NCBI GenBank assembly: GCA_019694575.1
Contig: JAIBBR010000012.1
Span: forward strand, 1 to 64,000
Length of the DNA: 64,000 bases
From: Myxococcaceae bacterium
GTDB lineage: Bacteria; Myxococcota; Myxococcia; Myxococcales; Myxococcaceae
Direction of reading: 5' to 3'
Each line of letters starts with the position of its first letter. Position 1 is the stretch's first letter. The position numbers and the translations under genes are program-made. This document shows, one piece after another, positions 1-64,000 of this stretch. The notes under the pieces are model-generated. The model did no database searches. It saw only the letters and a list, made by a program, of their open reading frames with translations, and was not told where the DNA came from.

Positions 1-1116
1 CTTTGGCTCAAAAGGAGGCCCGATAAACGCTGGCGCCTGCGTTGTGGCAGCCACAGGTGTGGACTTCGCTTCTTTATGCTTCAACCTCTCAGCGAGAAGC
101 TTCTTGTGTAGTTCCTCGAGCGACTTGATGGCTTCGTTCACGCTACTAAGGTTGGTGCCAGCAAGCTTGCTATGAGCTTTCGATAACAAACCGTCGGTTA
201 CCGACGATAACGAGGAGCTGTATTGCTGGCCTGTTAGTTTTTCGAGCTCTGAGACACGGCCCATGAGCATGCCCGCCAGAGTCACTTGCTCAGCACTCAA
301 CACGGTGGGCGCCGATTTTTGGGCATGGAGCATGATGATTTTGCCTAGCAGTTGCTGGGCATCACCCTTCATACCCTTGACGTCCTTCTCGACATTCTTC
401 AAGAAGTTGCTCGTCGTCCCTTGGAGCCTTTCCGTGTAATCGCTGGGCTTCACGTTAGCCAAAAAGTCGTACTCTTTTTCAAGTAGCTTCAGCACCGTTT
501 GTTGTCTCTCCGACACCTTCAGCGCATCGACTGCTGGGGGAGTAGCCTTTCCTTGCCCATTTTCCTTCTTCGCCGGCCCCTTTTCCTCCGCTTTCGCAAC
601 GGCCGCTTGGCCACCCAAGGGCGCGGCCCAAGTAATGCCAGCCGCCGTCTTCAGCGAATTGAATTCAGTGCGTCCGAGCGGCCTGTCAGAAGCAAGCGCC
701 GCAGCCAACCTCTGCGTCGCCACTTCGTGCAAAGGTTTCGTGGTGCCACCTTTTCGTTTGGACTGCACCTTTTGATAGCCATCGATCAGCTTGGCGAACG
801 CATCGCGCTCTGAAGGCGTCAATACCCTAGAGAACTCGCCACCATCCTTCAAAGGGCGCACGGAGGACCACGTGTTCGTTTCCCCGTCGTATCGAATTTT
901 TAGCGCATCTTTTCCACCACGCGCGACGTCGACTTCAACCAATGCGTGGGGCTGATGACCGGGAAGGAGCGCTTGGCCGGCAACCCATTCGACCTTGCTG
1001 AAAGACAATTCGTTCGCAGAGCTGATGCGGCTCGTAAAGTCGGCCTTTGGAGACCCACCGCCGCCCACCAGCTTCCCACCACCAACCGGCGCGCCCTTCA
1101 CGTTTAAATCAACCAT
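1..1116 (-). CDS. Hypothetical protein, C-terminus cut by left window edge
   Basis: An uninterrupted minus-strand frame starts at the ATG at 1116-1114 (MVDLNVKGAPVGGGKLVGGG...) and is still open at base 1, giving 372 visible residues. The ATG follows a purine-rich GGGGGAAAG. No signal peptide or membrane segment is evident. The N-terminal part is Gly-rich. The region around residues 170-200 is Ala/Lys/Pro-rich and looks like a linker. The last 170 residues look helical and charged (for example LEELHKKLLAERLKHKEAKS), as in a coiled coil. I recognise no family. Codon use looks less GC-rich than in the transketolase next to it. Confidence 0.7.
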   Translation of the reverse strand, partial: MVDLNVKGAPVGGGKLVGGGGSPKADFTSRISSANELSFSKVEWVAGQALLPGHQPHALVEVDVARGGKDALKIRYDGETNTWSSVRPLKDGGEFSRVLTPSERDAFAKLIDGYQKVQSKRKGGTTKPLHEVATQRLAAALASDRPLGRTEFNSLKTAAGITWAAPLGGQAAVAKAEEKGPAKKENGQGKATPPAVDALKVSERQQTVLKLLEKEYDFLANVKPSDYTERLQGTTSNFLKNVEKDVKGMKGDAQQLLGKIIMLHAQKSAPTVLSAEQVTLAGMLMGRVSELEKLTGQQYSSSLSSVTDGLLSKAHSKLAGTNLSSVNEAIKSLEELHKKLLAERLKHKEAKSTPVAATTQAPAFIGPPFEPK

Positions 1117-1260
1117 TTTGCTTTCCCCCGCCGAACCACGGCGAAACACCAAGGCAGGAAAACCCCGCCCTTTTTCGCCACTCTACGGTAACGGCAACGC
1201 CAAATTGAGAGCCCAAAAGATGACTCTCAAAAAGCGAAACAAATGAACCTGCGACGAGCC

Positions 1261-3270
1261 CTAAAGCAGTGATTTCACGGTGGAGACAATATTGGCCACG
1301 GTGAAGCCGAGCTTCTCGAAAATGACTTCCGCCGGGGCCGACGCGCCGTAATGATCAATGCCAATCGCTTTGCCCTGCGGTCCAACCCATTTCGACCAGC
1401 CGAAGGTGACACCCGCTTCAATCGAAACGCGCGCCCGCACCGACGCCGGCAACACATTTTCTTGATACGCCGCATCTTGCGCTTCGAACGCTTCCCAACA
1501 CGGCATCGACACCACCCGCGTAGGAATGCCCGCTTTCTGCAACTCAACCTGCGCACCGACCGCCAGCTGCACTTCAGAACCCGTCGCTATCAACAAAGCC
1601 TTAGCCGAAGTCCCCACTGGCTCGGCAGACAACACGTAAGCACCTTTGTGCAAGCCCGCCGCCGAGCCCATCGCTGAACGATCAAACGTCGGCACCTTCT
1701 GCCGCGTCAGCACCAACCCGGTGGGCCCTTGGCGACGGAGCAGCGCCAGCTTCCACGCCTCCACCGCTTCAGCCGCGTCAGCCGGCCGCACCACGTACAA
1801 ATTGGGCATCGCTCGCAGCGACATCAAATGCTCAATCGGTTGATGCGTCGGCCCGTCTTCGCCCAACCCCACCGAGTCGTGCGTCCACACATGCACCACC
1901 GGCAAATGGTTGAGCGCCGCCAAACGCACTGCTGGTCGCATGTAGTCAGAGAACGTGAAGAACGTCGCCGTAAACGGTCGCAACCCACGGTGGTACGCCA
2001 TGCCGTTGGCAATCGACGCCATCGCATGCTCGCGCACGCCGAAGTGCACGTTGCGGCCCGCTCCACTCTGGCCATCGAAAGAACCCAGGTCTTTCAATAC
2101 CGTCTTCGTGCTGCCACCCAAGTCGGCATCGCCTCCGAGCAACTCAGGCACTTTCAGCGCCACCGCGTTCAACGTCTTGCCCGCCGCGGTGCGGGTCTCA
2201 ACCGCTTCACCCGCCTTGAACGTGGGCAACGCGCTTTCCCAACCCGCTGGCAAATCACCCGTCATCACCCGCGCCCATTCGGCCGCGAGCTCGGGGTGCG
2301 CCTGGGCGTACTTCGCAAACAACGCTTCCCATTCACGGTGCGCCGCCGCGCCCTTGGTCACCGCGGTGCGAAAATGCCCAAGCGCGTCGGCCGGCACATG
2401 AAACGTGTGCTCGGGGGTCCACCCCAGCGCCTTCTTCGTGAGCGCCACTTCGTCAGGCCCCAACGGGCTGCCGTGCGACGACGACTTGCCCGCCTTATTG
2501 GGCGAACCAAACCCAATCGTCGTCTTCACCACAATCAACGACGGCTTACCCGTCTCGGCTTTCGCCTTGGCAATTGCCGTGTCCAACGCTTTCAAGTCAT
2601 TGTCGCCGTTGGCCACCGTGTGCACATGCCAACCGTACGAGGCGTAGCGCGCCGCGACGTCCTCCGAAAAGCTCAGCGAAGCCGGGCCGTCCAACGTCAC
2701 GTCATTGGCGTCGTAAAGGCAGATCAACTTGCCGAGCTTCAAATGCCCCGCCAGTGACGCGGCTTCGCAGGCCACGCCTTCCATCACGTCGCCATCAGAA
2801 ATCAGCGCGTAGGTGTGGTGATTAACCAAATCGAAACCCGGCCGGTTGAAACGCTGCGCCAGCGCGCGCTCAGCCATCGCCATGCCTACCGCGTTCGCGT
2901 GCCCCTGCCCCAACGGGCCAGTGGTGGCTTCAATGCCCGGCGTCACGCCGTACTCAGGGTGCCCCGGCGTCTTCGAGCCCCACTGCCGAAAGGCCTGCAG
3001 GTCCTCCATCGTCAGGGGGTAACCGGTGAGGTGCAGCAGCGCGTAATGCAGCATGCAGCCGTGGCCCGCCGAGAGCACGAAGCGGTCTCTATCGGCCCAG
3101 TGCGGCTTCGACGGGTCATGCTTCAAATGTTTTTGCCACAACACGTACGCCATTGGCGCCGCGCCCAACGGCAAGCCAGGGTGCCCTGAATCGGCTTTCT
3201 GCACCGCGTCAATCGACAGGGTGCGAAGGGTGTTGATGCACAGCAAGTCTAACTCGGGAGCAGTCGCCAT
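1261..3270 (-). CDS. tkt: Transketolase
   Basis: A 669-residue protein, the usual length for bacterial transketolase. It moves two-carbon ketol units between sugar phosphates in the non-oxidative pentose phosphate pathway, using thiamine diphosphate and Mg2+. The N-terminus has the typical [20 protein letters not shown] with the substrate-binding His. The thiamine diphosphate motif is seen as SDGDVMEGV...YDAND (about residues 157-190). The pyrimidine-binding domain follows with [15 protein letters not shown], including the catalytic Glu, and [16 protein letters not shown]. The C-terminal domain is complete. The gene is 40 bases downstream of the conserved small gene ending at 3311, on the same strand. 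Confidence 0.96.
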
Positions 3271-3310
3271 AGACCGCTGTCCTATACGAGTCGGCGCTGC
3301 TTTTTAAGCG

Positions 3311-3865
3311 TTACGCGCTGTCACTTTCGCTGGCGAGGTAGCTCAAAATGACCTCGTCTAAGCTCTTCTCGCTGATCAAATCTTCACCAAAAATCGTCTC
3401 GGCATTCTCATTGACGATTTTCGGCGTTTCCTTCAGCTCACGCGCGGCAATCACTTCGGGGGGCAATGAATTGGCCACCGTCTTCACGCCCATGCGCGGG
3501 CTCGTGGCGACAGCAGCCGCGGCCGCTTGCGCCTTGGCCGCTTCTTCGGCAGTGGCAAGCTGGCCGGGCTGGTAATGCCTCGAGGCACCGTCGATGTTGT
3601 CGTAGGTGCCGTTAATTAAATTGCGCAGCATGCCCTTGTGCTGCTCTTCCATCATCTCGCGCACCACTTCGGGCAAGTTCGGGCTCTGCAGCACATCGCT
3701 GTATGAGCTCTTTTTAGACGCGAGAATGTTACCGCCGACGAACAAGTGGGTGATGATGTGCGGGTTATTCACGCCCGAGTCTTCGGTCTGAACGTGGTAG
3801 ACCTTACCCTTGTGCTTGATGTTGTGGTTGAAGCCCGTAACGGCTTTCTCGAAGGTCTTAGACAT
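3311..3865 (-). CDS. Conserved hypothetical protein (184 aa)
   Basis: Start chosen at ATG 3865 (MSKTFEKAVTGFNHNIKHKG). The frame stays open upstream to 3949, but the extra 28 residues (MLATLARRLLGYG...) look non-native. The first ~100 residues carry a distinctive block, KGKVYHVQTEDSG followed by PHIITHLFVGGNILASKK, that reads as a compact beta-rich domain. I have the impression of similar proteins in deltaproteobacterial genomes but know no function. The C-terminal half is Ala-rich then acidic (FGEDLISEKSLDEVILSYLA), like a flexible tail with a terminal helix. There is no signal peptide, so it is probably cytoplasmic. It lies between mobA and tkt on the same strand. Confidence 0.75.
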   Translation of the reverse strand: MSKTFEKAVTGFNHNIKHKGKVYHVQTEDSGVNNPHIITHLFVGGNILASKKSSYSDVLQSPNLPEVVREMMEEQHKGMLRNLINGTYDNIDGASRHYQPGQLATAEEAAKAQAAAAAVATSPRMGVKTVANSLPPEVIAARELKETPKIVNENAETIFGEDLISEKSLDEVILSYLASESDSA

Positions 3866-3958
3866 GGGTAGAGGCGGGCGAAAAGTACTTTGAAAAGCTC
3901 TCGCTGATGCCCCGTAACCTAACAGACGACGAGCGAGGGTGGCCAACATTTGCGCGCG

Positions 3959-4564
3959 TCAAACTGGGGCTTCGAGGCCCCACGCTTTGGCGTCTTCCCA
4001 TGTATTCACGCTGCGCACGCTGACACAGCCAGGGTCAATGGCCGCCAATTCAGCTTCAGGCAGCACTGTCACACCGCTGCCTTGAAAGAGCGCCTGAAAC
4101 GAAGGGTTCTCACCGAGCTGCTCTTTCCACCGCGGGCCCAGCGTGGCCGCATAGACACCCAGCAACGGCTCCAACCGGCCGTGGCAGCTGAAACAGGCCC
4201 CGCGCGCCATGGGAGCCGCTTCAAAAAGACGCCGCACCACCCCCTCAGTGACGAAAGGCATGTCGCACGCCACCACCCACACCCATGGAGTCGACGCCGC
4301 CATCAGCGCGGCCGTAACACCTCCGGGAGCCCCTTTACCTACCGCTGCGTCAGACACCGTTTCTAAGCCCCACGGGTGGTAAGCCTCGAGCGCATCGCCC
4401 ACCAAAAGCACGTGGTGCGCCAGTGCCCTGAGCGACAACAACCGGTCAATCACGGTTTGGCCTTGGTAACGCAAAAGGCCCTTGGGTACGCCGCCCATGC
4501 GCGAACCTTTGCCGCCCGCAACAATGGCCAAAGTAAGCGCCCGAGGCTGAATAGAGCCTTTCAC
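3959..4564 (-). CDS. mobA: Molybdenum cofactor guanylyltransferase MobA
   Basis: A 201-residue nucleotidyltransferase of the MobA type, which joins GMP to Mo-molybdopterin to form the guanine dinucleotide cofactor used by DMSO-reductase-family enzymes. The N-terminal nucleotide-binding loop is clear (LAIVAGGKGSRMGGVPKGLL, residues 12-31). The metal-binding part is seen as WVWVVACDMPFVTE (about residues 95-108), and a C-terminal stretch places the product (VRSVNTWEDAKAWGL). Length is typical. It fits the fdhD gene (8795) and the molybdopterin oxidoreductase (10168) nearby. Family known; substrate preference for GTP inferred. Confidence 0.92.
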   Translation of the reverse strand: MKGSIQPRALTLAIVAGGKGSRMGGVPKGLLRYQGQTVIDRLLSLRALAHHVLLVGDALEAYHPWGLETVSDAAVGKGAPGGVTAALMAASTPWVWVVACDMPFVTEGVVRRLFEAAPMARGACFSCHGRLEPLLGVYAATLGPRWKEQLGENPSFQALFQGSGVTVLPEAELAAIDPGCVSVRSVNTWEDAKAWGLEAPV

Positions 4565-4572
4565 GTCTTAGA

Positions 4573-4600
4573 TTGTAAGCGTGTAAGACCCTTTTATTCT
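4573..4600 (+). promoter_or_regulatory. Possible promoter for the tandem CNB-domain gene
   Basis: TTGTAA at 4573-4578 and TATTCT at 4595-4600, spaced 16 bases, lie in the divergent gap between mobA and the gene starting near 4676. The predicted transcript would begin near 4607 and include the GAGGAGA ribosome-binding sequence at 4659-4665. Match to the housekeeping consensus is partial. Confidence 0.35.
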
Positions 4601-4675
4601 CGAGGGGTTTTGACTCGGAGCGTGGAAAACGTACACTTGGGCACCTTTTCTGCCCCGCGAGGAGACAAACCGACC

Positions 4676-5791
4676 TTGCCACAGTCATTTCCGCCACGAG
4701 GGCCTGCGCACCGTATCGCCGTGCCGATTCCCGCGGCCGAGGCAAAGCCGTCGCTGATTCCGACAGACATCATGAAAGACTGGCAGCGTGAAGTGGCCGA
4801 CGCCGAGCACGCTGAAGAGGCACAAGCGCTCGAATACGAAGTCGAATCGGTCAGCGATTCAGACATCGAAGCCATTTCGTCAGCGCAAGAATTGCCGGCA
4901 GCCAACAGCGACGAAGACGTTCATTATTCGACGCAAGAAGCGGCCGACCCTGAAGTGGCGATGCGGGCGCTCGCCGAAGTGCGGTTGTTTCACGGCCTAC
5001 CCGAGGCGTCGTTGCGCGGCTTGGCCAGCGGCTCGTTGCAAGTGCATGTGCCTGAAGGCGAGCACCTGTTTCTCGAGGGCGACCCGGCCGACAGCTTTTA
5101 CGTGGTGATTGAAGGCGCGGTAGAAATTTTGCGACGCCGCGAAGAGCGTGAAGTCGCGCTGCGGCACTTCGGCCCAGGCGAGCCGATTGGCTTGTTCGGC
5201 CTCTTCTCGGGCCAGCAGCGCGCGGCGTCAGCACGTGCCATCGGCGACGTGGTGTTGCTCGAAGTGCCCTGTGACGCGCTGCAATTCTTGGTGGAAAAAG
5301 ACGACGCGTTGCATGACCGGCTGCTCCGTTTTTACCAAGAGCGTTTGCTCGAAGGTTTCATGGGCGGCTCGCGGCTCTTCACCGACGTCGATTCGATTGC
5401 CCGTGCGCGGTTGATTGGCCGCTTCAAAGAACGCGTACTTGAAGCCAACGAAACGTTGAGCCAGCCGGGTGAAGTCTCGAACATGATTGCGGTGGTGACG
5501 CACGGCAAGCTGCTGCTCGAAGGCCGTTCGCAAGCGGGCCAAGCGCCGAAGCAGCTCGAAGTCACCCAAGGTCAATTTCTCGCGGTGATGGGTGCCTTGA
5601 GCGGTCTGCCTTCGAAGCTGCGCATTTTCGCGCCGTCGCAAACGGTGGTGCTGATGTTAAGCCACAAAGAGCTCACCGACTTGATGAAGGACTACCCGGC
5701 CCTGCGCGCGCTGCCCAACCGTTTCAACGCCCACGCCAAGGCGTTGGACCGCGACGTCTTCGCCGGGCACACGGGCGTGCCAGGTCTTTAA
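4676..5791 (+). CDS. Protein with tandem cyclic-nucleotide-binding-like domains
   Basis: Start chosen at TTG 4676, which has GAGGAGA at 4659-4665 in front. The frame runs open further upstream into mobA, and GTG 4622, GTG 4721 and ATG 4772 are alternatives. From TTG it has 371 residues. An acidic N-terminal segment precedes a clear cNMP-binding beta-roll (ALAEVRLFHGLPEASLRGLA ... VPEGEHLFLEGDPADSFYVVIEGAVEIL ... FGPGEPIGLFGLFSGQQRAASARA). A second, degenerate beta-roll follows (VVTHGKLLLEG...GQFLAVMGALSG). The phosphate-binding cassette resembles but does not match the Crp consensus. There is no C-terminal helix-turn-helix, so it is not an ordinary Crp/Fnr transcription factor. Role unknown; a cytoplasmic sensor or scaffold is an inference. 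Confidence 0.8.
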   Translation: MPQSFPPRGPAHRIAVPIPAAEAKPSLIPTDIMKDWQREVADAEHAEEAQALEYEVESVSDSDIEAISSAQELPAANSDEDVHYSTQEAADPEVAMRALAEVRLFHGLPEASLRGLASGSLQVHVPEGEHLFLEGDPADSFYVVIEGAVEILRRREEREVALRHFGPGEPIGLFGLFSGQQRAASARAIGDVVLLEVPCDALQFLVEKDDALHDRLLRFYQERLLEGFMGGSRLFTDVDSIARARLIGRFKERVLEANETLSQPGEVSNMIAVVTHGKLLLEGRSQAGQAPKQLEVTQGQFLAVMGALSGLPSKLRIFAPSQTVVLMLSHKELTDLMKDYPALRALPNRFNAHAKALDRDVFAGHTGVPGL

Positions 5792-5831
5792 CCACGGGAA
5801 CGAAGCCGCCCGCGCTGGCTGTTACATCGCC

Positions 5832-6542
5832 ATGAGCACCGCTCCCGCAGTTTCGTTCAACGTCGGCCGCTTGCTGCTTTTCATCGGCTGCATCGCGCTT
5901 GGTATTTTGGCGTGGGAACTGCCCGTGCTTTGGCCGCTCAAGCTGCTTGCGGTGCTGGGGCACGAAACAGGGCATGCGGTGGCCACGTGGTTGGTAGGCG
6001 GCAGCGTGACCCGGGTGAGCATTGCTTCAAATGAGTCAGGGCAATGTCTCTCGCAATTGCCACAGACTTTCTTCGGCTTGGTCGCGGTGTACTCGGGCGG
6101 TTATGTGGGCAGCGCCGTCATCAGCGCAGTGCTTTTGCTCGTCACGTTTCGCTTCAACGCGCAACGCGTTTTGCTGTGGGCCGCCTGCGGGTGGCTGCTG
6201 TTGATGGGCGTGTTGTACGCACGTGATTTTTTCACTTTGGGTTTCTGCGCCGGCATGGCGGTGTTGTTCGGCGTAGCCGCGCGCTATTTCGCACCCGGGG
6301 TGCAGGGGGCGATCAACGTCTTTCTCGCCACGTTCACCGCCCTGTACGCGGTGATGGACTTGAAAGACGACCTCTGGAATTCCGCCGTGCGCAGTCAGAG
6401 CGACGCGCAGCTGCTCGCCAATGTGACGCACGTGCCGGCGTTGTTTTCAGCCGCGGTGTGGAGCTTGCTCAGCGTGGCGATCGTGGTGTGGGGCCTGTAC
6501 TTGTCGCTGCGGCACAAAGCGGTGCCGGCGCGCGGTCTTTAA
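5832..6542 (+). CDS. M50B-like integral membrane metalloprotease family protein
   Basis: A 236-residue polytopic membrane protein with about six hydrophobic segments. The zinc-protease signature HETGH is at residues 44-48, inside a membrane-proximal helix (LAVLGHETGHAVATWLVGGS). A later MDLKDDL segment could supply the third metal ligand. This matches the peptidase M50B-like pattern of small bacterial membrane proteins. The substrate is unknown. It lies 40 bases after the CNB-domain gene and may be cotranscribed. Its stop overlaps the stop of the convergent gene by 4 bases (6539-6542). No good ribosome-binding site is seen before the ATG at 5832. Confidence 0.8.
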   Translation: MSTAPAVSFNVGRLLLFIGCIALGILAWELPVLWPLKLLAVLGHETGHAVATWLVGGSVTRVSIASNESGQCLSQLPQTFFGLVAVYSGGYVGSAVISAVLLLVTFRFNAQRVLLWAACGWLLLMGVLYARDFFTLGFCAGMAVLFGVAARYFAPGVQGAINVFLATFTALYAVMDLKDDLWNSAVRSQSDAQLLANVTHVPALFSAAVWSLLSVAIVVWGLYLSLRHKAVPARGL

Positions 6543-8065
6543 ATGGGCTCTTGGGCATAAAGAGTCCACCGGCCTTCGTGGGCGACGCGCCGCCATTTCG
6601 GGCCTTCAGAGCCGGGCTGAAACGCGCCTTCGTCACCCCTCACCAAGATGTAATCGAAGTAACCGCCATGCTCGGCGTTGACGAAGGTGCCTGGGTACAA
6701 TTCCCACCCGAAGGGCCGAACCGGAGGAGCACGGTCAGGCCGGTAACGCACCGGTGCTTGCGGCAAATCAACGAACGAGTGCTCGGCCACGCCGCCTTTG
6801 CGCACCCGGTAGTAAGCGCCGAAATGATGGTACGGGTAAAAGCGCACGCTCTTCGATGACTCGTCGTAAATGAGCGCGAGCAGTTTTTTTCCCCGCTGCG
6901 CTTGGTTGAGCACGTTGTCGAAGCCCACCGACTCGGCTTCGAATTGATGCATCATGCGCATTGCATTGCCGGCTGAAGCAAAACCAATCGCTGCCACGGC
7001 CAGCATCACCGTCGCGCCCTTCAAGCCGCTCGGAGGTCGCACACAGGCCGCGAAGAACAGCACCGTGACAATGGCATAGCGGCCGTTGAGGTGCGCCAGC
7101 CAACCCAGGGTCGACGGCATCGCGAAATAGAGAAAGGCGGCCCAGCCCGCACAGGCGGCGAGCAGCCAACGCATTCGCCTCGCAGGCGTCAACGCTTGCC
7201 GAAACCGGGGCGGAAATTGCAGCGCCGCGCCGGCCACGATGAGCAGCGCGAAGAACCAACCATCGAGCGGCCCTTGCCACATGTGTAGCAGCGAAAAATG
7301 GAGCGCCCGCACGTTGGCCCACGGCGTTTCCCAGTGCGGTTCCACCGCTTTCACCCAGCCGATTTTGCTGGGGTTGGTGACCGGGCTGGCGATGAGCCAT
7401 TGGAGACTGAGCAAGCCCACCGGCAGGGTCCACACCAGGCGAGACACTGTTTGTTTCAGCGAGCGGTTGGGTACCAACACGTACGTGCACAACACGGCCA
7501 CGGGCAGAAAAAACACCAGCGCTGACAAGTGCAAATAGAAAAGTGCCACGCCGGTAAGGGCGAGCAGCAACGCGCGTGTCCACTTCGGTGACTGGGCTTG
7601 CTTGATCACCGCGGCGAGCGCCCAGAGCACCACGGGAATTGCCGCTAAGTAATTGAAGAAGCCAATCAGCAGCGACTGGTTCCAAAACACGGGCACCGCG
7701 AAGAGTGCCAAGCGTTCATCTTGCCTCGCCGCTTTGAGCAGAGACTTCAGCGAAAAAGGCCAGGCAATGGCTATCGCCACCAAGAGAGCGAGGTTTCCGC
7801 GCTCCGCGTCTGCGAGCGGGTACGCCAGCGCCGCGCCGGCGACGTAATAGAGCAGGTACTGGGTCTGCCCGAGCGCGAGCGTGAAGTATTCTTGCAAGTT
7901 CCACGCGGGGTCATTCCAATGCCGCAGCGTGGAAATCATTGCCACGTGTTCAGGCAAGTCGGTGAAGGGCAAGAAGTGCGCACAGAGCAGCACCGCCACG
8001 TTGGCCAAGGTGCCACCCCAAAGCAGCCACCGCCACAGCGGGTGCTGAGCCGCCGTCCATTTCAT
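6539..8065 (-). CDS. Polytopic membrane protein, glycosyltransferase-like
   Basis: Start taken at ATG 8065 (MKWTAAQHPLWRW). The frame also opens at GTG 8095. About 508 residues, with roughly ten or more membrane segments followed by a soluble C-terminal ~130 residues. The first extracytoplasmic loop after helix 1 carries FLPFTDLPEHVAMISTLRHW. The acidic DLPEH resembles the catalytic loop of GT-C-fold membrane glycosyltransferases, but this is only a resemblance. The C-terminal soluble part ends DEGAFQPGSEGPKWRRVAHEGRWTLYAQEPI, a pattern seen in bacterial membrane proteins of this type. Function unknown. Confidence 0.72.
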   Translation of the reverse strand: MKWTAAQHPLWRWLLWGGTLANVAVLLCAHFLPFTDLPEHVAMISTLRHWNDPAWNLQEYFTLALGQTQYLLYYVAGAALAYPLADAERGNLALLVAIAIAWPFSLKSLLKAARQDERLALFAVPVFWNQSLLIGFFNYLAAIPVVLWALAAVIKQAQSPKWTRALLLALTGVALFYLHLSALVFFLPVAVLCTYVLVPNRSLKQTVSRLVWTLPVGLLSLQWLIASPVTNPSKIGWVKAVEPHWETPWANVRALHFSLLHMWQGPLDGWFFALLIVAGAALQFPPRFRQALTPARRMRWLLAACAGWAAFLYFAMPSTLGWLAHLNGRYAIVTVLFFAACVRPPSGLKGATVMLAVAAIGFASAGNAMRMMHQFEAESVGFDNVLNQAQRGKKLLALIYDESSKSVRFYPYHHFGAYYRVRKGGVAEHSFVDLPQAPVRYRPDRAPPVRPFGWELYPGTFVNAEHGGYFDYILVRGDEGAFQPGSEGPKWRRVAHEGRWTLYAQEPI

Positions 8066-8112
8066 GCCAGGGTCACCACGGCGCGCAGTTATCACTTTTG
8101 CGCGGACACGGG

Positions 8113-8796
8113 TTAGCGCCGCGCGGCGAAGTGCGGCATGCGGTACGCGACGAAATCGTTCATCGTCTGAAAGCGAAAGTACGGGTTCTTTTCGCGTTCG
8201 CGGTGAAGCGAAGAGACTTTGAGGTCTCCGTAGTCATGACCGGGGAAAAGCACCGTGTCGCCTGGCAAGACGCCAAGCACGGTGGAAAGGCTGTGCCACA
8301 TTTGTTCGGGGTTGCCGCCGGGCAAGTCGCAGCGGCCGCAGGCATTGACGAACACCGTGTCGCCCGAAATGAGCGTGCCATGCACCAGCACGCATTGCGA
8401 ACCGGGGGTGTGCCCCGGGGTATGCACCAGCGTCATCGGCAGGCCCGCGACGTTGAGCTGCTGACCCGGGCTCACAGGCTTCAGCGCTTCGGCGAAGGGC
8501 TTCAAGTTGTCAGCGAAATCGACCTCGGCACGCTGGACGTAGACGGGCACATCGAAGGTCTGCAGCAGCGCTTCAGTGGCGTTGATGTGATCGTCATGGT
8601 GATGCGTCAACACGATGCCTGCCAACGTGCGCCCGTCGGCTTCAAGCTGCTCGCGAATCGCTCTCGCGTCCCACGCGGGGTCGGCCACCACCGCTTCTTT
8701 GCCGTTTTCACTCCCCAGCAAGTAAACGAAGTTCTTCATCTGCCCGAGCGGCAGTTGCCGCCAATAGAACAGAGCCGCTTTCGATGCGTGGTCCAT
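8113..8796 (-). CDS. Metallo-beta-lactamase-fold hydrolase (glyoxalase II-like)
   Basis: 227 residues with the binuclear metal motif THHHDDH (about residues 64-70), then HTPGHTPGS, GDTVF and a late GHDYG. This is the set of ligands of the glyoxalase II/persulfide dioxygenase branch. The segment NACGRCDLPGGNPEQMWHSL is typical of that branch. It probably hydrolyses a thioester or oxidises a glutathione-type persulfide; which one cannot be told from sequence alone. Its ATG overlaps the fdhD ATG on the opposite strand (CCATGG at 8793-8798), so the two genes have no intergenic space if both starts are right. Confidence 0.88.
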   Translation of the reverse strand: MDHASKAALFYWRQLPLGQMKNFVYLLGSENGKEAVVADPAWDARAIREQLEADGRTLAGIVLTHHHDDHINATEALLQTFDVPVYVQRAEVDFADNLKPFAEALKPVSPGQQLNVAGLPMTLVHTPGHTPGSQCVLVHGTLISGDTVFVNACGRCDLPGGNPEQMWHSLSTVLGVLPGDTVLFPGHDYGDLKVSSLHREREKNPYFRFQTMNDFVAYRMPHFAARR

Positions 8797-9655
8797 GGCT
8801 AAACGCTATACCGCTGACACCGTGAATGCTCTCAAAGGCACCGCACCTGTGCCGGTGCTCAAATTTCCCGCCGGCGAAGCGACCGACGTGGTGGCGGTCG
8901 AAGAGCCTCTTGAAATTCGCGTCGCGGGTGAGCCACTGCTCGTCACCATGCGTACGCCGGGCGACGATTTTTCCCTCGCGCTCGGCTTGTTGTTTTCAGA
9001 AGGCTTCATTCGCGGTGTGGCAGACATCGGTACCGTCAGCCATTGCGGTCGAATGGGCGACGAAGGCTACGGCAACGCGGTAGAAGTGACTCCCGCAGGC
9101 GGCGCGCAATGGCACTTTGAGCGCACCCCCTTGGCGAAGCGCGGAACGCTGGCCACCGCGGCCTGTGGCGTGTGTGGCCGTGCCAGCATCGACGACTTGC
9201 TCAAACTGTGTGGTGAAGTTGCCCCTGGGCCCACGGTGAAACCCTCGCTCATCTCTTCTGCGCCGAAGCTGTTGCGTTCAGCGCAGAGCAATTTCGCGCA
9301 AACCGGCGGCGTGCATGCGGCGATGGTGCTCTCGGCCGATGGCAGGCAGCTCGCGTTCGCCGAAGACGTGGGCCGGCACAACGCGGTCGACAAAACCATC
9401 GGGGCGCTGCTGCGCGCAGGGGTGTTGCCCGCGCCAAATGCTCCCGACGCTCCCGCGATGTTGGTGGTGAGTGGCCGCACCAGCTTCGAAATTATTCAGA
9501 AAGCTGCGGTGGCGAAGCTGCGCATCGTGGTGGGCATTTCAGCCGCGACCTCGCTGGCAATAGAAACGGCGCAACGCGTGGGAATCACCCTGGTCACCTT
9601 TGTGCGAGATGAGCGCTTCAACGTGTGCAGCCGCCGCGAACGCGTCGCGCTATAG
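8795..9655 (+). CDS. fdhD: Formate dehydrogenase accessory sulfurtransferase FdhD
   Basis: 286 residues with the FdhD signature. A CGVCG cysteine pair (TAACGVCGRASIDDL, about residues 127-141) carries sulfur from IscS to the molybdenum cofactor before insertion into formate dehydrogenase-type enzymes. Other family blocks seen are RTPGDDFSLALGLLFSEGFI, GGVHAAM, AEDVGRHNAVDKTIGA and VVSGRTSFEIIQKAA. The expected client is the FdhF-like oxidoreductase encoded 0.5 kb downstream on the same strand. A GTG at 8822 is an alternative start that would separate the gene from its divergent neighbour. Confidence 0.95.
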   Translation: MAKRYTADTVNALKGTAPVPVLKFPAGEATDVVAVEEPLEIRVAGEPLLVTMRTPGDDFSLALGLLFSEGFIRGVADIGTVSHCGRMGDEGYGNAVEVTPAGGAQWHFERTPLAKRGTLATAACGVCGRASIDDLLKLCGEVAPGPTVKPSLISSAPKLLRSAQSNFAQTGGVHAAMVLSADGRQLAFAEDVGRHNAVDKTIGALLRAGVLPAPNAPDAPAMLVVSGRTSFEIIQKAAVAKLRIVVGISAATSLAIETAQRVGITLVTFVRDERFNVCSRRERVAL

Positions 9656-9673
9656 ATTTCAAGCAACCCCTCG

Positions 9674-10051
9674 CTACGTGCCGTCAGAACAGAAGAGCTG
9701 CCCCGAGTCGGCGTAGCAGTGATGGCCCGGCGTCTGCGCGCACTTGATGGCTCCATACTGCGCCACGCAGCCATACCCACACGCCGTGGTTCCGTATTCT
9801 GAAAGACATTGCGCCGCGGGGGTGTTGCGCATGCGGTGAGCATGTCGCACAGGGGGGTCCCAACAGGTGAGGGTGCCATTGGCTGCCAAGCAAGCCCCAT
9901 ATGGAGTCTGCGCACACTTCACTTGCCCATACGCAGCTTCACACGCATAGCCACATGCTTTGGCGCCATACGCGCTGATGCAACGCGCTTCGTCAGCCAA
10001 CGCCGAACCCGAAAACAACGTGAGCAAGAGAGAGAACACCGCTGCCTTCAT
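9674..10051 (-). CDS. Secreted protein with two identical-spacing six-cysteine modules
   Basis: 125 residues. A signal peptide MKAAVFSLLLTLFSGSALA precedes two copies of a ~40-residue module. Copy 1 has Cys at 24, 33, 37, 46, 54 and 63. Copy 2 has Cys at 82, 91, 95, 104, 112 and 121. Both therefore follow CX8CX3CX8CX7CX8C exactly, with shared text such as ACGY, C and KCAQTP. A His/Arg-rich linker joins them. An AAGGAAGG ribosome-binding site precedes the ATG. Twelve paired cysteines suggest a disulfide-stabilised extracellular or periplasmic protein. Function unknown. It is divergent from the oxidoreductase gene, 116 bases away. Confidence 0.85.
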   Translation of the reverse strand: MKAAVFSLLLTLFSGSALADEARCISAYGAKACGYACEAAYGQVKCAQTPYGACLAANGTLTCWDPPVRHAHRMRNTPAAQCLSEYGTTACGYGCVAQYGAIKCAQTPGHHCYADSGQLFCSDGT

Positions 10052-10167
10052 GGTGAATGCCTTCCTTTCAAGGCCTTAGACCTGGGCCTGCAGAGGGCTA
10101 TTCATGCGCCCACATTTGAGATTTGGGCAGGTACGACAACAGGCCGTATTCGCGGTAGATACGCCGC

Positions 10168-12408
10168 ATGCTGATGCGCTTTTGGGCATGGTTCAAACTG
10201 GTTTTCCCCTTTGGTCTCTTGGTGAAAACCAAGCCGCGCCATTTTCGCGAAATGCTCGGCGTGCTGTGGGAAAACCGCAAGCAACTGCCTTTCGCTTGGC
10301 GCATTTTGAACCACGGCGTGTGCGACGGCTGCTCGCTCGGCCCACGCGGGCTGAAAGACGACGTCATTCCCGGTACGCACCTGTGCCTCACCCGCCTGAA
10401 ACTGCTGCGTCTCAACACGATGGACGCCATTTCTGAAAACGGTTGGCGCTACATCGCCAAGCTCCGGCAAATGACCAACGAGCAGCTGCACCACTTGGGG
10501 CGGTTGCCGTACCCCTTGCTGTATCGAAAGGGCAGCATCGGCTTCGAGCGCATCAGCTGGGACGAAGCGACCAAACGGGTGGCAGACGGGTTGAAGACGA
10601 CGCCTCCCGGCCGCATGGGCTTTTTCGCTTCGAGCCGTGGGCTCACCAACGAGACGTATTACACGTTTCAAAAATTGGGACGCATCGCCGGTACGCCGCA
10701 CATCGACAGCTGCGCGCGCTTGTGCCACGCGGCTTCGACGAATGGGTTGAAAGAGACCATTGGCTGGGGCGCTCCAACGTGCTCGTTGTCAGACCTCATC
10801 GGCACTGAATTGGTGGTGCTCTTCGGTACCGACTTGGCCAACAACCAGCCGGTGTCGACGAAGTATTTGCACTTCGCGAAGAAGGCGGGCACCCGCGTCA
10901 TCGTGGTGAACCCCTTTCGCGAGCCGGCGTTAGACCGCTATTGGGTACCGTCAGTGCCCTCTTCGGCCGTGTTTGGCACTGCCATTACCGACGCGTTTTA
11001 CCCGGTGGCACAGGGCGGCGACATCGCGTTCATTCACGGCGCGCTCAAGGCGATGGTCGCCAAGGGCCTTGCCAATTCACAGTTCATCGAAGAGCACACC
11101 GTCGGGTGGGACGCGCTCAAAGCCTTGCTCTCGTCACTCACGTGGGAAGAGCTAGAAGCCTCGAGCGGCTTGTCGCGCGCGCACATGGAGCAGTTCGCCG
11201 AGGTCTACGGCGAAGCAAACAGCGCGGTGATTGTATACTCCATGGGCCTTACCCAACACCGCTTCGGCGTCGACAACGTGAAGGCGGTGGTGAACCTGGC
11301 GCTGGCGCGCGGCAACATTGGCCGCCCGAAGACAGGCATCATTCCCATTCGCGGGCATTCGGGTGTGCAAGGCACCGCTGAGTGCGGCGTCGACCCCGAC
11401 AAGTTGCCCGGCGCGGTGGAGCTCTCTGCCGAATCGGCCGCCCGGCTAGAAGGTCTGTGGAGCCACCCCATTCCCCGCATGAAGGGCCTGCGCGCGGCGC
11501 ACTTGCTCGACCGCGCCGGCGAAGGTGGGGTTGACCTTTTGTACATGGCGGGCGGCAACTATTTGGACACCCTGCCTGACCCGCACGCCGCGGCCCGGGC
11601 GCTATCGAAAATCAAGCTGCGGGTACACCAAGACATCGTCATCAACACCTCGGCGCTGGTAGAGCCCGAAATGAACGACGGCATGATTTTGCTGCTGCCC
11701 GCGCAGACGCGCTACGAGCAAAAGGGTGGCGGTACGTCGACCTCGACCGAGCGGCGCATTCGTTTCACTCCCGAAATTCCCGGGCGGCGCATCGGCGAAG
11801 CCAAAGCCGAATGGGAAATTCCCGCTCTCATCGGCCGTGCCCTCAAGCCCGAACGGCCTGACTTGTTTGCCTTCACCACTTCACAATCGGTGCGCGATGA
11901 AATGGGCCGGGTGATGCCGCTGTATGCCGGCATCGAAAAGTTGAAAGAAGAAGGCCAGTGGGTGCAGTGGGGCGGCGAGCGGTTGGGCGAAAAAGGTTTT
12001 CCCAATCTCCCTGAAGGCCGCGCGCGTTTTTCACCGGTGGGCGTGCCGCAAATCAACGTGCCCCAAGGTCATTTCTATTTAACCTCGCGTCGGGGCAAGC
12101 AGTTCAATTCAATCACCTATGGGCAGAAAGACGGCATCACCGGCGTCAGCACGCGCAAAGCGGTATTCTTCGCCGAAGAAGACGCCACGGCGTTGGGCCT
12201 CAAGTCAGGCGACCCTGTGAAACTGAAAAGCGCGTTGGGCACGATGGAAGGCGTGTGTGAAATCGGCCCTTGCCGGCCCGCGCATTTGCAAGCGTTCTGG
12301 CCAGAGTGCAACGTGCTGGTAGGACGTGCGTATGACCCGGTATCGGGAGAGCCTGACTACCACGCCTTCGTGCAGGTCGAACGCAGCTCGCACGCGCTGA
12401 CCCGTTAG
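10168..12408 (+). CDS. Molybdopterin oxidoreductase, FdhF/YdeP family
   Basis: 746 residues, the length of YdeP-type proteins in the DMSO-reductase superfamily. N-terminal Cys52, Cys55 (HGVCDGCSLG) and Cys73 could belong to an iron-sulfur site. The active-site stretch DSCARLCHAAS puts Cys186 where E. coli formate dehydrogenase H has selenocysteine (CARV-Sec-HGPS). Cofactor-binding blocks follow (NPFREPALDRYWVPS, YSMGLTQHRFGVDNVKAVVNLALARGNIGRP, GHSGVQGTAECG). The C-terminal molybdopterin dinucleotide-binding domain includes LTSRRGKQFNS. There is no Tat signal, so it is probably cytoplasmic. The electron partner and substrate are unknown. mobA and fdhD nearby serve cofactor making and activation. 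ATG 10174 is an alternative start. Confidence 0.88.
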   Translation: MLMRFWAWFKLVFPFGLLVKTKPRHFREMLGVLWENRKQLPFAWRILNHGVCDGCSLGPRGLKDDVIPGTHLCLTRLKLLRLNTMDAISENGWRYIAKLRQMTNEQLHHLGRLPYPLLYRKGSIGFERISWDEATKRVADGLKTTPPGRMGFFASSRGLTNETYYTFQKLGRIAGTPHIDSCARLCHAASTNGLKETIGWGAPTCSLSDLIGTELVVLFGTDLANNQPVSTKYLHFAKKAGTRVIVVNPFREPALDRYWVPSVPSSAVFGTAITDAFYPVAQGGDIAFIHGALKAMVAKGLANSQFIEEHTVGWDALKALLSSLTWEELEASSGLSRAHMEQFAEVYGEANSAVIVYSMGLTQHRFGVDNVKAVVNLALARGNIGRPKTGIIPIRGHSGVQGTAECGVDPDKLPGAVELSAESAARLEGLWSHPIPRMKGLRAAHLLDRAGEGGVDLLYMAGGNYLDTLPDPHAAARALSKIKLRVHQDIVINTSALVEPEMNDGMILLLPAQTRYEQKGGGTSTSTERRIRFTPEIPGRRIGEAKAEWEIPALIGRALKPERPDLFAFTTSQSVRDEMGRVMPLYAGIEKLKEEGQWVQWGGERLGEKGFPNLPEGRARFSPVGVPQINVPQGHFYLTSRRGKQFNSITYGQKDGITGVSTRKAVFFAEEDATALGLKSGDPVKLKSALGTMEGVCEIGPCRPAHLQAFWPECNVLVGRAYDPVSGEPDYHAFVQVERSSHALTR

Positions 12409-12501
12409 TTTTCATGCAGATTCTCTTTAGGAAAGATGACGGGCTGGTGACACAGTCGAGAAAGTATTTCGGGTATGAGTGAATTTGAGAGGACCCGCGA
12501 A

Positions 12502-13311
12502 ATGAGCCAACCCAAAATCAAAGTGAAGCAGCAAGACGCCGCCACCTTGGCTGCTGGTTACTCGAAGACGTTTCGCGTCGTCGAGATAGCGTCAATCATC
12601 ATCTTCTGGGCATTGTCGTTGGCGCTCGCGGTGAAAGTGTCTGTGCACTTCTCGGCGCACCCGGTGTTGATTCTCGCGGCGGTTTTCTTTGGCTATGTGG
12701 CGGCTGATTTCGTCTCGGGGCTGGTGCACTGGTTGGGAGACACTTGGGGCTCGACCGACATGCCCATATTGGGTGCGGCGCTGATTCGCCCGTTTCGCGA
12801 GCACCATGTCGATGAGAAAGCAATTACCCGGCACGACTACATTGAAACCAACGGTGCCAATTGCATGATTTCGGTGCCGGTCGCCGCGATGGCGTTGTTC
12901 GTTCCCATCGAGCCGGCGTCGAATGCGTACTGGCTGCAGCTGTTCGGCGTCACCAGCATGGGAGCAATGATTTTCTGGGTGATGCTGACGAACCAAATTC
13001 ACAAATGGTCACACATGGACACCCCGCCCGCCCTGGTGGGTTTGCTTCAACGCTGGCATGTCATTTTACCGGTGAAGCACCACCAAGTTCACCACACCGC
13101 CCCCTTCGAAAAGTACTACTGCATCACGTGCGGTTGGCTGAATTGGCCACTCACCAAAATTGGCTTTTACCGTCACGCTGAGCGGCTCATTACCGCCGTT
13201 ACCGGAGCCCTGCCCCGCCGCGATGACATCGGTATTGATGCGGCCTTGGCGATTGCGCCTGGCAGCTCCGAGCCCGCGGCTCCGACATTGCCGGTCACCA
13301 AAGCTTCTTAG
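12502..13311 (+). CDS. carF: CarF/TMEM189-type plasmanylethanolamine desaturase
   Basis: Start chosen at ATG 12502, which has GAGAGGA at 12486-12492. An in-frame ATG at 12475 lacks one. 269 residues, four or so membrane segments, and the His-rich motifs of the Kua/TMEM189 lipid desaturase family: FVSGLVHWLGDTWGS, FREHHVDEKAITRHDYIETNG, NQIHKWSHMDTPP and KHHQVHHTAPFEKYYCITCG. In Myxococcus xanthus, CarF makes the vinyl-ether bond of plasmalogens and is needed to sense singlet oxygen in light-induced carotenoid synthesis. The residues expected to bind the di-iron centre all appear present. No carotenoid genes lie in this window. Confidence 0.93.
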   Translation: MSQPKIKVKQQDAATLAAGYSKTFRVVEIASIIIFWALSLALAVKVSVHFSAHPVLILAAVFFGYVAADFVSGLVHWLGDTWGSTDMPILGAALIRPFREHHVDEKAITRHDYIETNGANCMISVPVAAMALFVPIEPASNAYWLQLFGVTSMGAMIFWVMLTNQIHKWSHMDTPPALVGLLQRWHVILPVKHHQVHHTAPFEKYYCITCGWLNWPLTKIGFYRHAERLITAVTGALPRRDDIGIDAALAIAPGSSEPAAPTLPVTKAS

Positions 13312-13315
13312 GTGC

Positions 13316-13750
13316 TCAACTCGAAAGGCAGTTGAACCGCAGGCCTATTGGTACAAACCGGTCGAAGCCTCGGTCAAAGCTTGCCCAGGTTGCTCCGTTT
13401 TCGATGGCAATGGCCGCGTGCTGCGCATCGGTGAAGTCAGGTCCGCGTGAACGGGCAGCGCTCGCCAGCGTCTTCACCAAGTTCCAATGTTGCTCGCGTC
13501 CCGAGACCCATAAACCGCGGTGCTCGGTAACAAGCGAATCGATGACCAACAGTGCCATTTCAAGCGAAGTCGGAACAGCGTGAATTTTTGAACTGGTGAC
13601 AACGCGAACGAAACCGCCTGCCACGAGTGGAGTGATGCCCACGGCTTCACCCGACTGAATGCATTTTTCCAGGAATTTGCGGGCCACCTCATGTTGCGCG
13701 TATTCGGTGCGATGCGCATAAACGAGCACGTTCACATCGGGCATTATCAT
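13316..13750 (-). CDS. vapC: PIN-domain toxin (VapC-like)
   Basis: 144 residues of PIN fold. The N-terminal acidic residue is in MPDVNVLVYAHR (Asp5). A middle segment follows, and the C-terminal cluster is FTDAQHAAIAIENGATWASFDRGFDRF with the further conserved Asp residues. VapC proteins are Mg2+-dependent ribonucleases, often cutting tRNA or rRNA. The start ATG (13750) overlaps the vapB stop as ATGA, and a second ATG lies 6 bases on. Toxin assignment rests on the fold and the paired antitoxin gene. The stop is 4 bases from that of convergent carF. Confidence 0.87.
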   Translation of the reverse strand: MIMPDVNVLVYAHRTEYAQHEVARKFLEKCIQSGEAVGITPLVAGGFVRVVTSSKIHAVPTSLEMALLVIDSLVTEHRGLWVSGREQHWNLVKTLASAARSRGPDFTDAQHAAIAIENGATWASFDRGFDRFVPIGLRFNCLSS

Positions 13751-14010
13751 CGCTGCTGCTCACGAAATTTGGCGTAGTCCACCTCATCGTCTTGCTGCTT
13801 CAGAACCTCTGGTCGACCTTGAACCGAGTTCGCTGGCCCGCCAAAAGTAATCATCTGAAACGGGGCCGCTACCCCGGCTTGTTGCTCCTCAAAGGCGAGC
13901 GCGTTTCTAAGCAGAGAGTTTATAACTCCGCTCAATGAATCATCTTTATTGGCTGCGCGCCGCTTCAGGAGTCGCACCAGCCCATCATCAATTTCGATGG
14001 TTGTCTTCAT
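13747..14010 (-). CDS. vapB: Antitoxin of the VapBC pair (ribbon-helix-helix type)
   Basis: 87 residues from ATG 14010 (MKTTIEIDDGLVRLLKRRAANKDD). The opening beta strand and helices look like a ribbon-helix-helix DNA-binding domain, and the C-terminal QQDDEVDYAKFREQQR probably wraps the toxin. Upstream in-frame ATG 14028 and TTG 14046 exist, but both lie in what reads as promoter sequence. A perfect 26-bp palindrome (14006-14031) covers the start codon and fits an operator for autorepression. The gene follows murI by 39 bases. Confidence 0.85.
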   Translation of the reverse strand: MKTTIEIDDGLVRLLKRRAANKDDSLSGVINSLLRNALAFEEQQAGVAAPFQMITFGGPANSVQGRPEVLKQQDDEVDYAKFREQQR

Positions 14011-14046
14011 GCCCGTATTTACGGGCATGAATGCGGACAATGTCAA
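14006..14046 (-). promoter_or_regulatory. vapBC promoter and palindromic operator
   Basis: On the minus strand a perfect TTGACA (14046-14041) begins four bases after the murI stop. A TAAATA -10-like hexamer lies at 14021-14016, 19 bases later. A perfect inverted repeat, arms of 12 bases (TTCATGCCCGTA) at 14006-14017 and 14020-14031 with a 2-base centre, spans the -10 region and the vapB start codon. Predicted transcription starts at or next to ATG 14010, so the mRNA may be leaderless. VapB-VapC binding here would block RNA polymerase. The palindrome is seen directly; the role is inferred. Confidence 0.7.
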
Positions 14047-14049
14047 GCC

Positions 14050-14862
14050 TTAAGAAAACTTCAAATCGACTTGCTGGGCTGAAGTGAGCCGTTGCCCCAA
14101 AAAGCGTGCGCTCACTTCGAGAAAGCGTTCCGGAACATCGGTCACCAAGAATTTTCGATTCACGGGGGTGCTGCCGTCGTTGAGCATGCCCGCCGACTTG
14201 AGCAGCGTTTCCACACGCTCAGCCGTCGCTTTCCCAGAATCGACGAGCGTCACTGATGGGCCCACCACGTGTTGCACCACGCCGCGCAACAACGGGTAAT
14301 GCGTGCACCCCAGCACCAACGTATCGATGCCCGAGTCGATGAACCCTGTCAGATATTCTTTCGCGACCAAGGTTGGTACGGGCCCCTCGGTCCAACCCTC
14401 TTCTGCCAACGGAACGAAGAGCGGGCAGCTTTTGACGCGCATTTCTTGCCACGCGCGCGTGGCCGCCAGGGCACGCTGGTAAGCGCCCGAAGCAATGGTG
14501 CCCGGCGTGCCGATGACTGCGACTTTTCCCGTGGCTGAGACTTTTGCCGCCGTGACGGCGCCGGCTTCAATCACCCCCACGACGGGAATCGACAGTGCCT
14601 TTTCGAGCGCCGGCAGCGCGACCGCTGAAGCGGTGTTGCAGGCCACCACCAGCGCTTTGATGCCGTGCTCCATCAACAGCTCGGCATTCTTCAGGGAATA
14701 GCGGGTGACCACTTCGGCTGACTTGGTGCCGTAGGGAACGCGCGCGGTGTCTCCTAAGTAAACAGTGCTTTCACGCGGCAGGCGCTCGATGAGCGCCTTG
14801 AGCACGGTGAGGCCACCCACACCTGAATCAAAGACTCCAATCGGGCTGCGGCTGTCTGGCAT
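14050..14862 (-). CDS. murI: Glutamate racemase
   Basis: 270 residues. The enzyme supplies D-glutamate for peptidoglycan by cofactor-independent racemisation with two cysteines. Seen motifs: the opening PIGVFDSGVGGLTVLKAL; GDTARVPYGTKS; the first catalytic Cys in ALVVACNTASAVAL; and the second in LVLGCTHYPLL. All usual landmarks are present and the length is standard. The gene is followed on the same strand by vapBC, which has its own promoter. Confidence 0.95.
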   Translation of the reverse strand: MPDSRSPIGVFDSGVGGLTVLKALIERLPRESTVYLGDTARVPYGTKSAEVVTRYSLKNAELLMEHGIKALVVACNTASAVALPALEKALSIPVVGVIEAGAVTAAKVSATGKVAVIGTPGTIASGAYQRALAATRAWQEMRVKSCPLFVPLAEEGWTEGPVPTLVAKEYLTGFIDSGIDTLVLGCTHYPLLRGVVQHVVGPSVTLVDSGKATAERVETLLKSAGMLNDGSTPVNRKFLVTDVPERFLEVSARFLGQRLTSAQQVDLKFS

Positions 14863-14915
14863 CGTTCTTGAGGTTAGCTATCACAAACGATGCCAGCTGC
14901 AGCACCAGGCCAATG

Positions 14916-15926
14916 CTATTGGGTGCGCGGCACGTCAATGGTGAGCGCGCTGGCGGCCGAGGGAAAAACACCGGCCGTCACGTTCACCGAAGGAGGCGCC
15001 GCCATGTTTGATTGATAGAGCCGGTCACCCGAGCCCGCGGCTTGAACGAAAATTTTGTACGCTCCCGGGCGGAGGTTGAACGTCGCCGCGTCGCCACTGC
15101 AGTTCTGCGACAAACCCGCGTCGGCGTAGACAAGGTTGTTTTGCGCGTCTTGAAAGTTCACGAAAACTTCAGTCACGCCGGCTTGAGCGCAGCTCAAAAT
15201 GGCGGAGTTCTCACGCAGGCTCCATTTCACCGCCACCCCGCCCACTGACCACTGCAAGAGAAACGCTTGGGCAGTCGGAGCGCCCAACGCCGTGGTGAAC
15301 GTGCCGACGAAGCTGTACAGCTCGGCACCGTTGCTCGCCAGCGCCGACAACCGCACGTTGTGCACGCCCGCCGACAGGTACGGCGTCACTGAGCCATCGA
15401 CGCTTTGGCCGACGGAGCAGCCAACCCTCTGGCCGGCTTGGCTATCGATGTACACGACAACGTCGGTGACTCCCACCTGCTGGCAGCTGGGGTTGTTCTG
15501 GTTGGCGGAGGGAGGAAATGACCAAGACAAATAGGCATAGGTATTGGCGCCGTTGACGGCATTCAAGTCGACGGTTGCCGTGACATTGCCATTGACCGTC
15601 ACCGTGCCTGACGTGGAATAAAGCTTTTCGTTGTTGCTGCCCAAGCCATCGATGGTGAACGTGTACGTGCCGGCCTTGAACTTTTCGAGCACGCCGCCCT
15701 GCGTGCCCCTCGCACTGCAGGGAAGCACACCGTTGTCTTCGAGAGTGACGCCCGGCATGGTAATTTGCACCGACGTCACGCCCGCCTGCGTGCAGGTTTT
15801 GCCACCAAATGACCACAGCATGGTGATGTCGCCGGAGCTGCCGGTGCCTCCACCGCTGCCGTTCACTACGATGCAACCCGTGCCCATGAGCACTGACAAC
15901 GCCGCTGCCGCGATACGCGCTTTCAT
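14916..15926 (-). CDS. Lipoprotein with three related beta-type repeats
   Basis: 336 residues. The signal peptide ends in a lipobox, LMGTGC (Cys18). Then come three ~95-residue repeats (about 34-128, 131-225 and 232-332). Each opens with a strand ending in W-S plus a Cys then (A/V)GVT-x-V: CTQAGVTSV, CQQVGVTDV, CAQAGVTEV. Each continues with a second Cys, an AGTY/AGVH/PGAY strand and an E/D-x-LY-x-(S/F) strand. This looks like Ig-like or carbohydrate-binding-like modules on the outer membrane surface; function unknown. An AAGGAAG ribosome-binding site precedes the ATG. Confidence 0.82.
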   Translation of the reverse strand: MKARIAAAALSVLMGTGCIVVNGSGGGTGSSGDITMLWSFGGKTCTQAGVTSVQITMPGVTLEDNGVLPCSARGTQGGVLEKFKAGTYTFTIDGLGSNNEKLYSTSGTVTVNGNVTATVDLNAVNGANTYAYLSWSFPPSANQNNPSCQQVGVTDVVVYIDSQAGQRVGCSVGQSVDGSVTPYLSAGVHNVRLSALASNGAELYSFVGTFTTALGAPTAQAFLLQWSVGGVAVKWSLRENSAILSCAQAGVTEVFVNFQDAQNNLVYADAGLSQNCSGDAATFNLRPGAYKIFVQAAGSGDRLYQSNMAAPPSVNVTAGVFPSAASALTIDVPRTQ

Positions 15927-16098
15927 GCTGATGCTTCCTTTCTGATGACTGCCCTAAAAGCTTGGGGTCCGGCTGAAAAAGCTTACGTCGAAGACGCCCC
16001 CCGCCCAGGGTTGATTCAAAGACGCTGCGCTCACAAACCCCTGTATCTCCGTGCCAATTCTTGCTGCAATGCTACAGCGGTGTTACGCCCACGCAAGA

Positions 16099-16788
16099 AT
16101 GCTAGCGGCTATCAACTATGTCGACGTGGTCAAAAGTGCGTCACTGATTGAACTGTCGGTGCTTGTTCTGCTCGGCCTTGCATCGGCTTATTCATGGGCG
16201 CTCATCGCGATGAAAATGCGCCAGCTTGGTGCAGCGCAGCGCGAGTCAGTGAGCTTTCTAGACACGTTTTGGAAATCGTCGAGGCTCGACGCGATTTACC
16301 AAGCGTCAGCGGGCATGGCGTATTCGCCGCTGTCGAAGGTGTTTCGCGCCGGGTACGAAGAGCTCTCGAAATTGGCGCAACACAACCAGCCGGCCAAAGA
16401 GGGCTCGATGTCTGAACGCCTGGGTGGAATTGAAAACGTCGAGCGCGCGTTGAACCGTGCATCGACCACCGAGCTCACCGAGTTGGAAGCACGGGTGCCT
16501 TTCTTAGGCACCATCGGAGCCACCGCGCCCTTCGTGGGTTTGTTCGGCACGGTGATGGGTATTTTGGGAGCGTTCAGTGAAATTGCCGAGAAGGGCAACG
16601 CCACCATTGCCACTGTCGCCGCGCCCATTGGCAACGCACTGCTCGCTACCGCCGCGGGGCTGTTCGCGGCGATTCCCGCGGTGGTCGCCTACAACGCCTT
16701 TGTCTCGCGCATTCGGGTATTCGACACTGAAATGTCGAACTTCTCTTCTGACTTTCTGAACATCGTGAAGCGGCACTTCTTCAAATAA
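16099..16788 (+). CDS. tolQ: TolQ/ExbB-type proton channel subunit
   Basis: Start placed at ATG 16099 ([20 protein letters not shown]). In-frame starts at 16051 and 16069 would add residues with no membrane or family features. About 229 residues with one N-terminal membrane helix and two C-terminal ones. The conserved core is [30 protein letters not shown] and [17 protein letters not shown]. With TolR it uses the proton gradient to energise the Tol or Ton system in the inner membrane. The stop TAA shares its last base with the tolR ATG. Assignment to Tol rather than Exb rests on the tolB gene in the operon. Confidence 0.9.
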
Positions 16789-17237
16789 TGGGCGCGTCTT
16801 CCGGCAAAGGTGCTCCGGGCCGCACCACTTTGAGCGAAATCAACGTTACGCCGATGGTCGACGTGATGCTGGTGCTGCTCATTATTTTCATGGTGACCGC
16901 GCCGCTGATTCAGCAAGGCGTCAAGGTGAACTTGCCTGACGCCAAGGCCGCACCGGTCGAAGCGAAAGAAAAAAAGGTGGTGCTTTCGGTCGACGTCAAG
17001 AAACGCATTTACATTGGCGAGGTCGAAGTCGCGTTGCCTGAGCTCGAAGAAAAGTTGAAGACAAACGCCAAAGTTCAGGCAGACAAAGAGTTGTACCTGC
17101 ACGCTGATCGCGACGTGCCTTATGGCGTGGTGGTCGAAGTCATGGCCGCTGCCCAGCGGGCGGGCGTACCCAATGTGGGCATGATTACGGACCCTTTCGG
17201 CGGCCCCAAAACGTCGAAAGACAAGAAGACACCGTAA
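16788..17237 (+). CDS. tolR: TolR/ExbD-type protein
   Basis: 149 residues. A short cytoplasmic N-terminus leads into the signature membrane helix INVTPMVDVMLVLLIIFMVTAP, with the proton-path Asp in VDVMLVL. A periplasmic domain typical of ExbD/TolR follows (LYLHADRDVPYGVVVEVMAAAQRAGVPNVGMIT). It forms the proton channel with TolQ. The start overlaps the tolQ stop by one base, so translation is probably coupled. Confidence 0.93.
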   Translation: MGASSGKGAPGRTTLSEINVTPMVDVMLVLLIIFMVTAPLIQQGVKVNLPDAKAAPVEAKEKKVVLSVDVKKRIYIGEVEVALPELEEKLKTNAKVQADKELYLHADRDVPYGVVVEVMAAAQRAGVPNVGMITDPFGGPKTSKDKKTP

Positions 17238-17247
17238 CGAGGTTGCG

Positions 17248-17964
17248 ATGCACCCGTCGGCGACCCAAAGCCTTTTGTACCGGCGCCCCAGTCGGGCGAT
17301 GCCCTTCGTGTTGCTCTCAGTCGTAGCGCATGTGCTGTTGGCTGCCGTGGGCCTGGTGCTCAGCTGGGTGATGGAAAACCGGCGCATCGACTTAGACGCA
17401 CAGCCGATAAAGGCGTCGTTGGTGCGGCTGGGCAAAGAGCGCGACGAAAAGTTGTTGCCGCGCAAAGAAGAAGAGCCGCCGCCTGCGCCGAAGCCCGAAG
17501 AGAAGGTGGAGCTTCCGAACGTAACGCCTCCCAAGCCGGTGGCGACCGCGCCTTCAGCCAAGCCGCCAGAGCCGCGCAAGAGCTTGATGGCTGCCTTCAA
17601 CAAAACGGGCAAAGCGGGCAAGCCACAGGAGCTCGAAGGCAGGGCAGACGGCGATGTGCACGGCGATTCGGCGGTGCAAGAAGGCGAGCGTTACTTCGGG
17701 TTAATCAAAGCGCAAACTTCACGCTTCTATGATGTGTCCAACACCATTCCCGAGGCAGAACGACGCCTGTTGCGCGCCGACGTTTCGATTCAAATTGCCG
17801 CTGACGGCCAGTTGCTCAGAGCTGAGCTGGCCAAAAGCTCTGGTAATGAAGTTTTCGACACCGCGGTCGTGGGCGCAGTCAAAAGAGCGGCGCCCTTTTC
17901 ACCGCCTCCCGACGCGCTGAGAGAACAGGCTAAAAAGGGCTTCATTTTACGCTTCACTCCCTAA
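17248..17964 (+). CDS. TonB/TolA-family periplasm-spanning protein
   Basis: 238 residues. One N-terminal membrane helix (FVLLSVVAHVLLAAVGLVLSW, about residues 24-44) carries a His, as TonB and TolA do. A Pro/Lys/Glu-rich linker (KEEEPPPAPKPEEKVELPN) and a C-terminal TonB-like domain (DVSIQIAADGQLLRAELAKSSGNEVFDTAVVGAVKRAAPFSPPPD) follow. In this operon, between tolR and tolB, it most likely serves as TolA, linking the inner membrane motor to TolB. By sequence alone TonB is equally possible. It starts 10 bases after tolR. Confidence 0.87.
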   Translation: MHPSATQSLLYRRPSRAMPFVLLSVVAHVLLAAVGLVLSWVMENRRIDLDAQPIKASLVRLGKERDEKLLPRKEEEPPPAPKPEEKVELPNVTPPKPVATAPSAKPPEPRKSLMAAFNKTGKAGKPQELEGRADGDVHGDSAVQEGERYFGLIKAQTSRFYDVSNTIPEAERRLLRADVSIQIAADGQLLRAELAKSSGNEVFDTAVVGAVKRAAPFSPPPDALREQAKKGFILRFTP

Positions 17965-17975
17965 GAGGGCTTTTG

Positions 17976-19253
17976 ATGAAAACGTTGCTCGCTTTGGTTG
18001 TCGCTGTTCCCGCCGTTTGCTTTGCCCAGGCTCCGATTATCGAAATTTCAGGCGCCACTTTTCGCCCCATGCCGTTGGCGGTGGCTCGGCCGTTGACGCA
18101 AGACGAAGGCGCGAAAAAGCGCGCGGCCGAATTCGACGAAGCATTTTTCTTCGACATGTCGGCCTGTGGCTTGTTTCAAACATTGGACCGCAAGAGCTAT
18201 TTGGGCGACGCGAAAGAAGGCATTACCTCGGCGAGCACGAATTTCGGCAACTGGGGCAACATCGGTGCCGAAGCGCTGGTGAAAACGCAGCTCGCTTCAG
18301 AAGGTGACGTGCTCATCGCTGAACTGCGCCTGTTCAACGTGGCTTCGGGAAAAGAAGACCTCAAAACCAGCGGCCGCATTTCAGGCAAAGACACGCGCCG
18401 GCTCGCGCACCAACTGGCCAACGCGGTTTACAAGTACTTCACCAAAGAGACCGGCCCCTTCGAGACGAAAATCGCGTGGGCGCGCAAAACGCCGAACGGT
18501 AAAGATGTCTACGTTTCCGACTGGGACGGCCACAACCCCGTGGCAATTTCGACGGGCAACATCAACCTGTTGCCAGCGTTGAACCCCGACGGCGTGCAGG
18601 TGGCCTTCACTTCGTACAAGCGCGGCAAGCCCGACATTTACGTCAGCCGCGCGGGAGGCTCTCCCACGGTGCTGGTCGCCGCCGGCAGAATGGCCACCGG
18701 GTTGGCGTATTCTCCCGACGGCAAACGCATTGCCTACTCGCTGGCAGAGGGTGAAAGCGCGCAGATTTTTGTCGCCAACGCTGACGGCAGCGGCCCCAAG
18801 CAGCTCACCAGCACGCCCTACTTCATCAATTCGAGCCCGTCGTGGTCGCCAGACGGTAAGCGGCTGGCCTTCGTGTCGAACCGCGGTGGCTCACCCCAGG
18901 TGTACGTGATGAGCGCTGAAGGCGGCGAAGCAAAGCGGCTCACCTTTCAGGGTAACTACAACCAGACGCCCGAATGGTCACCGCGCGGAGACTTGATTGC
19001 CTTCACCGCCCGCGACGAGCGCAACGCGTTCGACTTGTTCACGGTGAATGTCGAGAGCGGCAAGGTGACGCGCCTTACCCAAGACAACGCAAACAACGAA
19101 GAGCCCAGCTTTTCACCCAACGGCCGGTTGATTCTCTTCACGTCTACGCGGGCGGGCGCACCGTCGCTCTACGTGATGACCTTCGACGGCAACAACCAGG
19201 TAGCGCTGCCGATGGAAAAAGGCAGCTACACCACGCCCGATTGGGGCCCGTAG
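17976..19253 (+). CDS. tolB: Tol-Pal system beta-propeller protein TolB
   Basis: 425 residues from ATG 17976. AAGAGGG lies just upstream, and TTG 17973 is an alternative. The signal peptide MKTLLALVVAVPAVCFAQA precedes an N-terminal TolB domain and a propeller of WD40-like/PD40 repeats (YSPDGKRIAYSLAEG, WSPDGKRLAFVSNRGG, WSPRGDLIAFTARDE, FSPNGRLILFTSTRAG). It is periplasmic, acting between TolA and Pal in outer membrane constriction at division. pal usually comes next but is absent here. The stop is 1 base from that of the convergent lipoprotein gene. Confidence 0.94.
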   Translation: MKTLLALVVAVPAVCFAQAPIIEISGATFRPMPLAVARPLTQDEGAKKRAAEFDEAFFFDMSACGLFQTLDRKSYLGDAKEGITSASTNFGNWGNIGAEALVKTQLASEGDVLIAELRLFNVASGKEDLKTSGRISGKDTRRLAHQLANAVYKYFTKETGPFETKIAWARKTPNGKDVYVSDWDGHNPVAISTGNINLLPALNPDGVQVAFTSYKRGKPDIYVSRAGGSPTVLVAAGRMATGLAYSPDGKRIAYSLAEGESAQIFVANADGSGPKQLTSTPYFINSSPSWSPDGKRLAFVSNRGGSPQVYVMSAEGGEAKRLTFQGNYNQTPEWSPRGDLIAFTARDERNAFDLFTVNVESGKVTRLTQDNANNEEPSFSPNGRLILFTSTRAGAPSLYVMTFDGNNQVALPMEKGSYTTPDWGP

Positions 19254-19254
19254 C

Positions 19255-19929
19255 TTACTGCGCGGGTAAGAGCGCGAGCCGCACCGGAGCGTCATTGAGC
19301 AAACGCACTTCTTCGGGAGCACGTTTCGATTTCGGTTTGGGCTCGTCTTCCGGACGCAGGTCGAGCCGCTTCACCACCGCTTTGGGGTATGTCTCGAACG
19401 CGCTGACCCGGTCTTGCTGCGCGCTGCCATAGTAAAAGCCTGCCACCAGCGACAAAATCGTACCGGTGAGCACCACGCTGCCACCAGCGATGAACACCGG
19501 CATGCCGGCGCCATCGAAGAAAGAGCCGTTTTCTGGCCGAAACGCCAACGGCGCCACCATCAAACCCGCCCCCACCACCATCGCGCCCAGGCTCGTCCAG
19601 TTCCAAACCTTGCCGGTCGATACCTTGTCTTCATACGAAACGATGTAGTTCGCCGTCGCTGAACCTGGTTCGACCGCAGGCAGCAAATCACGTGGATCTT
19701 CGACGCGCGTGCCATCACCCAGCATGATGTGGTTGATGTGCTGCCCCACCACGACGCCGTTTTTCAGATATGTCGTCTGCATGCCGCTTTCGGGCAACAG
19801 GTCTTTCGCCGCCGCGACACGCTCTTCAATCGGCGCATCTTTGCTGGGCACCGCGCGAAGGGTGACGCGGTTGTAGCCGCAGGCCTGAGACATCAACGCA
19901 ATAACCAATAAACACCACCGCTTTGCCAT
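19255..19929 (-). CDS. Putative lipoprotein with two membrane segments
   Basis: Start taken at ATG 19929 (MAKRWCLLVIALMSQACGYN), 224 residues. An upstream ATG at 19950 adds seven residues. The signal-like N-terminus ends at Cys17 in a loose lipobox (MSQAC). Residues ~120-175 hold two hydrophobic stretches (SLGAMVVGAGLMVAPLAF and FIAGGSVVLTGTILSLVAGFYYG), which suggest a hairpin in a membrane. The C-terminus is basic. I recognise no family. It converges on tolB. Confidence 0.72.
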   Translation of the reverse strand: MAKRWCLLVIALMSQACGYNRVTLRAVPSKDAPIEERVAAAKDLLPESGMQTTYLKNGVVVGQHINHIMLGDGTRVEDPRDLLPAVEPGSATANYIVSYEDKVSTGKVWNWTSLGAMVVGAGLMVAPLAFRPENGSFFDGAGMPVFIAGGSVVLTGTILSLVAGFYYGSAQQDRVSAFETYPKAVVKRLDLRPEDEPKPKSKRAPEEVRLLNDAPVRLALLPAQ

Positions 19930-19993
19930 CGTTCTGCTCCATCGATTCATGAGGTTTCGATGGCAAGACGCAAAGCTTTCGTGGCTGTTGCAA

Positions 19994-21067
19994 CTATTCG
20001 CGCATCAGCGCAGCGCCCCAATGAAACCCGGCGCCCAAGCCGACGAAGCACACCAAGTCTCCCTGCTTGATGCGGCCACTGGTGCGGCACTCGTCATACG
20101 CAATGGGAATGGTGGCGGCCGTGGTGTTCCCGTAGCGCTGAATGTTGTTGTACATGCGCGAGTCGGGCAGCTTGAGCTGCTTCTGCACGCCTTCGCTGAT
20201 GCGCAAGTTGGCCTGGTGGGGAATGACCAGGTTGATGTCATCGAGCGTGTGGCCGGTCTTCTGGCAAACCTCCATCACCGCTTCGGGCATTTTGGTGACC
20301 GCCATTTTGAACACGGTGCGGCCGTCCATCACTGGCACGAAGCGGCCTTCTTTGACATGCGCTTCGCTGAAATACGGGCGGTACTTGAAGCCTGCTGACG
20401 GTACGTAAAGGCTTTCGACGTTGTTGCCGTCAGAGTGCAGCGAGAAACCCAGCAGCCCGCGCTTGCCATCTTCAGAGGGGCCCATCACCACCGCGCCGGC
20501 GGCGTCGCCGAAGAGCACCAGCAGGTGGCGAAACTTCGAGTTCCAGTCTTTCTCTTCTTGGCTGATGGGCTCGTTTGACTCTCCCATCACAACGTCCCAA
20601 CCTTTTTTCGAAAAGGGCATGAAACCCGAATGAATTTCACAGCCCACAAAGAGCAGTTTCTTCGCCGCGCCTGAACGAATGAGCGCGTCGCACACTTGCA
20701 GGCCGTAAATGAAACCCGAGCATTGCTGGCGAATGTCGAGCGCGGGAATGTTGCTCAAACCCAACTTGGCCTGAATCAAGCTGCCGACGCCGGGAAAGTA
20801 GTAGTCGGGCGTCATCGTGGCGACGACGATGTAGTCAATGTCTTTCGCGTCGACCTGGGCGTTCTCGAGCGCCTTCTTGGCTGCGCCGAGGCCCAAGTCT
20901 GAGGTGCCGGTGCCTTCGCGCACGAAGTAACGCTCTTCGATACCCGAGCGCTCTTTTATCCACTCGTCGGTCGTGTCACAGACCTTCGAGAGGACCTCGT
21001 TTTTGACCTTGTGCTCACCGACGACGAAGCCCGAACCCAAGATACGTGAATGCGCAATGGCGGACAT
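19994..21067 (-). CDS. 3-oxoacyl-ACP synthase III-like (KAS III/FabH family) enzyme
   Basis: 357 residues, slightly longer than typical FabH. The catalytic Cys116 sits in DIRQQCSGFIYGLQ. The His and Asn of the triad appear in VIPHQANLRI and RYGNTTAATIPIA, and the C-terminal glycine loop is GDLVCFVGLGAGFHWGAAL. Such enzymes start fatty acid or polyketide chains by condensing acyl-CoA with malonyl-ACP. An insertion near residues 150-175 (KKGWDVVMGESNEPISQEEKDW) sets it apart from housekeeping FabH, so a specialised starter role is possible. GAGGAG precedes the ATG by nine bases. No other fab genes are nearby. Confidence 0.88.
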   Translation of the reverse strand: MSAIAHSRILGSGFVVGEHKVKNEVLSKVCDTTDEWIKERSGIEERYFVREGTGTSDLGLGAAKKALENAQVDAKDIDYIVVATMTPDYYFPGVGSLIQAKLGLSNIPALDIRQQCSGFIYGLQVCDALIRSGAAKKLLFVGCEIHSGFMPFSKKGWDVVMGESNEPISQEEKDWNSKFRHLLVLFGDAAGAVVMGPSEDGKRGLLGFSLHSDGNNVESLYVPSAGFKYRPYFSEAHVKEGRFVPVMDGRTVFKMAVTKMPEAVMEVCQKTGHTLDDINLVIPHQANLRISEGVQKQLKLPDSRMYNNIQRYGNTTAATIPIAYDECRTSGRIKQGDLVCFVGLGAGFHWGAALMRE

Positions 21068-21192
21068 GCGTGACAGCTCCTCTGGGCAGCAATGAGAGGT
21101 CTGCCTTTAACGACACGCCCCTTTGACTGGCAAGGGCCGATTACCTCGAATTTCGACATGTCGCGTCACGACTTGAGTAACTTTGTCGCCAC

Positions 21193-22371
21193 ATGTCTGA
21201 CTTTTTGTTGAGCCCAGAAATCACCTTCTTGAACCACGGTAGCTATGGCGCCTGCCCCCGCTTGGTGATTGAAACGCAGCGCGCGTTTCAAGATGAGCTC
21301 GAGAGCAACCCCATCGATTTTTTCAACCGCAAGCTCGAAACGCTGCTCGATGCGGCGCGGGTAAAACTGTCGGCCTTCGTCGGCTGTGCTCCGCAAGACA
21401 TGGTCTTCGTGCCCAACGCCACCACCGCGGTGAACACGGTGGTCGCCCAGTGGAAGCTCACCGCCGGCGACGAAGTGCTCGTCACCCAGCACGCTTACAA
21501 TGCCTGCACCAACGCAGTGCGTGCCGTGTGTGAACGTTCAGGCGCGACGATGGTGCTCGCCACTCCACCCTTCCCCGTCACCAGCCCGCAGCGCGTGGTC
21601 GACGTGGTGTTGGCAGCCGTGACTTCGCACACCCGCTACGCGATGCTTGATCACGTCACCAGCCCGACCGGGCTCGTCTTTCCGGTGGAGCGGTTGATAC
21701 CCGCGCTGCGTGAACGCGGCGTTGAATGCTTAATCGACGGCGCGCACGTGCCGGGCATGTTGCCGCTCGACATCAACAAGCTGGGCGCGGCCTGGTACAC
21801 CGGCAACTTGCACAAGTGGCTGTGCACGCCCAAAGGCTCTGCCTTTTTACACGTGCGTCATGACATGCAGCGCACGTTTCGACCGCTGATTGTGGGTCAT
21901 GCGGCCAATTCGTCACGCACCGACAAAAGCCGCTTTCAGTTGGACTTCGACATCATTCCCACTGACGACCCGACACCGTTTCTGTGCATTCCCCGCGCGA
22001 TAGAAGTGATGGCCGCGCTGCACCCTGACGGCTGGCCAGGGGTGATGGCCGCTAACCACGCACTCGCATTGCAGGGCCGTGACGTGCTGTTGAAAGCGCT
22101 CGGCTTCATGGCTCCGGCCCCCGACGACATGCTGGGCGCTCTGGCGGCGATTCCCCTGCCGGACACGCACCAACCCCGCGGCGCCGAAGAAGAGCCCTTA
22201 CGCGAACGGCTCTTTCGCGAGCACCGCATCGAAGTGCCCATTTTTTCGTGGCCCAACCCCAGAGGCCGGGTGCTGCGCATTTCAGCCCAGCGCTACAACC
22301 GCCTCGAGCAATACGAGAAATTGGCCAAGGTGTTGCCAGCGATGCTCGACGAACGCGCACACGTGAATTGA
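21193..22371 (+). CDS. Class V aminotransferase-fold PLP enzyme (isopenicillin N epimerase-like)
   Basis: 392 residues of the fold-type I aminotransferase class V group. The N-terminus FLNHGSYGACPRLVIETQ and the segment FVPNATTAVNTVV match isopenicillin N epimerase/cysteine desulfurase-like proteins. The PLP-binding Asp and His are in LIDGAHVPGMLPLD, and the Schiff-base Lys is in YTGNLHKWLCTPKGSAFL. The substrate is unknown; candidates are amino acid epimerisation or C-S cleavage. It is divergent from the KAS III gene and 20 bases before an MFS transporter on the same strand, so a small two-gene operon is likely. Confidence 0.88.
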   Translation: MSDFLLSPEITFLNHGSYGACPRLVIETQRAFQDELESNPIDFFNRKLETLLDAARVKLSAFVGCAPQDMVFVPNATTAVNTVVAQWKLTAGDEVLVTQHAYNACTNAVRAVCERSGATMVLATPPFPVTSPQRVVDVVLAAVTSHTRYAMLDHVTSPTGLVFPVERLIPALRERGVECLIDGAHVPGMLPLDINKLGAAWYTGNLHKWLCTPKGSAFLHVRHDMQRTFRPLIVGHAANSSRTDKSRFQLDFDIIPTDDPTPFLCIPRAIEVMAALHPDGWPGVMAANHALALQGRDVLLKALGFMAPAPDDMLGALAAIPLPDTHQPRGAEEEPLRERLFREHRIEVPIFSWPNPRGRVLRISAQRYNRLEQYEKLAKVLPAMLDERAHVN

Positions 22372-22391
22372 CCGCGCCTTTCGTTTCTTAG

Positions 22392-23675
22392 GTGACGGTG
22401 CGCAGTGGCCGCTCTACGGTGGCGGCTCTCGTGAGCACTGCTCCTACGCGACGACAGGCCTATTTCGGGTTGGGCGTTCTCTCGGTCATCAACCTGCTCA
22501 ACTATTTAGACCGCTACATTTTGCCGAGCGTAATGACGCGGGTGCAGCACGCGTTTCAGCTCACCAACGCACAAGGCGGCTTGCTCGCCACCACGTTCAT
22601 GGCGGTCTACATGGTTGCGTCGCCCGTAGGCGGTTACCTGGGCGACCGCATGCCCCGCCGCTTTCTCATTGCCGGCGCAGTGGCCATTTGGAGCTTGGCC
22701 ACCATTGGCTCGGGCCTCGCCGCGAGCTTCGCCATGCTCTTGGTGGCACGCGCGATGACCGGCGTGGGCGAAGCCGGTTACGGCACAGTGGCGCCTCCGC
22801 TGATTTCAGACCTCTTCAAGAAAGAGCACCGCTCGCGCATGCTGGCGTACTTTTACACCGCGATGCCGTTGGGCGCGGCGCTCGGCTTCACGCTGGGGGG
22901 CGAAATCGGCGAGCGGCACTCGTGGCAAATGGCGTTCTATGTGGGAGGCGCTCCCGGGTTGTTGTTGGCCGTGGCTGCGCTCTTCTTGCCCGAGCCCAAA
23001 CGGGGCGCGATGGACGAGGGGCCCCCCACGCCACAGCCCGCTTTCGCCGCCGGCTTCAAAGCGCTCATCACCAACCCACCTTTTCTCGTCGCCACGGCCG
23101 GCCTCACCTTGATGACGTTTTCCATCGGTGGCCTGTCGATGTGGATGCCCAAGTTCCTCGAAATAGAACGCGGCTTCGCCTCTTCTGAAGCAGGTCATTT
23201 TCTCGGCGTCACCACGGTCATCGGCGGCTTGGTGGGCACGTTGGTAGGCGGCCGGCTGGGCGACCTGCTCGAGCGCCGCAAGGTGGGCGGCTCGGTGATG
23301 ATGTCGGGCGCGGGCTTGCTGCTCGCCGCACCGATGATGGTGGGCGCCGCGCTGGCCACTTCACGCCCGATGCTCTGGGCCTGTCTGCTCGGCGCTCAGT
23401 TTTTTATTTTCTTAAATAACGGCCCGCTCAACGCGACCATCGTCAACCACGTGCCCACGTCGATGCGTGCGTTCGCTTTCGGGGTGAATGTGTTTACCAT
23501 TCACGCGCTGGGCGACGCCGCGTCACCCACGGTGATTGGGCTCATCAGCGACAAGTCGAGCCTGGCCACGGCAATTTTGCTCAACGCGGTGCCAGTGGCG
23601 CTGGGAGGTTTCGTGTTGCTCGCCGGCTTGCGCTTCTTCACCCACACAGCCGCGCCGACGCCCGCCAAAACTTAA
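22392..23675 (+). CDS. MFS transporter (Spinster-like)
   Basis: 427 residues from GTG 22392; GTG 22431 is an alternative. Twelve hydrophobic segments are apparent. The MFS loop 2-3 motif is seen as GGYLGDRMPRRFLIAG, and again in the second half as VGGRLGDLLERRKVGG. The N-terminal LSVINLLNYLDRYILPSVM is typical of the Spinster/organic anion-like MFS group, where Asp/Arg in helix 1 matter for transport. Substrate unknown. Its stop overlaps the stop of the convergent acyltransferase gene by four bases. Confidence 0.88.
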   Translation: MTVRSGRSTVAALVSTAPTRRQAYFGLGVLSVINLLNYLDRYILPSVMTRVQHAFQLTNAQGGLLATTFMAVYMVASPVGGYLGDRMPRRFLIAGAVAIWSLATIGSGLAASFAMLLVARAMTGVGEAGYGTVAPPLISDLFKKEHRSRMLAYFYTAMPLGAALGFTLGGEIGERHSWQMAFYVGGAPGLLLAVAALFLPEPKRGAMDEGPPTPQPAFAAGFKALITNPPFLVATAGLTLMTFSIGGLSMWMPKFLEIERGFASSEAGHFLGVTTVIGGLVGTLVGGRLGDLLERRKVGGSVMMSGAGLLLAAPMMVGAALATSRPMLWACLLGAQFFIFLNNGPLNATIVNHVPTSMRAFAFGVNVFTIHALGDAASPTVIGLISDKSSLATAILLNAVPVALGGFVLLAGLRFFTHTAAPTPAKT

Positions 23676-25012
23676 GCAGAGAAAGACGATTCGTCGTTGA
23701 CCGAAATCACCCGCGGCTTCAGCTTGGTCGCCACTTGCTCGATTTCGTTAGACAAGCGCTCGCCTTCGACCAAAAGCATGGCCTTCAACTTGCTTCGGTT
23801 ACCGAGCGTGAAAAAGGTCATCGCGTCACGCAACGCGCTGCGCCGACGCTCGAAGAAATAACGGCAGAAAAGCGCCAGCGGCAACGCGCCGAGGAGCGAC
23901 AGCGTCAACCCCCACGGCCCCCACGCGCGCCACGCCCAGTACGACAGCAGCGTTTGCCACAGGGGCGTCAACACCAAAGCAGAGACGAATTTGAAAGTGC
24001 CCACCCGGTCAGCCGGCAGCGGCACCACCCGGCTGGCGATGCGGGCCACCATGAAGGGTATGAAAAAAAGCACGCAGCCAATGGCAAAAAGGGGAAAGCC
24101 GAAAATGAGCGCGGCCACATTGCGCAGCGCAAAGGTGGCGACTTCACCGCGCCGGTATTGCAGACCCAAGTCGGCGGCGTCGGCCTTCACCACTTCGAGC
24201 CGGGCTCGAAAGCTCATTAAATTTTCACGCAGCGCTTCGAAGGCCACCGGTTGCTCGGCGCGAAAAAGCTGAATGCCGCGGGCGAAACGGCGCAGGCGCT
24301 CGGGGTCTTTGGTCTTCTCGCCCAAGCGCAGCGAATACAATTCTTCGGCGGTTTGAATCAGCGGCAGGTCGGCCCATTCTTCTAAATTCAGCGTCACTGA
24401 TTTGATGCCTTCTTCGACGCGGTCGGTGAGTTGCCGCACCCATTCTTTCTCGTCATCGGGCGAAAGCTCACCCACCGGCTCGACAACAATGGGTTGCCCC
24501 ATTTCAACATGCACCCGGCTGCGAAAGCGGTGCTTCTGCTCGTACGTCATGCCCACCGGCACGATGCGCAGCGTGGTGTTTTGCCGCGCGGCTTTGAAAG
24601 CAATGCGTGCACAGCCCGTCTTCACTTCGGCCAGCTCGGGGTCTGAATGAGACTTTCCTTCGGGAAAAATCGTAATCGCCCGGGCGTCGACGAGCGCGCT
24701 CGCCGCGGTGTCGAGCGTGGCTGAGTTCTTGTCCATCTGGGTGGGGTGGTCTTGCTTGCGGTACACCGGCAGCGCTTCCAAGCCCCGTAACAGCCAGCCC
24801 AACACCGGCACATGAAACAGCGGCTCGCGGGCGAGAAACGTCACCTTGCGCGGCGTCACGGCGAAAATCATCGCCGGGTCAATCATGCTGTTGGGGTGGT
24901 TGCCGACGAACATCACCGGGCCTGTCAACGCTTGCGGCAGCGCGACGAGCTGCACGCGGTAAAACATGCCCAACGCCCGCCCAATCACCATTTTGACGAA
25001 TCGGTAGAACAC
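23672..25012 (-). CDS. PlsC-type glycerolipid acyltransferase
   Basis: 446 residues. The N-terminal ~220 residues are a PlsC/LPLAT acyltransferase domain with GNHPNSMIDPAMI (His and Asp five residues apart, against four in the classic NHX4D) and FPEGKSHSDPELAEVKTGCARIA as the glycerol-phosphate-binding block. The HPNxxxDP form is known in a eukaryote-like acyltransferase branch. The C-terminal half has two membrane helices (VAALIFGFPLFAIGCVLFFIPFMVA and WGLTLSLLGALPLALFCRYFF) and a soluble tail. It probably acylates lysophosphatidate or glycerol-3-phosphate in the inner membrane. The tail's role is unknown. Confidence 0.88.
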   Translation of the reverse strand: MFYRFVKMVIGRALGMFYRVQLVALPQALTGPVMFVGNHPNSMIDPAMIFAVTPRKVTFLAREPLFHVPVLGWLLRGLEALPVYRKQDHPTQMDKNSATLDTAASALVDARAITIFPEGKSHSDPELAEVKTGCARIAFKAARQNTTLRIVPVGMTYEQKHRFRSRVHVEMGQPIVVEPVGELSPDDEKEWVRQLTDRVEEGIKSVTLNLEEWADLPLIQTAEELYSLRLGEKTKDPERLRRFARGIQLFRAEQPVAFEALRENLMSFRARLEVVKADAADLGLQYRRGEVATFALRNVAALIFGFPLFAIGCVLFFIPFMVARIASRVVPLPADRVGTFKFVSALVLTPLWQTLLSYWAWRAWGPWGLTLSLLGALPLALFCRYFFERRRSALRDAMTFFTLGNRSKLKAMLLVEGERLSNEIEQVATKLKPRVISVNDESSFSA

Positions 25013-25036
25013 GGCCCAGCAGGTTACAGAAAACCG

Positions 25037-28000
25037 TCAGAACAAGCCGATGCTGAAGTGAAAATTCGCCAGTGGCTCATTGAGTAAGACATCAGGCCTT
25101 AAGTTGAAGCCCAAGTCGAACGCCAGCGGCCCAATCGGAGTGCCGTAGCGCAAACCTGCTCCCGCCGTGGTGCGCAAGACGAGCGGCCATTGAGGGCGCT
25201 CAAGCCACAGGTTACCCGCTTCGAAAAAGAGACCCAGCTGCAACTGGCCTACGGCCTTGATGCGCAGCTCGGCCTTGCCGAGAAAAAAAAGCTCGCCACC
25301 TTCTGACGGCACTTCGCGCCCGTCGAGAAGCGCCCGGGCTTTGTCGGTGCACCCCGCGGTTGAAGCGAGCGGTTCGCAGTCACGCCGGGTTTGGGCCAAC
25401 GCGCGCCGCTGGTCTTCGGCGACGACGCCGTCTTCACGAAAGCCGCGCAGCGTGGTGGAGCCGCCCATGAAGAAGCGTTTCACCGCGGGTGTCACCGAGT
25501 CGTCGCGCAAAGGCCAAATGCTGCCGCCGCGCAGTGACAACGCCCACACCAAAGAGGGGCCGGTGGGTATGTAGCCAGTCGCGCTGCCGTACAACTTGAA
25601 GAACTGCACCTGAATGGGAATGTTGGGTTTCGGTGCTTCGCCCGGCTTGGGCGCCGGCGAGTAGAGCTCTCCGTACAACGCAGCGGTGTGCTCTGCCGCG
25701 ACCTGCAACACGAAGCCCTTGGTGGGGTTGCTCGGGTCATCGCGCATGTCGAGCGTCGAGCCCAGCCGCGCAGTGTGCAGATTGAACAGCCCGAAACCGA
25801 AACGCAGCCGCCCTTCGTCGGCCCGGCCTTCGGCAGCCAGGCCCTGCAACGACGACACCGAGCGCACTTCGACCGCTTCGACTTCATACTGCAGCTGCAA
25901 AGTCAGCTTCAGCGGCGCCCACGCCCGGGCCAACGTTTCGCTCCAATCGAGCCCGGGCACCACCGCGGCACGGCTGAATTCGTACGAGGGCCGAAAGAGG
26001 CGCTCTCCTACCAAGTCGAGCCGCATGCCGATGTCAGCGGGCAACAACCCCCGGTTCTGCACCGACACGTTTCCCCGGCCGCCAAGCAACTGGTAGGCGG
26101 GGCGCTGCAACAGCTCTTCGAATTGGCCGAAAAAAGCGGGGCCGCTGGCCCCAATGAAGTTCACCTGCCCGTGCGCCGCAAAGTTGATGGCGCGCCCAAA
26201 CACGTTGGGAATGAGCAGGTCTAAAAAGCCGCGGGGCCCATCGGCCAAGTAGTAACCCAAGCCACCTTCGAGAACGTAGCGGGTGGCCTCTTTCACTTCG
26301 ACCACCACGTCTTTCGCGCTTTCAACCAAGTCGGGTGACAACAGCCGAATATCGACATCGCGAAATGGGCCCAGCGCGAGCAGCTTGCGTTGTGTTTGCG
26401 CCAACGTATCGGGGTTGAAGGTTTCGCCTTCAGCGAATTCGAGCTGGCGGCGAATGGTCGACTCGGTGGTGCGCGTTTGACCGCGAATAAAGACTTTGCC
26501 CACCGTCACTTTGGGGCCGGGAATGACCGTGACTTCGATGCGCGCCCCCGTGGCGTCGACGAGCCGCGCGCTCGCTTCGACCCGGTTGAAAAGGTAACCG
26601 TGTTGGCGCAGGTCGCGGTTGATGTTGCGCTGCGCTTGTTCGACTGAACGCTCACTGAAAGGCTCATTCACCGCAATGCCGTGCGAGACCTTCAAACCTT
26701 CGGGTACGCCGCTCAGCAGCACTTCGCCAACGGTGGTTTGTTCGCCTTCGTTGACCGAAAACGTCACCACCCCGGTCTGCCCTTCGAGCTCGAAGCGGGC
26801 CAGCGTCACCTGCGCCTTCAAGAAACCGCGGTCTTGGTAGTGCGCGGTCATGGCCAAGGCGGCGTCACGCCAAGCGGCTTCGACCCACACCGTTTGCGGT
26901 TCGGGCGCAGGCACAGCGTCGAAGCGGCCTGGCAAAGTGCGGCCCTCGAGCGCGAGCGGGTCTTTCAAGCGCTGCTCGTTGTCGACGACTGGCGCTTGGC
27001 CCAGCAGCACGTCACGCAACACCGCGTTCAACGCCTCGTCAGTAATGCGCTCGTTGCCGTCAAAGTGCACACGAGAAACAGTGACCGGCAAGCCTTCGCT
27101 GATTTTGAGCACCGCCACCACGGTGCGGGGCCGCGAGCCAGGCATTTCGAGCGCTTCGACTTTGACGTCGTGGTACCCCTTGAAGCGGTAGAAGCGCTCT
27201 AACCTTCGCGCCAAGCGGTTGAGCAGCTCGGCATCGAGCGATTCGGTGTCGTCATAGGCGATGACCTGCTTCAAATAACCACCGTTGAAGTGGGTGTTGC
27301 CCTGAAGCTCGAGCGTCAGCCGCGGCCCGGCCAGCACCGACAGCAGCACTTGCCCGCCCACGCGCACCAGGGGCGGGTCAACCCGAGCGCGCAGAAAGCC
27401 CTTCGTGCGCAGCGACGAACGCAGCCTGTTCACCCCTTCATCGAGCACCGCAGTCGACAGCACCGCGCCCAGCTCCAAACCCACTTCGCGCTCCAAAGCG
27501 TCGACAGGCAGGCCGGGGTCACCCGAAATCGACAGCGAGGCAAATTGGGTGGGCTCGCCCTCTCGCACGTCGATGGTGAGCGACAGGCCGTCAGCGTTGC
27601 GCTCTACCACCAGGCTGGCCTGGGTCTGAAAATAGCCTCGTTTGGCGTAGGCGACCTTCAGTGCCTCTATCGCCTGGGCGATACGCTCTGGGTAAATTTC
27701 ATCGTTTTCGACCAGCCCGCACGCCTCGAGCACTTCGTTGTCAGAGAGCACTTTGTTGCCGTCGACGTAGGTCGTCTGCACCCGTTCGCGCGGCGCCAAT
27801 TCGAATACCACGCGCACCCCTTTGGCACCGGCCTCTGAGAGCACCACCACGTCGGCGAAACGGCCTGATTCCATCAAGCGCTCGATAGAGCGGCGCACCA
27901 ACGTACGCGACAGCTTCTGCCCGGGGCGCACCACCACCCACTCGCGCAGACCACGGGCCAACGCCGGGTCACTGCCTACCGCCAAGCGCAGCTCCACCGA

Positions 28001-28072
28001 TTCTACCGGTGGACCCGTCACCTCGAGCGGTGCTTGGGCCAATAAGGCGGCGACGAAAAACGCTACTCCCAT
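25037..28072 (-). CDS. Outer membrane Omp85 protein, TamA/BamA-like
   Basis: 1011 residues. A short signal peptide (MGVAFFVAALLAQA) precedes a long run of POTRA-type repeats (to about residue 600; for example VDGNKVLSDNEVLEACGLVENDEIYP, VHFDGNERITDEALNAVLRDVLLG, VFIRGQTRTTESTIRRQLEFAEGETFNP). A C-terminal beta-barrel follows. It has the Omp85 lid-loop motif FFMGGSTTLRGF and ends in phenylalanine (FHFSIGLF). Because the gene overlaps tamB by ten bases, it most likely forms a Tam-like translocation module that inserts outer membrane or surface proteins. It has more POTRA repeats than enteric TamA, so BamA-like is also fair. Confidence 0.9.
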   Translation of the reverse strand: MGVAFFVAALLAQAPLEVTGPPVESVELRLAVGSDPALARGLREWVVVRPGQKLSRTLVRRSIERLMESGRFADVVVLSEAGAKGVRVVFELAPRERVQTTYVDGNKVLSDNEVLEACGLVENDEIYPERIAQAIEALKVAYAKRGYFQTQASLVVERNADGLSLTIDVREGEPTQFASLSISGDPGLPVDALEREVGLELGAVLSTAVLDEGVNRLRSSLRTKGFLRARVDPPLVRVGGQVLLSVLAGPRLTLELQGNTHFNGGYLKQVIAYDDTESLDAELLNRLARRLERFYRFKGYHDVKVEALEMPGSRPRTVVAVLKISEGLPVTVSRVHFDGNERITDEALNAVLRDVLLGQAPVVDNEQRLKDPLALEGRTLPGRFDAVPAPEPQTVWVEAAWRDAALAMTAHYQDRGFLKAQVTLARFELEGQTGVVTFSVNEGEQTTVGEVLLSGVPEGLKVSHGIAVNEPFSERSVEQAQRNINRDLRQHGYLFNRVEASARLVDATGARIEVTVIPGPKVTVGKVFIRGQTRTTESTIRRQLEFAEGETFNPDTLAQTQRKLLALGPFRDVDIRLLSPDLVESAKDVVVEVKEATRYVLEGGLGYYLADGPRGFLDLLIPNVFGRAINFAAHGQVNFIGASGPAFFGQFEELLQRPAYQLLGGRGNVSVQNRGLLPADIGMRLDLVGERLFRPSYEFSRAAVVPGLDWSETLARAWAPLKLTLQLQYEVEAVEVRSVSSLQGLAAEGRADEGRLRFGFGLFNLHTARLGSTLDMRDDPSNPTKGFVLQVAAEHTAALYGELYSPAPKPGEAPKPNIPIQVQFFKLYGSATGYIPTGPSLVWALSLRGGSIWPLRDDSVTPAVKRFFMGGSTTLRGFREDGVVAEDQRRALAQTRRDCEPLASTAGCTDKARALLDGREVPSEGGELFFLGKAELRIKAVGQLQLGLFFEAGNLWLERPQWPLVLRTTAGAGLRYGTPIGPLAFDLGFNLRPDVLLNEPLANFHFSIGLF

Positions 28073-31000
28073 TCAAAGCGGAACTTTAAGTCGACTCCGG
28101 GGTTTCCCACCGTGGAAGTCGAGTCTTGGTTGTCCCAGCCGGCGCGAGCAGAAAGTCTGGGGTTGAACTTGTATTCGGCCTGGGCCCGGGTACCCCGCGT
28201 GCTACCCACCGGCTGCGTGACGCCGATTTTCAGCTTGTCAGAAAGGGCCTTTGCTTCCCAGCTTACCGATGGCTCGGCCTGGCCCGTCACCTCGTTGAAA
28301 GTCGTCGACAGATGCACCTGCTGGTCTTTCAAGCCCACGTTGCGCGTCAAGAAGCGTTGCACCTGGCGGTCTAAACCGGTGGCCGACAGCAAAGCGTCGG
28401 CGGCCAAGCCGCCCGCGGCACGCGTATTGAGCTCTTCGCTCGAAGTCACGCCCACGGTGAGCAACGAGAGCACGTCTGCTTCAGACAATGCGGGGTCGGC
28501 GGTGAGGCTGACTTTCGGGTCATCGACGCGGCCAAACGCTTTGACTTTCACGCGGTAATTACGCACCTGGGCCTGGGCTGACAAATCAAACGTGGGCTCG
28601 TTGTCGCTGAACTTAAGCCACCCACGGCTGACGCTGAACAACGTGCCCCGAAAGAAGAACTGCGCGCCCTCTGCGGTTTCCAACGTGCCTTGCAGCAGCG
28701 GGTTCACATTGGTGCCTTCGACCTTCAGCTTGCCCAAAATGTTGGCTCGCATCAGGTTGTTGTCGATGCGCACGTCGGGCCCGGCATTGAGCCCGACCGA
28801 TAAGCGCAACCACTCGGCAGGCTTGTCGTCGCGCGCCAGCCGGGGCGAGCGCACGTTTTGAATGAACGCATCGAGCGTGACGGGCTTGGTGTACTTGAGC
28901 CGCACCACGTCGAGGTCGCCGGTGAGCTGTGCATTGTTACGCTTGCCAAAAAGCGCCAGCGTGCCCGTCAGCGTCGCGGGCAAGTCGGGGTTGAGGGCGT
29001 AGCTCACTTCTTCCAAGTCGACCGACGTTTCCATTTCACTCAGGGCAAAGTCTTTGAGGCGAAAGTCACCGCGGGCACTGACCCGGCCTTCGTTGAGCAA
29101 GCCTTCGAGGCCCTGCACCAGTACCCGGGCCTCTGAAAAGTCAAGGTGGCCCGTCAGCGAGCGCGCGCTCACGGGGTACCCGCGTATGCTGAAGCGGCCA
29201 TCGCGAATGCTGGCGTTGCCGGCCACGCTGGGGGCAAGCGAGGTGCCCTGCGCGGTGGCGGTGAACTCTACCGTGCCGCCGGCGCGCTCGAGTGACGGCA
29301 CCGCTGCTTCGAGCAAGCGCAAGTCGAGCGTGCCCCTCAACTTCAAGTCATTACCGGCGGTGCCCCAATAACCTTCGGCGTCGAGCTCGGTGCCCACGCC
29401 GCGAATCTTCAATTTGCCAATGTCGAGCCGCGCATTCGACCAGGCGATTTCAACGGGCCCTTCGTTGGCCGCCGCCAATTCACCGCGCGTCAAAGTGAGC
29501 CTGTCGATGTTGGCGTTGGCCTTTAGCTCGCGCCAGGCAGCCCAGTTGCCAACGGCGTCTAAACGCCCTTCGAGGGCGCCATTGAACCCTTGGCGGTTAA
29601 ACGACGGCGGCAACAAACGGCGCCATTCTGACCACTTGATGTCGGCGTGCGCCACGAAGGGGTACGGCGCCTTCACCGAGCCAGTCACCCTCGCGTCAAC
29701 GCCATCGAAGAGCCGCCCATTGATGTCGAGCCCGCGACCGTGCAGCACCAAGCTCATCGCCATCGGCCCGAGCGCCTGCTCGTTCCACTGCACTTGCGGC
29801 GCTGAAACCTCGGCCACGATGTGCGGCGTGTCGGTGTCGCCGCTGACCTGGCCTCTTACCGTCAGGGCACCGTCAGCGCTGGTGGGAGCGCGCTCTTGGC
29901 CCAAGAGCGCTTCGGCGAGCGAGCCTTTGTCGAGACTGAACGTGAAATCGAGCGGCCCCGCAAAGGCCCAACGGCCCTTGGCAAAAGAGCGCCCAAGGGG
30001 GCCCATCAGGGTGAAAGGCTGCAGCACCAATGCTTCACCTTTGTCGAAGGTGAGCATGAGCTGCCCGGTGCCCAAGCGCCGCTTGTAATACTGCGTTTCG
30101 CGCAACAGCAGCTTCACGTCGCCCTGCAGCTGGGCGGCAGGGCTGTCGATGTCGATGGTGCCTGACGCTTCTCCGGTGAGCACTTGCTGGTACGCCTCGA
30201 GCGTGGGGCTCAACCCAGCGATGATGTCAATCAGGTCTTCGGTGCGCCCTTGCGGCACGTCGACATGCGCTTGGGTGTGCAGCGCGGCGGGGCCAAAGTC
30301 GAGCGTCACCGCGCCGGCGTAACGCGTCTGCCCTTTCTGGCCATTGAGCTGCGGAAAGCTGAGCTTGCGTTCTTTGTAACGAATGGGCCCCTGCACCACG
30401 CCCAGCGCGTAACCGCGCAGCGTGAAGTCGCGCAGTGCGACTTGTGACTGAATGTCGACCGCGCCATACGGCCCGTTGATGGCCACGCTGCCCGACCCCT
30501 GCCCCGACCAAGGCAGCTCGGCAATGGCGCCAAAGTCAGAGAGCGCCAACGCGTCGGCCGTCACCCGCACATCGAGGCCGCGCCGCGTGTCGTGAAACAA
30601 CGTCACTTCACCGTGCACGCGGGTGGTTTGGTTCACTCCCGCCCGCACCGAAATGTCTTCGAAGCGGGTACGCTCGGCGTTGATGCCCAGGTGAAAGCGG
30701 GTCTGGCTCATGGGAAAAGTAAGAATGGTGCGGCCCGTCGAAAAAGGCGCGTCGAACGCGCGCGCGGCCAACACGAAGCGGCCTGTGGTGAGCTCCACGT
30801 CACCTGCGACTTGGGGCGACGGTAACACCGTGCCTTTGAAGGTGCCCTTTAACGTGGCGGGAAACTCCACCCACGAGCCCTTCACCCCGGCTCGGTCGAG
30901 AATGCGCCCAAACGAGGCCTCCTTGGTCGCCACTTTGGCAGTGAAGGGAAACCCCGTTTCCAACCGCAGGCTGCCCGAGGCGCGCACCTCGCCCGCACCC

Positions 31001-31968
31001 GCCCGGGTGAAAAAATCTTCCAGCACCACGTCTTTGCCGCGCCACGACACCTTGGCTTGAAAGTCGCCCGGCGCCGCAGCCCCTAAATGAATGTCTGACC
31101 CCGTCAAGTCGGCGAACAACACCCAAGCGTCAGTACGCCCCGTCGCGGTAACACGCCCCAACAGACGGCCCTCGACGCCGGGCATTTCCCAAACACGGCC
31201 CACCGATTCGAGAGGCACGAAGAGCTGCCCATTGAGCGACATGCGCGGGGCGCTGTCGCACAGCCCCTCGAGCGAGCCCACCCCACTCAACGTCGCGCCT
31301 TCGACTTGGGCTTCGGCACGGCGCAGCACCACTGTTTCGTCTTCTAAGTCGACTTCGGCTTCGACCCATGAACGGCCCAGCGCCAAGGTGCGCGCGCCAT
31401 CGGTGAAGACGCCCGAGCGCACCACCCAAGTCACTTCATCAATTTTTTTCAGCGAGCGCGTTTCGACATCGACTCCGTCGAGCACCAGCGAACGCATGGG
31501 TGAGAGCACCACTTTCACCGACGCATCTTTGATGTCGAGATGGCTCACCCGAAAAACACGGGCAGTCTCAAGCGCACAGCCGCCGCCTGCATTTTTTTTA
31601 CCGTCATCTTTGGGCAGTCGCGACGCATCAATCAGCAACTGCGGCTTGGTCATCTTCACTTCGCCCAAGGTGAGCCGCGACAAGAAAACCGATTCGACCG
31701 CCACACGGGCCTCATCGGCACTGACGCGCCACCCCTCGTTTTTTGGTTTCGCTTCGACGTGGGTCAACGCGAGCGACGGCCCCAGTGGATCAAACACACA
31801 GCTGCCGAAATGCAGGCTGACGTCGGCCTTTGCGTTGAGCTGCTCTTTGAGTAAACCGCACAACTCTCCCGAGGCGCGTTCGGTGCGCAAGAGCATCACC
31901 AGGGCGACCAGACCCAAGGCAATGAACAGCCCCCAGGCGCGCCCCCTCTTTCGGGGCATCAAACCCAT
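28063..31968 (-). CDS. tamB: Translocation/assembly module protein TamB (DUF490)
   Basis: 1301 residues. One N-terminal membrane helix (WGLFIALGLVALVMLL) anchors it in the inner membrane. A very long periplasmic beta-rich AsmA/TamB-like region follows. The C-terminal DUF490 block is clear: LQGTLETAEGAQFFFRGTLFSVSRGWLKFSDNEP, KVSLTADPALSEADVLSLLTVG, and the ending AEYKFNPRLSARAGWDNQDS...GVDLKFRFEWE. TamB-like proteins are thought to form a hydrophobic groove that moves phospholipids or helps fold outer membrane proteins. ATG 31959 is an alternative start. Next to its barrel partner at 25037. Confidence 0.94.
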   Translation of the reverse strand: MGLMPRKRGRAWGLFIALGLVALVMLLRTERASGELCGLLKEQLNAKADVSLHFGSCVFDPLGPSLALTHVEAKPKNEGWRVSADEARVAVESVFLSRLTLGEVKMTKPQLLIDASRLPKDDGKKNAGGGCALETARVFRVSHLDIKDASVKVVLSPMRSLVLDGVDVETRSLKKIDEVTWVVRSGVFTDGARTLALGRSWVEAEVDLEDETVVLRRAEAQVEGATLSGVGSLEGLCDSAPRMSLNGQLFVPLESVGRVWEMPGVEGRLLGRVTATGRTDAWVLFADLTGSDIHLGAAAPGDFQAKVSWRGKDVVLEDFFTRAGAGEVRASGSLRLETGFPFTAKVATKEASFGRILDRAGVKGSWVEFPATLKGTFKGTVLPSPQVAGDVELTTGRFVLAARAFDAPFSTGRTILTFPMSQTRFHLGINAERTRFEDISVRAGVNQTTRVHGEVTLFHDTRRGLDVRVTADALALSDFGAIAELPWSGQGSGSVAINGPYGAVDIQSQVALRDFTLRGYALGVVQGPIRYKERKLSFPQLNGQKGQTRYAGAVTLDFGPAALHTQAHVDVPQGRTEDLIDIIAGLSPTLEAYQQVLTGEASGTIDIDSPAAQLQGDVKLLLRETQYYKRRLGTGQLMLTFDKGEALVLQPFTLMGPLGRSFAKGRWAFAGPLDFTFSLDKGSLAEALLGQERAPTSADGALTVRGQVSGDTDTPHIVAEVSAPQVQWNEQALGPMAMSLVLHGRGLDINGRLFDGVDARVTGSVKAPYPFVAHADIKWSEWRRLLPPSFNRQGFNGALEGRLDAVGNWAAWRELKANANIDRLTLTRGELAAANEGPVEIAWSNARLDIGKLKIRGVGTELDAEGYWGTAGNDLKLRGTLDLRLLEAAVPSLERAGGTVEFTATAQGTSLAPSVAGNASIRDGRFSIRGYPVSARSLTGHLDFSEARVLVQGLEGLLNEGRVSARGDFRLKDFALSEMETSVDLEEVSYALNPDLPATLTGTLALFGKRNNAQLTGDLDVVRLKYTKPVTLDAFIQNVRSPRLARDDKPAEWLRLSVGLNAGPDVRIDNNLMRANILGKLKVEGTNVNPLLQGTLETAEGAQFFFRGTLFSVSRGWLKFSDNEPTFDLSAQAQVRNYRVKVKAFGRVDDPKVSLTADPALSEADVLSLLTVGVTSSEELNTRAAGGLAADALLSATGLDRQVQRFLTRNVGLKDQQVHLSTTFNEVTGQAEPSVSWEAKALSDKLKIGVTQPVGSTRGTRAQAEYKFNPRLSARAGWDNQDSTSTVGNPGVDLKFRFEWE

Positions 31969-32112
31969 GTTTTCGTTACCGCCTAAAGCTACCTGTCGTT
32001 TTCGGCCCCGTCGACTCTCGGGCTTGGCAAGCGCGGTTTTTCACTTGGGCCACCGCGCTCAAAGCCGACACGTTCTACCGTTTCAGCAGTGATTTCATGG
32101 GTTATGGCGAAC

Positions 32113-32139
32113 CCGTCGCAAAGGCCGAAACGACGGCCT
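32113..32139 (-). terminator. Weak hairpin after the TPR gene
   Basis: Twelve bases past the TPR gene stop, AGGCCG at 32134-32139 (read on the minus strand) pairs with CGGCCT at 32122-32127 around a six-base loop. Only TTT follows, so termination would be weak. It may simply be chance in GC-rich DNA. Confidence 0.25.
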
Positions 32140-32150
32140 ACCGCGCGACG

Positions 32151-34796
32151 TTACACGTAGCCCACTTTTCGGCTCGCCCCCCCGGCGGGAGTTTTGCCTT
32201 TGGGAGGCGGCCCCAGGGTGTCTTCTTCAGGCTGTGTCACGTCTTGCAGCCGCGACACATGCGCCGCGACATCGCGGTAGTTGCCGTCGAGCTTTTGCAC
32301 GCGCAGGTATTGGCCGAGCGCCTTGCCCTGCTGCCCGGCTGACTCGTACGCCGACGCCAATTCATAACGGAGCGCCTTTTCAGCGTCGCCGGTGGCGTGT
32401 TCAGATGTCAGCGCCTGTTTGAAACATTCGACCGCGTTGGCAAAGTCGCCCTTTAACGTGTGCAACATTGCCGACATGGTGAGGCAGTCGATTTCTTTCT
32501 TTTTACCGACACAGCCTTTGCGCGCGATGACGAATTCGCCCAGGGCGTCGTCGACCAAACCCATTTCTTTGTACGCAATGCCCAAGTCGTAGTGGGTGTC
32601 GACGTCTTCGGGCTTAACGACTTTTTCGAGCCCCTTTTTGAAGTCGGCGAATACTTGCTCGACCGAGACCTGAAATTCTTCACCGGCGGGCGCGGCGACT
32701 TCGCCCGAGCCGCCCGCGTCGGTCAGCTCGCCGGCCAATTCGGCCGCCAAATCGAAGGCGTCTTTGCTTTCGCCTTCACCCGTGGGGGCTTCTGGGCTCG
32801 AGCCCACCGGAGTGCCTTCACCCGCGTCGATGCGCGCCAACAGCTCGGTGGCCCGCACGTGGCCTGGGTATGCCACGAGAATCGTCTCGACGATTTCGCG
32901 CGCTTCGCTCCACAGGTTTTGCTCAATGAAAAATTGGGCTTCGTCGCACTCTTCTTGCGCGGGCTCTTCTTCAGGCGGAGCCGAAACCGCTTCTTCTTCA
33001 GGCGGTGCTTCGACGACCTCTTCTTGAGGTGGCGCGGCTTGAGCCGGCGGCTCGATGTAGGCCGGCATTTCGCTGGTCTCATCGTTGCCGACTTCTAAGC
33101 CCGGGTACGCATGAACCGTTCCAGTGGGAATCTTCTTGAATGGCTCAGCGGCTTCGGCGGGGCGTTCAGCGGTCGGGTCACCTGACAGCTCGTAGTCGCC
33201 CAGCGCAGCACCTTGGGGCGCTTCGTACTCGCCACTTTCGACTGGCTCGTCGCTGACCACGTGTTGTTCGTCGAGCGCCTCGTCGGCCACCGGAGGCGGG
33301 TCCATCTCGTATTGCTCCGCGGCTTCGGCGTCGGCCGGCTCGAGCTCCATCACGCCCGAATCAGCGTTGATGATTTCGCCGCTCTCGACGTGGAGCGCGT
33401 TGTCGGGCTCGTCGGCAACGACAATTTCTTCTTCTGCCGAGTCGACCAGAATGGCTTCGTCGCCCACCTCTTCTTGGCCGCGCGCCCCACCTTTGCTGAG
33501 CACCGCCATGAATGACGGCACTTCGGGGTGGCGGGGGTTCTGCTCCAACATGGTGGTGAGAAAGGGCGCCGCACGCTCGGCGTCACCGCGGCGCGTGTGC
33601 AACCGAAGCACATTGAGCAACTGTTCTGACGCTTGCGCCGCGTTGTTCGACGCCACGTATATGGCGTAGGCCTTTTCGTGCGCGTCGATGTTTTCGGGGT
33701 CAGCGGCGAAAATTTTTCGCAAGTGCTCGAGCGCTTTGTCGTGCAGGCCGTACTTCACGTACACGTCGGTCTCGGTGAGCAGCTTGCCCAAGCTATCTGC
33801 CTTGGCGGGCTGGGCCGGCGGAGCGGCCGACACCGGCGAGGCCGCGGCGGCCTTGGGCTCAGGTGGCGGAGGCGCCGCGCGGGCCGCAGCTTGAGGAGGA
33901 GGCGCAGGCGCGGTCGGCTTGCGGGCGACAAAATCGGCGTCGGTTGAATCGATCGCGCCGATTTGTTTCCACGTGGCATCGGCGTCAGCGTTACGACCTG
34001 TTTCGGCGTAAACCTTGGCCAGCTCTTTGAGCACCGAGAGCGTCTTTGACGTTTGCCCCAGGCCTTGAAACGCGGTGGACAGCATTTTCAACGTGTCGAT
34101 GTCGCGCGGGTCGGCCTTGAAACAAACCTGCAGCTTGGCGAGCGCTCGCTTCTGGTCGCCGCGGGCGAGGTAGGTCTCGGCCAACTCTTTCGCGAGGGGA
34201 AAATTCTGAGGCTCTAAATTGCTGATGCGCTCGGCGACGCGCAGGTAGTCGTCGACGCGGTGGTTCTTCTTGAGATGATCAGCCGCGCGGCGAAACTCGA
34301 CAATCGCCTCTTTGTTCAGGCTTTCACGCGAATAGAGCTCGGCGAGCTTGATGCGGGAGGCGATGTTGTCGGGGTCGAGATCAACCATCTTGCGCAAAAT
34401 CTCGAGCGAGCGCTTCGAATCGCCGGTCTTGTCGTAGTGGTTGGCGACAATTTGAAAGTACGACATCGCTTCGCCCATCAGCTGCAACTGCTGGTGGAGT
34501 TCAGCGAGCTTCATATTCACGTCGACCAGTGAAGGGTCGAGCTTGAGCACTTGTTTGTAAAGCGCGACGGCCTTCAAAAAGAAGCCGTCGGTCGAATAGC
34601 CCTCGGCAACTTTGGTGAAGTAGTGAGCCGCTTGGGCGTTGTCGTTCTTCTTTTGGTGCAGCTCGCCCATCTTCTGGAGAATCCGAGCGTCCTTCGGATC
34701 AGCGTCCAGAATCTTTTGGTATTCCTTAATGGCCTTGTCGTAGGCGCCTTTCGCGACCAGCTTCGCGGCAGCCTCGATGATCTTGTTCTTGTCCAA
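32151..34796 (-). CDS. Large TPR protein with acidic low-complexity middle
   Basis: 881 residues from a TTG start (34796). Residues ~1-280 are consecutive tetratricopeptide repeats (AYDKAIKEYQKILDADPKD, FLKAVALYKQVLKLDPSLVD, DSKRSLEILRKMVDLDPDN). A Pro/Ala-rich linker (~295-340), a second TPR group (~345-440), a long acidic Glu/Pro-rich segment (~450-640) and a third TPR group (~650-860) follow. There is no signal peptide, so it is probably a cytoplasmic scaffold. A homologue sits at the same place beside accC in Myxococcus as I recall. TATAAA (minus strand, 34822-34817) is a possible -10. Function unknown. Confidence 0.88.
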   Translation of the reverse strand: MDKNKIIEAAAKLVAKGAYDKAIKEYQKILDADPKDARILQKMGELHQKKNDNAQAAHYFTKVAEGYSTDGFFLKAVALYKQVLKLDPSLVDVNMKLAELHQQLQLMGEAMSYFQIVANHYDKTGDSKRSLEILRKMVDLDPDNIASRIKLAELYSRESLNKEAIVEFRRAADHLKKNHRVDDYLRVAERISNLEPQNFPLAKELAETYLARGDQKRALAKLQVCFKADPRDIDTLKMLSTAFQGLGQTSKTLSVLKELAKVYAETGRNADADATWKQIGAIDSTDADFVARKPTAPAPPPQAAARAAPPPPEPKAAAASPVSAAPPAQPAKADSLGKLLTETDVYVKYGLHDKALEHLRKIFAADPENIDAHEKAYAIYVASNNAAQASEQLLNVLRLHTRRGDAERAAPFLTTMLEQNPRHPEVPSFMAVLSKGGARGQEEVGDEAILVDSAEEEIVVADEPDNALHVESGEIINADSGVMELEPADAEAAEQYEMDPPPVADEALDEQHVVSDEPVESGEYEAPQGAALGDYELSGDPTAERPAEAAEPFKKIPTGTVHAYPGLEVGNDETSEMPAYIEPPAQAAPPQEEVVEAPPEEEAVSAPPEEEPAQEECDEAQFFIEQNLWSEAREIVETILVAYPGHVRATELLARIDAGEGTPVGSSPEAPTGEGESKDAFDLAAELAGELTDAGGSGEVAAPAGEEFQVSVEQVFADFKKGLEKVVKPEDVDTHYDLGIAYKEMGLVDDALGEFVIARKGCVGKKKEIDCLTMSAMLHTLKGDFANAVECFKQALTSEHATGDAEKALRYELASAYESAGQQGKALGQYLRVQKLDGNYRDVAAHVSRLQDVTQPEEDTLGPPPKGKTPAGGASRKVGYV

Positions 34797-34938
34797 GGGC
34801 CTAAAAAGACTCGCTATTTATAGTGAACTTCGCGTGCGACCGAGGCGTTGGACGCTACCAGAGTGCTTAACGCCGGGCCAAGACTTTAGCAGCGGTCACC
34901 CCACCGCCCATTTTCTTAAGGGCTCTACCGCACTTGCC

Positions 34939-36324
34939 TTACGGGGTCTCTTCGATGGCCTGTTTCAGCCTTGAGCGGCCGGTCTCACTGGCGTGCAGCC
35001 GCTCGACAAAACGGGTGTCGTACTGCCCCTGCAAGAAAGCGTCTTCGGCCAAGGCGGCACGGTGAAAAGGAATGTTGGTGCGAATACCTTGCACCACATA
35101 TTCACCCAAGGCGCGTTGCATGCGGCGAATGGCCAAAGGCCGGTTTTCAGCGTGCACAATCAACTTAGAGAGCAGCGAGTCGTAGTGCGGTAGCACGGTG
35201 TAATTCTCATAGGCGGCCGAATCGACCCGCACCCCGTAACCACCCGGCGCATTGTAGGCGGTAATTTTGCCCGGCCACGGCGCGAAGGTGGTGGGGTCTT
35301 CGGCGTTGACGCGGCACTCGATGGCCGAGCCCTTCATCTGAATGTCGTTTTGTTCGAGGGTGAGCGGCTCACCCGCAGCGAGCTGAATCTGCGTGCGCAC
35401 CAAGTCGACGCCCGTCACCATTTCTGTCACCGGGTGCTCCACCTGCACCCGCGTGTTCATTTCCATGAAATAGAAACGGCCGTTTTCGTCCATCAGGTAC
35501 TCGATGGTGCCCAAATTGGTGTAGCCGATTTTTTCCATCGCCTTCACCGAAATACGGCCCATTTCGGCACGCAATTCGGCGCTCACCCCCGGCGAGGGGC
35601 TTTCTTCAATCAACTTTTGGTGACGGCGTTGCACTGAGCACTCGCGTTCACCCAAGTGAATCACCTTGCCGTGCTCGTCAGCCACAATCTGAATTTCGAT
35701 GTGCCGGGGCTTTTCGACATAGCGCTCCAAGAACAAGTCACCGTTGCCGAAAGCAGCCAGCGATTCAGCGGTGGCCGTGGCGAAGGCCTGGGCAATCGCG
35801 TGCGGCTCACGAACAATCTTCATGCCGCGCCCACCTCCACCCGCCGCGGCTTTTAAAATCACCGGGTAGCCAATTTCTTTGGCCAAGCTCTCGGCGTCTT
35901 TCGCGTCTTTCACCACGCCCGGAGAGCCGGGGAGCAGCGGCATGCCCGCCTCGCGCGCCGCGGCACGGGCGCTCACCTTGTTGCCCATCAGCCGAATCAC
36001 TTTCACGTTGGGGCCGATGAAGTGAATTTTGCAGCTCTTGCACACTTCGGCGAAGTCGGCGTTCTCTGACAAGAAGCCATAGCCGGGGTGAATGGCGTCG
36101 GCGCGGGTGATTTCGGCGGCCGACAAAATCGCGGGAATGTTGAGGTAGCTCTCTTTCGACGACGGCGGGCCGATGCATACCGCTTCGTCAGCGAAGCGCA
36201 CGTGTAAAGCATGTGCGTCAGCGGTTGAATAGACGGCCACGGTCGAAATGCCCAACTCGCGGCAGGCGCGAATCACGCGCAGGGCGATTTCGCCACGGTT
36301 GGCGATGAGCACTTTTTTGAACAC
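34939..36324 (-). CDS. accC: Acetyl-CoA carboxylase, biotin carboxylase subunit
   Basis: 461 residues from GTG 36324. The N-terminus [25 protein letters not shown] is the biotin carboxylase signature. The ATP-grasp glycine loop is [17 protein letters not shown], and the metal/bicarbonate region [23 protein letters not shown] is complete. It carboxylates biotin on AccB with ATP and bicarbonate, the first step of malonyl-CoA synthesis. It is 21 bases after accB and belongs to an efp-accB-accC operon. Confidence 0.97.
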
Positions 36325-36345
36325 GGGTTGCCTTTTAGAGCCGCT

Positions 36346-36909
<564 letters not shown>

Positions 36910-36927
36910 GGGCTCTTTCGTTTTCGC

Positions 36928-37506
36928 TTACACCACCGCGACGCGGGTCAGGTACTTGCCACCTTCGCGGGTATCAATCTTCAGTACGTCGCCTTCGTTG
37001 ATGAACAGCGGCACATTGACCACGAAACCGGTTTCTAACGTGGCCGGCTTGGTGGCTCCCGACACCGTGTCACCTCGTACGCCGGGGTCACATTTGGTGA
37101 CTTTCAAGTCTACCGAGTTGGGGAGCGACACGCCGATCGCCTTGCCGTTGTAGAAGAGAATCGAGACGTTGATGTTCTCTTTCAAAAAGTTCTTCGCTTC
37201 GTTGAGCACCGCGCCATTGACGAAGGTCTGCTCGTAATTTTTGGTGTCCATGAAGTAGTAGTCTTCGCCCTGAAGGTAGAGATACTGCATCTCTTTCTCT
37301 TCGATGTCGGGGCGGCCCACTTTGTCGCCGCTCTTCATCGTCGGCTGCAACACCCGGCCACTGAGCAAGCTGCGAATCGAGGTGCGCACGAAGGCCGAAC
37401 CTTTGCCCGGCTTGACGTGTTGAAACTCGACGATTTCGAACGGCTCTCCGTCGATTTCAATCTTCATGCCCTTACGAAACTCAGACGTATCAATGACTCC
37501 GGCCAT
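36928..37506 (-). CDS. efp: Translation elongation factor P
   Basis: 192 residues in three beta domains. The modified position lies in the loop VKPGKGSAFVRTSIRS, with Lys at the tip, so a lysyl-type modification by EpmA would be expected; no modification gene is in the window. The C-terminal signature (KVTKCDPGVRGDTVSGATKPATLETGFVVNVPLFINEGDVLKIDTREGGKYLTR) is intact. It relieves ribosome stalling at proline runs, and the Pro-rich linkers of AccB and other proteins here are plausible clients (inference). First gene of the efp-accB-accC group. Confidence 0.97.
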   Translation of the reverse strand: MAGVIDTSEFRKGMKIEIDGEPFEIVEFQHVKPGKGSAFVRTSIRSLLSGRVLQPTMKSGDKVGRPDIEEKEMQYLYLQGEDYYFMDTKNYEQTFVNGAVLNEAKNFLKENINVSILFYNGKAIGVSLPNSVDLKVTKCDPGVRGDTVSGATKPATLETGFVVNVPLFINEGDVLKIDTREGGKYLTRVAVV

Positions 37507-37558
37507 GGCTTTCTCTTTCCCGCGTGCTCACGGTGACTTTTGGTTTACAGCGCGCGGG

Positions 37559-37587
37559 TGTCTAACCCCAAGCTCGTTCAGGGGCAA
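37559..37587 (-). promoter_or_regulatory. Possible promoter for efp-accBC
   Basis: On the minus strand TTGCCC (37587-37582) and TAGACA (37564-37559) are spaced 17 bases, about 50 bases before the efp ATG and within the 135-base gap after the Roadblock gene. The match to the housekeeping consensus is moderate. Confidence 0.35.
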
Positions 37588-37641
37588 GAACCTAAGAACG
37601 CCCGTTCTATCGCGGTGATAGCGAAACGCTTTTCGACGCGT

Positions 37642-38016
37642 TTACAGCTCGGCCTTCACTTTGGGAGCGGTAATGCGCATCACGTAACGGCCTTTGCCAT
37701 AGTTGCCGTCGGGCTTGAGGCCAAGCACGATGAAAAATTCGGGGCTGACCATGCGAATGAGCGTCAGCACTTTGTCTGTATTGACGCTGATTTCACTCAC
37801 CGCCCCGGTTTTGAGCGTCTCGGCCGCGGTCTTCAGCGTCGAGAGCACGTTGGCATATTCGACCCAGGCGTTGGCGAGCTCGAGATCGTTGGCGGTATCG
37901 GCCAATGCGGGCGCCTGGTGCGTTTCAATGGGAATGCCGTCGAAGCCCATCACCGTGCACGCGATGGCGCCGTCAACTTGCTTGACGATGAATTCGAGGT
38001 GGGTCGAAAAAGCCAT
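37642..38016 (-). CDS. Roadblock/LC7-domain protein
   Basis: 124 residues that read as one Roadblock/LC7 fold. The opening helix and strand are FIVKQVDGAIACTVMGFDGIPIET, followed by a long amphipathic helix (ANAWVEYANVLSTLKTAAETL) and C-terminal strands (SPEFFIVLGLKPDGNYGKGRYVMRI). Members such as MglB dimerise and act on small Ras-like GTPases. In myxobacteria they help control the polarity of pili and motility. Here no GTPase gene is adjacent, and the link to pili rests on position between efp and pilQ. Cytoplasmic. Confidence 0.82.
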   Translation of the reverse strand: MAFSTHLEFIVKQVDGAIACTVMGFDGIPIETHQAPALADTANDLELANAWVEYANVLSTLKTAAETLKTGAVSEISVNTDKVLTLIRMVSPEFFIVLGLKPDGNYGKGRYVMRITAPKVKAEL

Positions 38017-38079
38017 GCGCGAAAGCTTAGAGCGGGCGCCTTAAAGTTATGTGAGAAATGTAGCGCGCGAAGGGTTTGG

Positions 38080-38754
38080 TTACTTGCACGCGTCATTCAT
38101 GGGGGCGGTGCTGCAGCAGAAGTACGGATAGCCGTCTTGACCGCCGGTGGAACCACAGGGGCCGTTGAATGCCGCACGATCGTCAGTCGCGCAGGCCGTA
38201 GTGCCTGACTTGTAAACGGTAATCGGGAACTTCACGGTGTTGGTCGAAAGCGCTTGCCCCGACAGCAGGTTCCCTCGCAGCTGCATGCTGACAATTACCT
38301 CGGCCGAGTCACCCACTGCCAAATTGTCGCTCAACACACCAAGCGCCGCCGGACCAAGAAGGTTCGTGTAAAGCGTGTAATCGGTGGACTGCCCAATCGT
38401 TAAGTGAATGGGCAGATTTTCAGCAGCAAGATTCATACGAGGTGTCGAGGTGTACGACAAGGCCAACACCGTCGCCTCAAAATCGTTGCGGTGCTCGCCC
38501 CCCGCGAATTCACTGGTGCCGCCGAACTTCGTCGAGTCCACAATTTCAGACACCATTTTAAAGGCGATGCTGTAGCTGCCCTTAACCGAGATATCGAGGC
38601 TACCGCCACCCTGGCTAATGTCGTTTACTTTGCATTTACCTGGTACGCCCCCTCCCTCGAGACCAAACGCCTCGAGAATACGCACCGGCGTATCGTTAGG
38701 CACGCAGGCCCCCATGCTCACCCACAGCAACACAGATAAGAGTTTGGTTTTCAT
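38080..38754 (-). CDS. Putative lipoprotein downstream of pilQ
   Basis: 224 residues. The signal peptide MKTKLLSVLLWVSMGAC has its lipobox Cys at 17. The mature part is rich in Ser/Gly/Thr and beta-prone, with a Cys-rich end (TACATDDRAAFNGPC...YPYFCCSTAPMNDACK) that probably forms disulfides. It starts 12 bases after the pilQ stop, so it may be cotranscribed with pilMNOPQ. I do not recognise it. A surface or periplasmic accessory of the secretin would fit the position, but this is speculation. Confidence 0.75.
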   Translation of the reverse strand: MKTKLLSVLLWVSMGACVPNDTPVRILEAFGLEGGGVPGKCKVNDISQGGGSLDISVKGSYSIAFKMVSEIVDSTKFGGTSEFAGGEHRNDFEATVLALSYTSTPRMNLAAENLPIHLTIGQSTDYTLYTNLLGPAALGVLSDNLAVGDSAEVIVSMQLRGNLLSGQALSTNTVKFPITVYKSGTTACATDDRAAFNGPCGSTGGQDGYPYFCCSTAPMNDACK

Positions 38755-38766
38755 GGCGATTTCCTC

Positions 38767-41394
38767 TTAGAGGCTCTGCGGCAAGTTCTGACGGTTCAAG
38801 ATGCGGGGCGTAATGAAGATGAGCAACTCTTGGCGGCTCTCTTGTTCGACGTGGTTGCGGAAGAAGAAGCCCAAGAGCGGAATCTTGCTGAGCACCGGAA
38901 CCGACGCAGTGCTGACGCCGCCACCGCGCACATAAATGCCGCCAATCACCGTGGTGTCACTGTCTTTCACCAACACTTGGGTCGTTGCTTCCTTGCGGGT
39001 AATCGACGGCTGACCGTTGGCGCCCAAAGTACCGCGGTCAGGTTGGTTATTTTCAGCCCTGATGTTCATCAGAATGCTGCCGTCTTGGGTGATGTGCGGC
39101 GTCACTTCGAGCGACAACCGCGCTTCGATGAACTGCGTGTTCACACCTTGCGCTGATTGTTGGCTGAAGGGAATCGACACACCTTGGCTAATTTTCGCGG
39201 TGTTGTTGTCCAACGTGGTCACCTTGGGCGCAGAAATCGTCTTCACCACGCCTTGGTTTTCCATCGCCGACAGGCGCAAGTTCAATTGCAGCGCGCCACC
39301 GGCCGAGCCGAAAATCATGCCCAACGCACCACCGGCGCCTTCGCCTGCCGCCGCCGGCAAGCTCACCGCCCAGTTCGGAGGAGCCGGGGCTCCGGCAGGT
39401 GCCGACTGGCTGGAACCGCCGCGCACCACCACCTGGTTGGGAAAGGCGAGGCCGGTGGGGTTACCGGTCGCAGTGGTCGCCATGCCCATACCGCCCCACT
39501 GAATACCGACCTGCCGAGCGAACGACGTGTTGGCTTCAACGATGCGGCTCTCAATCAACACTTGGGGCGTCTGCGTGTCGAGGCTGGAAACAAGCGACTT
39601 CAGCTTCGTCATGTTCGAACCGACGTCTCGAACGATGAGCGTATTGGTACGCGTGTCAACGGTAATATTGCCGCGTTCAGAGAGAATTTCTTTCACGCGG
39701 TCTTTCATCTGATCTGCCACCGCGTAGTTAACGGGAACCAGTTGAACCACCAGTTCCTCCTGACGACGCTCAGACTTCTTGCGCTCTTCGCGCAGCTTCG
39801 CTTCTTCTTCGAGCGATTTGAGTGGCGCCACGCGCATCACGCTGCCCAGGTCTTCTTTACCCAAACTCTTGGAGCGCAGAATGAGGTCTAGCGCTTGGTC
39901 CCAAGGCACGTTGCGCAAGCGAATGGTGATTTTGCCGCTCACGTCATCGGCCACCACGATGTTCTTCTTCGAGACTTCGGCAATCACCCGGAGCAGGTTG
40001 TGAATGTCGATGTCTTTGAACTCGAATGAAACCTTCTTGCCGACATATTGCGTGCGCTGCGGAGCGCCCTGCTCGGCATACCGTGCCCCTTCGGTCGCAA
40101 ACCCTGCTGCTTTCACACCACTCGTGGCACTTTCGGGCTTCATGCCTTTGGCGGACAAGCGCCATGACATACCTTGAGGAGATTTCACCAAAGTCTCATC
40201 AAGCAACTCCGCCGAAGCGACGACAATTTTTACCTTCTTTGCTTCGCCCGTGCCGAACGCGCTGATCATCTTCACCGGGGTACCCAGATCGCTGGTATCG
40301 AGGCTGCGCTCCAGACGGCGGGGCAACTTCGCGTTCTCAAGCGTGAGCACCGCGCTCTTACCGTCGGGGCGGTCGACTTTCCATTGCGTTTCGCCCGAGA
40401 GCTTGAGCTCCACCCGGCCGCCGGTCACGTTCTCTTCAAATTTGATGTCTTGCACTTCAACCTGCGCCACCTTGAGCGGCTCGGCTCCCGGCTCCATCGC
40501 CACGGTGCGACCGTCAATTTCGATGCTGCCTTGCTCCTTCGCGGAAGCAGTGACTGGTTCAGAAGAAACAGCCTTGTTGAGCGAAATGTCCACACCATTT
40601 GCGGTACGGCGCGCCACGTAAGTCGGCATCGCTCCCGCCATGTCCATCACCAGGCGCACTTTGTCTTCGTGCGTGCCAACGCGAACCGCCGAAAGCAACC
40701 CGCCGTGCACCTTGGGCGCCTTGGCCGAAGCCTTCACGCCGTACACGTCGACCACCAAACGCGGCGGCTCATTGAGTTCGGTCAATTCAAACTTCGAAAA
40801 GCCCCCGTTTCCCACCACCGACAACACATTGCGGCTGTATTTAAGGCCAGTCACTTTGGTTGCGGGGTTGGCGACGTTCTGCTCGTCGATGCGGCTGGCT
40901 TGCACGTCACTCTTCGGCGCTTCAGCAGCCGTCGGCGCAACCGCATTGGCGCTCGGAGCCGACGCGACCCTCATTTCCTTCACCTCGGAAGGCGCCTCTT
41001 TACCGGCCACTGCCGAGTCGACCGAAATCACCACTCGGTTGCCGTCGGCGCGCACGTCGTATTTGCTAGCCTTGTCGAGCGCCACCAATAAGCGGCCCAC
41101 CGAGGCCTGCTCGTCAGAGAACTGAGACGCCACGACACCCGAAACGGGGCCGCTGCCGTCGTGATGTCCACGTACGGAAGCCACGTCGGCGCCGTTCAAG
41201 TCGACCACCAAACGGTCGGGGTCATTGAGCCGAAAGACCGAGAACGTCGCGGGCCGGGTACCGGTCGCGACCACTTGCGCGCCCGAGGCCGTCGCCTTCA
41301 CCTCGAGCGCCGAGAGCGTGTTCACCTCGGCAGCGGCGGGCCATGCCAAACCCGCCACGAGAGCGCACAGCAGCTGTAGCGTCGTTCGGTTCAT
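38767..41394 (-). CDS. pilQ: Type IV pilus secretin PilQ
   Basis: About 875 residues from ATG 41394, with GAGGAAG six bases before. ATG 41409 and 41421 are in frame. The signal peptide MNRTTLQLLCALVAGLAWPAAA is followed by three AMIN-like peptidoglycan-binding domains (for example FRLNDPDRLVVDLNG and LTELNEPPRLVVDVYG), an STN/N-domain (FEFKDIDIHNLLRVIAEVSKKNI), a secretin N-domain and the secretin barrel (ITRKEATTQVLVKDSDTTVIGGIY ... VPVLSKIPLLGFFFRN ... ELLIFITPRIL). The multimer is the outer membrane gate through which the pilus passes. Last of the pilMNOPQ genes. Confidence 0.96.
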   Translation of the reverse strand: MNRTTLQLLCALVAGLAWPAAAEVNTLSALEVKATASGAQVVATGTRPATFSVFRLNDPDRLVVDLNGADVASVRGHHDGSGPVSGVVASQFSDEQASVGRLLVALDKASKYDVRADGNRVVISVDSAVAGKEAPSEVKEMRVASAPSANAVAPTAAEAPKSDVQASRIDEQNVANPATKVTGLKYSRNVLSVVGNGGFSKFELTELNEPPRLVVDVYGVKASAKAPKVHGGLLSAVRVGTHEDKVRLVMDMAGAMPTYVARRTANGVDISLNKAVSSEPVTASAKEQGSIEIDGRTVAMEPGAEPLKVAQVEVQDIKFEENVTGGRVELKLSGETQWKVDRPDGKSAVLTLENAKLPRRLERSLDTSDLGTPVKMISAFGTGEAKKVKIVVASAELLDETLVKSPQGMSWRLSAKGMKPESATSGVKAAGFATEGARYAEQGAPQRTQYVGKKVSFEFKDIDIHNLLRVIAEVSKKNIVVADDVSGKITIRLRNVPWDQALDLILRSKSLGKEDLGSVMRVAPLKSLEEEAKLREERKKSERRQEELVVQLVPVNYAVADQMKDRVKEILSERGNITVDTRTNTLIVRDVGSNMTKLKSLVSSLDTQTPQVLIESRIVEANTSFARQVGIQWGGMGMATTATGNPTGLAFPNQVVVRGGSSQSAPAGAPAPPNWAVSLPAAAGEGAGGALGMIFGSAGGALQLNLRLSAMENQGVVKTISAPKVTTLDNNTAKISQGVSIPFSQQSAQGVNTQFIEARLSLEVTPHITQDGSILMNIRAENNQPDRGTLGANGQPSITRKEATTQVLVKDSDTTVIGGIYVRGGGVSTASVPVLSKIPLLGFFFRNHVEQESRQELLIFITPRILNRQNLPQSL

Positions 41395-41443
41395 CGCAGG
41401 CTTCCTCATCGTGTTCCTCATGGTTCTTAAAAACCGTTCAAAG

Positions 41444-42022
41444 CTACTGAGACGACGTGTCGAGCAAATCGAGCAGCTGCGCGGCTTTCTCGTCTTGCTT
41501 CACGCAGATGTCGACTTTGTTGGGGTTCACTTTGCCGTCTGGGGTCTGGAAATATTCGGTCACCACCACACAGTTGCGCATGATCTGCGTGACCTTGCCG
41601 CCCTGCTTGCCGACCTTCGAATTGCGGCGCACCACGTAACCGGTGCCGGTGGTGTCTTGCAGCATGGCAATGGGGTTGGCATCGCCGCTCACCACAGCGA
41701 CCAGCGTCAGCTGATCAAGATCGTATTGGCACAGCGGTTCGGCGCACACCTGCTGCTGAAACGACTTACCGGGGGCGCTCTGGTCGCGTGTGAAGCTTCT
41801 GAACGGGTCACGCTTGCCAATGGGGTTGTAAGAATAAATGTAATTGGCGGGAGCCGCCGCGGCGCCAGCCACGCCACCGTCGGCAGCAGCCACGGCGGGC
41901 ACGGCGCTCACCGCGGCAACAGGCTTCGCTGGCGGCGCCAGGGGGGCATTGCCCTTGCTGTCGTCGCAAGCCGCGGCGAACAGGGCGACGAGGGCGAGGC
42001 TAAAGAAAAGTGCGCGCTTCAT
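41444..42022 (-). CDS. pilP: Type IV pilus lipoprotein PilP
   Basis: 192 residues with a lipoprotein signal, MKRALFFSLALVALFAAAC. An Ala-rich spacer precedes the PilP fold (YNPIGKRDPFRSF..., LCQYDLDQLTLVAVVSGDANPIAMLQDTTGTGYVVRRNSKVGKQGGKV). The RDPF motif that opens the folded domain is clear. PilP is inner membrane anchored and links PilN/PilO to PilQ. Its start overlaps the pilO stop by four bases (ATGA), so translation is coupled. Confidence 0.95.
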   Translation of the reverse strand: MKRALFFSLALVALFAAACDDSKGNAPLAPPAKPVAAVSAVPAVAAADGGVAGAAAAPANYIYSYNPIGKRDPFRSFTRDQSAPGKSFQQQVCAEPLCQYDLDQLTLVAVVSGDANPIAMLQDTTGTGYVVRRNSKVGKQGGKVTQIMRNCVVVTEYFQTPDGKVNPNKVDICVKQDEKAAQLLDLLDTSSQ

Positions 42023-42639
42023 GGCGTGGCGGCCGCCTTTCCTTTGCCTTTGTCTTTGCCACTTTGCTCGGGGAACCGAAAGGTGGTGGCTTGAAAGTCA
42101 CCCGCCAGCAACACCTTTTCGCCCACACCCTGGGCCGACGTATTCACCGACAGCTTGATGTTGCTGACGTTGACGATGCGGCGAAGGTTGGCAACCTCCT
42201 GCATGAACATTGCAATCTCGTGGTAGTTGCCTTGCACGGTCATCTTGATGGGAATTTTGTTGTAGAAGCCAACCGACGATTCGCTGCCGGGTTCTACGGT
42301 CGAAATTTCCAACCCCGACTTACGACCCACGTCATTCAACTGCGCGAGCAACTCGTCGATGTCTTTCTTCTCGGGCAACTCGGTCAGCGCTTCTTGAAGT
42401 TTTTGCTCGAGACGGTCCATTTCGAGCCGCTTTTCGTTCAGGTTCTGAGCGATGGCTTGCTTCTCGGCCAAGGTCAGCTCGAGTTGTGCCTGCGAGCTTT
42501 TCTGACCCACGATGCGATCTTCGAGATCTGAAATGAGCAAGAAGTAGTTGGCAATGGTCAAGAGCACCACGGCCGCAGCCAGACCACCGTACTTCACGGT
42601 GTTGGGAGCTTTGTTCAGCTGTTCTATGATCTTGTCCAT
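42019..42639 (-). CDS. pilO: Type IV pilus alignment protein PilO
   Basis: 206 residues. A cytoplasmic tail, one membrane helix (YGGLAAAVVLLTIANYFLLI, about residues 18-37), a coiled coil (residues ~45-100) and a ferredoxin-like periplasmic domain (ISTVEPGSESSVGFYNKIPIKMTVQGNYHEIAMFMQEVANLRRIVNVSNI) follow in order. It pairs with PilN to form the ring between PilM and PilP. The gene is in the tight pilM-N-O-P-Q operon. Confidence 0.95.
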   Translation of the reverse strand: MDKIIEQLNKAPNTVKYGGLAAAVVLLTIANYFLLISDLEDRIVGQKSSQAQLELTLAEKQAIAQNLNEKRLEMDRLEQKLQEALTELPEKKDIDELLAQLNDVGRKSGLEISTVEPGSESSVGFYNKIPIKMTVQGNYHEIAMFMQEVANLRRIVNVSNIKLSVNTSAQGVGEKVLLAGDFQATTFRFPEQSGKDKGKGKAAATP

Positions 42640-42648
42640 GGCTCTCTT

Positions 42649-43332
42649 TTACGTTGCGTAGTTCGCCATCAGCGCCAGCTCGAAATCGACCAGTCGCACG
42701 GTGGTGTTGCCGGTTTTTTCATCGCGCTGTGCCGCCTTCTTCAAATCGATGTTCGAGAAGAAACTCGAGACCTCCGAGTTCGGAAAGTCTTCGACCACGC
42801 CGGCGCCTTCGCCGATCAGCTCGATGCGCGACGTCGAGGCTTCGCGCTTTTTCTCAATAACCCGCCCCATGCCTTTGGGGGTCCACACCACTCCCGCCAG
42901 CTGGCGCATCATGTCGGCCACGTCTTCGTGGGTGGCGGCAAAACCGCTGATCTTCACCTGGTTGGCCTTCTCGTCGAATTCTTTGATCGCCACCTTGCGC
43001 GGAACCGAGTTGGCCAACGCGTCCATCAGGCGCACCGGGCCCGAGCGCTGCTTGCGCAGGTCATTCAACGCGCGCAGCTTCTCTTCGACTTCTTTTTTGC
43101 GCTTGTTGATGTTGTTGACCTCACCGATCACCTTCTCGAGCTCATTGATGCGCGCTTGCGTTTGATCAATGCGCTTTTGCCGGTTGTTGACCTCAGAATC
43201 GCGCTGACTCCACCAAACGTAGTTGGCCGCCAAAGCAGCGAACAACACGCCCGCAATCACCACCAAAATCTGGCGGCCGGCCTCGCGTCTTTTGCCCTGC
43301 CTGACCGGCAGGAGGTTGATCCGAAGCATCAT
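42649..43332 (-). CDS. pilN: Type IV pilus assembly protein PilN
   Basis: 227 residues. The extreme N-terminus MMLRINLLPVRQGKR contains the INLLP motif that docks into PilM. A membrane helix (ILVVIAGVLFAALAANYVWW) follows, then a coiled coil (residues ~45-100) and a periplasmic domain. The ATG is doubled (43332 and 43329), with GAGG upstream. It starts 13 bases after the pilM stop. Confidence 0.95.
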   Translation of the reverse strand: MMLRINLLPVRQGKRREAGRQILVVIAGVLFAALAANYVWWSQRDSEVNNRQKRIDQTQARINELEKVIGEVNNINKRKKEVEEKLRALNDLRKQRSGPVRLMDALANSVPRKVAIKEFDEKANQVKISGFAATHEDVADMMRQLAGVVWTPKGMGRVIEKKREASTSRIELIGEGAGVVEDFPNSEVSSFFSNIDLKKAAQRDEKTGNTTVRLVDFELALMANYAT

Positions 43333-43345
43333 GAGCGTGTGAACC

Positions 43346-44428
43346 TCAGTCGAACTTGTCGCCGGCTTTACGAAGGGCCAAACCCACCGCTACCGCGGCT
43401 TGGGGTGCAACATCGGTGATGAACGCGGGGTCGAACTTACGGTTATCGACCTCGATGGCTTTGAACGGGTTCATGATTTCGACCGGCACGCCAACGCGGG
43501 TCTCGATCGTCTTGAAGAGCGCGGGAATCTTCGCCGTGCCACCCGACAAGTACACGCGGGCAAACGTCGCGTCGGGAGCGGTACCCGCATAAAAGTCGAG
43601 TGAACGTTGAATTTCACCCGCCACCTGCTCGGCGACTTGGCCCATCACCCGTTCGACTTCTTGCGGCACCACGGCATCGGCGTCGTTGCGGCCGCCACCG
43701 ATTTTCAGCGCTTCAGCTTCTTCGTATGACACGTTGAGCTGTTTCTGAATTTCTTCAGTGAACTGGTTGCCACCAATGGTGACGTCACGGGTAAAGGTGG
43801 TGATGCCACCGCTCAAAATGTTGATGTTCACCACCGCGGCCCCCGCGTTGATCAACACCACCGTCTCGCCCTGCGGCACTTCATAGTTACCCGAGAAGCA
43901 GTTCTGCACCGCGAAGGCGTCGACGTCGACCACCACCGGCAGCAAACCTGCCTCGCTGACCACGGTGGTGTAGTCGTTGATCATGTCTTTCTTGGCCGCG
44001 ACCAAGAGCACGTCCATCTGCCCGGTGGCGTCGTTGGCGTCAGGCTTCAAGATCTGGGTGTCGACATTCACGTCTTTCATGTCGAAGGGAATGTGCTGTT
44101 CAGCTTCCCACTGAATGGCCTCTTCGAGCTCTTCTTGCGACATGCGGGGCATGGCGATCTTCTTGATGATCACCGAGTGGCCGCTGACGCCGATCGCCAC
44201 TTCTTTCTGCTTCACTTTGAGCTCGCCCATGAGCTCTTGAATCGCTTGCACGATAGCGGTGGAGTTCATTAGCGCGCCGTCGACAATGGCTTCGGGAGGC
44301 AGCGGCTTCATGCCGAAAGAGACGAGCGAGTAGCCCACCTGACCGCGGCGGCGCTGCTCCTTCAGCTGGATCATCTTGACGCCTGTCGAGCCGATATCGA
44401 GCCCCAGCGCCAGCTTTCCCTTCGCCAT
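43346..44428 (-). CDS. pilM: Type IV pilus actin-like protein PilM
   Basis: 360 residues of the FtsA/actin fold. Seen: the phosphate-1 loop LALGLDIGSTGVKMIQL, VLINAGAAVVNINIL (phosphate 2) and VYLSGGTAKIPALFKTIETRVGVPVEIMNPF (adenosine site). PilM binds ATP and the PilN tail on the cytoplasmic face, connecting the motor ATPases to the alignment complex. AAGGGGA precedes the ATG. First gene of pilMNOPQ, with an 88-base gap behind it. Confidence 0.96.
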   Translation of the reverse strand: MAKGKLALGLDIGSTGVKMIQLKEQRRRGQVGYSLVSFGMKPLPPEAIVDGALMNSTAIVQAIQELMGELKVKQKEVAIGVSGHSVIIKKIAMPRMSQEELEEAIQWEAEQHIPFDMKDVNVDTQILKPDANDATGQMDVLLVAAKKDMINDYTTVVSEAGLLPVVVDVDAFAVQNCFSGNYEVPQGETVVLINAGAAVVNINILSGGITTFTRDVTIGGNQFTEEIQKQLNVSYEEAEALKIGGGRNDADAVVPQEVERVMGQVAEQVAGEIQRSLDFYAGTAPDATFARVYLSGGTAKIPALFKTIETRVGVPVEIMNPFKAIEVDNRKFDPAFITDVAPQAAVAVGLALRKAGDKFD

Positions 44429-44479
44429 TTCTCGTTCCCCTTACGCGTGCTGCCTTGCAAACTTCTCTTGAAGCGTAGT

Positions 44480-44491
44480 CGGCGATCGCCG
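44480..44491. promoter_or_regulatory. Perfect 12-bp palindrome upstream of pilM
   Basis: CGGCGATCGCCG is a perfect palindrome in the 88-base gap between the small HTH gene and pilM, roughly 52 bases before the pilM ATG. Position suits an operator or activator site, possibly for the HTH protein encoded next to it. No partner copy was noticed. GC-rich palindromes of this size also occur by chance. Confidence 0.3.
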
Positions 44492-44516
44492 CTTCGCGAA
44501 AAAAAGTGCCACCGGG

Positions 44517-44723
44517 CTAAAAAACGTCTTCTCGGTCTTCAACCTTCAGCCCGAGGGCCAAGATGATTTTTCGTTTCGTGTCCAGCCGGCAGGGAGAACC
44601 ACGCTCCACCCGATCAATCGTCAGTACCGATACACCCGCCCGTCGAGCGAGCTCGGCCTTCGACAAAAGGCGTTGTTCGCGCAACTGCTGCACATTGTTC
44701 GGTGGCGGCTTGCGCTCAGACAT
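44517..44723 (-). CDS. Small XRE/HTH-type DNA-binding protein
   Basis: 68 residues, almost all one Cro/XRE helix-turn-helix domain (LREQRLLSKAELARRAGVSVLTIDRVERGSPCRLDTKRKIILALGL). A strong GGGGAG lies five bases before the ATG. It sits between pilR2 and pilM, with an AT-rich promoter of its own, and probably regulates itself or pilMNOPQ; target unknown. Cytoplasmic. The ending VEDREDVF is typical of XRE antitoxin-like regulators, but no toxin gene is adjacent. Confidence 0.88.
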   Translation of the reverse strand: MSERKPPPNNVQQLREQRLLSKAELARRAGVSVLTIDRVERGSPCRLDTKRKIILALGLKVEDREDVF

Positions 44724-44815
44724 CTTGCTCCCCTTCAGCAGCTCAACGAGCGAGCCGCATCATCACCTGCCTCCAACGACGCTGTCAAACCGAGTGCGTA
44801 CTATTTGCCACTTAA

Positions 44816-44844
44816 ATTATATATCAAAGATATGTCTTTAACCT
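44816..44844 (-). promoter_or_regulatory. AT-rich promoter and operator-like repeat before the HTH gene
   Basis: On the minus strand a perfect TATAAT lies at 44821-44816. The -35 region (AGGTTA, 44844-44839, 17-base spacer) is a poor match. An inverted repeat, AAAGA and TCTTT around four bases (44826-44839), fills the spacer and could be an operator, perhaps for the HTH protein itself. The block is strikingly AT-rich against its surroundings. Confidence 0.5.
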
Positions 44845-44873
44845 ATCACTAGTGGGTGGGCGATAGGCCTACC

Positions 44874-46307
44874 TCAACCTCCAGTAGGGGTCTCGCCTTC
44901 AGCGTCAGCGTCGATTCCGTAGTCTTTGAGTTTGTACAGCAGTGCACGATGACTGATCTCAAGCAGCTCGGCCGCGCGGGTGCGGTTGCCCTTCGTTTGC
45001 CGCAGCGCAGCCCGAATGAACGTCTCTTCGAGCTGATGCATGGCGCGCTTGAGCGAAAAGTTCACCGCTTGCGGTTGCGGCACCAGCGGCACGCCTTGCG
45101 CCGACAACAATGGTTCGCTTTTCGCGGCCCACAGTTTCTCAGGCAATGACTCGGGCAGCAGCGTCTCGCCCTCGCAGAGCAGCACTGCGCGCTCCATCGC
45201 GTTTTCGAGCTCGCGCACATTGCCCGGCCAAGCGTAGGCAGTCATCAACGCCATCGCGTCGGGGCCAATGTGGGTGACCGGCTTCTCACGGTTCAGCTCA
45301 CGGTTGAACCGTTGAATGAAGCTCATGGCCAAGAGCGAAATGTCTTCTTTGCGTTCACGCAGCGGAGGAATGCGCAGGGTGAGAACATTGAGCCGAAAAT
45401 AAAGGTCTTCGCGAAACTCGCCGCGCTCCACCATTTTCGACAGGTCGCGCAAGCTCGCCGCCACCACGCGCACGTCGACTTTTTCGGCCTTGTTGTCGCC
45501 GACGGGGCGAATTTCTCCCTCTTGCAGAAAGCGCAGCAGCTTGACCTGCGACGCATGGGGCAGCTCGCCGATTTCGTCTAAGAAAACGGTGCCGGCGTCA
45601 GCCTCGGCGAGAAGCCCGCGCTTGGCAGTGCGGGCGTCGGTGAACGCTCCACGCGCATGGCCAAACAATTCAGACTCAATCAACCCCGCGGGAATCGCTC
45701 CGCAATTGACGGTGACAAACCCCATCGTTGCACGCGGTGACAGCTCATGAATCGCACGTGCGACGAGCTCCTTGCCCGTTCCTGACTCTCCGCTGATCAA
45801 CACGGTGGTCGCCACCGGAGCGACTTTCTGAATCTGCTTGTGAATCGACTTCAGGCTCTCGCTTTGCCCGAGCAAATGCCGCAGCGGCTCACTGCCGCCA
45901 TGCTTGGCTTTGAGGCGTCGGTTCTCTTGCAACAGGCGCAGCCGCTCTTCGGCCTTGCGCAGCACCAACACCACTTCTTCGGGCTTGAAGGGCTTCTGTA
46001 TGTAGTCGAACGCTCCCGCGGCAACGACTTCGAGCGCCTGATCAGCCGTGCCGTACGCGCTCATCACCAAAAATGTAATGTCCGGCCAAAGCGAGACGGC
46101 CGTTTTCAGCAACGTCATGCCGTCGACCTTGGGCATGCGCACGTCAGAAACCACCACGTCGTACGGCCGCGCCGAGAGCTCCTTGAGCGCTTCTTCGCCA
46201 TTTTCGACCGCGCGCACTTCGTAGCCTTTGTCTTTCAGCACCAAGCTGAGCACGTGACGAATCGAGGCTTCGTCGTCGACGATCAATATGGAGCGAAAAG
46301 CGGCCAT
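44874..46307 (-). CDS. pilR2: NtrC-family response regulator (PilR2/Nla23-like)
   Basis: 477 residues: receiver domain with phospho-acceptor Asp55 (DVVVSDVRMP), AAA+ domain with Walker A GESGTGKE (173-180) and Walker B VFLDEIGE (241-248), and a C-terminal FIS-type helix-turn-helix (GNRTRAAELLEISHRALLYKLKDYGI). The sigma-54 contact loop reads GAFTDA (220-225) instead of GAFTGA. Position next to pilS2 matches the Myxococcus PilS2/PilR2 pair, on which the name rests. It would activate sigma-54 promoters if the variant loop still works; targets unknown. Confidence 0.88.
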   Translation of the reverse strand: MAAFRSILIVDDEASIRHVLSLVLKDKGYEVRAVENGEEALKELSARPYDVVVSDVRMPKVDGMTLLKTAVSLWPDITFLVMSAYGTADQALEVVAAGAFDYIQKPFKPEEVVLVLRKAEERLRLLQENRRLKAKHGGSEPLRHLLGQSESLKSIHKQIQKVAPVATTVLISGESGTGKELVARAIHELSPRATMGFVTVNCGAIPAGLIESELFGHARGAFTDARTAKRGLLAEADAGTVFLDEIGELPHASQVKLLRFLQEGEIRPVGDNKAEKVDVRVVAASLRDLSKMVERGEFREDLYFRLNVLTLRIPPLRERKEDISLLAMSFIQRFNRELNREKPVTHIGPDAMALMTAYAWPGNVRELENAMERAVLLCEGETLLPESLPEKLWAAKSEPLLSAQGVPLVPQPQAVNFSLKRAMHQLEETFIRAALRQTKGNRTRAAELLEISHRALLYKLKDYGIDADAEGETPTGG

Positions 46308-46358
46308 GGCGTGTGCACGCGCTTGAAAAAAAAAGATCAGCGCGCCCGGCGCATCATC

Positions 46359-47471
46359 TCATGGCAACGGCAAGGTCAGCCGAAATTGTGCCCCGCCGGT
46401 GGGGGCGTTACCGGCCTGTAGCTCGCCCGACATGCCGTGCGCCAAGTGCAGCGAGACCGCCAAACCCAACCCGGTGCCCTTGCCTGCTGACTTGGTGGTG
46501 AAAAAAGGCTCGAAAACGCGGGGCAAAACATCAAAAGGAATGCCCGGCCCCTCGTCGTGTACTTCAATGTACGCCTTGCCCATTTCGGCGATCACCCGGC
46601 CGCGCACGGTGATTTGCCCTTTTCCATTGAGCGCCTGCGCGGCGTTGAGCAGCAGGTTGATCAAAATTTGCGACACTTGCCCCGCTTCACCCCGCACGAA
46701 AAGCCCCGGCTCGATGTCGACGTCGACGTGCACCGGCCCGAAATCAGGGCCCTTGGTCAACATGCGCACCACCGAATCGACGAGGCTCTGCACCTCGAGC
46801 GGCCCTGCCTTGCCGCGCGACGGCTTACCGAGCTCGAGCAGCGAGCGAACAATGTCGTCGATGCGCTGCACTTCTCCCTCGATGCGGTTCACCAAGTCGG
46901 GCACGTCAGCGCCGCTGCTCTTGGAGCGGATCAGCGAAAGATACCCAAGAATTCCCGAAAGGGGGTTGCCCACTTCATGTGCCACGCCGGCAGCGAGTTT
47001 GCCGACGGTGGCCAACCGGTCAGCAGACACCAGCTCGGTCTGCGCGCGAATCAGCTTTTCATTCGCTTCTTTGAGTTGCACCACATTGTGCGCGGTCAGC
47101 GCTTGCTCTGTCTTCAGAGCGAGCGCCATTTGGGCCACGGCTTCTTGCAGACGAGACACCAGCGGTCCGCCTTGGCGAAACACCACTTCGGCATCGAGCC
47201 GGCCCAACTGCTCAATCGCTTTTTCCAAATGCGTCAATGGCCGACCCACGAGCCAAGTGAGTACGCCATAGGTCATGGCGCTCAGCATCACCACGTCGAG
47301 CCCCAGAAAGAAGGGCAACACACCGTTGATTCGATTGAGCACCGGTGCGCCCGGCGCCGAGCGGCTCAGCGTTTCGATTAAATTTTCGAGCACCGGCTGC
47401 AACGTGAGCCAGCACACGCCGGTGCCGAGCAAGCCCACCATCAGCGACACGAGCGCAATTCGAAAACGCAC
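46359..47471 (-). CDS. pilS2: Sensor histidine kinase (PilS2-like)
   Basis: 370 residues from GTG 47471. Two membrane helices (residues ~5-25 and ~52-75) flank a short periplasmic loop, then a HAMP-like/coiled linker. The phospho-accepting His165 is in AGVAHEVGNPLSG, and an HATPase domain follows with N box LLLNAAQAL and G boxes VHDEGPGIP and GKGTGLGLAVS. It should sense an envelope signal and phosphorylate the regulator encoded directly downstream (44874). Starts 14 bases after pilI, where pilD is usually found. Confidence 0.88.
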   Translation of the reverse strand: MRFRIALVSLMVGLLGTGVCWLTLQPVLENLIETLSRSAPGAPVLNRINGVLPFFLGLDVVMLSAMTYGVLTWLVGRPLTHLEKAIEQLGRLDAEVVFRQGGPLVSRLQEAVAQMALALKTEQALTAHNVVQLKEANEKLIRAQTELVSADRLATVGKLAAGVAHEVGNPLSGILGYLSLIRSKSSGADVPDLVNRIEGEVQRIDDIVRSLLELGKPSRGKAGPLEVQSLVDSVVRMLTKGPDFGPVHVDVDIEPGLFVRGEAGQVSQILINLLLNAAQALNGKGQITVRGRVIAEMGKAYIEVHDEGPGIPFDVLPRVFEPFFTTKSAGKGTGLGLAVSLHLAHGMSGELQAGNAPTGGAQFRLTLPLP

Positions 47472-47485
47472 GGCCAGAGCATCGC

Positions 47486-48256
47486 CTACCGAAAGTCACG
47501 ACGCTCGAAAATGACCACCGTGCCGATCATCAAGGCGATGCTGTAAGCGAGGGCATAGACAATGGAGGCACCTAAATCACTCCATGCCACGGGGCTCGCG
47601 TAGGCCGCCTGCACCTTCAGATCGAGGCGGTCTAAGTTAGGGAGCGCGTAATAAATGGCTTTACCCACCCACTGCACGAGCTGAACATCAGAACGTGATG
47701 CGTGCCGGTAAATGTCGCCACTCAAGTGACCGGCGAAGAACAACCCGCTCACGACGACGGCCGCTACGGTTTGCCCACTGAAACTCGAAAAGAAAAACCC
47801 CAGGCAACTCAAAACCAGCAGCTCGAAATAGAGCGCGATGATCGCCGCGATGATCGGTTGCGTCACCGGTGAGCGCAGCAGCACCAATTCTGCCGCGAAG
47901 ACCAACGACATCACCACGGTGAGTATCGCCAGGGTGAGCATGTTGCCCCCCAGACGACCCACCAGATAAAGCCCGCGCGAAATGGGTTTCGAGACCACCA
48001 TGAAGATGGTGCGCCGTTCAATTTCACGCGGGACCAACGCACTCGACAAAAAGATGGCCAGAAAGACGAGCATCAAGCTCATCGACCCCAAGCCCACGTC
48101 GGTGTTGACGCGGTCGAAGGTCATCACCGTGACCTCCATTGCCAGCTGTGTCGAGAAGAGAAGCACCAACGCAAAAGCGGCCACCACCACGGTGACCCGG
48201 TTGCGCCGCGCTTCGCGGTAGCCGTTCCAAATCAGCGCCCAGAGTGAGCCGATCAA
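47486..48256 (-). CDS. pilI: ABC-2 type permease PilI
   Basis: 256 residues with six membrane segments of the ABC-2 permease type (YREARRNRVTVVVAAFALVLLFS at the start, SLMLVFLAIFLSSALVPREIERRTIFMVVSKPISRGLYLVGR in the middle). The EIERRTIFMVVSKPISR block is typical. With the ATPase PilH and protein PilG it forms the accessory ABC system that Myxococcus needs for pilus assembly. The transported substrate is unknown. It overlaps pilH by four bases. Name based on gene order. Confidence 0.87.
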   Translation of the reverse strand: MIGSLWALIWNGYREARRNRVTVVVAAFALVLLFSTQLAMEVTVMTFDRVNTDVGLGSMSLMLVFLAIFLSSALVPREIERRTIFMVVSKPISRGLYLVGRLGGNMLTLAILTVVMSLVFAAELVLLRSPVTQPIIAAIIALYFELLVLSCLGFFFSSFSGQTVAAVVVSGLFFAGHLSGDIYRHASRSDVQLVQWVGKAIYYALPNLDRLDLKVQAAYASPVAWSDLGASIVYALAYSIALMIGTVVIFERRDFR

Positions 48257-49179
48257 CTGAAGGTACCTCCCACTTTGGTTTCGGCCTGCTGTAGCGCATT
48301 CATAAACAAATCTTCGAGCGTGAAGCGAATGGGCTGAATTCGTGTCACCCGGCCTTGCAGCCGCTGTGTGGCACCGATGAATGCCTGCAAGTCTTGATCA
48401 GTGACCCGCACCCACAAACGCTCAGAAATTTCTTGTTTCAGCTCGTGGTTCACCCCGACCGACGAGAGCTGTTCTTTCGACAGGCCTTCAACCGCCACCT
48501 CGAGCACCGGCACTTGGCTCGAGAGCAGCTCAGACACCTTGCCTTCTTGCACTTTTTTGCCCGCCACCAAGACCGCGAGCCGATCGCACAGGGTCTCGGC
48601 GTCGCTGATGATGTGGGTGCAAAAAAGCACGGTGGTGCCTTGGCTGCGCTGCTCCAAAATGATGTCGCGCATCAACCGGCGGCCGAGCGGGTCTAACCCT
48701 GAGGTTGGCTCATCGAGAATCAACAACCGCGGCTTGTTGATCAGCGCCTGCGCCAAGGCGATGCGCTGCACCATGCCTTTCGAATAGCGACGCACCTGCA
48801 GTTTGGCGGCGTTGCTCATTTCAACCGCGCCGATGACTTCTTTCACCCGCGTGTCGAGCGCTTGCCCCGAAAGGCCCAGCAACTTGCCTGCGAGCCGAAC
48901 GAATTCTTCGCCGCTCAGGTACTCGTACGGCATTGGGTTTTCGGGCAAAAAACCCACTTGAGAACGCGCTTCACGTTTCGCCGCTTCAGTGCCGAAAATA
49001 CGCACTGTGCCCGAAGAAGGTCTCACCAAATTCATCAAGATCTTGATGGTGGTCGACTTGCCTGCACCGTTGGGGCCGAGCAGGCCAAAAATCTGCCCGG
49101 GTTCAATGACCAACTCGAGCCCCTGTAACGCAAGCACGTTCTTATTGAGGAAAAAGCCGAGTCGATAGGTCTTGCTCAA
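48253..49179 (-). CDS. pilH: ABC transporter ATPase PilH
   Basis: 308 residues from TTG 49179. Walker A GPNGAGKST, the Q loop VGFLPENPMPYEYL, a signature motif reading RRYSKGMVQRIALAQAL, and Walker B LLILDEPTSGLDPLGRR are seen, with a C-terminal domain typical of ABC-2 exporters. The TTG start begins inside the usual (L)SKTYRLGF strand and has no ribosome-binding site. AAGGAG at 49228-49223 sits seven bases before an in-frame ATT (49215), which would add SEQASAIWASG, so the true start may be there. It energises PilI. Confidence 0.92.
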   Translation of the reverse strand: MSKTYRLGFFLNKNVLALQGLELVIEPGQIFGLLGPNGAGKSTTIKILMNLVRPSSGTVRIFGTEAAKREARSQVGFLPENPMPYEYLSGEEFVRLAGKLLGLSGQALDTRVKEVIGAVEMSNAAKLQVRRYSKGMVQRIALAQALINKPRLLILDEPTSGLDPLGRRLMRDIILEQRSQGTTVLFCTHIISDAETLCDRLAVLVAGKKVQEGKVSELLSSQVPVLEVAVEGLSKEQLSSVGVNHELKQEISERLWVRVTDQDLQAFIGATQRLQGRVTRIQPIRFTLEDLFMNALQQAETKVGGTFS

Positions 49180-49212
49180 CCCAGACGCCCAAATCGCTGA
49201 TGCTTGCTCAGA

Positions 49213-49228
49213 AATGAGTGCACTCCTT
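49213..49228 (-). promoter_or_regulatory. Ribosome-binding site with possible ATT start for pilH
   Basis: AAGGAG (49228-49223) overlaps the pilG stop codon. It has perfect spacing (seven bases) to ATT 49215-49213, in frame with pilH. No ATG, GTG, CTG or TTG lies in that frame before TTG 49179. The GTG that overlaps the AAGGAG opens only a 15-codon frame. Confidence 0.45.
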
Positions 49229-50103
49229 CACTGTGCCGGCGGCTGAAAATTCATCGGACTTTTGGGGTCGTCAAATAACTGGAGACGGGCTCTGGCGGCC
49301 GAAGAGTGAGACAGGCCGTCGTCACCCAAAAACAACTGGCCCCCCATCGGGTCTTCTGGAACCGAGGGCAAGTCACCTTCGGCCACCAGCTGCGACAACA
49401 ACGTTGGGGTGATGCCGTTTCGTGCTTTGAATTTCGCTACCGCGGCGTCGATTTGCGTCAAGCGTTGCTCGAGAACGATTTCTTTTTCTCGCCTTTCGTA
49501 GGTTTCGCGCTCCTCGTCGTCATGCGCATTGGCCCGCATTTGCCGCACAAAAACCAACGCCGCGTCGAAGTCGCCTTCATGCGCCATGATGCGCGACGCC
49601 AACGGCGCGACAAAGGCCGGTACATCGGGCCGACGCGCGAGTTGGGCCAAGAGCTTCGCTGCTTTTTCACGGTTGCCCACGTAAAGCAGCTCGTTCTGGG
49701 CAAGGTACAGCATCAACTTTGAGTTATCGGGAAAAGCCTTGAGACCTTTCTCAAGCAGACGGCTGCTCAATTCGGCATTGAGCCACCCACGATCGCGTTG
49801 GGTGGGCACGTTGAGCGCGGTGTACCAGTACACCAGGTAAAAGTCGGGGTCGATGCTGGTGACCAGATCGCCCAGCTCGTAAATCAATAGCCCTTCTTGG
49901 CTCGACCGCGGGTCGCCCGAAACATTGATCAACCGCAACCAATAGGTGGTGGCCGTGAGCATTTGCTCGAACCGGCCCACGGTTCGCAGAAACTGAGGGT
50001 TGGGCAGTGTCGCTGCTCCCGGCGCCGCCACGCGGAGTTGCGGTGGCGCGCTCAAGAACGCGATAACCATCACGGCAGCGAGAACGGCAGCAAGGCGAAC
50101 CAT
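49228..50103 (-). CDS. pilG: Pilus accessory protein PilG
   Basis: Start placed at ATG 50103 (MVRLAAVLAAVMVIAFLSAPPQ), with AAGG upstream; a TTG at 50133 is in frame but lies inside the terminator T-tract region. About 291 residues. One N-terminal membrane helix or uncleaved signal is followed by helical, TPR-like repeats (LAQNELLYVGNREKAAKLLAQLARRPDVP) in the periplasm and a C-terminal region reading VPEDPMGGQLFLGDDG, like pilin-type GspG ends. Name rests on order pilA-pilG-pilH-pilI. It works with the PilHI transporter. Confidence 0.83.
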   Translation of the reverse strand: MVRLAAVLAAVMVIAFLSAPPQLRVAAPGAATLPNPQFLRTVGRFEQMLTATTYWLRLINVSGDPRSSQEGLLIYELGDLVTSIDPDFYLVYWYTALNVPTQRDRGWLNAELSSRLLEKGLKAFPDNSKLMLYLAQNELLYVGNREKAAKLLAQLARRPDVPAFVAPLASRIMAHEGDFDAALVFVRQMRANAHDDEERETYERREKEIVLEQRLTQIDAAVAKFKARNGITPTLLSQLVAEGDLPSVPEDPMGGQLFLGDDGLSHSSAARARLQLFDDPKSPMNFQPPAQ

Positions 50104-50122
50104 TTTCGAGCCTTGAAAAGAC

Positions 50123-50165
50123 CACAAAAACAAACAGAGTGGGCCTTTTTTGAAGGCCCACTCTG
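50123..50165 (-). terminator. Intrinsic terminator/attenuator between pilA and pilG
   Basis: Perfect 13-base inverted repeat (CAGAGTGGGCCTT and its complement at 50153-50165 and 50135-50147) with a five-base loop, followed on the minus strand by TTTGTTTTTGTGG. It starts 34 bases after the pilA stop. Only 20 bases separate the T-tract from the pilG ATG, too few for a promoter, so pilGHI transcripts probably arise by readthrough. Confidence 0.85.
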
Positions 50166-50198
50166 CGATGAAGCAACTACAGCGAAGTGCGGCCTAAA

Positions 50199-50828
50199 TT
50201 ACGGGCAGCTGACGTCGTTGTAGGTGTTGTACGCGGTACCCGCCGGGTTGTTCGCGGCCTCGAAGCAGGTGCCGACCACGAAGGTAGCGTTGTACGACGA
50301 CATCAACCACGAGTCGATCGACGAGTCGTTGTCAGCATTGCCCAACGCCAAGGCGCTGAAGCCACCGACCGCGGTCGGTTGAACTTCGGCTTGCGTCGCG
50401 AGAGCGGTGTTACCCAGCGGAGGCGCGGGAAGAACAGCGCTGGCGGTGGCATCGACAGCCGGTTGAGCGGTAGAGCCCGCGAAGCGAAAAGTGTCGACTT
50501 CAATGCAGGTCGCGGTACCGGTGTTGCCAGGGGCCGTCAGGTTACGCGTTTCCCACACGCACGCAGGGTCCATGCGAATGGCGTAACGGTTACCGCGCTC
50601 AGGCGAGAAACCGATAGTGCCCATCAGCGAGCTGTAAGTGTCTTTCTCGGCGAAGTACGTCTTCTGCGCCGTAAAGAGCGACTTCAAATTGGTCTTCGCC
50701 TCGCCTTGCTTCGAGCGCGCCTGGAACTTGATGAAGTTAGGAATCGCGATCGCCGCCAAGATGCCGATAATCGCCACGACGATCATCAGCTCGATGAGGG
50801 TAAAGCCTTTTAGCTTCCGCTTGGTCAT
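50199..50828 (-). CDS. pilA: Major type IV pilin PilA
   Basis: 209 residues from ATG 50828, with AGGAG six bases before; the frame also opens upstream to 50888 but that is the leader region. Class III leader MTKRKLKG, cut before Phe9: FTLIELMIVVAIIGILAAIAIP, with the essential Glu5 of the mature pilin. The helix is followed by KFQARSKQGEAKTNLKSLFTAQKTYFAEKDTY. The globular part has Cys residues, including a C-terminal pair (VVGTCFEAANNP...VSCP). Processing needs a prepilin peptidase that is not encoded in this locus. A sigma-54 promoter and a terminator isolate the gene. Confidence 0.96.
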   Translation of the reverse strand: MTKRKLKGFTLIELMIVVAIIGILAAIAIPNFIKFQARSKQGEAKTNLKSLFTAQKTYFAEKDTYSSLMGTIGFSPERGNRYAIRMDPACVWETRNLTAPGNTGTATCIEVDTFRFAGSTAQPAVDATASAVLPAPPLGNTALATQAEVQPTAVGGFSALALGNADNDSSIDSWLMSSYNATFVVGTCFEAANNPAGTAYNTYNDVSCP

Positions 50829-50884
50829 TTGTACTCCTGGTGATGGGTAAAGGTGACCTTCAGTTCGGGTCAGTCCACGCTTCT

Positions 50885-50898
50885 GCAACGTTGGGACC
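50885..50898 (-). promoter_or_regulatory. Sigma-54 promoter of pilA
   Basis: Minus strand GG (50898-50897), ten bases, then GC (50886-50885). The -12 element reads TTGCA as in the consensus. Transcription would start near 50873, leaving a ~45-base leader with AGGAG before the pilA ATG. This fits PilR-dependent pilA expression known from Myxococcus. Confidence 0.75.
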
Positions 50899-50973
50899 GC
50901 GCGGTATTCTGGCAGCGCGTTTCAGCAATTCAAGTTCTTATCGATGTCCTACCTGGGTCACCCTTGACCGTGC

Positions 50974-51001
50974 ACTGACGTTTTTCGTCAGTTGACTGAC
51001 G
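50974..51001. promoter_or_regulatory. CTGACG repeats, candidate PilR enhancer site
   Basis: ACTGACG and CGTCAGT (50974-50980, 50986-50992) form a perfect inverted repeat around TTTTT, and a third CTGACG lies at 50996-51001. They sit about 75-105 bases upstream of the pilA -24 box, the usual distance for NtrC-type activator sites. No T-tract follows on the pilR strand, so this is not a good terminator. Confidence 0.55.
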
Positions 51002-51030
51002 CAGAACGTACCGCGCTCTTTTGTCTACAA

Positions 51031-52389
51031 TCACTCCAGGCCATGTTTGGCCAGCCTGTAGCGAAATGACCTGAACGACAATCCGAGCAGTTCAGCAGCC
51101 CGGCCTTTCACGCCACCCGCTTGACGCAGCGCTTCTTTCAAGTAGCGGCTTTCGGCTTCGTCCAAAAAACGTTCCAACGAGAAGGCACCCGAGAGCGAAA
51201 TGTGCGGTTGACCCGACGACGTTTCGACTTCGCCCCGCAGCGCAGGAGGCAGGCTCTCTGGCTTCACCTCGTCTCCACTCGAGAGCGTGGCCGCGCGTTC
51301 GACGATGTTGGCCAGCTGTCGCACATTGCCGGGAAAGTCGTACCTCGAGAGCAGATCAACCGTGTCGCTGACGAAGTGCAACCCAGGGCGCCCCAGCTCT
51401 TCAGCTGCGTCATTCAAGAAATGCTGCGCGAGAAGAGGAATGTCTTCGCGGCGCGCACGCAACGGCGGCACTTCAATGGTAATCACATTCAACCGGTAGA
51501 GCAGATCTTCTCTGAAGCGGCCGGCGGTGACTTCTTGCTCCAACACCTTGTTGGTCGCCGCCACGATGCGCGCTTCGAATTTCACTTCTTGCGTGCCCCC
51601 CACCGGCCGCAAGGTGCGCTCTTGGAGCACACGCAGCAACTTCACTTGAATCGCCGGCGAAATCTCACCGATCTCGTCAAGAAAGAGGGTGCCGCTTTGG
51701 GCCGCCACCAGCAAACCTTCGCGATCAGACGTGGCCCCCGTGTAAGCGCCCTTCACGTGACCAAAGAGCTCACTTTCGAGCACACCTTCAGCCAGCGCCG
51801 CGCAGTTGATCGCCATGAAAGGCCCGCCCGAACGGTCAGAGCGCGTGTGAATGGCGCGGGCCACCAATTCTTTGCCGGTGCCGCTCTCGCCGGTAATCAA
51901 CACCGTGCTGCGCGGTGAAGCCGCCACCTTGTCAATCAAACTCAACACTTGAGCCACGGCAGCGCTCTTGCCCACCATCGACGAAGCGCCCACCAGCGAC
52001 TGCCGCAGACGCAGGTTCTCACCGCGTATCTCTCGTTTCTCGAGCGCACGGGTGACCAGCAGCTTCAACTCAGCGTTATCGAAGGGCTTACAAATATAAT
52101 CGTAAGCCCCTTCACGCACCGCTTCGATGGCAGTGGCCGGCGTACCAAACGCGGTGATGATGATGACCTCGGGAGGAAACGGCAGTGCCCGCGCGACCTT
52201 CAACACCCGAAAGCCGGTATCACTACCCACCTTCAAGTCAGAAATGACCAAGTCAACTTCAGTGGTGGTGAGCGCGGTGAGCGCCCCTTCGACGGTGCCG
52301 TACACCTGCACGTCGTGCCCCCACTTGGCGAGCAGGAGCTCCAAGTACTCGCGCATCGAAAACTCGTCATCGACGATCAGTACGCGCAA
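51031..52389 (-). CDS. pilR: NtrC-family response regulator PilR
   Basis: 452 residues from TTG 52389, with GGAGGGG upstream. Receiver domain with phospho-acceptor Asp51 (DLVISDLKVG); AAA+ domain with Walker A GESGTGKE (167-174), sigma-54 loop GAYTGA (214-219, Tyr for the usual Phe) and Walker B LFLDEIGE (235-242); C-terminal FIS helix-turn-helix (GGVKGRAAELLGLSFRSFRYRLAKHGLE). It activates pilA through sigma-54. The start lies 23 bases inside pilS, so the two are translationally coupled. Confidence 0.95.
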   Translation of the reverse strand: MRVLIVDDEFSMREYLELLLAKWGHDVQVYGTVEGALTALTTTEVDLVISDLKVGSDTGFRVLKVARALPFPPEVIIITAFGTPATAIEAVREGAYDYICKPFDNAELKLLVTRALEKREIRGENLRLRQSLVGASSMVGKSAAVAQVLSLIDKVAASPRSTVLITGESGTGKELVARAIHTRSDRSGGPFMAINCAALAEGVLESELFGHVKGAYTGATSDREGLLVAAQSGTLFLDEIGEISPAIQVKLLRVLQERTLRPVGGTQEVKFEARIVAATNKVLEQEVTAGRFREDLLYRLNVITIEVPPLRARREDIPLLAQHFLNDAAEELGRPGLHFVSDTVDLLSRYDFPGNVRQLANIVERAATLSSGDEVKPESLPPALRGEVETSSGQPHISLSGAFSLERFLDEAESRYLKEALRQAGGVKGRAAELLGLSFRSFRYRLAKHGLE

Positions 52390-53965
52390 CGTGCCCCTCC
52401 GGCAGTGAAACCACGAATTCAGTGCCCGAGGCGGGGCTCGAGGTCACCGAGATGCTGCCTCCATGGGCGCTGATAATGGAATGCGCCGTCGACAAACCCA
52501 AGCCCGTTCCACCCGTGTGGGTGGTGTAAAAGGGCTCGAAGATTCGCCTCAAGTCGGTGGCCGGTATTTTGCCCGCTGAGTCCCACACGATAATTTGCGC
52601 TTTGCCGCCCTCGTCGCGCACCCGTACCCGCACCACGCCCCCCGCGCCCGCCGCCACCAACGCATTGCGAACCAGGTTGATCAGCACTTGCCGCAGCTGC
52701 GCTTCATCGGCCGTGGCCAGCACCGACGGGCCTTCATGCGCCAAGTCGACAGAACGCGCCAACGGGTCGGTGCGCAGCATTTCGAGCGTCTCTTCAACCA
52801 GCACGCGCAGATCAAAAGTGGCGAACACCGGCTCGGCCGGCCGCGAGAACCGCAAAAAATCTTCGACCAGCCGTGCCAGTCGGTCTGACTCGCGCACCAA
52901 AATGCCCGAGAGCCGTGACGAAGCGGCATCAGAGTGGGCTTCGTCAGCCAGCATTTGCGCCGCGCCTCGCATTGACGCCAACGGGTTGCGAATTTCATGC
53001 GCCAGCTGTGCCGAGAGCCGGCCCAACGACGCCAGGTGGTCAGCGGTGCGCAGCTGCTCTTCGACCTTGCGCAGACCGGTGAGGTCTTGAAACACCACCA
53101 ATGCGGCGCCGCCGGTGCCTTGCAGCGGCGTCACCGCCAAACCCAACACCTTGGTGCCTTGCGGCGTAGGCGTTGAGAGCTCCGCGCGCCGAGTGCTCGG
53201 CTTCACCTGGGTCACTCCCGGCAGAAGCTGCTCGATAGGCTCACCCGCCATCGGCCCTACCAACCCCAAAATCATTTCGGCTGCGGGGTTGACGAACGTA
53301 ATGCGCGTCGAGTCATCAAAGGTGATGAGCCCCGAAGGTATCGCCGCCACGATTTGGTCTTGCAGCGTGAGCAAGCGGCGAATGTGTGCGTCGCGCGCCA
53401 CCAAGCGCCCACCCGCGGCGGTCAATTCTTTGGCGAGGTAGCTGGCAAGTACTGCAATCACCACCTGCGCCAGTGAGTTCACCGCCAAGGTGAAAATCAC
53501 CCGCGCCGAGCTGAAGGCAGGCACGCCGCTGGCCACCACCACCACCGCGAACGCAATCGACGACACCGCCGCGGCCGCCAATGCGCCGCGCTGCTGCAGC
53601 AAAATGGCGCCCGCCACCACCGCCACTGAATAGGTGAAGGTGAACGGTGACTCGATGCCACCGGTGACGAACACCACGCACGAAGCCAACACCACGTCGC
53701 CCAAGAGCTGGCCGTACGCCGCGCCGCTGCCCGCCCAACCGCTGCGCAGCGAAAAGCCGTAGACCAAGGTCATCGCGTACACCACGCCGATGAGCACGAA
53801 AGCAGCCGGGGCTTCGCTTTGAACACCGGCCTGCAGCGTGGCCGAATAACGCGCCGCTACCACCAGCAGCAGCACACTGTTGCTGACGGTGCGAAAGACC
53901 GCCAGCCACGTGAGCTTGGTTCGCAGGTCGCCAGAAAGGCTGGGCGCGGTCTCGGCGCGCGTCAC
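52367..53965 (-). CDS. pilS: Sensor histidine kinase PilS
   Basis: 532 residues from GTG 53965. About six membrane helices fill residues 20-175, then a PAS domain (IVAAIPSGLITFDDSTRITFVNPAAEMILG), the H box with His323 (SAQLAHEIRNPLASMRGAAQML) and an HATPase domain (NLVRNALVAAGAGG, GGTGLGLSTAHSIISAHGGSI). This layout matches PilS, which senses membrane pilin in other species and acts on PilR. It starts three bases after the pilC stop. Confidence 0.95.
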   Translation of the reverse strand: MTRAETAPSLSGDLRTKLTWLAVFRTVSNSVLLLVVAARYSATLQAGVQSEAPAAFVLIGVVYAMTLVYGFSLRSGWAGSGAAYGQLLGDVVLASCVVFVTGGIESPFTFTYSVAVVAGAILLQQRGALAAAAVSSIAFAVVVVASGVPAFSSARVIFTLAVNSLAQVVIAVLASYLAKELTAAGGRLVARDAHIRRLLTLQDQIVAAIPSGLITFDDSTRITFVNPAAEMILGLVGPMAGEPIEQLLPGVTQVKPSTRRAELSTPTPQGTKVLGLAVTPLQGTGGAALVVFQDLTGLRKVEEQLRTADHLASLGRLSAQLAHEIRNPLASMRGAAQMLADEAHSDAASSRLSGILVRESDRLARLVEDFLRFSRPAEPVFATFDLRVLVEETLEMLRTDPLARSVDLAHEGPSVLATADEAQLRQVLINLVRNALVAAGAGGVVRVRVRDEGGKAQIIVWDSAGKIPATDLRRIFEPFYTTHTGGTGLGLSTAHSIISAHGGSISVTSSPASGTEFVVSLPEGHVARTDRR

Positions 53966-53968
53966 GAC

Positions 53969-55228
53969 TTATTTGATCGCGCTGGCGATAGAGAAAATGG
54001 GCAAGTACATGGCGACCAAGAAGCCACCCACCATGCCGCCCAAGAAGACCATCATCACCGGTTCAATCATCGACGTCAGCGAACCCACCGCGGCGTCGAC
54101 TTCGTCGTCGTAAAAGTCGGCGATTTTGCCAAGCATTTGGTCCATCGCGCCGGTCGCTTCACCGACGCCGATCATCTGCACCACCATCGCGGGGAACACC
54201 TTGGTCTCGAGCAGCGGGCCGGCAATGTTTTTGCCTTCAGCGATTTTGCTGCGAACGTAATAAATGCCCTTTTCGATGGAGCGGTTGCCGGCGGTCTTGG
54301 CGGTCACATCGAGCGCGTCGAGAATGGGCACACCCGAGCTGATCATCGTGCCCAGCGTACGGGTGAAGCGGGCCACCGCGAACTTGCGAATCAAGGGGCC
54401 AAACATTGGCGTCTTGAGAACGAAAGCGTCCCACAGCTCACGCCCTTTGGGGTTTCGGTAGAAAGAAATAAACCCCACGACGATGGCAATGACGCCCGCA
54501 ATGAGGTGCAAAATGTATTTCTGCAGCCATTCAGAAGCGTCGACCACCACCTGGGTGGGGCCCGGCAACGCAGAACCAAAGTCAGCGAACATCTTGGCGA
54601 ACACCGGCGTCACTTTGAGCAACAGCAGCGCGGTCACGCCAAACGCCACGCAAAGCACGATGCCCGGGTACACCATCGCACCCTTCACCTTGCTCTTCAG
54701 CTTCTCGGCCTTTTCTTTGTAAATGGCCAAGCGGTTCAAAATCGTGTCCAAAATACCGCCCACTTCGCCGGCGGCGCACAGCTGCACGAAGAGCTCGTCG
54801 AAGACTTTGGGGTGATCTTTCAGCGCGTCAGAGAAAGTCGAACCGCCTTCGACTTTGCCTTTGATGGCGAAAATCACTTTCTTCAATGTGGGGTGCTCGG
54901 TCTGCGAACCCAAAATTTCCAAGCACTGCACCAGCGGCAAACCGGCGTCGATCATCGTCGCGAACTGCCGGGTAAAAATAAGGACGTCTTTCTGCGCCAC
55001 CCCGCTCATGCCGGGCAGCTGAATGTTCATGTCTAGCGCGCCCTTTTTCTTCACCTTGGTGGGCGTCAGGCCGAGCGACTTCAGGCGCGCGTCGACGGCG
55101 GTGGCGTCGCCCGCTTCCATCTCGCCCTTCTTCACTTCACCCGCTTTGGTCTTCGCCTCCCAAAGCCAAATTTGCTTGTCGCCCTTCGAGGCAGGGGTCT
55201 GCTTGGTAGCAGTTTGAGCGGTGGCCAT
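53969..55228 (-). CDS. pilC: Type IV pilus inner membrane platform protein PilC
   Basis: 419 residues. A cytoplasmic N-terminal segment (LWEAKTKAGEVKKGEMEAGD) is followed by two T2SSF domains, each with a helical cytoplasmic bundle and membrane helices (FTRQFATMIDAGLPLVQCLEILGSQ and FTRTLGTMISSGVPILDALDVTAKT). The paired GxPxxxxL signatures are typical. It is the platform rotated by PilB and PilT during extension and retraction. Complete and of normal length. Confidence 0.96.
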   Translation of the reverse strand: MATAQTATKQTPASKGDKQIWLWEAKTKAGEVKKGEMEAGDATAVDARLKSLGLTPTKVKKKGALDMNIQLPGMSGVAQKDVLIFTRQFATMIDAGLPLVQCLEILGSQTEHPTLKKVIFAIKGKVEGGSTFSDALKDHPKVFDELFVQLCAAGEVGGILDTILNRLAIYKEKAEKLKSKVKGAMVYPGIVLCVAFGVTALLLLKVTPVFAKMFADFGSALPGPTQVVVDASEWLQKYILHLIAGVIAIVVGFISFYRNPKGRELWDAFVLKTPMFGPLIRKFAVARFTRTLGTMISSGVPILDALDVTAKTAGNRSIEKGIYYVRSKIAEGKNIAGPLLETKVFPAMVVQMIGVGEATGAMDQMLGKIADFYDDEVDAAVGSLTSMIEPVMMVFLGGMVGGFLVAMYLPIFSIASAIK

Positions 55229-55337
55229 GCGTGAAGCTCCTTGCAGCTCTTTACGCCTAAAAAAGTGTCGCGGAGGTTTCGGAGTCTACAGCGAACGTTC
55301 AACTTTTCCATTTTGAGGGTGGCTGTCGCACCCTTGT

Positions 55338-56456
55338 CTACCCACGGCCGGCCGGTGGCGCGCGGTGGCCCGGCAATGCACCCGCTCCGCCACCACCACT
55401 GGCCAAGATGTTGCGCAGCTCTTCTGGGTCAGACGAGCGGGCAAAAGCTTCGTCTTGGCTGACGATACGTCGCTGTAGCAGTGCCGCGAGCGCTTGGTTG
55501 AAGGTCTGCATGCCAAACTTGGCCTGGCCCACCTGCATCGACGAATAAATCTGGTGCACTTTGTCTTCGCGAATCAGATTGCGAATGGCGGCGTTGGGAA
55601 TCATCACCTCGAGCGCGAGAATGCGGCCCGAGCCCGAAGCCTTGGCCAGTAACGCCTGCGACATGATGCCTTCGAGCACGAACGACAACTGCGCGCGCAC
55701 CTGTGGCTGTTGATACGGAGGAAACACGTCGAGAATGCGGTTGATGGTCTGCACCGCGCTGTTGGTATGCAACGTGGCAAAGGCAATATGGCCTGTTTCA
55801 GCAATCACCAGCGCTGACTCAATTGTTTCTAAGTCGCGCATTTCGCCGACCAGCACCACGTCGGGGTCTTGCCGCAAAATGTACTTGAGCGCGGTTTTGA
55901 ACGAGCGCGTGTCGGCGCCCACTTCGCGCTGGTTCACCAAGCAGTTTTTATGCGGGTGCAGGTATTCAATGGGGTCTTCGATCGTCATGATGTGCTCGTG
56001 ACGCTCGGTGTTCACCTTGTCGATAATCGACGCCAAGGTGGTCGACTTGCCTGACCCGGTGGGGCCCGTGACGAGCAACAACCCACGCGGCTTCTTCGAC
56101 AACTCAGAGACAATCGGCGGCAGGCCCAGCTCTTGAAAGGTCAAAATCTTAAAAGGAATGGTTCGAAAAGCACCCGCCACCGCGCCCCGCTGCATGAAAA
56201 TATTGGAGCGAAAGCGCGACAAACCCTTCACCCCGAACGACAAGTCGAGCTCGTTGTCTTCTTCGAACTTGTGCTTCTGCGCGTCAGTGAGAATCGAATA
56301 GCAAAGCTGCTTCGTTTCGACCGGCGTGAGCGGCGGTGTCTTCAGCTGCACCAATTCTCCGTCGATACGCAGCTGGGGCGGCGACCCGGTGGTGATGTGC
56401 AGATCGCTCGCGCCCTTCTCGACCATCGCCTTCAACAGCTGGTGCAGGTTGGCCAC
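55338..56456 (-). CDS. pilT: Type IV pilus retraction ATPase PilT
   Basis: 372 residues from GTG 56456. N-terminal PAS-like domain (ASDLHITTGSPPQLRIDGELV). The RecA-like motor has Walker A GPTGSGKSTT, Asp box (TIEDPIEYLH), Walker B VVLVGEMRDLETIESAL and His box (GHIAFATLHTNSAVQTINR). The C-terminal AIRNLIRE motif needed for retraction is intact (NAAIRNLIREDKVHQIYSSMQ). The tail after residue 350 is Gly/Ala/Pro-rich. Powers pilus retraction. Confidence 0.97.
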   Translation of the reverse strand: MANLHQLLKAMVEKGASDLHITTGSPPQLRIDGELVQLKTPPLTPVETKQLCYSILTDAQKHKFEEDNELDLSFGVKGLSRFRSNIFMQRGAVAGAFRTIPFKILTFQELGLPPIVSELSKKPRGLLLVTGPTGSGKSTTLASIIDKVNTERHEHIMTIEDPIEYLHPHKNCLVNQREVGADTRSFKTALKYILRQDPDVVLVGEMRDLETIESALVIAETGHIAFATLHTNSAVQTINRILDVFPPYQQPQVRAQLSFVLEGIMSQALLAKASGSGRILALEVMIPNAAIRNLIREDKVHQIYSSMQVGQAKFGMQTFNQALAALLQRRIVSQDEAFARSSDPEELRNILASGGGGAGALPGHRAPPAGRG

Positions 56457-56495
56457 GGGTGATTCCTTGAATGTTGGAGTGAAGAAAAGAAACCG

Positions 56496-58199
56496 TTACA
56501 TGCGGTCAGGCGCGGTATTGCCCACCGCTTCTTCAAGCGTGGTGCTGCCGCTCATCACCTTGTTGAGCGCCGACATGCGCAACGTCTGCATGCCGAGCCG
56601 AATTGCTTCTTGCTTCAACTCGGCGGTCGAAGCCCCGTTGATGACGAGCTCTTTCAAACCGTCCCAAAAGGGCATGACCTCGTACACGGCGACGCGGCCG
56701 CGGTAACCACGGTCGTTGCACTCGCGGCAACCGTTCTTTTCATAAGCAGTGAAAGTGCCGATTTTATCGGGAGGAATGCCACCGTCGATGTAGGCCTGCT
56801 CTTCCATGTTCGCGACCGGCTTCTTGCAGGCGTTACACAAGCGGCGACACAGACGTTGGGCAAGAATCAAGTTGAGCGAGGCGGTGACGAGAAACGGCTC
56901 GATGCCCATGTTGAGCAACCGGCTCACCGTGCCCGGGGCGTCGTTGGTGTGGAGCGTCGAGAGCACCATGTGGCCCGTCAGCGCGGCCTTGACCGCGATT
57001 TCGGCGGTTTCAAAGTCGCGAATCTCGCCGATCATGATGGTGTCAGGGTCTTGCCGCAAAAAGCTGCGCAGCGCCGAGGCGAAATTGAGCCCGATGTCTT
57101 CGTGCATTTGCACTTGGTTGATGCCAGCAAAGTTGAATTCGACCGGGTCTTCGGCAGTGCAGAGGTTCGAACCGACGTCGTTCAACGCCGAGAGCGCCGA
57201 GTACAGCGTGGTGGTTTTGCCAGAACCCGTGGGCCCGGTCACCAGCACCATGCCGTAGGGCCGGTCAATCTGCTCTTTGAACCACTTGAGCGGCTCGGCT
57301 TCGAAGCCCAGCTTGGTCATGTCGAGCTGCAAGTTCGACTTGTCGAGCAAGCGCAACACGACTTTTTCGCCGAATAGCGTGGGGCAAACGCTGACGCGAA
57401 AGTCCATTTCTTTGCCGCCACCCAACTTGATTTTGATACGGCCGTCTTGGGGCAGACGGCGTTCAGAAATGTCGAGCGACGCCATGATTTTCAAGCGCGA
57501 CGTAATGGCGTTGCGCAGCTTGATGGGCGGCTTCATCACTTCGTACATCACGCCGTCGATGCGAAACCGAACGCGAAAGTCTTTCTCGTAGGGCTCGACG
57601 TGAATGTCGGAGCACCCCTTGGCGATGGCGTCTTTCAGAATCAAGTTCACCAGCTTGATGACGGGCGCGTCGTCAGCTGCGCGCGCCATTTCTTCGATGT
57701 TCTCGGTCTCTTGCGACGAAACTTCGACGTCGTCGACGTCAACGGAGCCCACGATTTCTTCGAGGGTGGGCCCTTTCTCTGAGTAGTACTTGACCACCGC
57801 CTCGCGAATCGACGGTTCAGAGGCCACCACTGACTCGATGTTGTAGCCGGTCAAAAACTTCAGGTCGTCGACCGCGTAAATGTTCGAGGGGTCGGCCATG
57901 GCCACAATCAACGAAGGGCCGGCGCGGTTGACGGGTATCACCAAGTGCTTTTCGGCCACTTCTTTCGGCACCAGCTTGATGATTTCAGGGTCGATGTCGA
58001 AATCTTTCAGGTTGATTGCCGGCACGCCGTACTGCTTCGACAAAAAGTCAGTCAGCTTTGACTCTTCAATCGCTCCGGTTTTGATCAACGCGGCGCCGAT
58101 ACGCTCGCCCGTTTTCTGCTGTTGTTCCTGTGCCTTGCGCAGCTGTTGAACCGAAATCAGGTTTTCACGGACAAGCAGCTCACCCAAACGACCAGACAT
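56496..58199 (-). CDS. pilB: Type IV pilus extension ATPase PilB
   Basis: 567 residues. An N-terminal MshEN-type domain (GRLGELLVRENLISVQQLRKAQEQQ), which often binds c-di-GMP in this family, precedes the secretion ATPase core. Walker A is GPTGSGKTTTLYSAL, the Asp box follows, Walker B reads TIMIGEIRDFETAEIAVKAALTGH and the His box VLSTLHTNDAPGTVSRL. A zinc-binding cysteine set is present (CRRLCNACKK and NGCRECNDRGYRGR). Drives pilin polymerisation. First gene of the locus. Confidence 0.97.
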   Translation of the reverse strand: MSGRLGELLVRENLISVQQLRKAQEQQQKTGERIGAALIKTGAIEESKLTDFLSKQYGVPAINLKDFDIDPEIIKLVPKEVAEKHLVIPVNRAGPSLIVAMADPSNIYAVDDLKFLTGYNIESVVASEPSIREAVVKYYSEKGPTLEEIVGSVDVDDVEVSSQETENIEEMARAADDAPVIKLVNLILKDAIAKGCSDIHVEPYEKDFRVRFRIDGVMYEVMKPPIKLRNAITSRLKIMASLDISERRLPQDGRIKIKLGGGKEMDFRVSVCPTLFGEKVVLRLLDKSNLQLDMTKLGFEAEPLKWFKEQIDRPYGMVLVTGPTGSGKTTTLYSALSALNDVGSNLCTAEDPVEFNFAGINQVQMHEDIGLNFASALRSFLRQDPDTIMIGEIRDFETAEIAVKAALTGHMVLSTLHTNDAPGTVSRLLNMGIEPFLVTASLNLILAQRLCRRLCNACKKPVANMEEQAYIDGGIPPDKIGTFTAYEKNGCRECNDRGYRGRVAVYEVMPFWDGLKELVINGASTAELKQEAIRLGMQTLRMSALNKVMSGSTTLEEAVGNTAPDRM

Positions 58200-58243
58200 G
58201 AAGAGCGCCTCTTGGTTTCGCGGTTGGTGTTCGAAGCTGTTGA

Positions 58244-58272
58244 ATCCAAGCAGTGGCGATTTTTGAAGTCAA
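58244..58272 (-). promoter_or_regulatory. Possible promoter for the pilB operon
   Basis: Minus strand TTGACT (58272-58267) and TTGGAT (58249-58244), spacer 17 bases, in the 77-base gap between ribF and pilB. The -35 is good; the -10 is a weak match. Confidence 0.35.
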
Positions 58273-58276
58273 AGGT

Positions 58277-59200
58277 TCATCGCGTGCTTCGGGCGACAAT
58301 CGTTTTCGCGGTTTCGACGTCGCGTGCAATTTGCGCCGCCAATTCGGCCGCTGAACCGAAGCGTTGCTCGCCCCGCAGCCGCTCGAGAAACCGCACCCGC
58401 AGGCCCTTGCCATAGAGGTCTAAGCCTTCGAACAAATGCGCTTCGATGGTGACCGCTCCACCACCAAATGTAGGTTTCACACCGATGTTGGCGGCGCCGC
58501 CCCGCCACCCCGTTTCGCCTTGAACCCGCGCTTGCACCGCATAAACCCCGGGCGCTGGCTTGAGCTCATTGACGGTGTCGATGTTGGCCGTGGGAAAGCC
58601 AATGGTTCGCCCACGCCCCTGCCCCTTCACCACCACGCCGTCTAAATCGAAAGGGCGGCCCAGCAACGCCCACGCCGCGTCGACGCGCCCTTCTAAAATG
58701 TACTCGCGCACCTTCGTCGAAGAGACGACCACGCCATCGACAGTGACAAAGGGCACCACTTCAACCGAACCTCCGCGTTGCTCGGCGGCCGTTTTCAAAG
58801 TGGCCACCGTACCGGCGCGGCGGCTGCCATAGGTAAAATCTTCACCCACCACCGCTGCTTTTATGCCCAGCGCGTCGAAGAGCATGGCTTCGAACTGCGC
58901 GGGTGAAGTGGCGGCAAAGGGCAAGGTAAACGGGAGCAGGAGCAGCGCTTCAACCCCGTGCTCTGCCAGCAGCTCGACTTTGCGCGCCTGACTGGCGATC
59001 AACTTCGGGGCGAGCGCAGGCGAGAGCACTTTGCCCGGGTGAGGGTCAAAGCTCATCGCGGCTGGGCGGCCCAACGCCTTGGCGCGGCCAATCAGCGCCT
59101 GGTGACCCAGGTGCACGCCGTCGAAGTTACCCAAGCAAAGCGCGGCGCCCTGAAACTCTCGCGAAGCGACGGCGGTTGCATAAACGCTATGGAGCTTCAT
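58277..59200 (-). CDS. ribF: Bifunctional riboflavin kinase/FAD synthetase
   Basis: 307 residues. The N-terminal adenylyltransferase domain has LCLGNFDGVHLGHQALI and the later FDALGIKAAVVGEDFTYGSRRAG. The C-terminal flavokinase domain has GQGRGRTIGFPTANID and GVYAVQARV. It makes FMN from riboflavin and then FAD. Length and domain order are standard. Divergent from trmB with 34 bases between starts, and upstream of pilB on the same strand. Confidence 0.96.
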   Translation of the reverse strand: MKLHSVYATAVASREFQGAALCLGNFDGVHLGHQALIGRAKALGRPAAMSFDPHPGKVLSPALAPKLIASQARKVELLAEHGVEALLLLPFTLPFAATSPAQFEAMLFDALGIKAAVVGEDFTYGSRRAGTVATLKTAAEQRGGSVEVVPFVTVDGVVVSSTKVREYILEGRVDAAWALLGRPFDLDGVVVKGQGRGRTIGFPTANIDTVNELKPAPGVYAVQARVQGETGWRGGAANIGVKPTFGGGAVTIEAHLFEGLDLYGKGLRVRFLERLRGEQRFGSAAELAAQIARDVETAKTIVARSTR

Positions 59201-59234
59201 CGCGGTTTAGGTATAGCCCGCTTTCATCATTTCC

Positions 59235-59864
59235 ATGTCACGCTTTCCCTTGCGGCCCGTGGCGGCCGGCGCAGAATTCTTGGGCCTCAAAGAGCCTCCC
59301 CATTGGGACACGGCTTTCGGTTCGTCTGGCCCCCTCGAGCTTGAAATTGGCTGCGGCGCAGGCGGTTTTGCGCTCGAGTACTGCAGGCGAAACCCACACG
59401 TTCGCTACATTGCCTTCGAATGGCGAAAAAAGTTCGCCCGTGAAGTAGCCCACCGGGCGCAGGTGCGCGGGCTCACCAACCTCAAGGTCATTGAGGGCGA
59501 CGCCAAGCTCGAAGTGCCACGGCTGTTTCTGCCCGGCTCGTTGGCTGTCATTCACCTGCAATTCCCCGACCCCTGGTGGAAGCGCGCCCACTTCAAGCGC
59601 GCCATCGTGCACCAAGACTTCGCCCGCTTCTTGCTCACGCTGTTGACACCCGGTGGCCTGTTCGACATGCGCACCGACGTTGAAGACCGGGCGCACCAAA
59701 TGCTGAGCATTCTCGAAGCAGTGGGTTTTCATAACGCCTTGGGCAAAGGCGTCTTTCACCCCGCTCTGCCAGAAGAGGTGCCCTCGACACGGGAGCGGCG
59801 ATATCTTGACACCGGCCAGCCCGTGTACCGGGCGCGCCTGACGCGGCCGGGTCAAGAGCAATAG
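59235..59864 (+). CDS. trmB: tRNA (guanine-N7-)-methyltransferase
   Basis: 209 residues. The SAM-binding loop is LEIGCGAGGFALEYCRRNP. The TrmB signature follows as IHLQFPDPWWKRAHFKRAIV, with the substrate-binding Asp and Lys, and the RTDVEDRAHQML block. It methylates G46 in the variable loop of tRNAs. N-terminus is short but complete. It starts 34 bases from the divergent ribF. Confidence 0.94.
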   Translation: MSRFPLRPVAAGAEFLGLKEPPHWDTAFGSSGPLELEIGCGAGGFALEYCRRNPHVRYIAFEWRKKFAREVAHRAQVRGLTNLKVIEGDAKLEVPRLFLPGSLAVIHLQFPDPWWKRAHFKRAIVHQDFARFLLTLLTPGGLFDMRTDVEDRAHQMLSILEAVGFHNALGKGVFHPALPEEVPSTRERRYLDTGQPVYRARLTRPGQEQ

Positions 59865-59874
59865 AAAGAACACC

Positions 59875-60312
59875 ATGCGTCGCTTTGAAGTTACAGCGCG
59901 GTATCTGATCAGTGGCTGCCTGGCGTTATTCGCTCAGAGCTGCAAGCCCGATAAATGGGCCACCCCCGAACGCAGCTACGACACCTTCGTCACAGCACTT
60001 AAGAAGTCTGACCAGGCCATTGCCTGGGAAGGGTTGTCAAAAGCATCGCGGGCCGCTATTGAAAAAGACGTCTCAGCAGCCAAGGCCGTGGCTGGAGACA
60101 TACTCAAAGCCGATGGGGCAGCGTGGGTAATGTCGAGCGGTAAACGCGCGACAGGCGCTGAGCAAGTACGCGTGGTGGAACGTGACGCGTCACATGCGAT
60201 ACTTGAAGTCAAGGGAAAGGGCGTTACGTTCCGCGAGCAACTCGTCTTTGAAGACGGCCAATGGAAGTTAGATCTGACTTCTCGTTTGACACCTGACCCA
60301 AAACAACCGTGA
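59875..60312 (+). CDS. Putative lipoprotein, NTF2-like
   Basis: 145 residues. An N-terminal hydrophobic signal ends at a lipobox-like FAQSC (Cys23). The remainder (TPERSYDTFVTALKKSDQAIAWEGLSKASRAAIEKD ... REQLVFEDGQWKLDLTSRL) reads like small bacterial lipoproteins of the NTF2/DUF4878 kind, with a helix-helix-strand order. Function unknown. It overlaps the next gene by four bases (GTGA) and follows trmB by ten. Confidence 0.75.
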   Translation: MRRFEVTARYLISGCLALFAQSCKPDKWATPERSYDTFVTALKKSDQAIAWEGLSKASRAAIEKDVSAAKAVAGDILKADGAAWVMSSGKRATGAEQVRVVERDASHAILEVKGKGVTFREQLVFEDGQWKLDLTSRLTPDPKQP

Positions 60313-61286
60313 CCGATCGACCCAAACCCAAACCACTTGCGCCACGTGTCGAAGTCGTTCGACGCCCCGCCGGCGCTCCTACGCCGCAAGCCAGCCCACG
60401 GCCCGGCCCTCCCCGGCCCACCGGTACTGTGCCTCGCCCGACGGGCAGCAGCACCTCACCCGTTCCCTCCCGGCGCCCCCCGATGCCCGGTGGCCGCCCA
60501 ATGGGTCGCCCCTCAGGCCCGCGCACGCCTCCCACCACCGCGATGATCGACGACTTGGCGCGTCGAGAACGGGTGCCAGCGCGCATCGCCAAAGGTGAGC
60601 TCGACGGCAAGATGAAGTGCCGCATTTGGAAGAAGCTGCATGGCGAAGAAGCCCGTCGCTTCGACAAGGCGTACACTCTGATGGAAAAGCACCAGGAGCT
60701 CTCGCTCGCCGACGCGTTCGGCGTGGTGCAGAGCGGCTTGCCGGTCGATCAGTTCATGCAGCGCCGGGCGCGGGTAAAGAAAAAAGAAGAAGTGAAGAAG
60801 GCGCGCGGCGAAGTGGCCGGTGACGCAGTCGACGCGTTGCTCAATGGTTGGCTGGCCGCTAACACCGAATTAATGGTGGTGCTCGCTGAACGCACCGCGC
60901 TCGATAACTTGAAGAGCGTCGAGCGCGTCTCGTTTGTCTTCGAGAAAATGGGGCAGACCGAGAAGCTTCAGGTGGTGGCGCTCACCAAACAGGCCCTGTG
61001 GGAAGCGAAAGGCAATTCGTTTGAACGCGACCCCAAGCTGACGCAAACACCGGCTCCGGTGACGCGCCAACCCGCGCGGCGGCCGTACAGCGACCCCCGC
61101 CCTTTTCTCGAATGGGTGGGCAAAACAATCACCATTACACTGCGCAACGGGCTGATTCTCGACTTGCCGCTGCTCGGTGTGGGCCCGTTCGACTTGTTGT
61201 TGGGCACGAAAGAAAACGAAATTTTCGTGCCGCTGCACGCCGTAGCGAAATGGCTGCAGGGCTTGGCGGTAGGGGCCCCTTCGTAG
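60309..61286 (+). CDS. Hypothetical protein with Pro-rich N-terminus and possible Sm-like C-terminus
   Basis: 325 residues from GTG 60309. Residues 1-75 are Pro/Arg-rich and disordered. Residues 80-235 are helical and strongly basic in part (IAKGELDGKMKCRIWKKL, RRARVKKKEEVKKARGE). Residues 270-317 (TITITLRNGLILDLPLLGVG then FDLLLGTKENEIFVPLHAVAKWL) follow the strand pattern of an Sm/Hfq-like fold: a strand with a conserved-looking N-G turn, a bent strand with FDxLL, then V/F-PLHAV like Hfq KHAIS. RNA binding is inferred, not shown. No known gene name. Confidence 0.8.
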   Translation: MTDRPKPKPLAPRVEVVRRPAGAPTPQASPRPGPPRPTGTVPRPTGSSTSPVPSRRPPMPGGRPMGRPSGPRTPPTTAMIDDLARRERVPARIAKGELDGKMKCRIWKKLHGEEARRFDKAYTLMEKHQELSLADAFGVVQSGLPVDQFMQRRARVKKKEEVKKARGEVAGDAVDALLNGWLAANTELMVVLAERTALDNLKSVERVSFVFEKMGQTEKLQVVALTKQALWEAKGNSFERDPKLTQTPAPVTRQPARRPYSDPRPFLEWVGKTITITLRNGLILDLPLLGVGPFDLLLGTKENEIFVPLHAVAKWLQGLAVGAPS

Positions 61287-61298
61287 TTTGAAGCGCAC

Positions 61299-61934
61299 AT
61301 GAACCTGAGCACCCTTCTCGTCGTCGGCGCCAACCTGCTTTTGTCGGCGCCTTTCCCCACCGAGGTGAAAACCGCGGCATCGCTCGAAGGTTTCGCACCT
61401 GCGCTCTGGCGCATCGAGCAGACGCTGAATAAAGATCTCGACGGCGACGCCATCGACGACGCGGCAGTGGTGTTGATCGAAGCGGCTGCCCCGCACAACC
61501 GCGCGCTGCTGGTGCTGTTGAAGCGACAAAACACCTGGGCGTTGGTGGCCAGCAGTCGTGACTTGCTGCAATGCGGTGATTGCGCCGGGGCCAAAGGGGG
61601 CGACGGCGCTCCGACCATGGCCCTCGACGAGCGGGTGCTGACCATCACCCAGACATTCGGCTCGCGGCCTTACGGCTCGTCGACGCACCGTTTTCGTCTC
61701 GACAAGAGCCGACACAGGCTCGAGCTGATTGGCCTCGACACCACTTCGGGCGATTCGTTGGTGGGCACCTCATCAAAAATATCGACCAACCTGCTCACCG
61801 GTGTGACGCGCTCGCAAATTGTGAGCTGCGCCGCGCCCTGCGACGAAGCCAAGCCGCAGCTCGAAATGAAGCGGTCCACCACGCGAAAGAAAGTGGCGCC
61901 ACTGCTCACTTTGGAACAAGTCAAAGGCAATTGA
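61299..61934 (+). CDS. Putative secreted protein with a calcium-loop-like motif
   Basis: 211 residues. A signal-like N-terminus (MNLSTLLVVGANLLLSA) precedes a region containing DLDGDAIDDAAVVL (about residues 46-59), which resembles the DxDGDGxxD loop of FG-GAP/VCBS or dockerin-type calcium sites. Two Cys pairs follow (CGDC, CAAPC). No clear family. It starts 12 bases after the preceding gene, so the four genes from trmB may be one operon. Confidence 0.72.
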   Translation: MNLSTLLVVGANLLLSAPFPTEVKTAASLEGFAPALWRIEQTLNKDLDGDAIDDAAVVLIEAAAPHNRALLVLLKRQNTWALVASSRDLLQCGDCAGAKGGDGAPTMALDERVLTITQTFGSRPYGSSTHRFRLDKSRHRLELIGLDTTSGDSLVGTSSKISTNLLTGVTRSQIVSCAAPCDEAKPQLEMKRSTTRKKVAPLLTLEQVKGN

Positions 61935-61967
61935 CCGGTTCGACCTTGGCACCCCGACTCACGGGCC

Positions 61968-63200
61968 CTAACGCGGCTGCCGCCACCCCCCAAGGGGAAT
62001 GACCTGACTGACATGCGTGCCCGCTTTGGCTGACTGGGCGCGCCGAATCAGCAGGGGAATATCGCCCTCGCCCTTTTCTACCGCCACACGCAGGTCGGCC
62101 AGACGCTCCAAGTGGCGACGCACCGGCACACCTTCGGCGGCCAAAGTCACCATCGCGCGCAAGTGGGCTTCGGCTTGCTCGAGCTGCTTTTCGGCCCGGC
62201 CCACGTCGCGGCGCGCCAGCGACAGCCAGGCGGCGGTCTCGGCTGCCACCAATTCGAGCTCGTGGTTCAAGCTGCCCATCAAACGGCCCCGGGCTGATTC
62301 CCACTGTACTTTTTCGAGCGTGAGCGCGGCTTGTTTTTGCTCGCCATGCTCTACCACGCTGGTGTCAATGCGTGCTTCCCACACGCTCGGCTTCACGCGG
62401 CCGCGCAACAGCACGCGGCGAGACAACCCACGCGAGACGTCTCCCAAGTTGACTGCCAGCGCGTCTTCTTCGACGTGCGAGGGGTAACCATGGCAGCACA
62501 TCAGCGATTCGAAACCGGTGGGCGTCACTTTCAAAGTGGCTTGGCTGGCGACGGTGCCAAAGAGGTGGCTAAACACCGCGCCCATGGCCTCAGACAAACC
62601 TTCGGGGCCATCGACATGCTCGAAGGCGTTACCCGACGGCAACGTGAGGGCCGACAGAATCTCGGCCACATAATGCCGCGCCAGCCCGAGCGCGTGCACC
62701 GAAATGCCCTGTTGCGACAATTTGAGACCCAGGGTGTCGAAGGCGTCTTGCTGGTCAGGGCCCACCGAAGGCTCGCCGTCGGTCAAAAGCAACACCCGCG
62801 GTCGGCGCCCAGGCACCAACACCCGCTGCAGCGCGCGGGCACCTGACTCAAGCGCCTGGTAAAGCGCGGTACCACGGCCCGTCGTCACCTGCTCGAGCGC
62901 GGCGGTCATTGCTTCTTTGCCTTTGGTGTCCATCGCCACCACCGGCACCACTTGCTCGGCCACGCCGTCAAACCACAGCAACCCCATGAAGTCGTCAGGG
63001 CGGGCGAGCTCGACAAACTGCTGCGCCGCTTCGACGGCGGCCGCCAACGGGGCGCCTTTCATTGACCCCGAGCGGTCGAGCAGCAAATTCACCATCACCG
63101 GCGCCCGTGTCTCGTCTCCCGACGCATCGCCCGAAATCAAAAGGTACGCCTCGGGGGCGTCACCGGCGTTTGTTTCTACACCCCATGCAGTCCAGTTCAT
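61968..63200 (-). CDS. von Willebrand factor type A domain protein
   Basis: 410 residues with no signal peptide. A VWA domain occupies about residues 35-205. The metal-ion-dependent adhesion site has DRSGSM (42-47), a Thr in TTGRGTALYQAL and the Asp in LLLTDGEPS. The C-terminal half has a beta region (LKVTPTGFESLMCCHGYPSHVEEDALAVNLGDVSRG) then long helices (LSLARRDVGRAEKQLEQAEAHLRAMV). The domain usually mediates protein contacts via Mg2+. Partners and role unknown. Confidence 0.87.
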   Translation of the reverse strand: MNWTAWGVETNAGDAPEAYLLISGDASGDETRAPVMVNLLLDRSGSMKGAPLAAAVEAAQQFVELARPDDFMGLLWFDGVAEQVVPVVAMDTKGKEAMTAALEQVTTGRGTALYQALESGARALQRVLVPGRRPRVLLLTDGEPSVGPDQQDAFDTLGLKLSQQGISVHALGLARHYVAEILSALTLPSGNAFEHVDGPEGLSEAMGAVFSHLFGTVASQATLKVTPTGFESLMCCHGYPSHVEEDALAVNLGDVSRGLSRRVLLRGRVKPSVWEARIDTSVVEHGEQKQAALTLEKVQWESARGRLMGSLNHELELVAAETAAWLSLARRDVGRAEKQLEQAEAHLRAMVTLAAEGVPVRRHLERLADLRVAVEKGEGDIPLLIRRAQSAKAGTHVSQVIPLGGWRQPR

Positions 63201-63368
63201 GATGCTCCAACAGCACTTAGGCAGCGTGTCCGTTCAACCAAGCATGACTGCATCTCGGTCCTTTTTGTCGCACAAAATCGTGGCGACTTGCTCCCTACAT
63301 GTCGTACCCCCATTGCATAGCGACCAACCCGGCAGAATGTCGGACTGAAACGATACGGTAACGAACGA

Positions 63369-64000
63369 ATGACAACGCTGGCGAAATTAATCACCAAGCA
63401 CGCTTTTGTAGACATCGAGACCACGGGGCTTGATTCGGCTCACGATGAAGTCATCGAGGTCGGGGTGGTTTTCGTCGAGGGCGGAAAAGTCGTCAAGACG
63501 CTGGCGCAGCTGCTCAAACCGACGCGCACGTTGCCGCTGGTGATTCGACGGCTCACCGGGCTGGCTGACGAAACGTTGGCTGCTCGGCCGACGCTCCGCG
63601 CTTTTGCGCCCACGCTCCAGTCGGCGCTCAAGGGGTGGACCTTGGTCGCCCACAACGCCGGTTTCGAAAAAGCATTCTTGGTTGACTACATCGACGCGGT
63701 GAAAGCGCCCATGCTCGACACCTGCGAGCTGGTGCATTACCTGCACCCTGAATTGAAGAGCCATTCGCTCGATGCGCTGGTGCGCCACAGCGGGCACGCG
63801 TCGGGCATCGCCCACCGCGCCGAGCAAGACGCACACGACACATTTCAAGTCTTGGCCTCGGTGCTCGCAGAGGTGGTGCACAAACGCCGTTTGGCCGACG
63901 TGCGTGACTTGTTGGCCACGTTGTCTTTGCAAGACACGCAGCTTTCGCTCACCGCGCAGCTCGAGCCACACCCCATTCTTTCTCTGCTCGAGCGGCTGAA
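63369..64000 (+). CDS. DnaQ-like 3'-5' exonuclease, C-terminus cut by right window edge
   Basis: Open frame from ATG 63369 to the window edge (210 residues, no stop). The three exonuclease motifs of the DEDDh family are present: AFVDIETTGLD (Asp15/Glu17), AHNAGFEKAFLVDY, and AHRAEQDAHDT with the final His and Asp. This is a proofreading-type domain as in DNA polymerase III epsilon. The sequence continuing past the domain (RDLLATLSLQDTQLSL...) suggests a longer protein, perhaps fused to a DinG-like helicase or UvrC-like nuclease; which cannot be told here. Confidence 0.88.
   Translation, partial: MTTLAKLITKHAFVDIETTGLDSAHDEVIEVGVVFVEGGKVVKTLAQLLKPTRTLPLVIRRLTGLADETLAARPTLRAFAPTLQSALKGWTLVAHNAGFEKAFLVDYIDAVKAPMLDTCELVHYLHPELKSHSLDALVRHSGHASGIAHRAEQDAHDTFQVLASVLAEVVHKRRLADVRDLLATLSLQDTQLSLTAQLEPHPILSLLERL

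What the first reader, a model, noticed from the sequence alone, without database searches (positions are those of the whole stretch)
60309..61286. Possible Sm/Hfq-like domain fused to a basic helical protein
The last ~50 residues follow the strand and turn pattern of Sm folds, while the preceding region is Lys/Arg-rich and the N-terminus is disordered and Pro/Arg-rich. Together these suggest an RNA-binding protein of unknown type, next to the tRNA methylase gene trmB.
Basis: inference. Interest (0 to 1): 0.5.

Follow-up and report, generated by a model that had tools for sequence, protein, structure and literature searches.

The report
Myxobacterial tandem Sm/Hfq-like protein
A protein found across one family of myxobacteria, which lack the usual RNA-matchmaker protein Hfq, ends in an Hfq-like domain and probably carries a second one, so it is a good candidate for their missing small-RNA helper, although this has not been tested.

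Summary
The 325-aa ORF at 60309-61286 is a conserved, syntenic gene of one myxobacterial family: 56 of 58 genomes of that family, 0 of 40 of other families of its order. Its last ~55 residues form a predicted five-strand Sm fold; all 6 solved structures its profile finds at E<=10 are Hfq or Hfq-like (best 7e-4), and its score against an Hfq profile is reached by 0 of 200 column shuffles. Ahead lie a conserved basic helical domain without a fold match and a basic Pro-rich tail. None of 195 genomes of the phylum has canonical Hfq, and papers suggest that another protein might be the chaperone of the developmental sRNA Pxr, whose spread is nearly the same (55 of 58; 0 of 40), perhaps through single shared events. 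RNA binding, ring formation and sRNA role are untested; several Hfq RNA-contact residues are changed. It fails Pfam's Hfq cut-off: a new architecture of the Sm superfamily, not Hfq proper.

The parts
60309..61286 (+). whole gene, 325 aa: disordered tail + helical domain + Sm1 + linker + Sm2
   Evidence: ORF; homologues in 56 of 98 relatives; dN/dS 0.07-0.16 in the six closest pairs printed, of 802 computed
60309..60533 (+). aa 1-75, Pro-rich basic tail (net +12) that keeps a short V-E-V-[IVL]-R-[RK]-like motif near its start
   Evidence: motif found in 54 of 73 frames examined (some frames cut by contig ends; some loci present twice); tail charge +5 to +14 in those 54
60534..60818 (+). aa 76-170, conserved basic helical domain (E-R-V-P..R-I-A-K-G-E-L..G-K-M-K-C-R-I-W-K-K-L-H)
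   Evidence: 79% mean column identity over 18 sequences; predicted all-helical; no convincing fold match
60822..61019 (+). aa 172-237, Sm1: predicted helix + five strands + helix, Hfq-like fold, net charge -2 (aa 172-236)
   Evidence: block pLDDT 88-93; VIA-align Z 9.4, rmsd 1.4 over 56 residues to Hfq 6gwk_K, all 50 rows shown Hfq; sequence profile not decisive
61020..61094 (+). aa 238-262, basic linker (R-Q-P-A-R-R-P), partly of low confidence
   Evidence: pLDDT under 50 at model 172-180 = aa 247-255; net +2
61095..61259 (+). aa 263-317, Sm2: C-terminal Hfq-like Sm domain
   Evidence: 6 of 6 PDB sequences at E<=10 are Hfq/Hfq-like; hhalign to Hfq E 2.9e-5, 0 of 200 shuffles reach it
59235..59864 (+). 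trmB, upstream neighbour on the same strand
   Evidence: TIGR00091 113.7 bits, cut-off 112.65; upstream in 14 of 14 loci with at least 2.2 kb of upstream sequence, 16 of 56 loci in all, and in 6 of 6 wider loci
59875..60312 (+). small ORF (lipoprotein-like by eye) whose stop overlaps the start of the gene by 4 bases
   Evidence: similar sequence found in 28 of 56 loci

Best explanation
This is a myxobacterial RNA-binding protein of the Sm superfamily with two Sm/Hfq-like modules in one chain. Inferred mechanism: three chains (six modules) close into an Hfq-like ring, and the Sm2 module keeps part of the ring's base-binding pocket. The basic helical domain and the basic Pro-rich tail grip RNA or a partner such as an RNase or the ribosome. 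In a phylum without Hfq it would stabilise small RNAs such as Pxr and help them meet their mRNAs. Shown here: conservation, distribution, synteny, the Hfq-like Sm2 sequence. Predicted: both Sm folds. Inferred only: ring, RNA binding, sRNA role.
For: Sm2 profile: 6 of 6 PDB sequences found at E<=10 are Hfq or Hfq-like; with Sm2 alone 10 of 12 are Hfq or Hfq-like, one is an Sm snRNP protein, one (5btb) is neither. hhalign to a 10-sequence Hfq set: score 28.3, 0 of 200 column shuffles reach it. AlphaFold2 mean pLDDT 83.4, pTM 0.68, two five-strand modules. Foldseek: 46 of the 50 rows shown name Hfq, best E 0.011, none at E<=0.001. VIA-align: all 50 rows shown are Hfq, on the Sm1 module. Hfq N28, G29, H57 are kept in 55 of 55, F42 as F/Y in 55 of 55. 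Canonical Hfq 0 of 195 in the phylum; ProQ 0 of 60 relatives. Pxr sRNA 55 of 58 in the family, 0 of 40 outside, against 56 of 58 and 0 of 40 for this gene. Authors consider an alternative chaperone for Pxr (PMC5684412, PMC5568312) or a stabilising partner of Pxr-S (PMC10217877); passages read. Basic tail and helical domain in the members examined.
Against: Key Hfq RNA-contact positions are changed: K56 to L, Y55 to P and D40 to G in 55 of 55, Y25 mostly V or T, positions 16-18 (rim arginines) absent in the alignment (that these contact RNA is recalled). Sm1 is slightly acidic (median -2, range -5 to +2), and its profile score against Hfq is reached by 1 of 200 shuffles while that of the unrelated helical domain is reached by none. 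VIA-align itself warns that best Z of 7-8 is typical for models without a clear match, so 9.4 is only moderately above. Pfam Hfq is below cut-off, and the window's own Sm2 gives no Pfam hit at all. Pxr and this gene may each have been gained once on the same branch, so co-occurrence is weak evidence. I have no RNA-binding data.
Confidence: 0.55

Rival explanations
1. A general RNA-binding or RNA-decay/translation factor built like ProQ (basic helical N-domain, linker, Sm-like C-domain) that does not match sRNAs to mRNAs.
For: Domain order resembles ProQ as described in PMC4347634 (one passage read) and recalled. Operon-like position behind trmB. Basic tail.
Against: The helical domain does not match ProQ/FinO: hhalign 12.85, reached by 13 of 100 shuffles; Pfam finds no ProQ in 18 of 18 members.
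Confidence: 0.22
2. A type IV pilus-motor partner: like cyanobacterial Hfq, which docks on PilB1, it acts at the pilus base in social motility.
For: pilB and pilT (TIGR02538, TIGR01420 above cut-off in the window) lie next to the locus in 6 of 6 wider loci. Hfq binds PilB1 in Synechocystis (PMC4390875, passages read).
Against: Docking there uses a PilB1 C-terminal tetra-cysteine domain lacking in PilB of other bacteria; the PilB here has no cysteine in its last 60 residues. pilB/pilT are on the opposite strand with ribF between.
Confidence: 0.1
3. The Sm folds serve only for oligomerisation or protein contacts; no RNA is bound.
For: Lost K56 and rim arginines; acidic Sm1.
Against: F42 (F/Y), H57, N28, G29 equivalents kept in 55 of 55; basic tail and helical domain.
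Confidence: 0.13

Closest known systems
Hfq (Pfam PF17209), incl. Methanocaldococcus jannaschii MJ1435 (2qtx, 5dy9)
   Same: Predicted five-strand Sm fold; N-G turn, aromatic residue at F42 and H-A positions kept; best profile hits in PDB
   Different: Fused in a 325-aa chain with a second Sm-like module, helical domain and tail; Y-K-H-A is P-L-H-A; rim-arginine positions missing; below Pfam cut-off
ProQ / FinO family (PF04352)
   Same: Order of parts: basic helical N-domain, basic linker, Sm-like C-terminal domain (ProQ layout from a PMC4347634 passage and recall)
   Different: Helical domain has no detectable ProQ/FinO similarity; two Sm-like modules instead of one
Cyanobacterial Hfq (3hfn, 3hfo)
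   Same: Hfq-like fold (both among the VIA-align rows); T4P ATPase genes nearby here; a role at the pilus base is documented there
   Different: Single domain (recalled); docks on a PilB1 extension that the PilB here seems to lack
cNMP-binding + weak Hfq-like fusion of a neighbouring myxobacterial family (L049, L050, L051)
   Same: Hfq-like domain at the C-terminus of a larger protein in an Hfq-less myxobacterium
   Different: Other N-terminal domain (PF00027), about 221 aa, one Sm-like module; not found by the A2 profile in those genomes

Membership tests
Hfq (PF17209) | Score over the curated Pfam cut-off (27 bits) | tested here: not met
   0 families at E<=5 for the whole protein; Sm2 alone: Hfq is a sub-threshold hit in 3 of 18 members, best E 0.093, none for the window's own
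Hfq (PF17209) | Hfq Sm2 motif [Y/F]-K-H-A | tested here: not met
   P-L-H-A: H in 55 of 55, A in 54 of 55, but P and L in 55 of 55
Hfq (PF17209) | N-G turn after the first strand and aromatic residue at position 42 | tested here: met
   N and G 55 of 55; F 49 or Y 6 of 55
Hfq (PF17209) | Hexameric ring that binds RNA | not testable with these tools
   No multimer prediction or binding assay available
Sm/Lsm fold superfamily | Five-strand bent sheet with N-terminal helix, C-terminal module (Sm2) | tested here: met
   Prediction (four-residue helix only); Foldseek rows mostly Hfq; profile evidence
Sm/Lsm fold superfamily | Same fold, middle module (Sm1) | tested here: met
   Prediction only: VIA-align Z 9.4, rmsd 1.4 over 56 residues, all 50 rows shown Hfq; sequence does not confirm
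ProQ/FinO (PF04352) | FinO-type helical RNA-binding domain | tested here: not met
   No Pfam ProQ hit in 18 of 18 members; hhalign score reached by 13 of 100 shuffles; fold search by itself inconclusive
Cas5a (TIGR01874) | Score over the NCBIfam cut-off (23.05 bits) | tested here: not met
   19.7 bits, E 0.00066, on aa 154-223

The most novel reading that the evidence does not exclude
A single-chain double-Hfq (trimer forming a pseudo-hexameric ring with two kinds of module) that stands in for Hfq in this myxobacterial family, with its own new helical RNA-gripping domain, and is the missing chaperone of Pxr and other developmental sRNAs.
Probability: 0.3. Interest if true: 0.85.

Novelty: new variant of a known kind. 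Interest (0 to 1): 0.64.

Why it matters
Myxobacteria control multicellular development with a small RNA, Pxr, yet lack Hfq, and authors have suggested that another protein might do its job (PMC5568312, PMC5684412). This names one concrete, conserved gene to delete and tag. It would also show a bacterial Sm protein that joins two different Sm modules in one chain.

Tried and rejected
Viral contigs hold no relative by the scan. Pfam and NCBIfam give no family above cut-off for the whole protein; a sub-cut-off Cas5a hit was dropped because Pfam and the fold search do not repeat it. Sm1 against Sm2 by profile: no similarity, so an internal duplication is not shown; Sm1 finds no PDB sequence at E<=10. 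ProQ/FinO for the helical domain: rejected at the level tested, although the alignment that came up pairs the K-M-K-C-R-I-W stretch with the ProQ P-L-K-I-G-I-F stretch. DUF1780 (PF08682) is a weak lead for the helical domain: 5 of 18 members, best E 0.031; 1y0k (PA4535, hypothetical protein), the only PDB sequence at E<=10, has E 0.78 over a similar stretch. The helical domain alone found 18 Foldseek rows at E<=10, best E 3.0, and VIA-align Z at most 3.5; a family not listed there is not excluded. Of four weak PF17209 hits among 98 relatives, three are the cNMP-binding fusion (one search had read two of them on the wrong strand) and L052 lies in an unrelated-looking frame that I did not check further. 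dN/dS over all 802 pairs is unreliable (maximum 4.5, probably rows of equal length with an indel); only the six closest pairs (0.067-0.158) are used.

Results against the reading: changed RNA-contact residues, acidic Sm1, Sm1 profile score reached by 1 of 200 shuffles while the helical domain's was reached by none, so sequence does not single out Sm1; no Foldseek match at E<=0.001.

Full report
What is there. The window lies in a 5.28 Mb genome in 220 contigs. The named genomes that hold relatives bear titles such as Myxococcaceae, Archangium, Archangiaceae, Myxococcales and Cystobacterineae. The ORF 60309-61286 codes for 325 aa. It starts with GTG inside the stop of a small ORF (GTGA overlap), which follows trmB; this looks like one operon (inference).

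It is a real and constrained gene. One scan of genome contigs gave 17 relatives. A profile of 18 sequences (A1) finds it in 56 of 98 relatives searched: 56 of 58 genomes of the same family and 0 of 40 of other families of the order. The two misses, G004 and G042, are listed as 98% and 85% complete. In 195 genomes of the phylum the helical domain occurs in 92, all in this family (92 of the 96 family members listed), once each. The C-terminal domain occurs in 93 of those 96 and once, weakly (E 0.0072), outside; a few genomes have a second or partial match. In 55 core sequences, 57 residue positions are at least 98% conserved. The six closest pairs have dN/dS of 0.07-0.16. The order pilT-pilB-ribF (opposite strand), trmB, then this gene is kept in 6 of 6 family members fetched with wide flanks; pilB, pilT, ribF and trmB of the window pass NCBIfam cut-offs. 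trmB lies upstream in 14 of 14 loci with at least 2.2 kb of upstream sequence (16 of 56 loci in all; most others are too short).

The C-terminal domain. Two profile searches agree that it is related to Hfq. A1 finds six PDB sequences at E<=10, all Hfq or Hfq-like (2qtx is deposited as uncharacterized MJ1435 and titled Hfq-like), the best at 7e-4 and 8e-4. The C-terminal profile A2 finds twelve: ten Hfq or Hfq-like, one Sm snRNP protein, and one entry that is neither, 5btb. Pairwise hhalign against ten Hfq sequences taken from plasmid records gives score 28.3 and E 2.9e-5 over 50 columns; the best of 200 column shuffles is 16.2 and the reversed profile gives 10.4. AlphaFold2 predicts five strands at aa 273-317 with block pLDDT 90-93. 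In Foldseek 46 of the 50 rows shown name Hfq, though none reaches E<=0.001 (best 0.011). Pfam's Hfq model stays under its cut-off.

The middle region. AlphaFold2 predicts a helix and five strands at aa 172-227 as well. VIA-align places it on Hfq: all 50 rows shown are Hfq, Z up to 9.4, rmsd 1.4 over 56 residues, at 7-19% identity in the rows shown. The tool's own note says that a best Z of 7-8 is usual for models without a clear match. Sequence does not confirm the relation: hhalign to Hfq gives 18.7, reached by 1 of 200 shuffles, while the unrelated helical domain scores 15.4 with 0 of 200; Sm1 does not match Sm2 and finds no PDB sequence. So the second module is a prediction of fold, with decent confidence, not a demonstrated homologue.

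The N-terminal parts. Aa 76-170 is the best conserved part (79% mean column identity; Sm1 64%; Sm2 64%), all-helical, net charge +4 to +9 in 55 sequences, with no convincing fold or family match. The tail is Pro-rich and basic and keeps a V-E-V-I-R-R/K-like motif near its start in 54 of 73 frames examined.

RNA-contact positions. Through the hhalign pairing, Hfq N28, G29 and H57 are kept in 55 of 55, A58 in 54 of 55 and F42 as F or Y in 55 of 55; D40 is G, Y55 is P and K56 is L in 55 of 55; Y25 is mostly V or T; positions 16-18 have no counterpart. Which of these touch RNA is recalled from the Hfq literature. The pocket is therefore partly kept and partly changed: RNA binding is plausible, but with other preferences.

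What it does. Canonical Hfq is found in 0 of 195 genomes of the phylum searched with PF17209, while five of 14 control genomes ring over the cut-off. ProQ is found in 0 of 60 relatives, with E. coli ringing as control. Two papers on the developmental sRNA Pxr say that myxobacteria have no hfq and that another protein may act as its chaperone (PMC5684412; PMC5568312), and a third considers a missing stabilising partner of Pxr-S (PMC10217877); passages read in each. Pxr (RF01812) is found in 55 of 58 family genomes and 0 of 40 others of the order, 25 of 98 genomes over the Rfam cut-off; in the window's own genome it scores 44 bits, below the cut-off of 80. This near-identical spread fits a chaperone-client pair, but both may have arisen once on the same branch, so it is weak support. 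The pilus rival, modelled on cyanobacterial Hfq at PilB1 (PMC4390875, passages), loses weight because the PilB here has no cysteines in its last 60 residues.

In print. The listings (open-licence papers only; some listings were capped) showed no title that describes this protein, and the 2025 Pxr paper PMC11928866 does not contain the words Hfq, chaperone or RNA-binding. Subscription papers were not searchable.

Verdict. The Sm/Hfq-like C-terminal domain is very likely at the level of fold and homology. The tandem-Sm layout is probable. The RNA-chaperone role is the best reading, at about 0.55.

Noticed in passing
The same layout is read in L050 and L051 (hits). Another possible Hfq-like fusion in Hfq-less myxobacteria.
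   Followed up: partly
L081:1442-1717 (G017): A 92-aa frame that holds only a diverged copy of the Sm2 module (E 2.7e-18), beside the full-length gene elsewhere in that genome; no Pfam hit.
   Followed up: partly
window 60348-60365 and relatives: Short conserved V-E-V-[IVL]-R-[RK]-like motif at the start of the otherwise disordered tail; could be a docking peptide.
   Followed up: partly
window 60534-60818: Helical domain has weak similarity to DUF1780 (PF08682, best E 0.031, in 5 of 18 members).
   Followed up: no
G007, G036, G011, G028 and others: Several Pxr matches in close tandem, about 300 bases apart, in some genera; PMC5568312 (passage) reports tandem pxr paralogues in Cystobacter.
   Followed up: no
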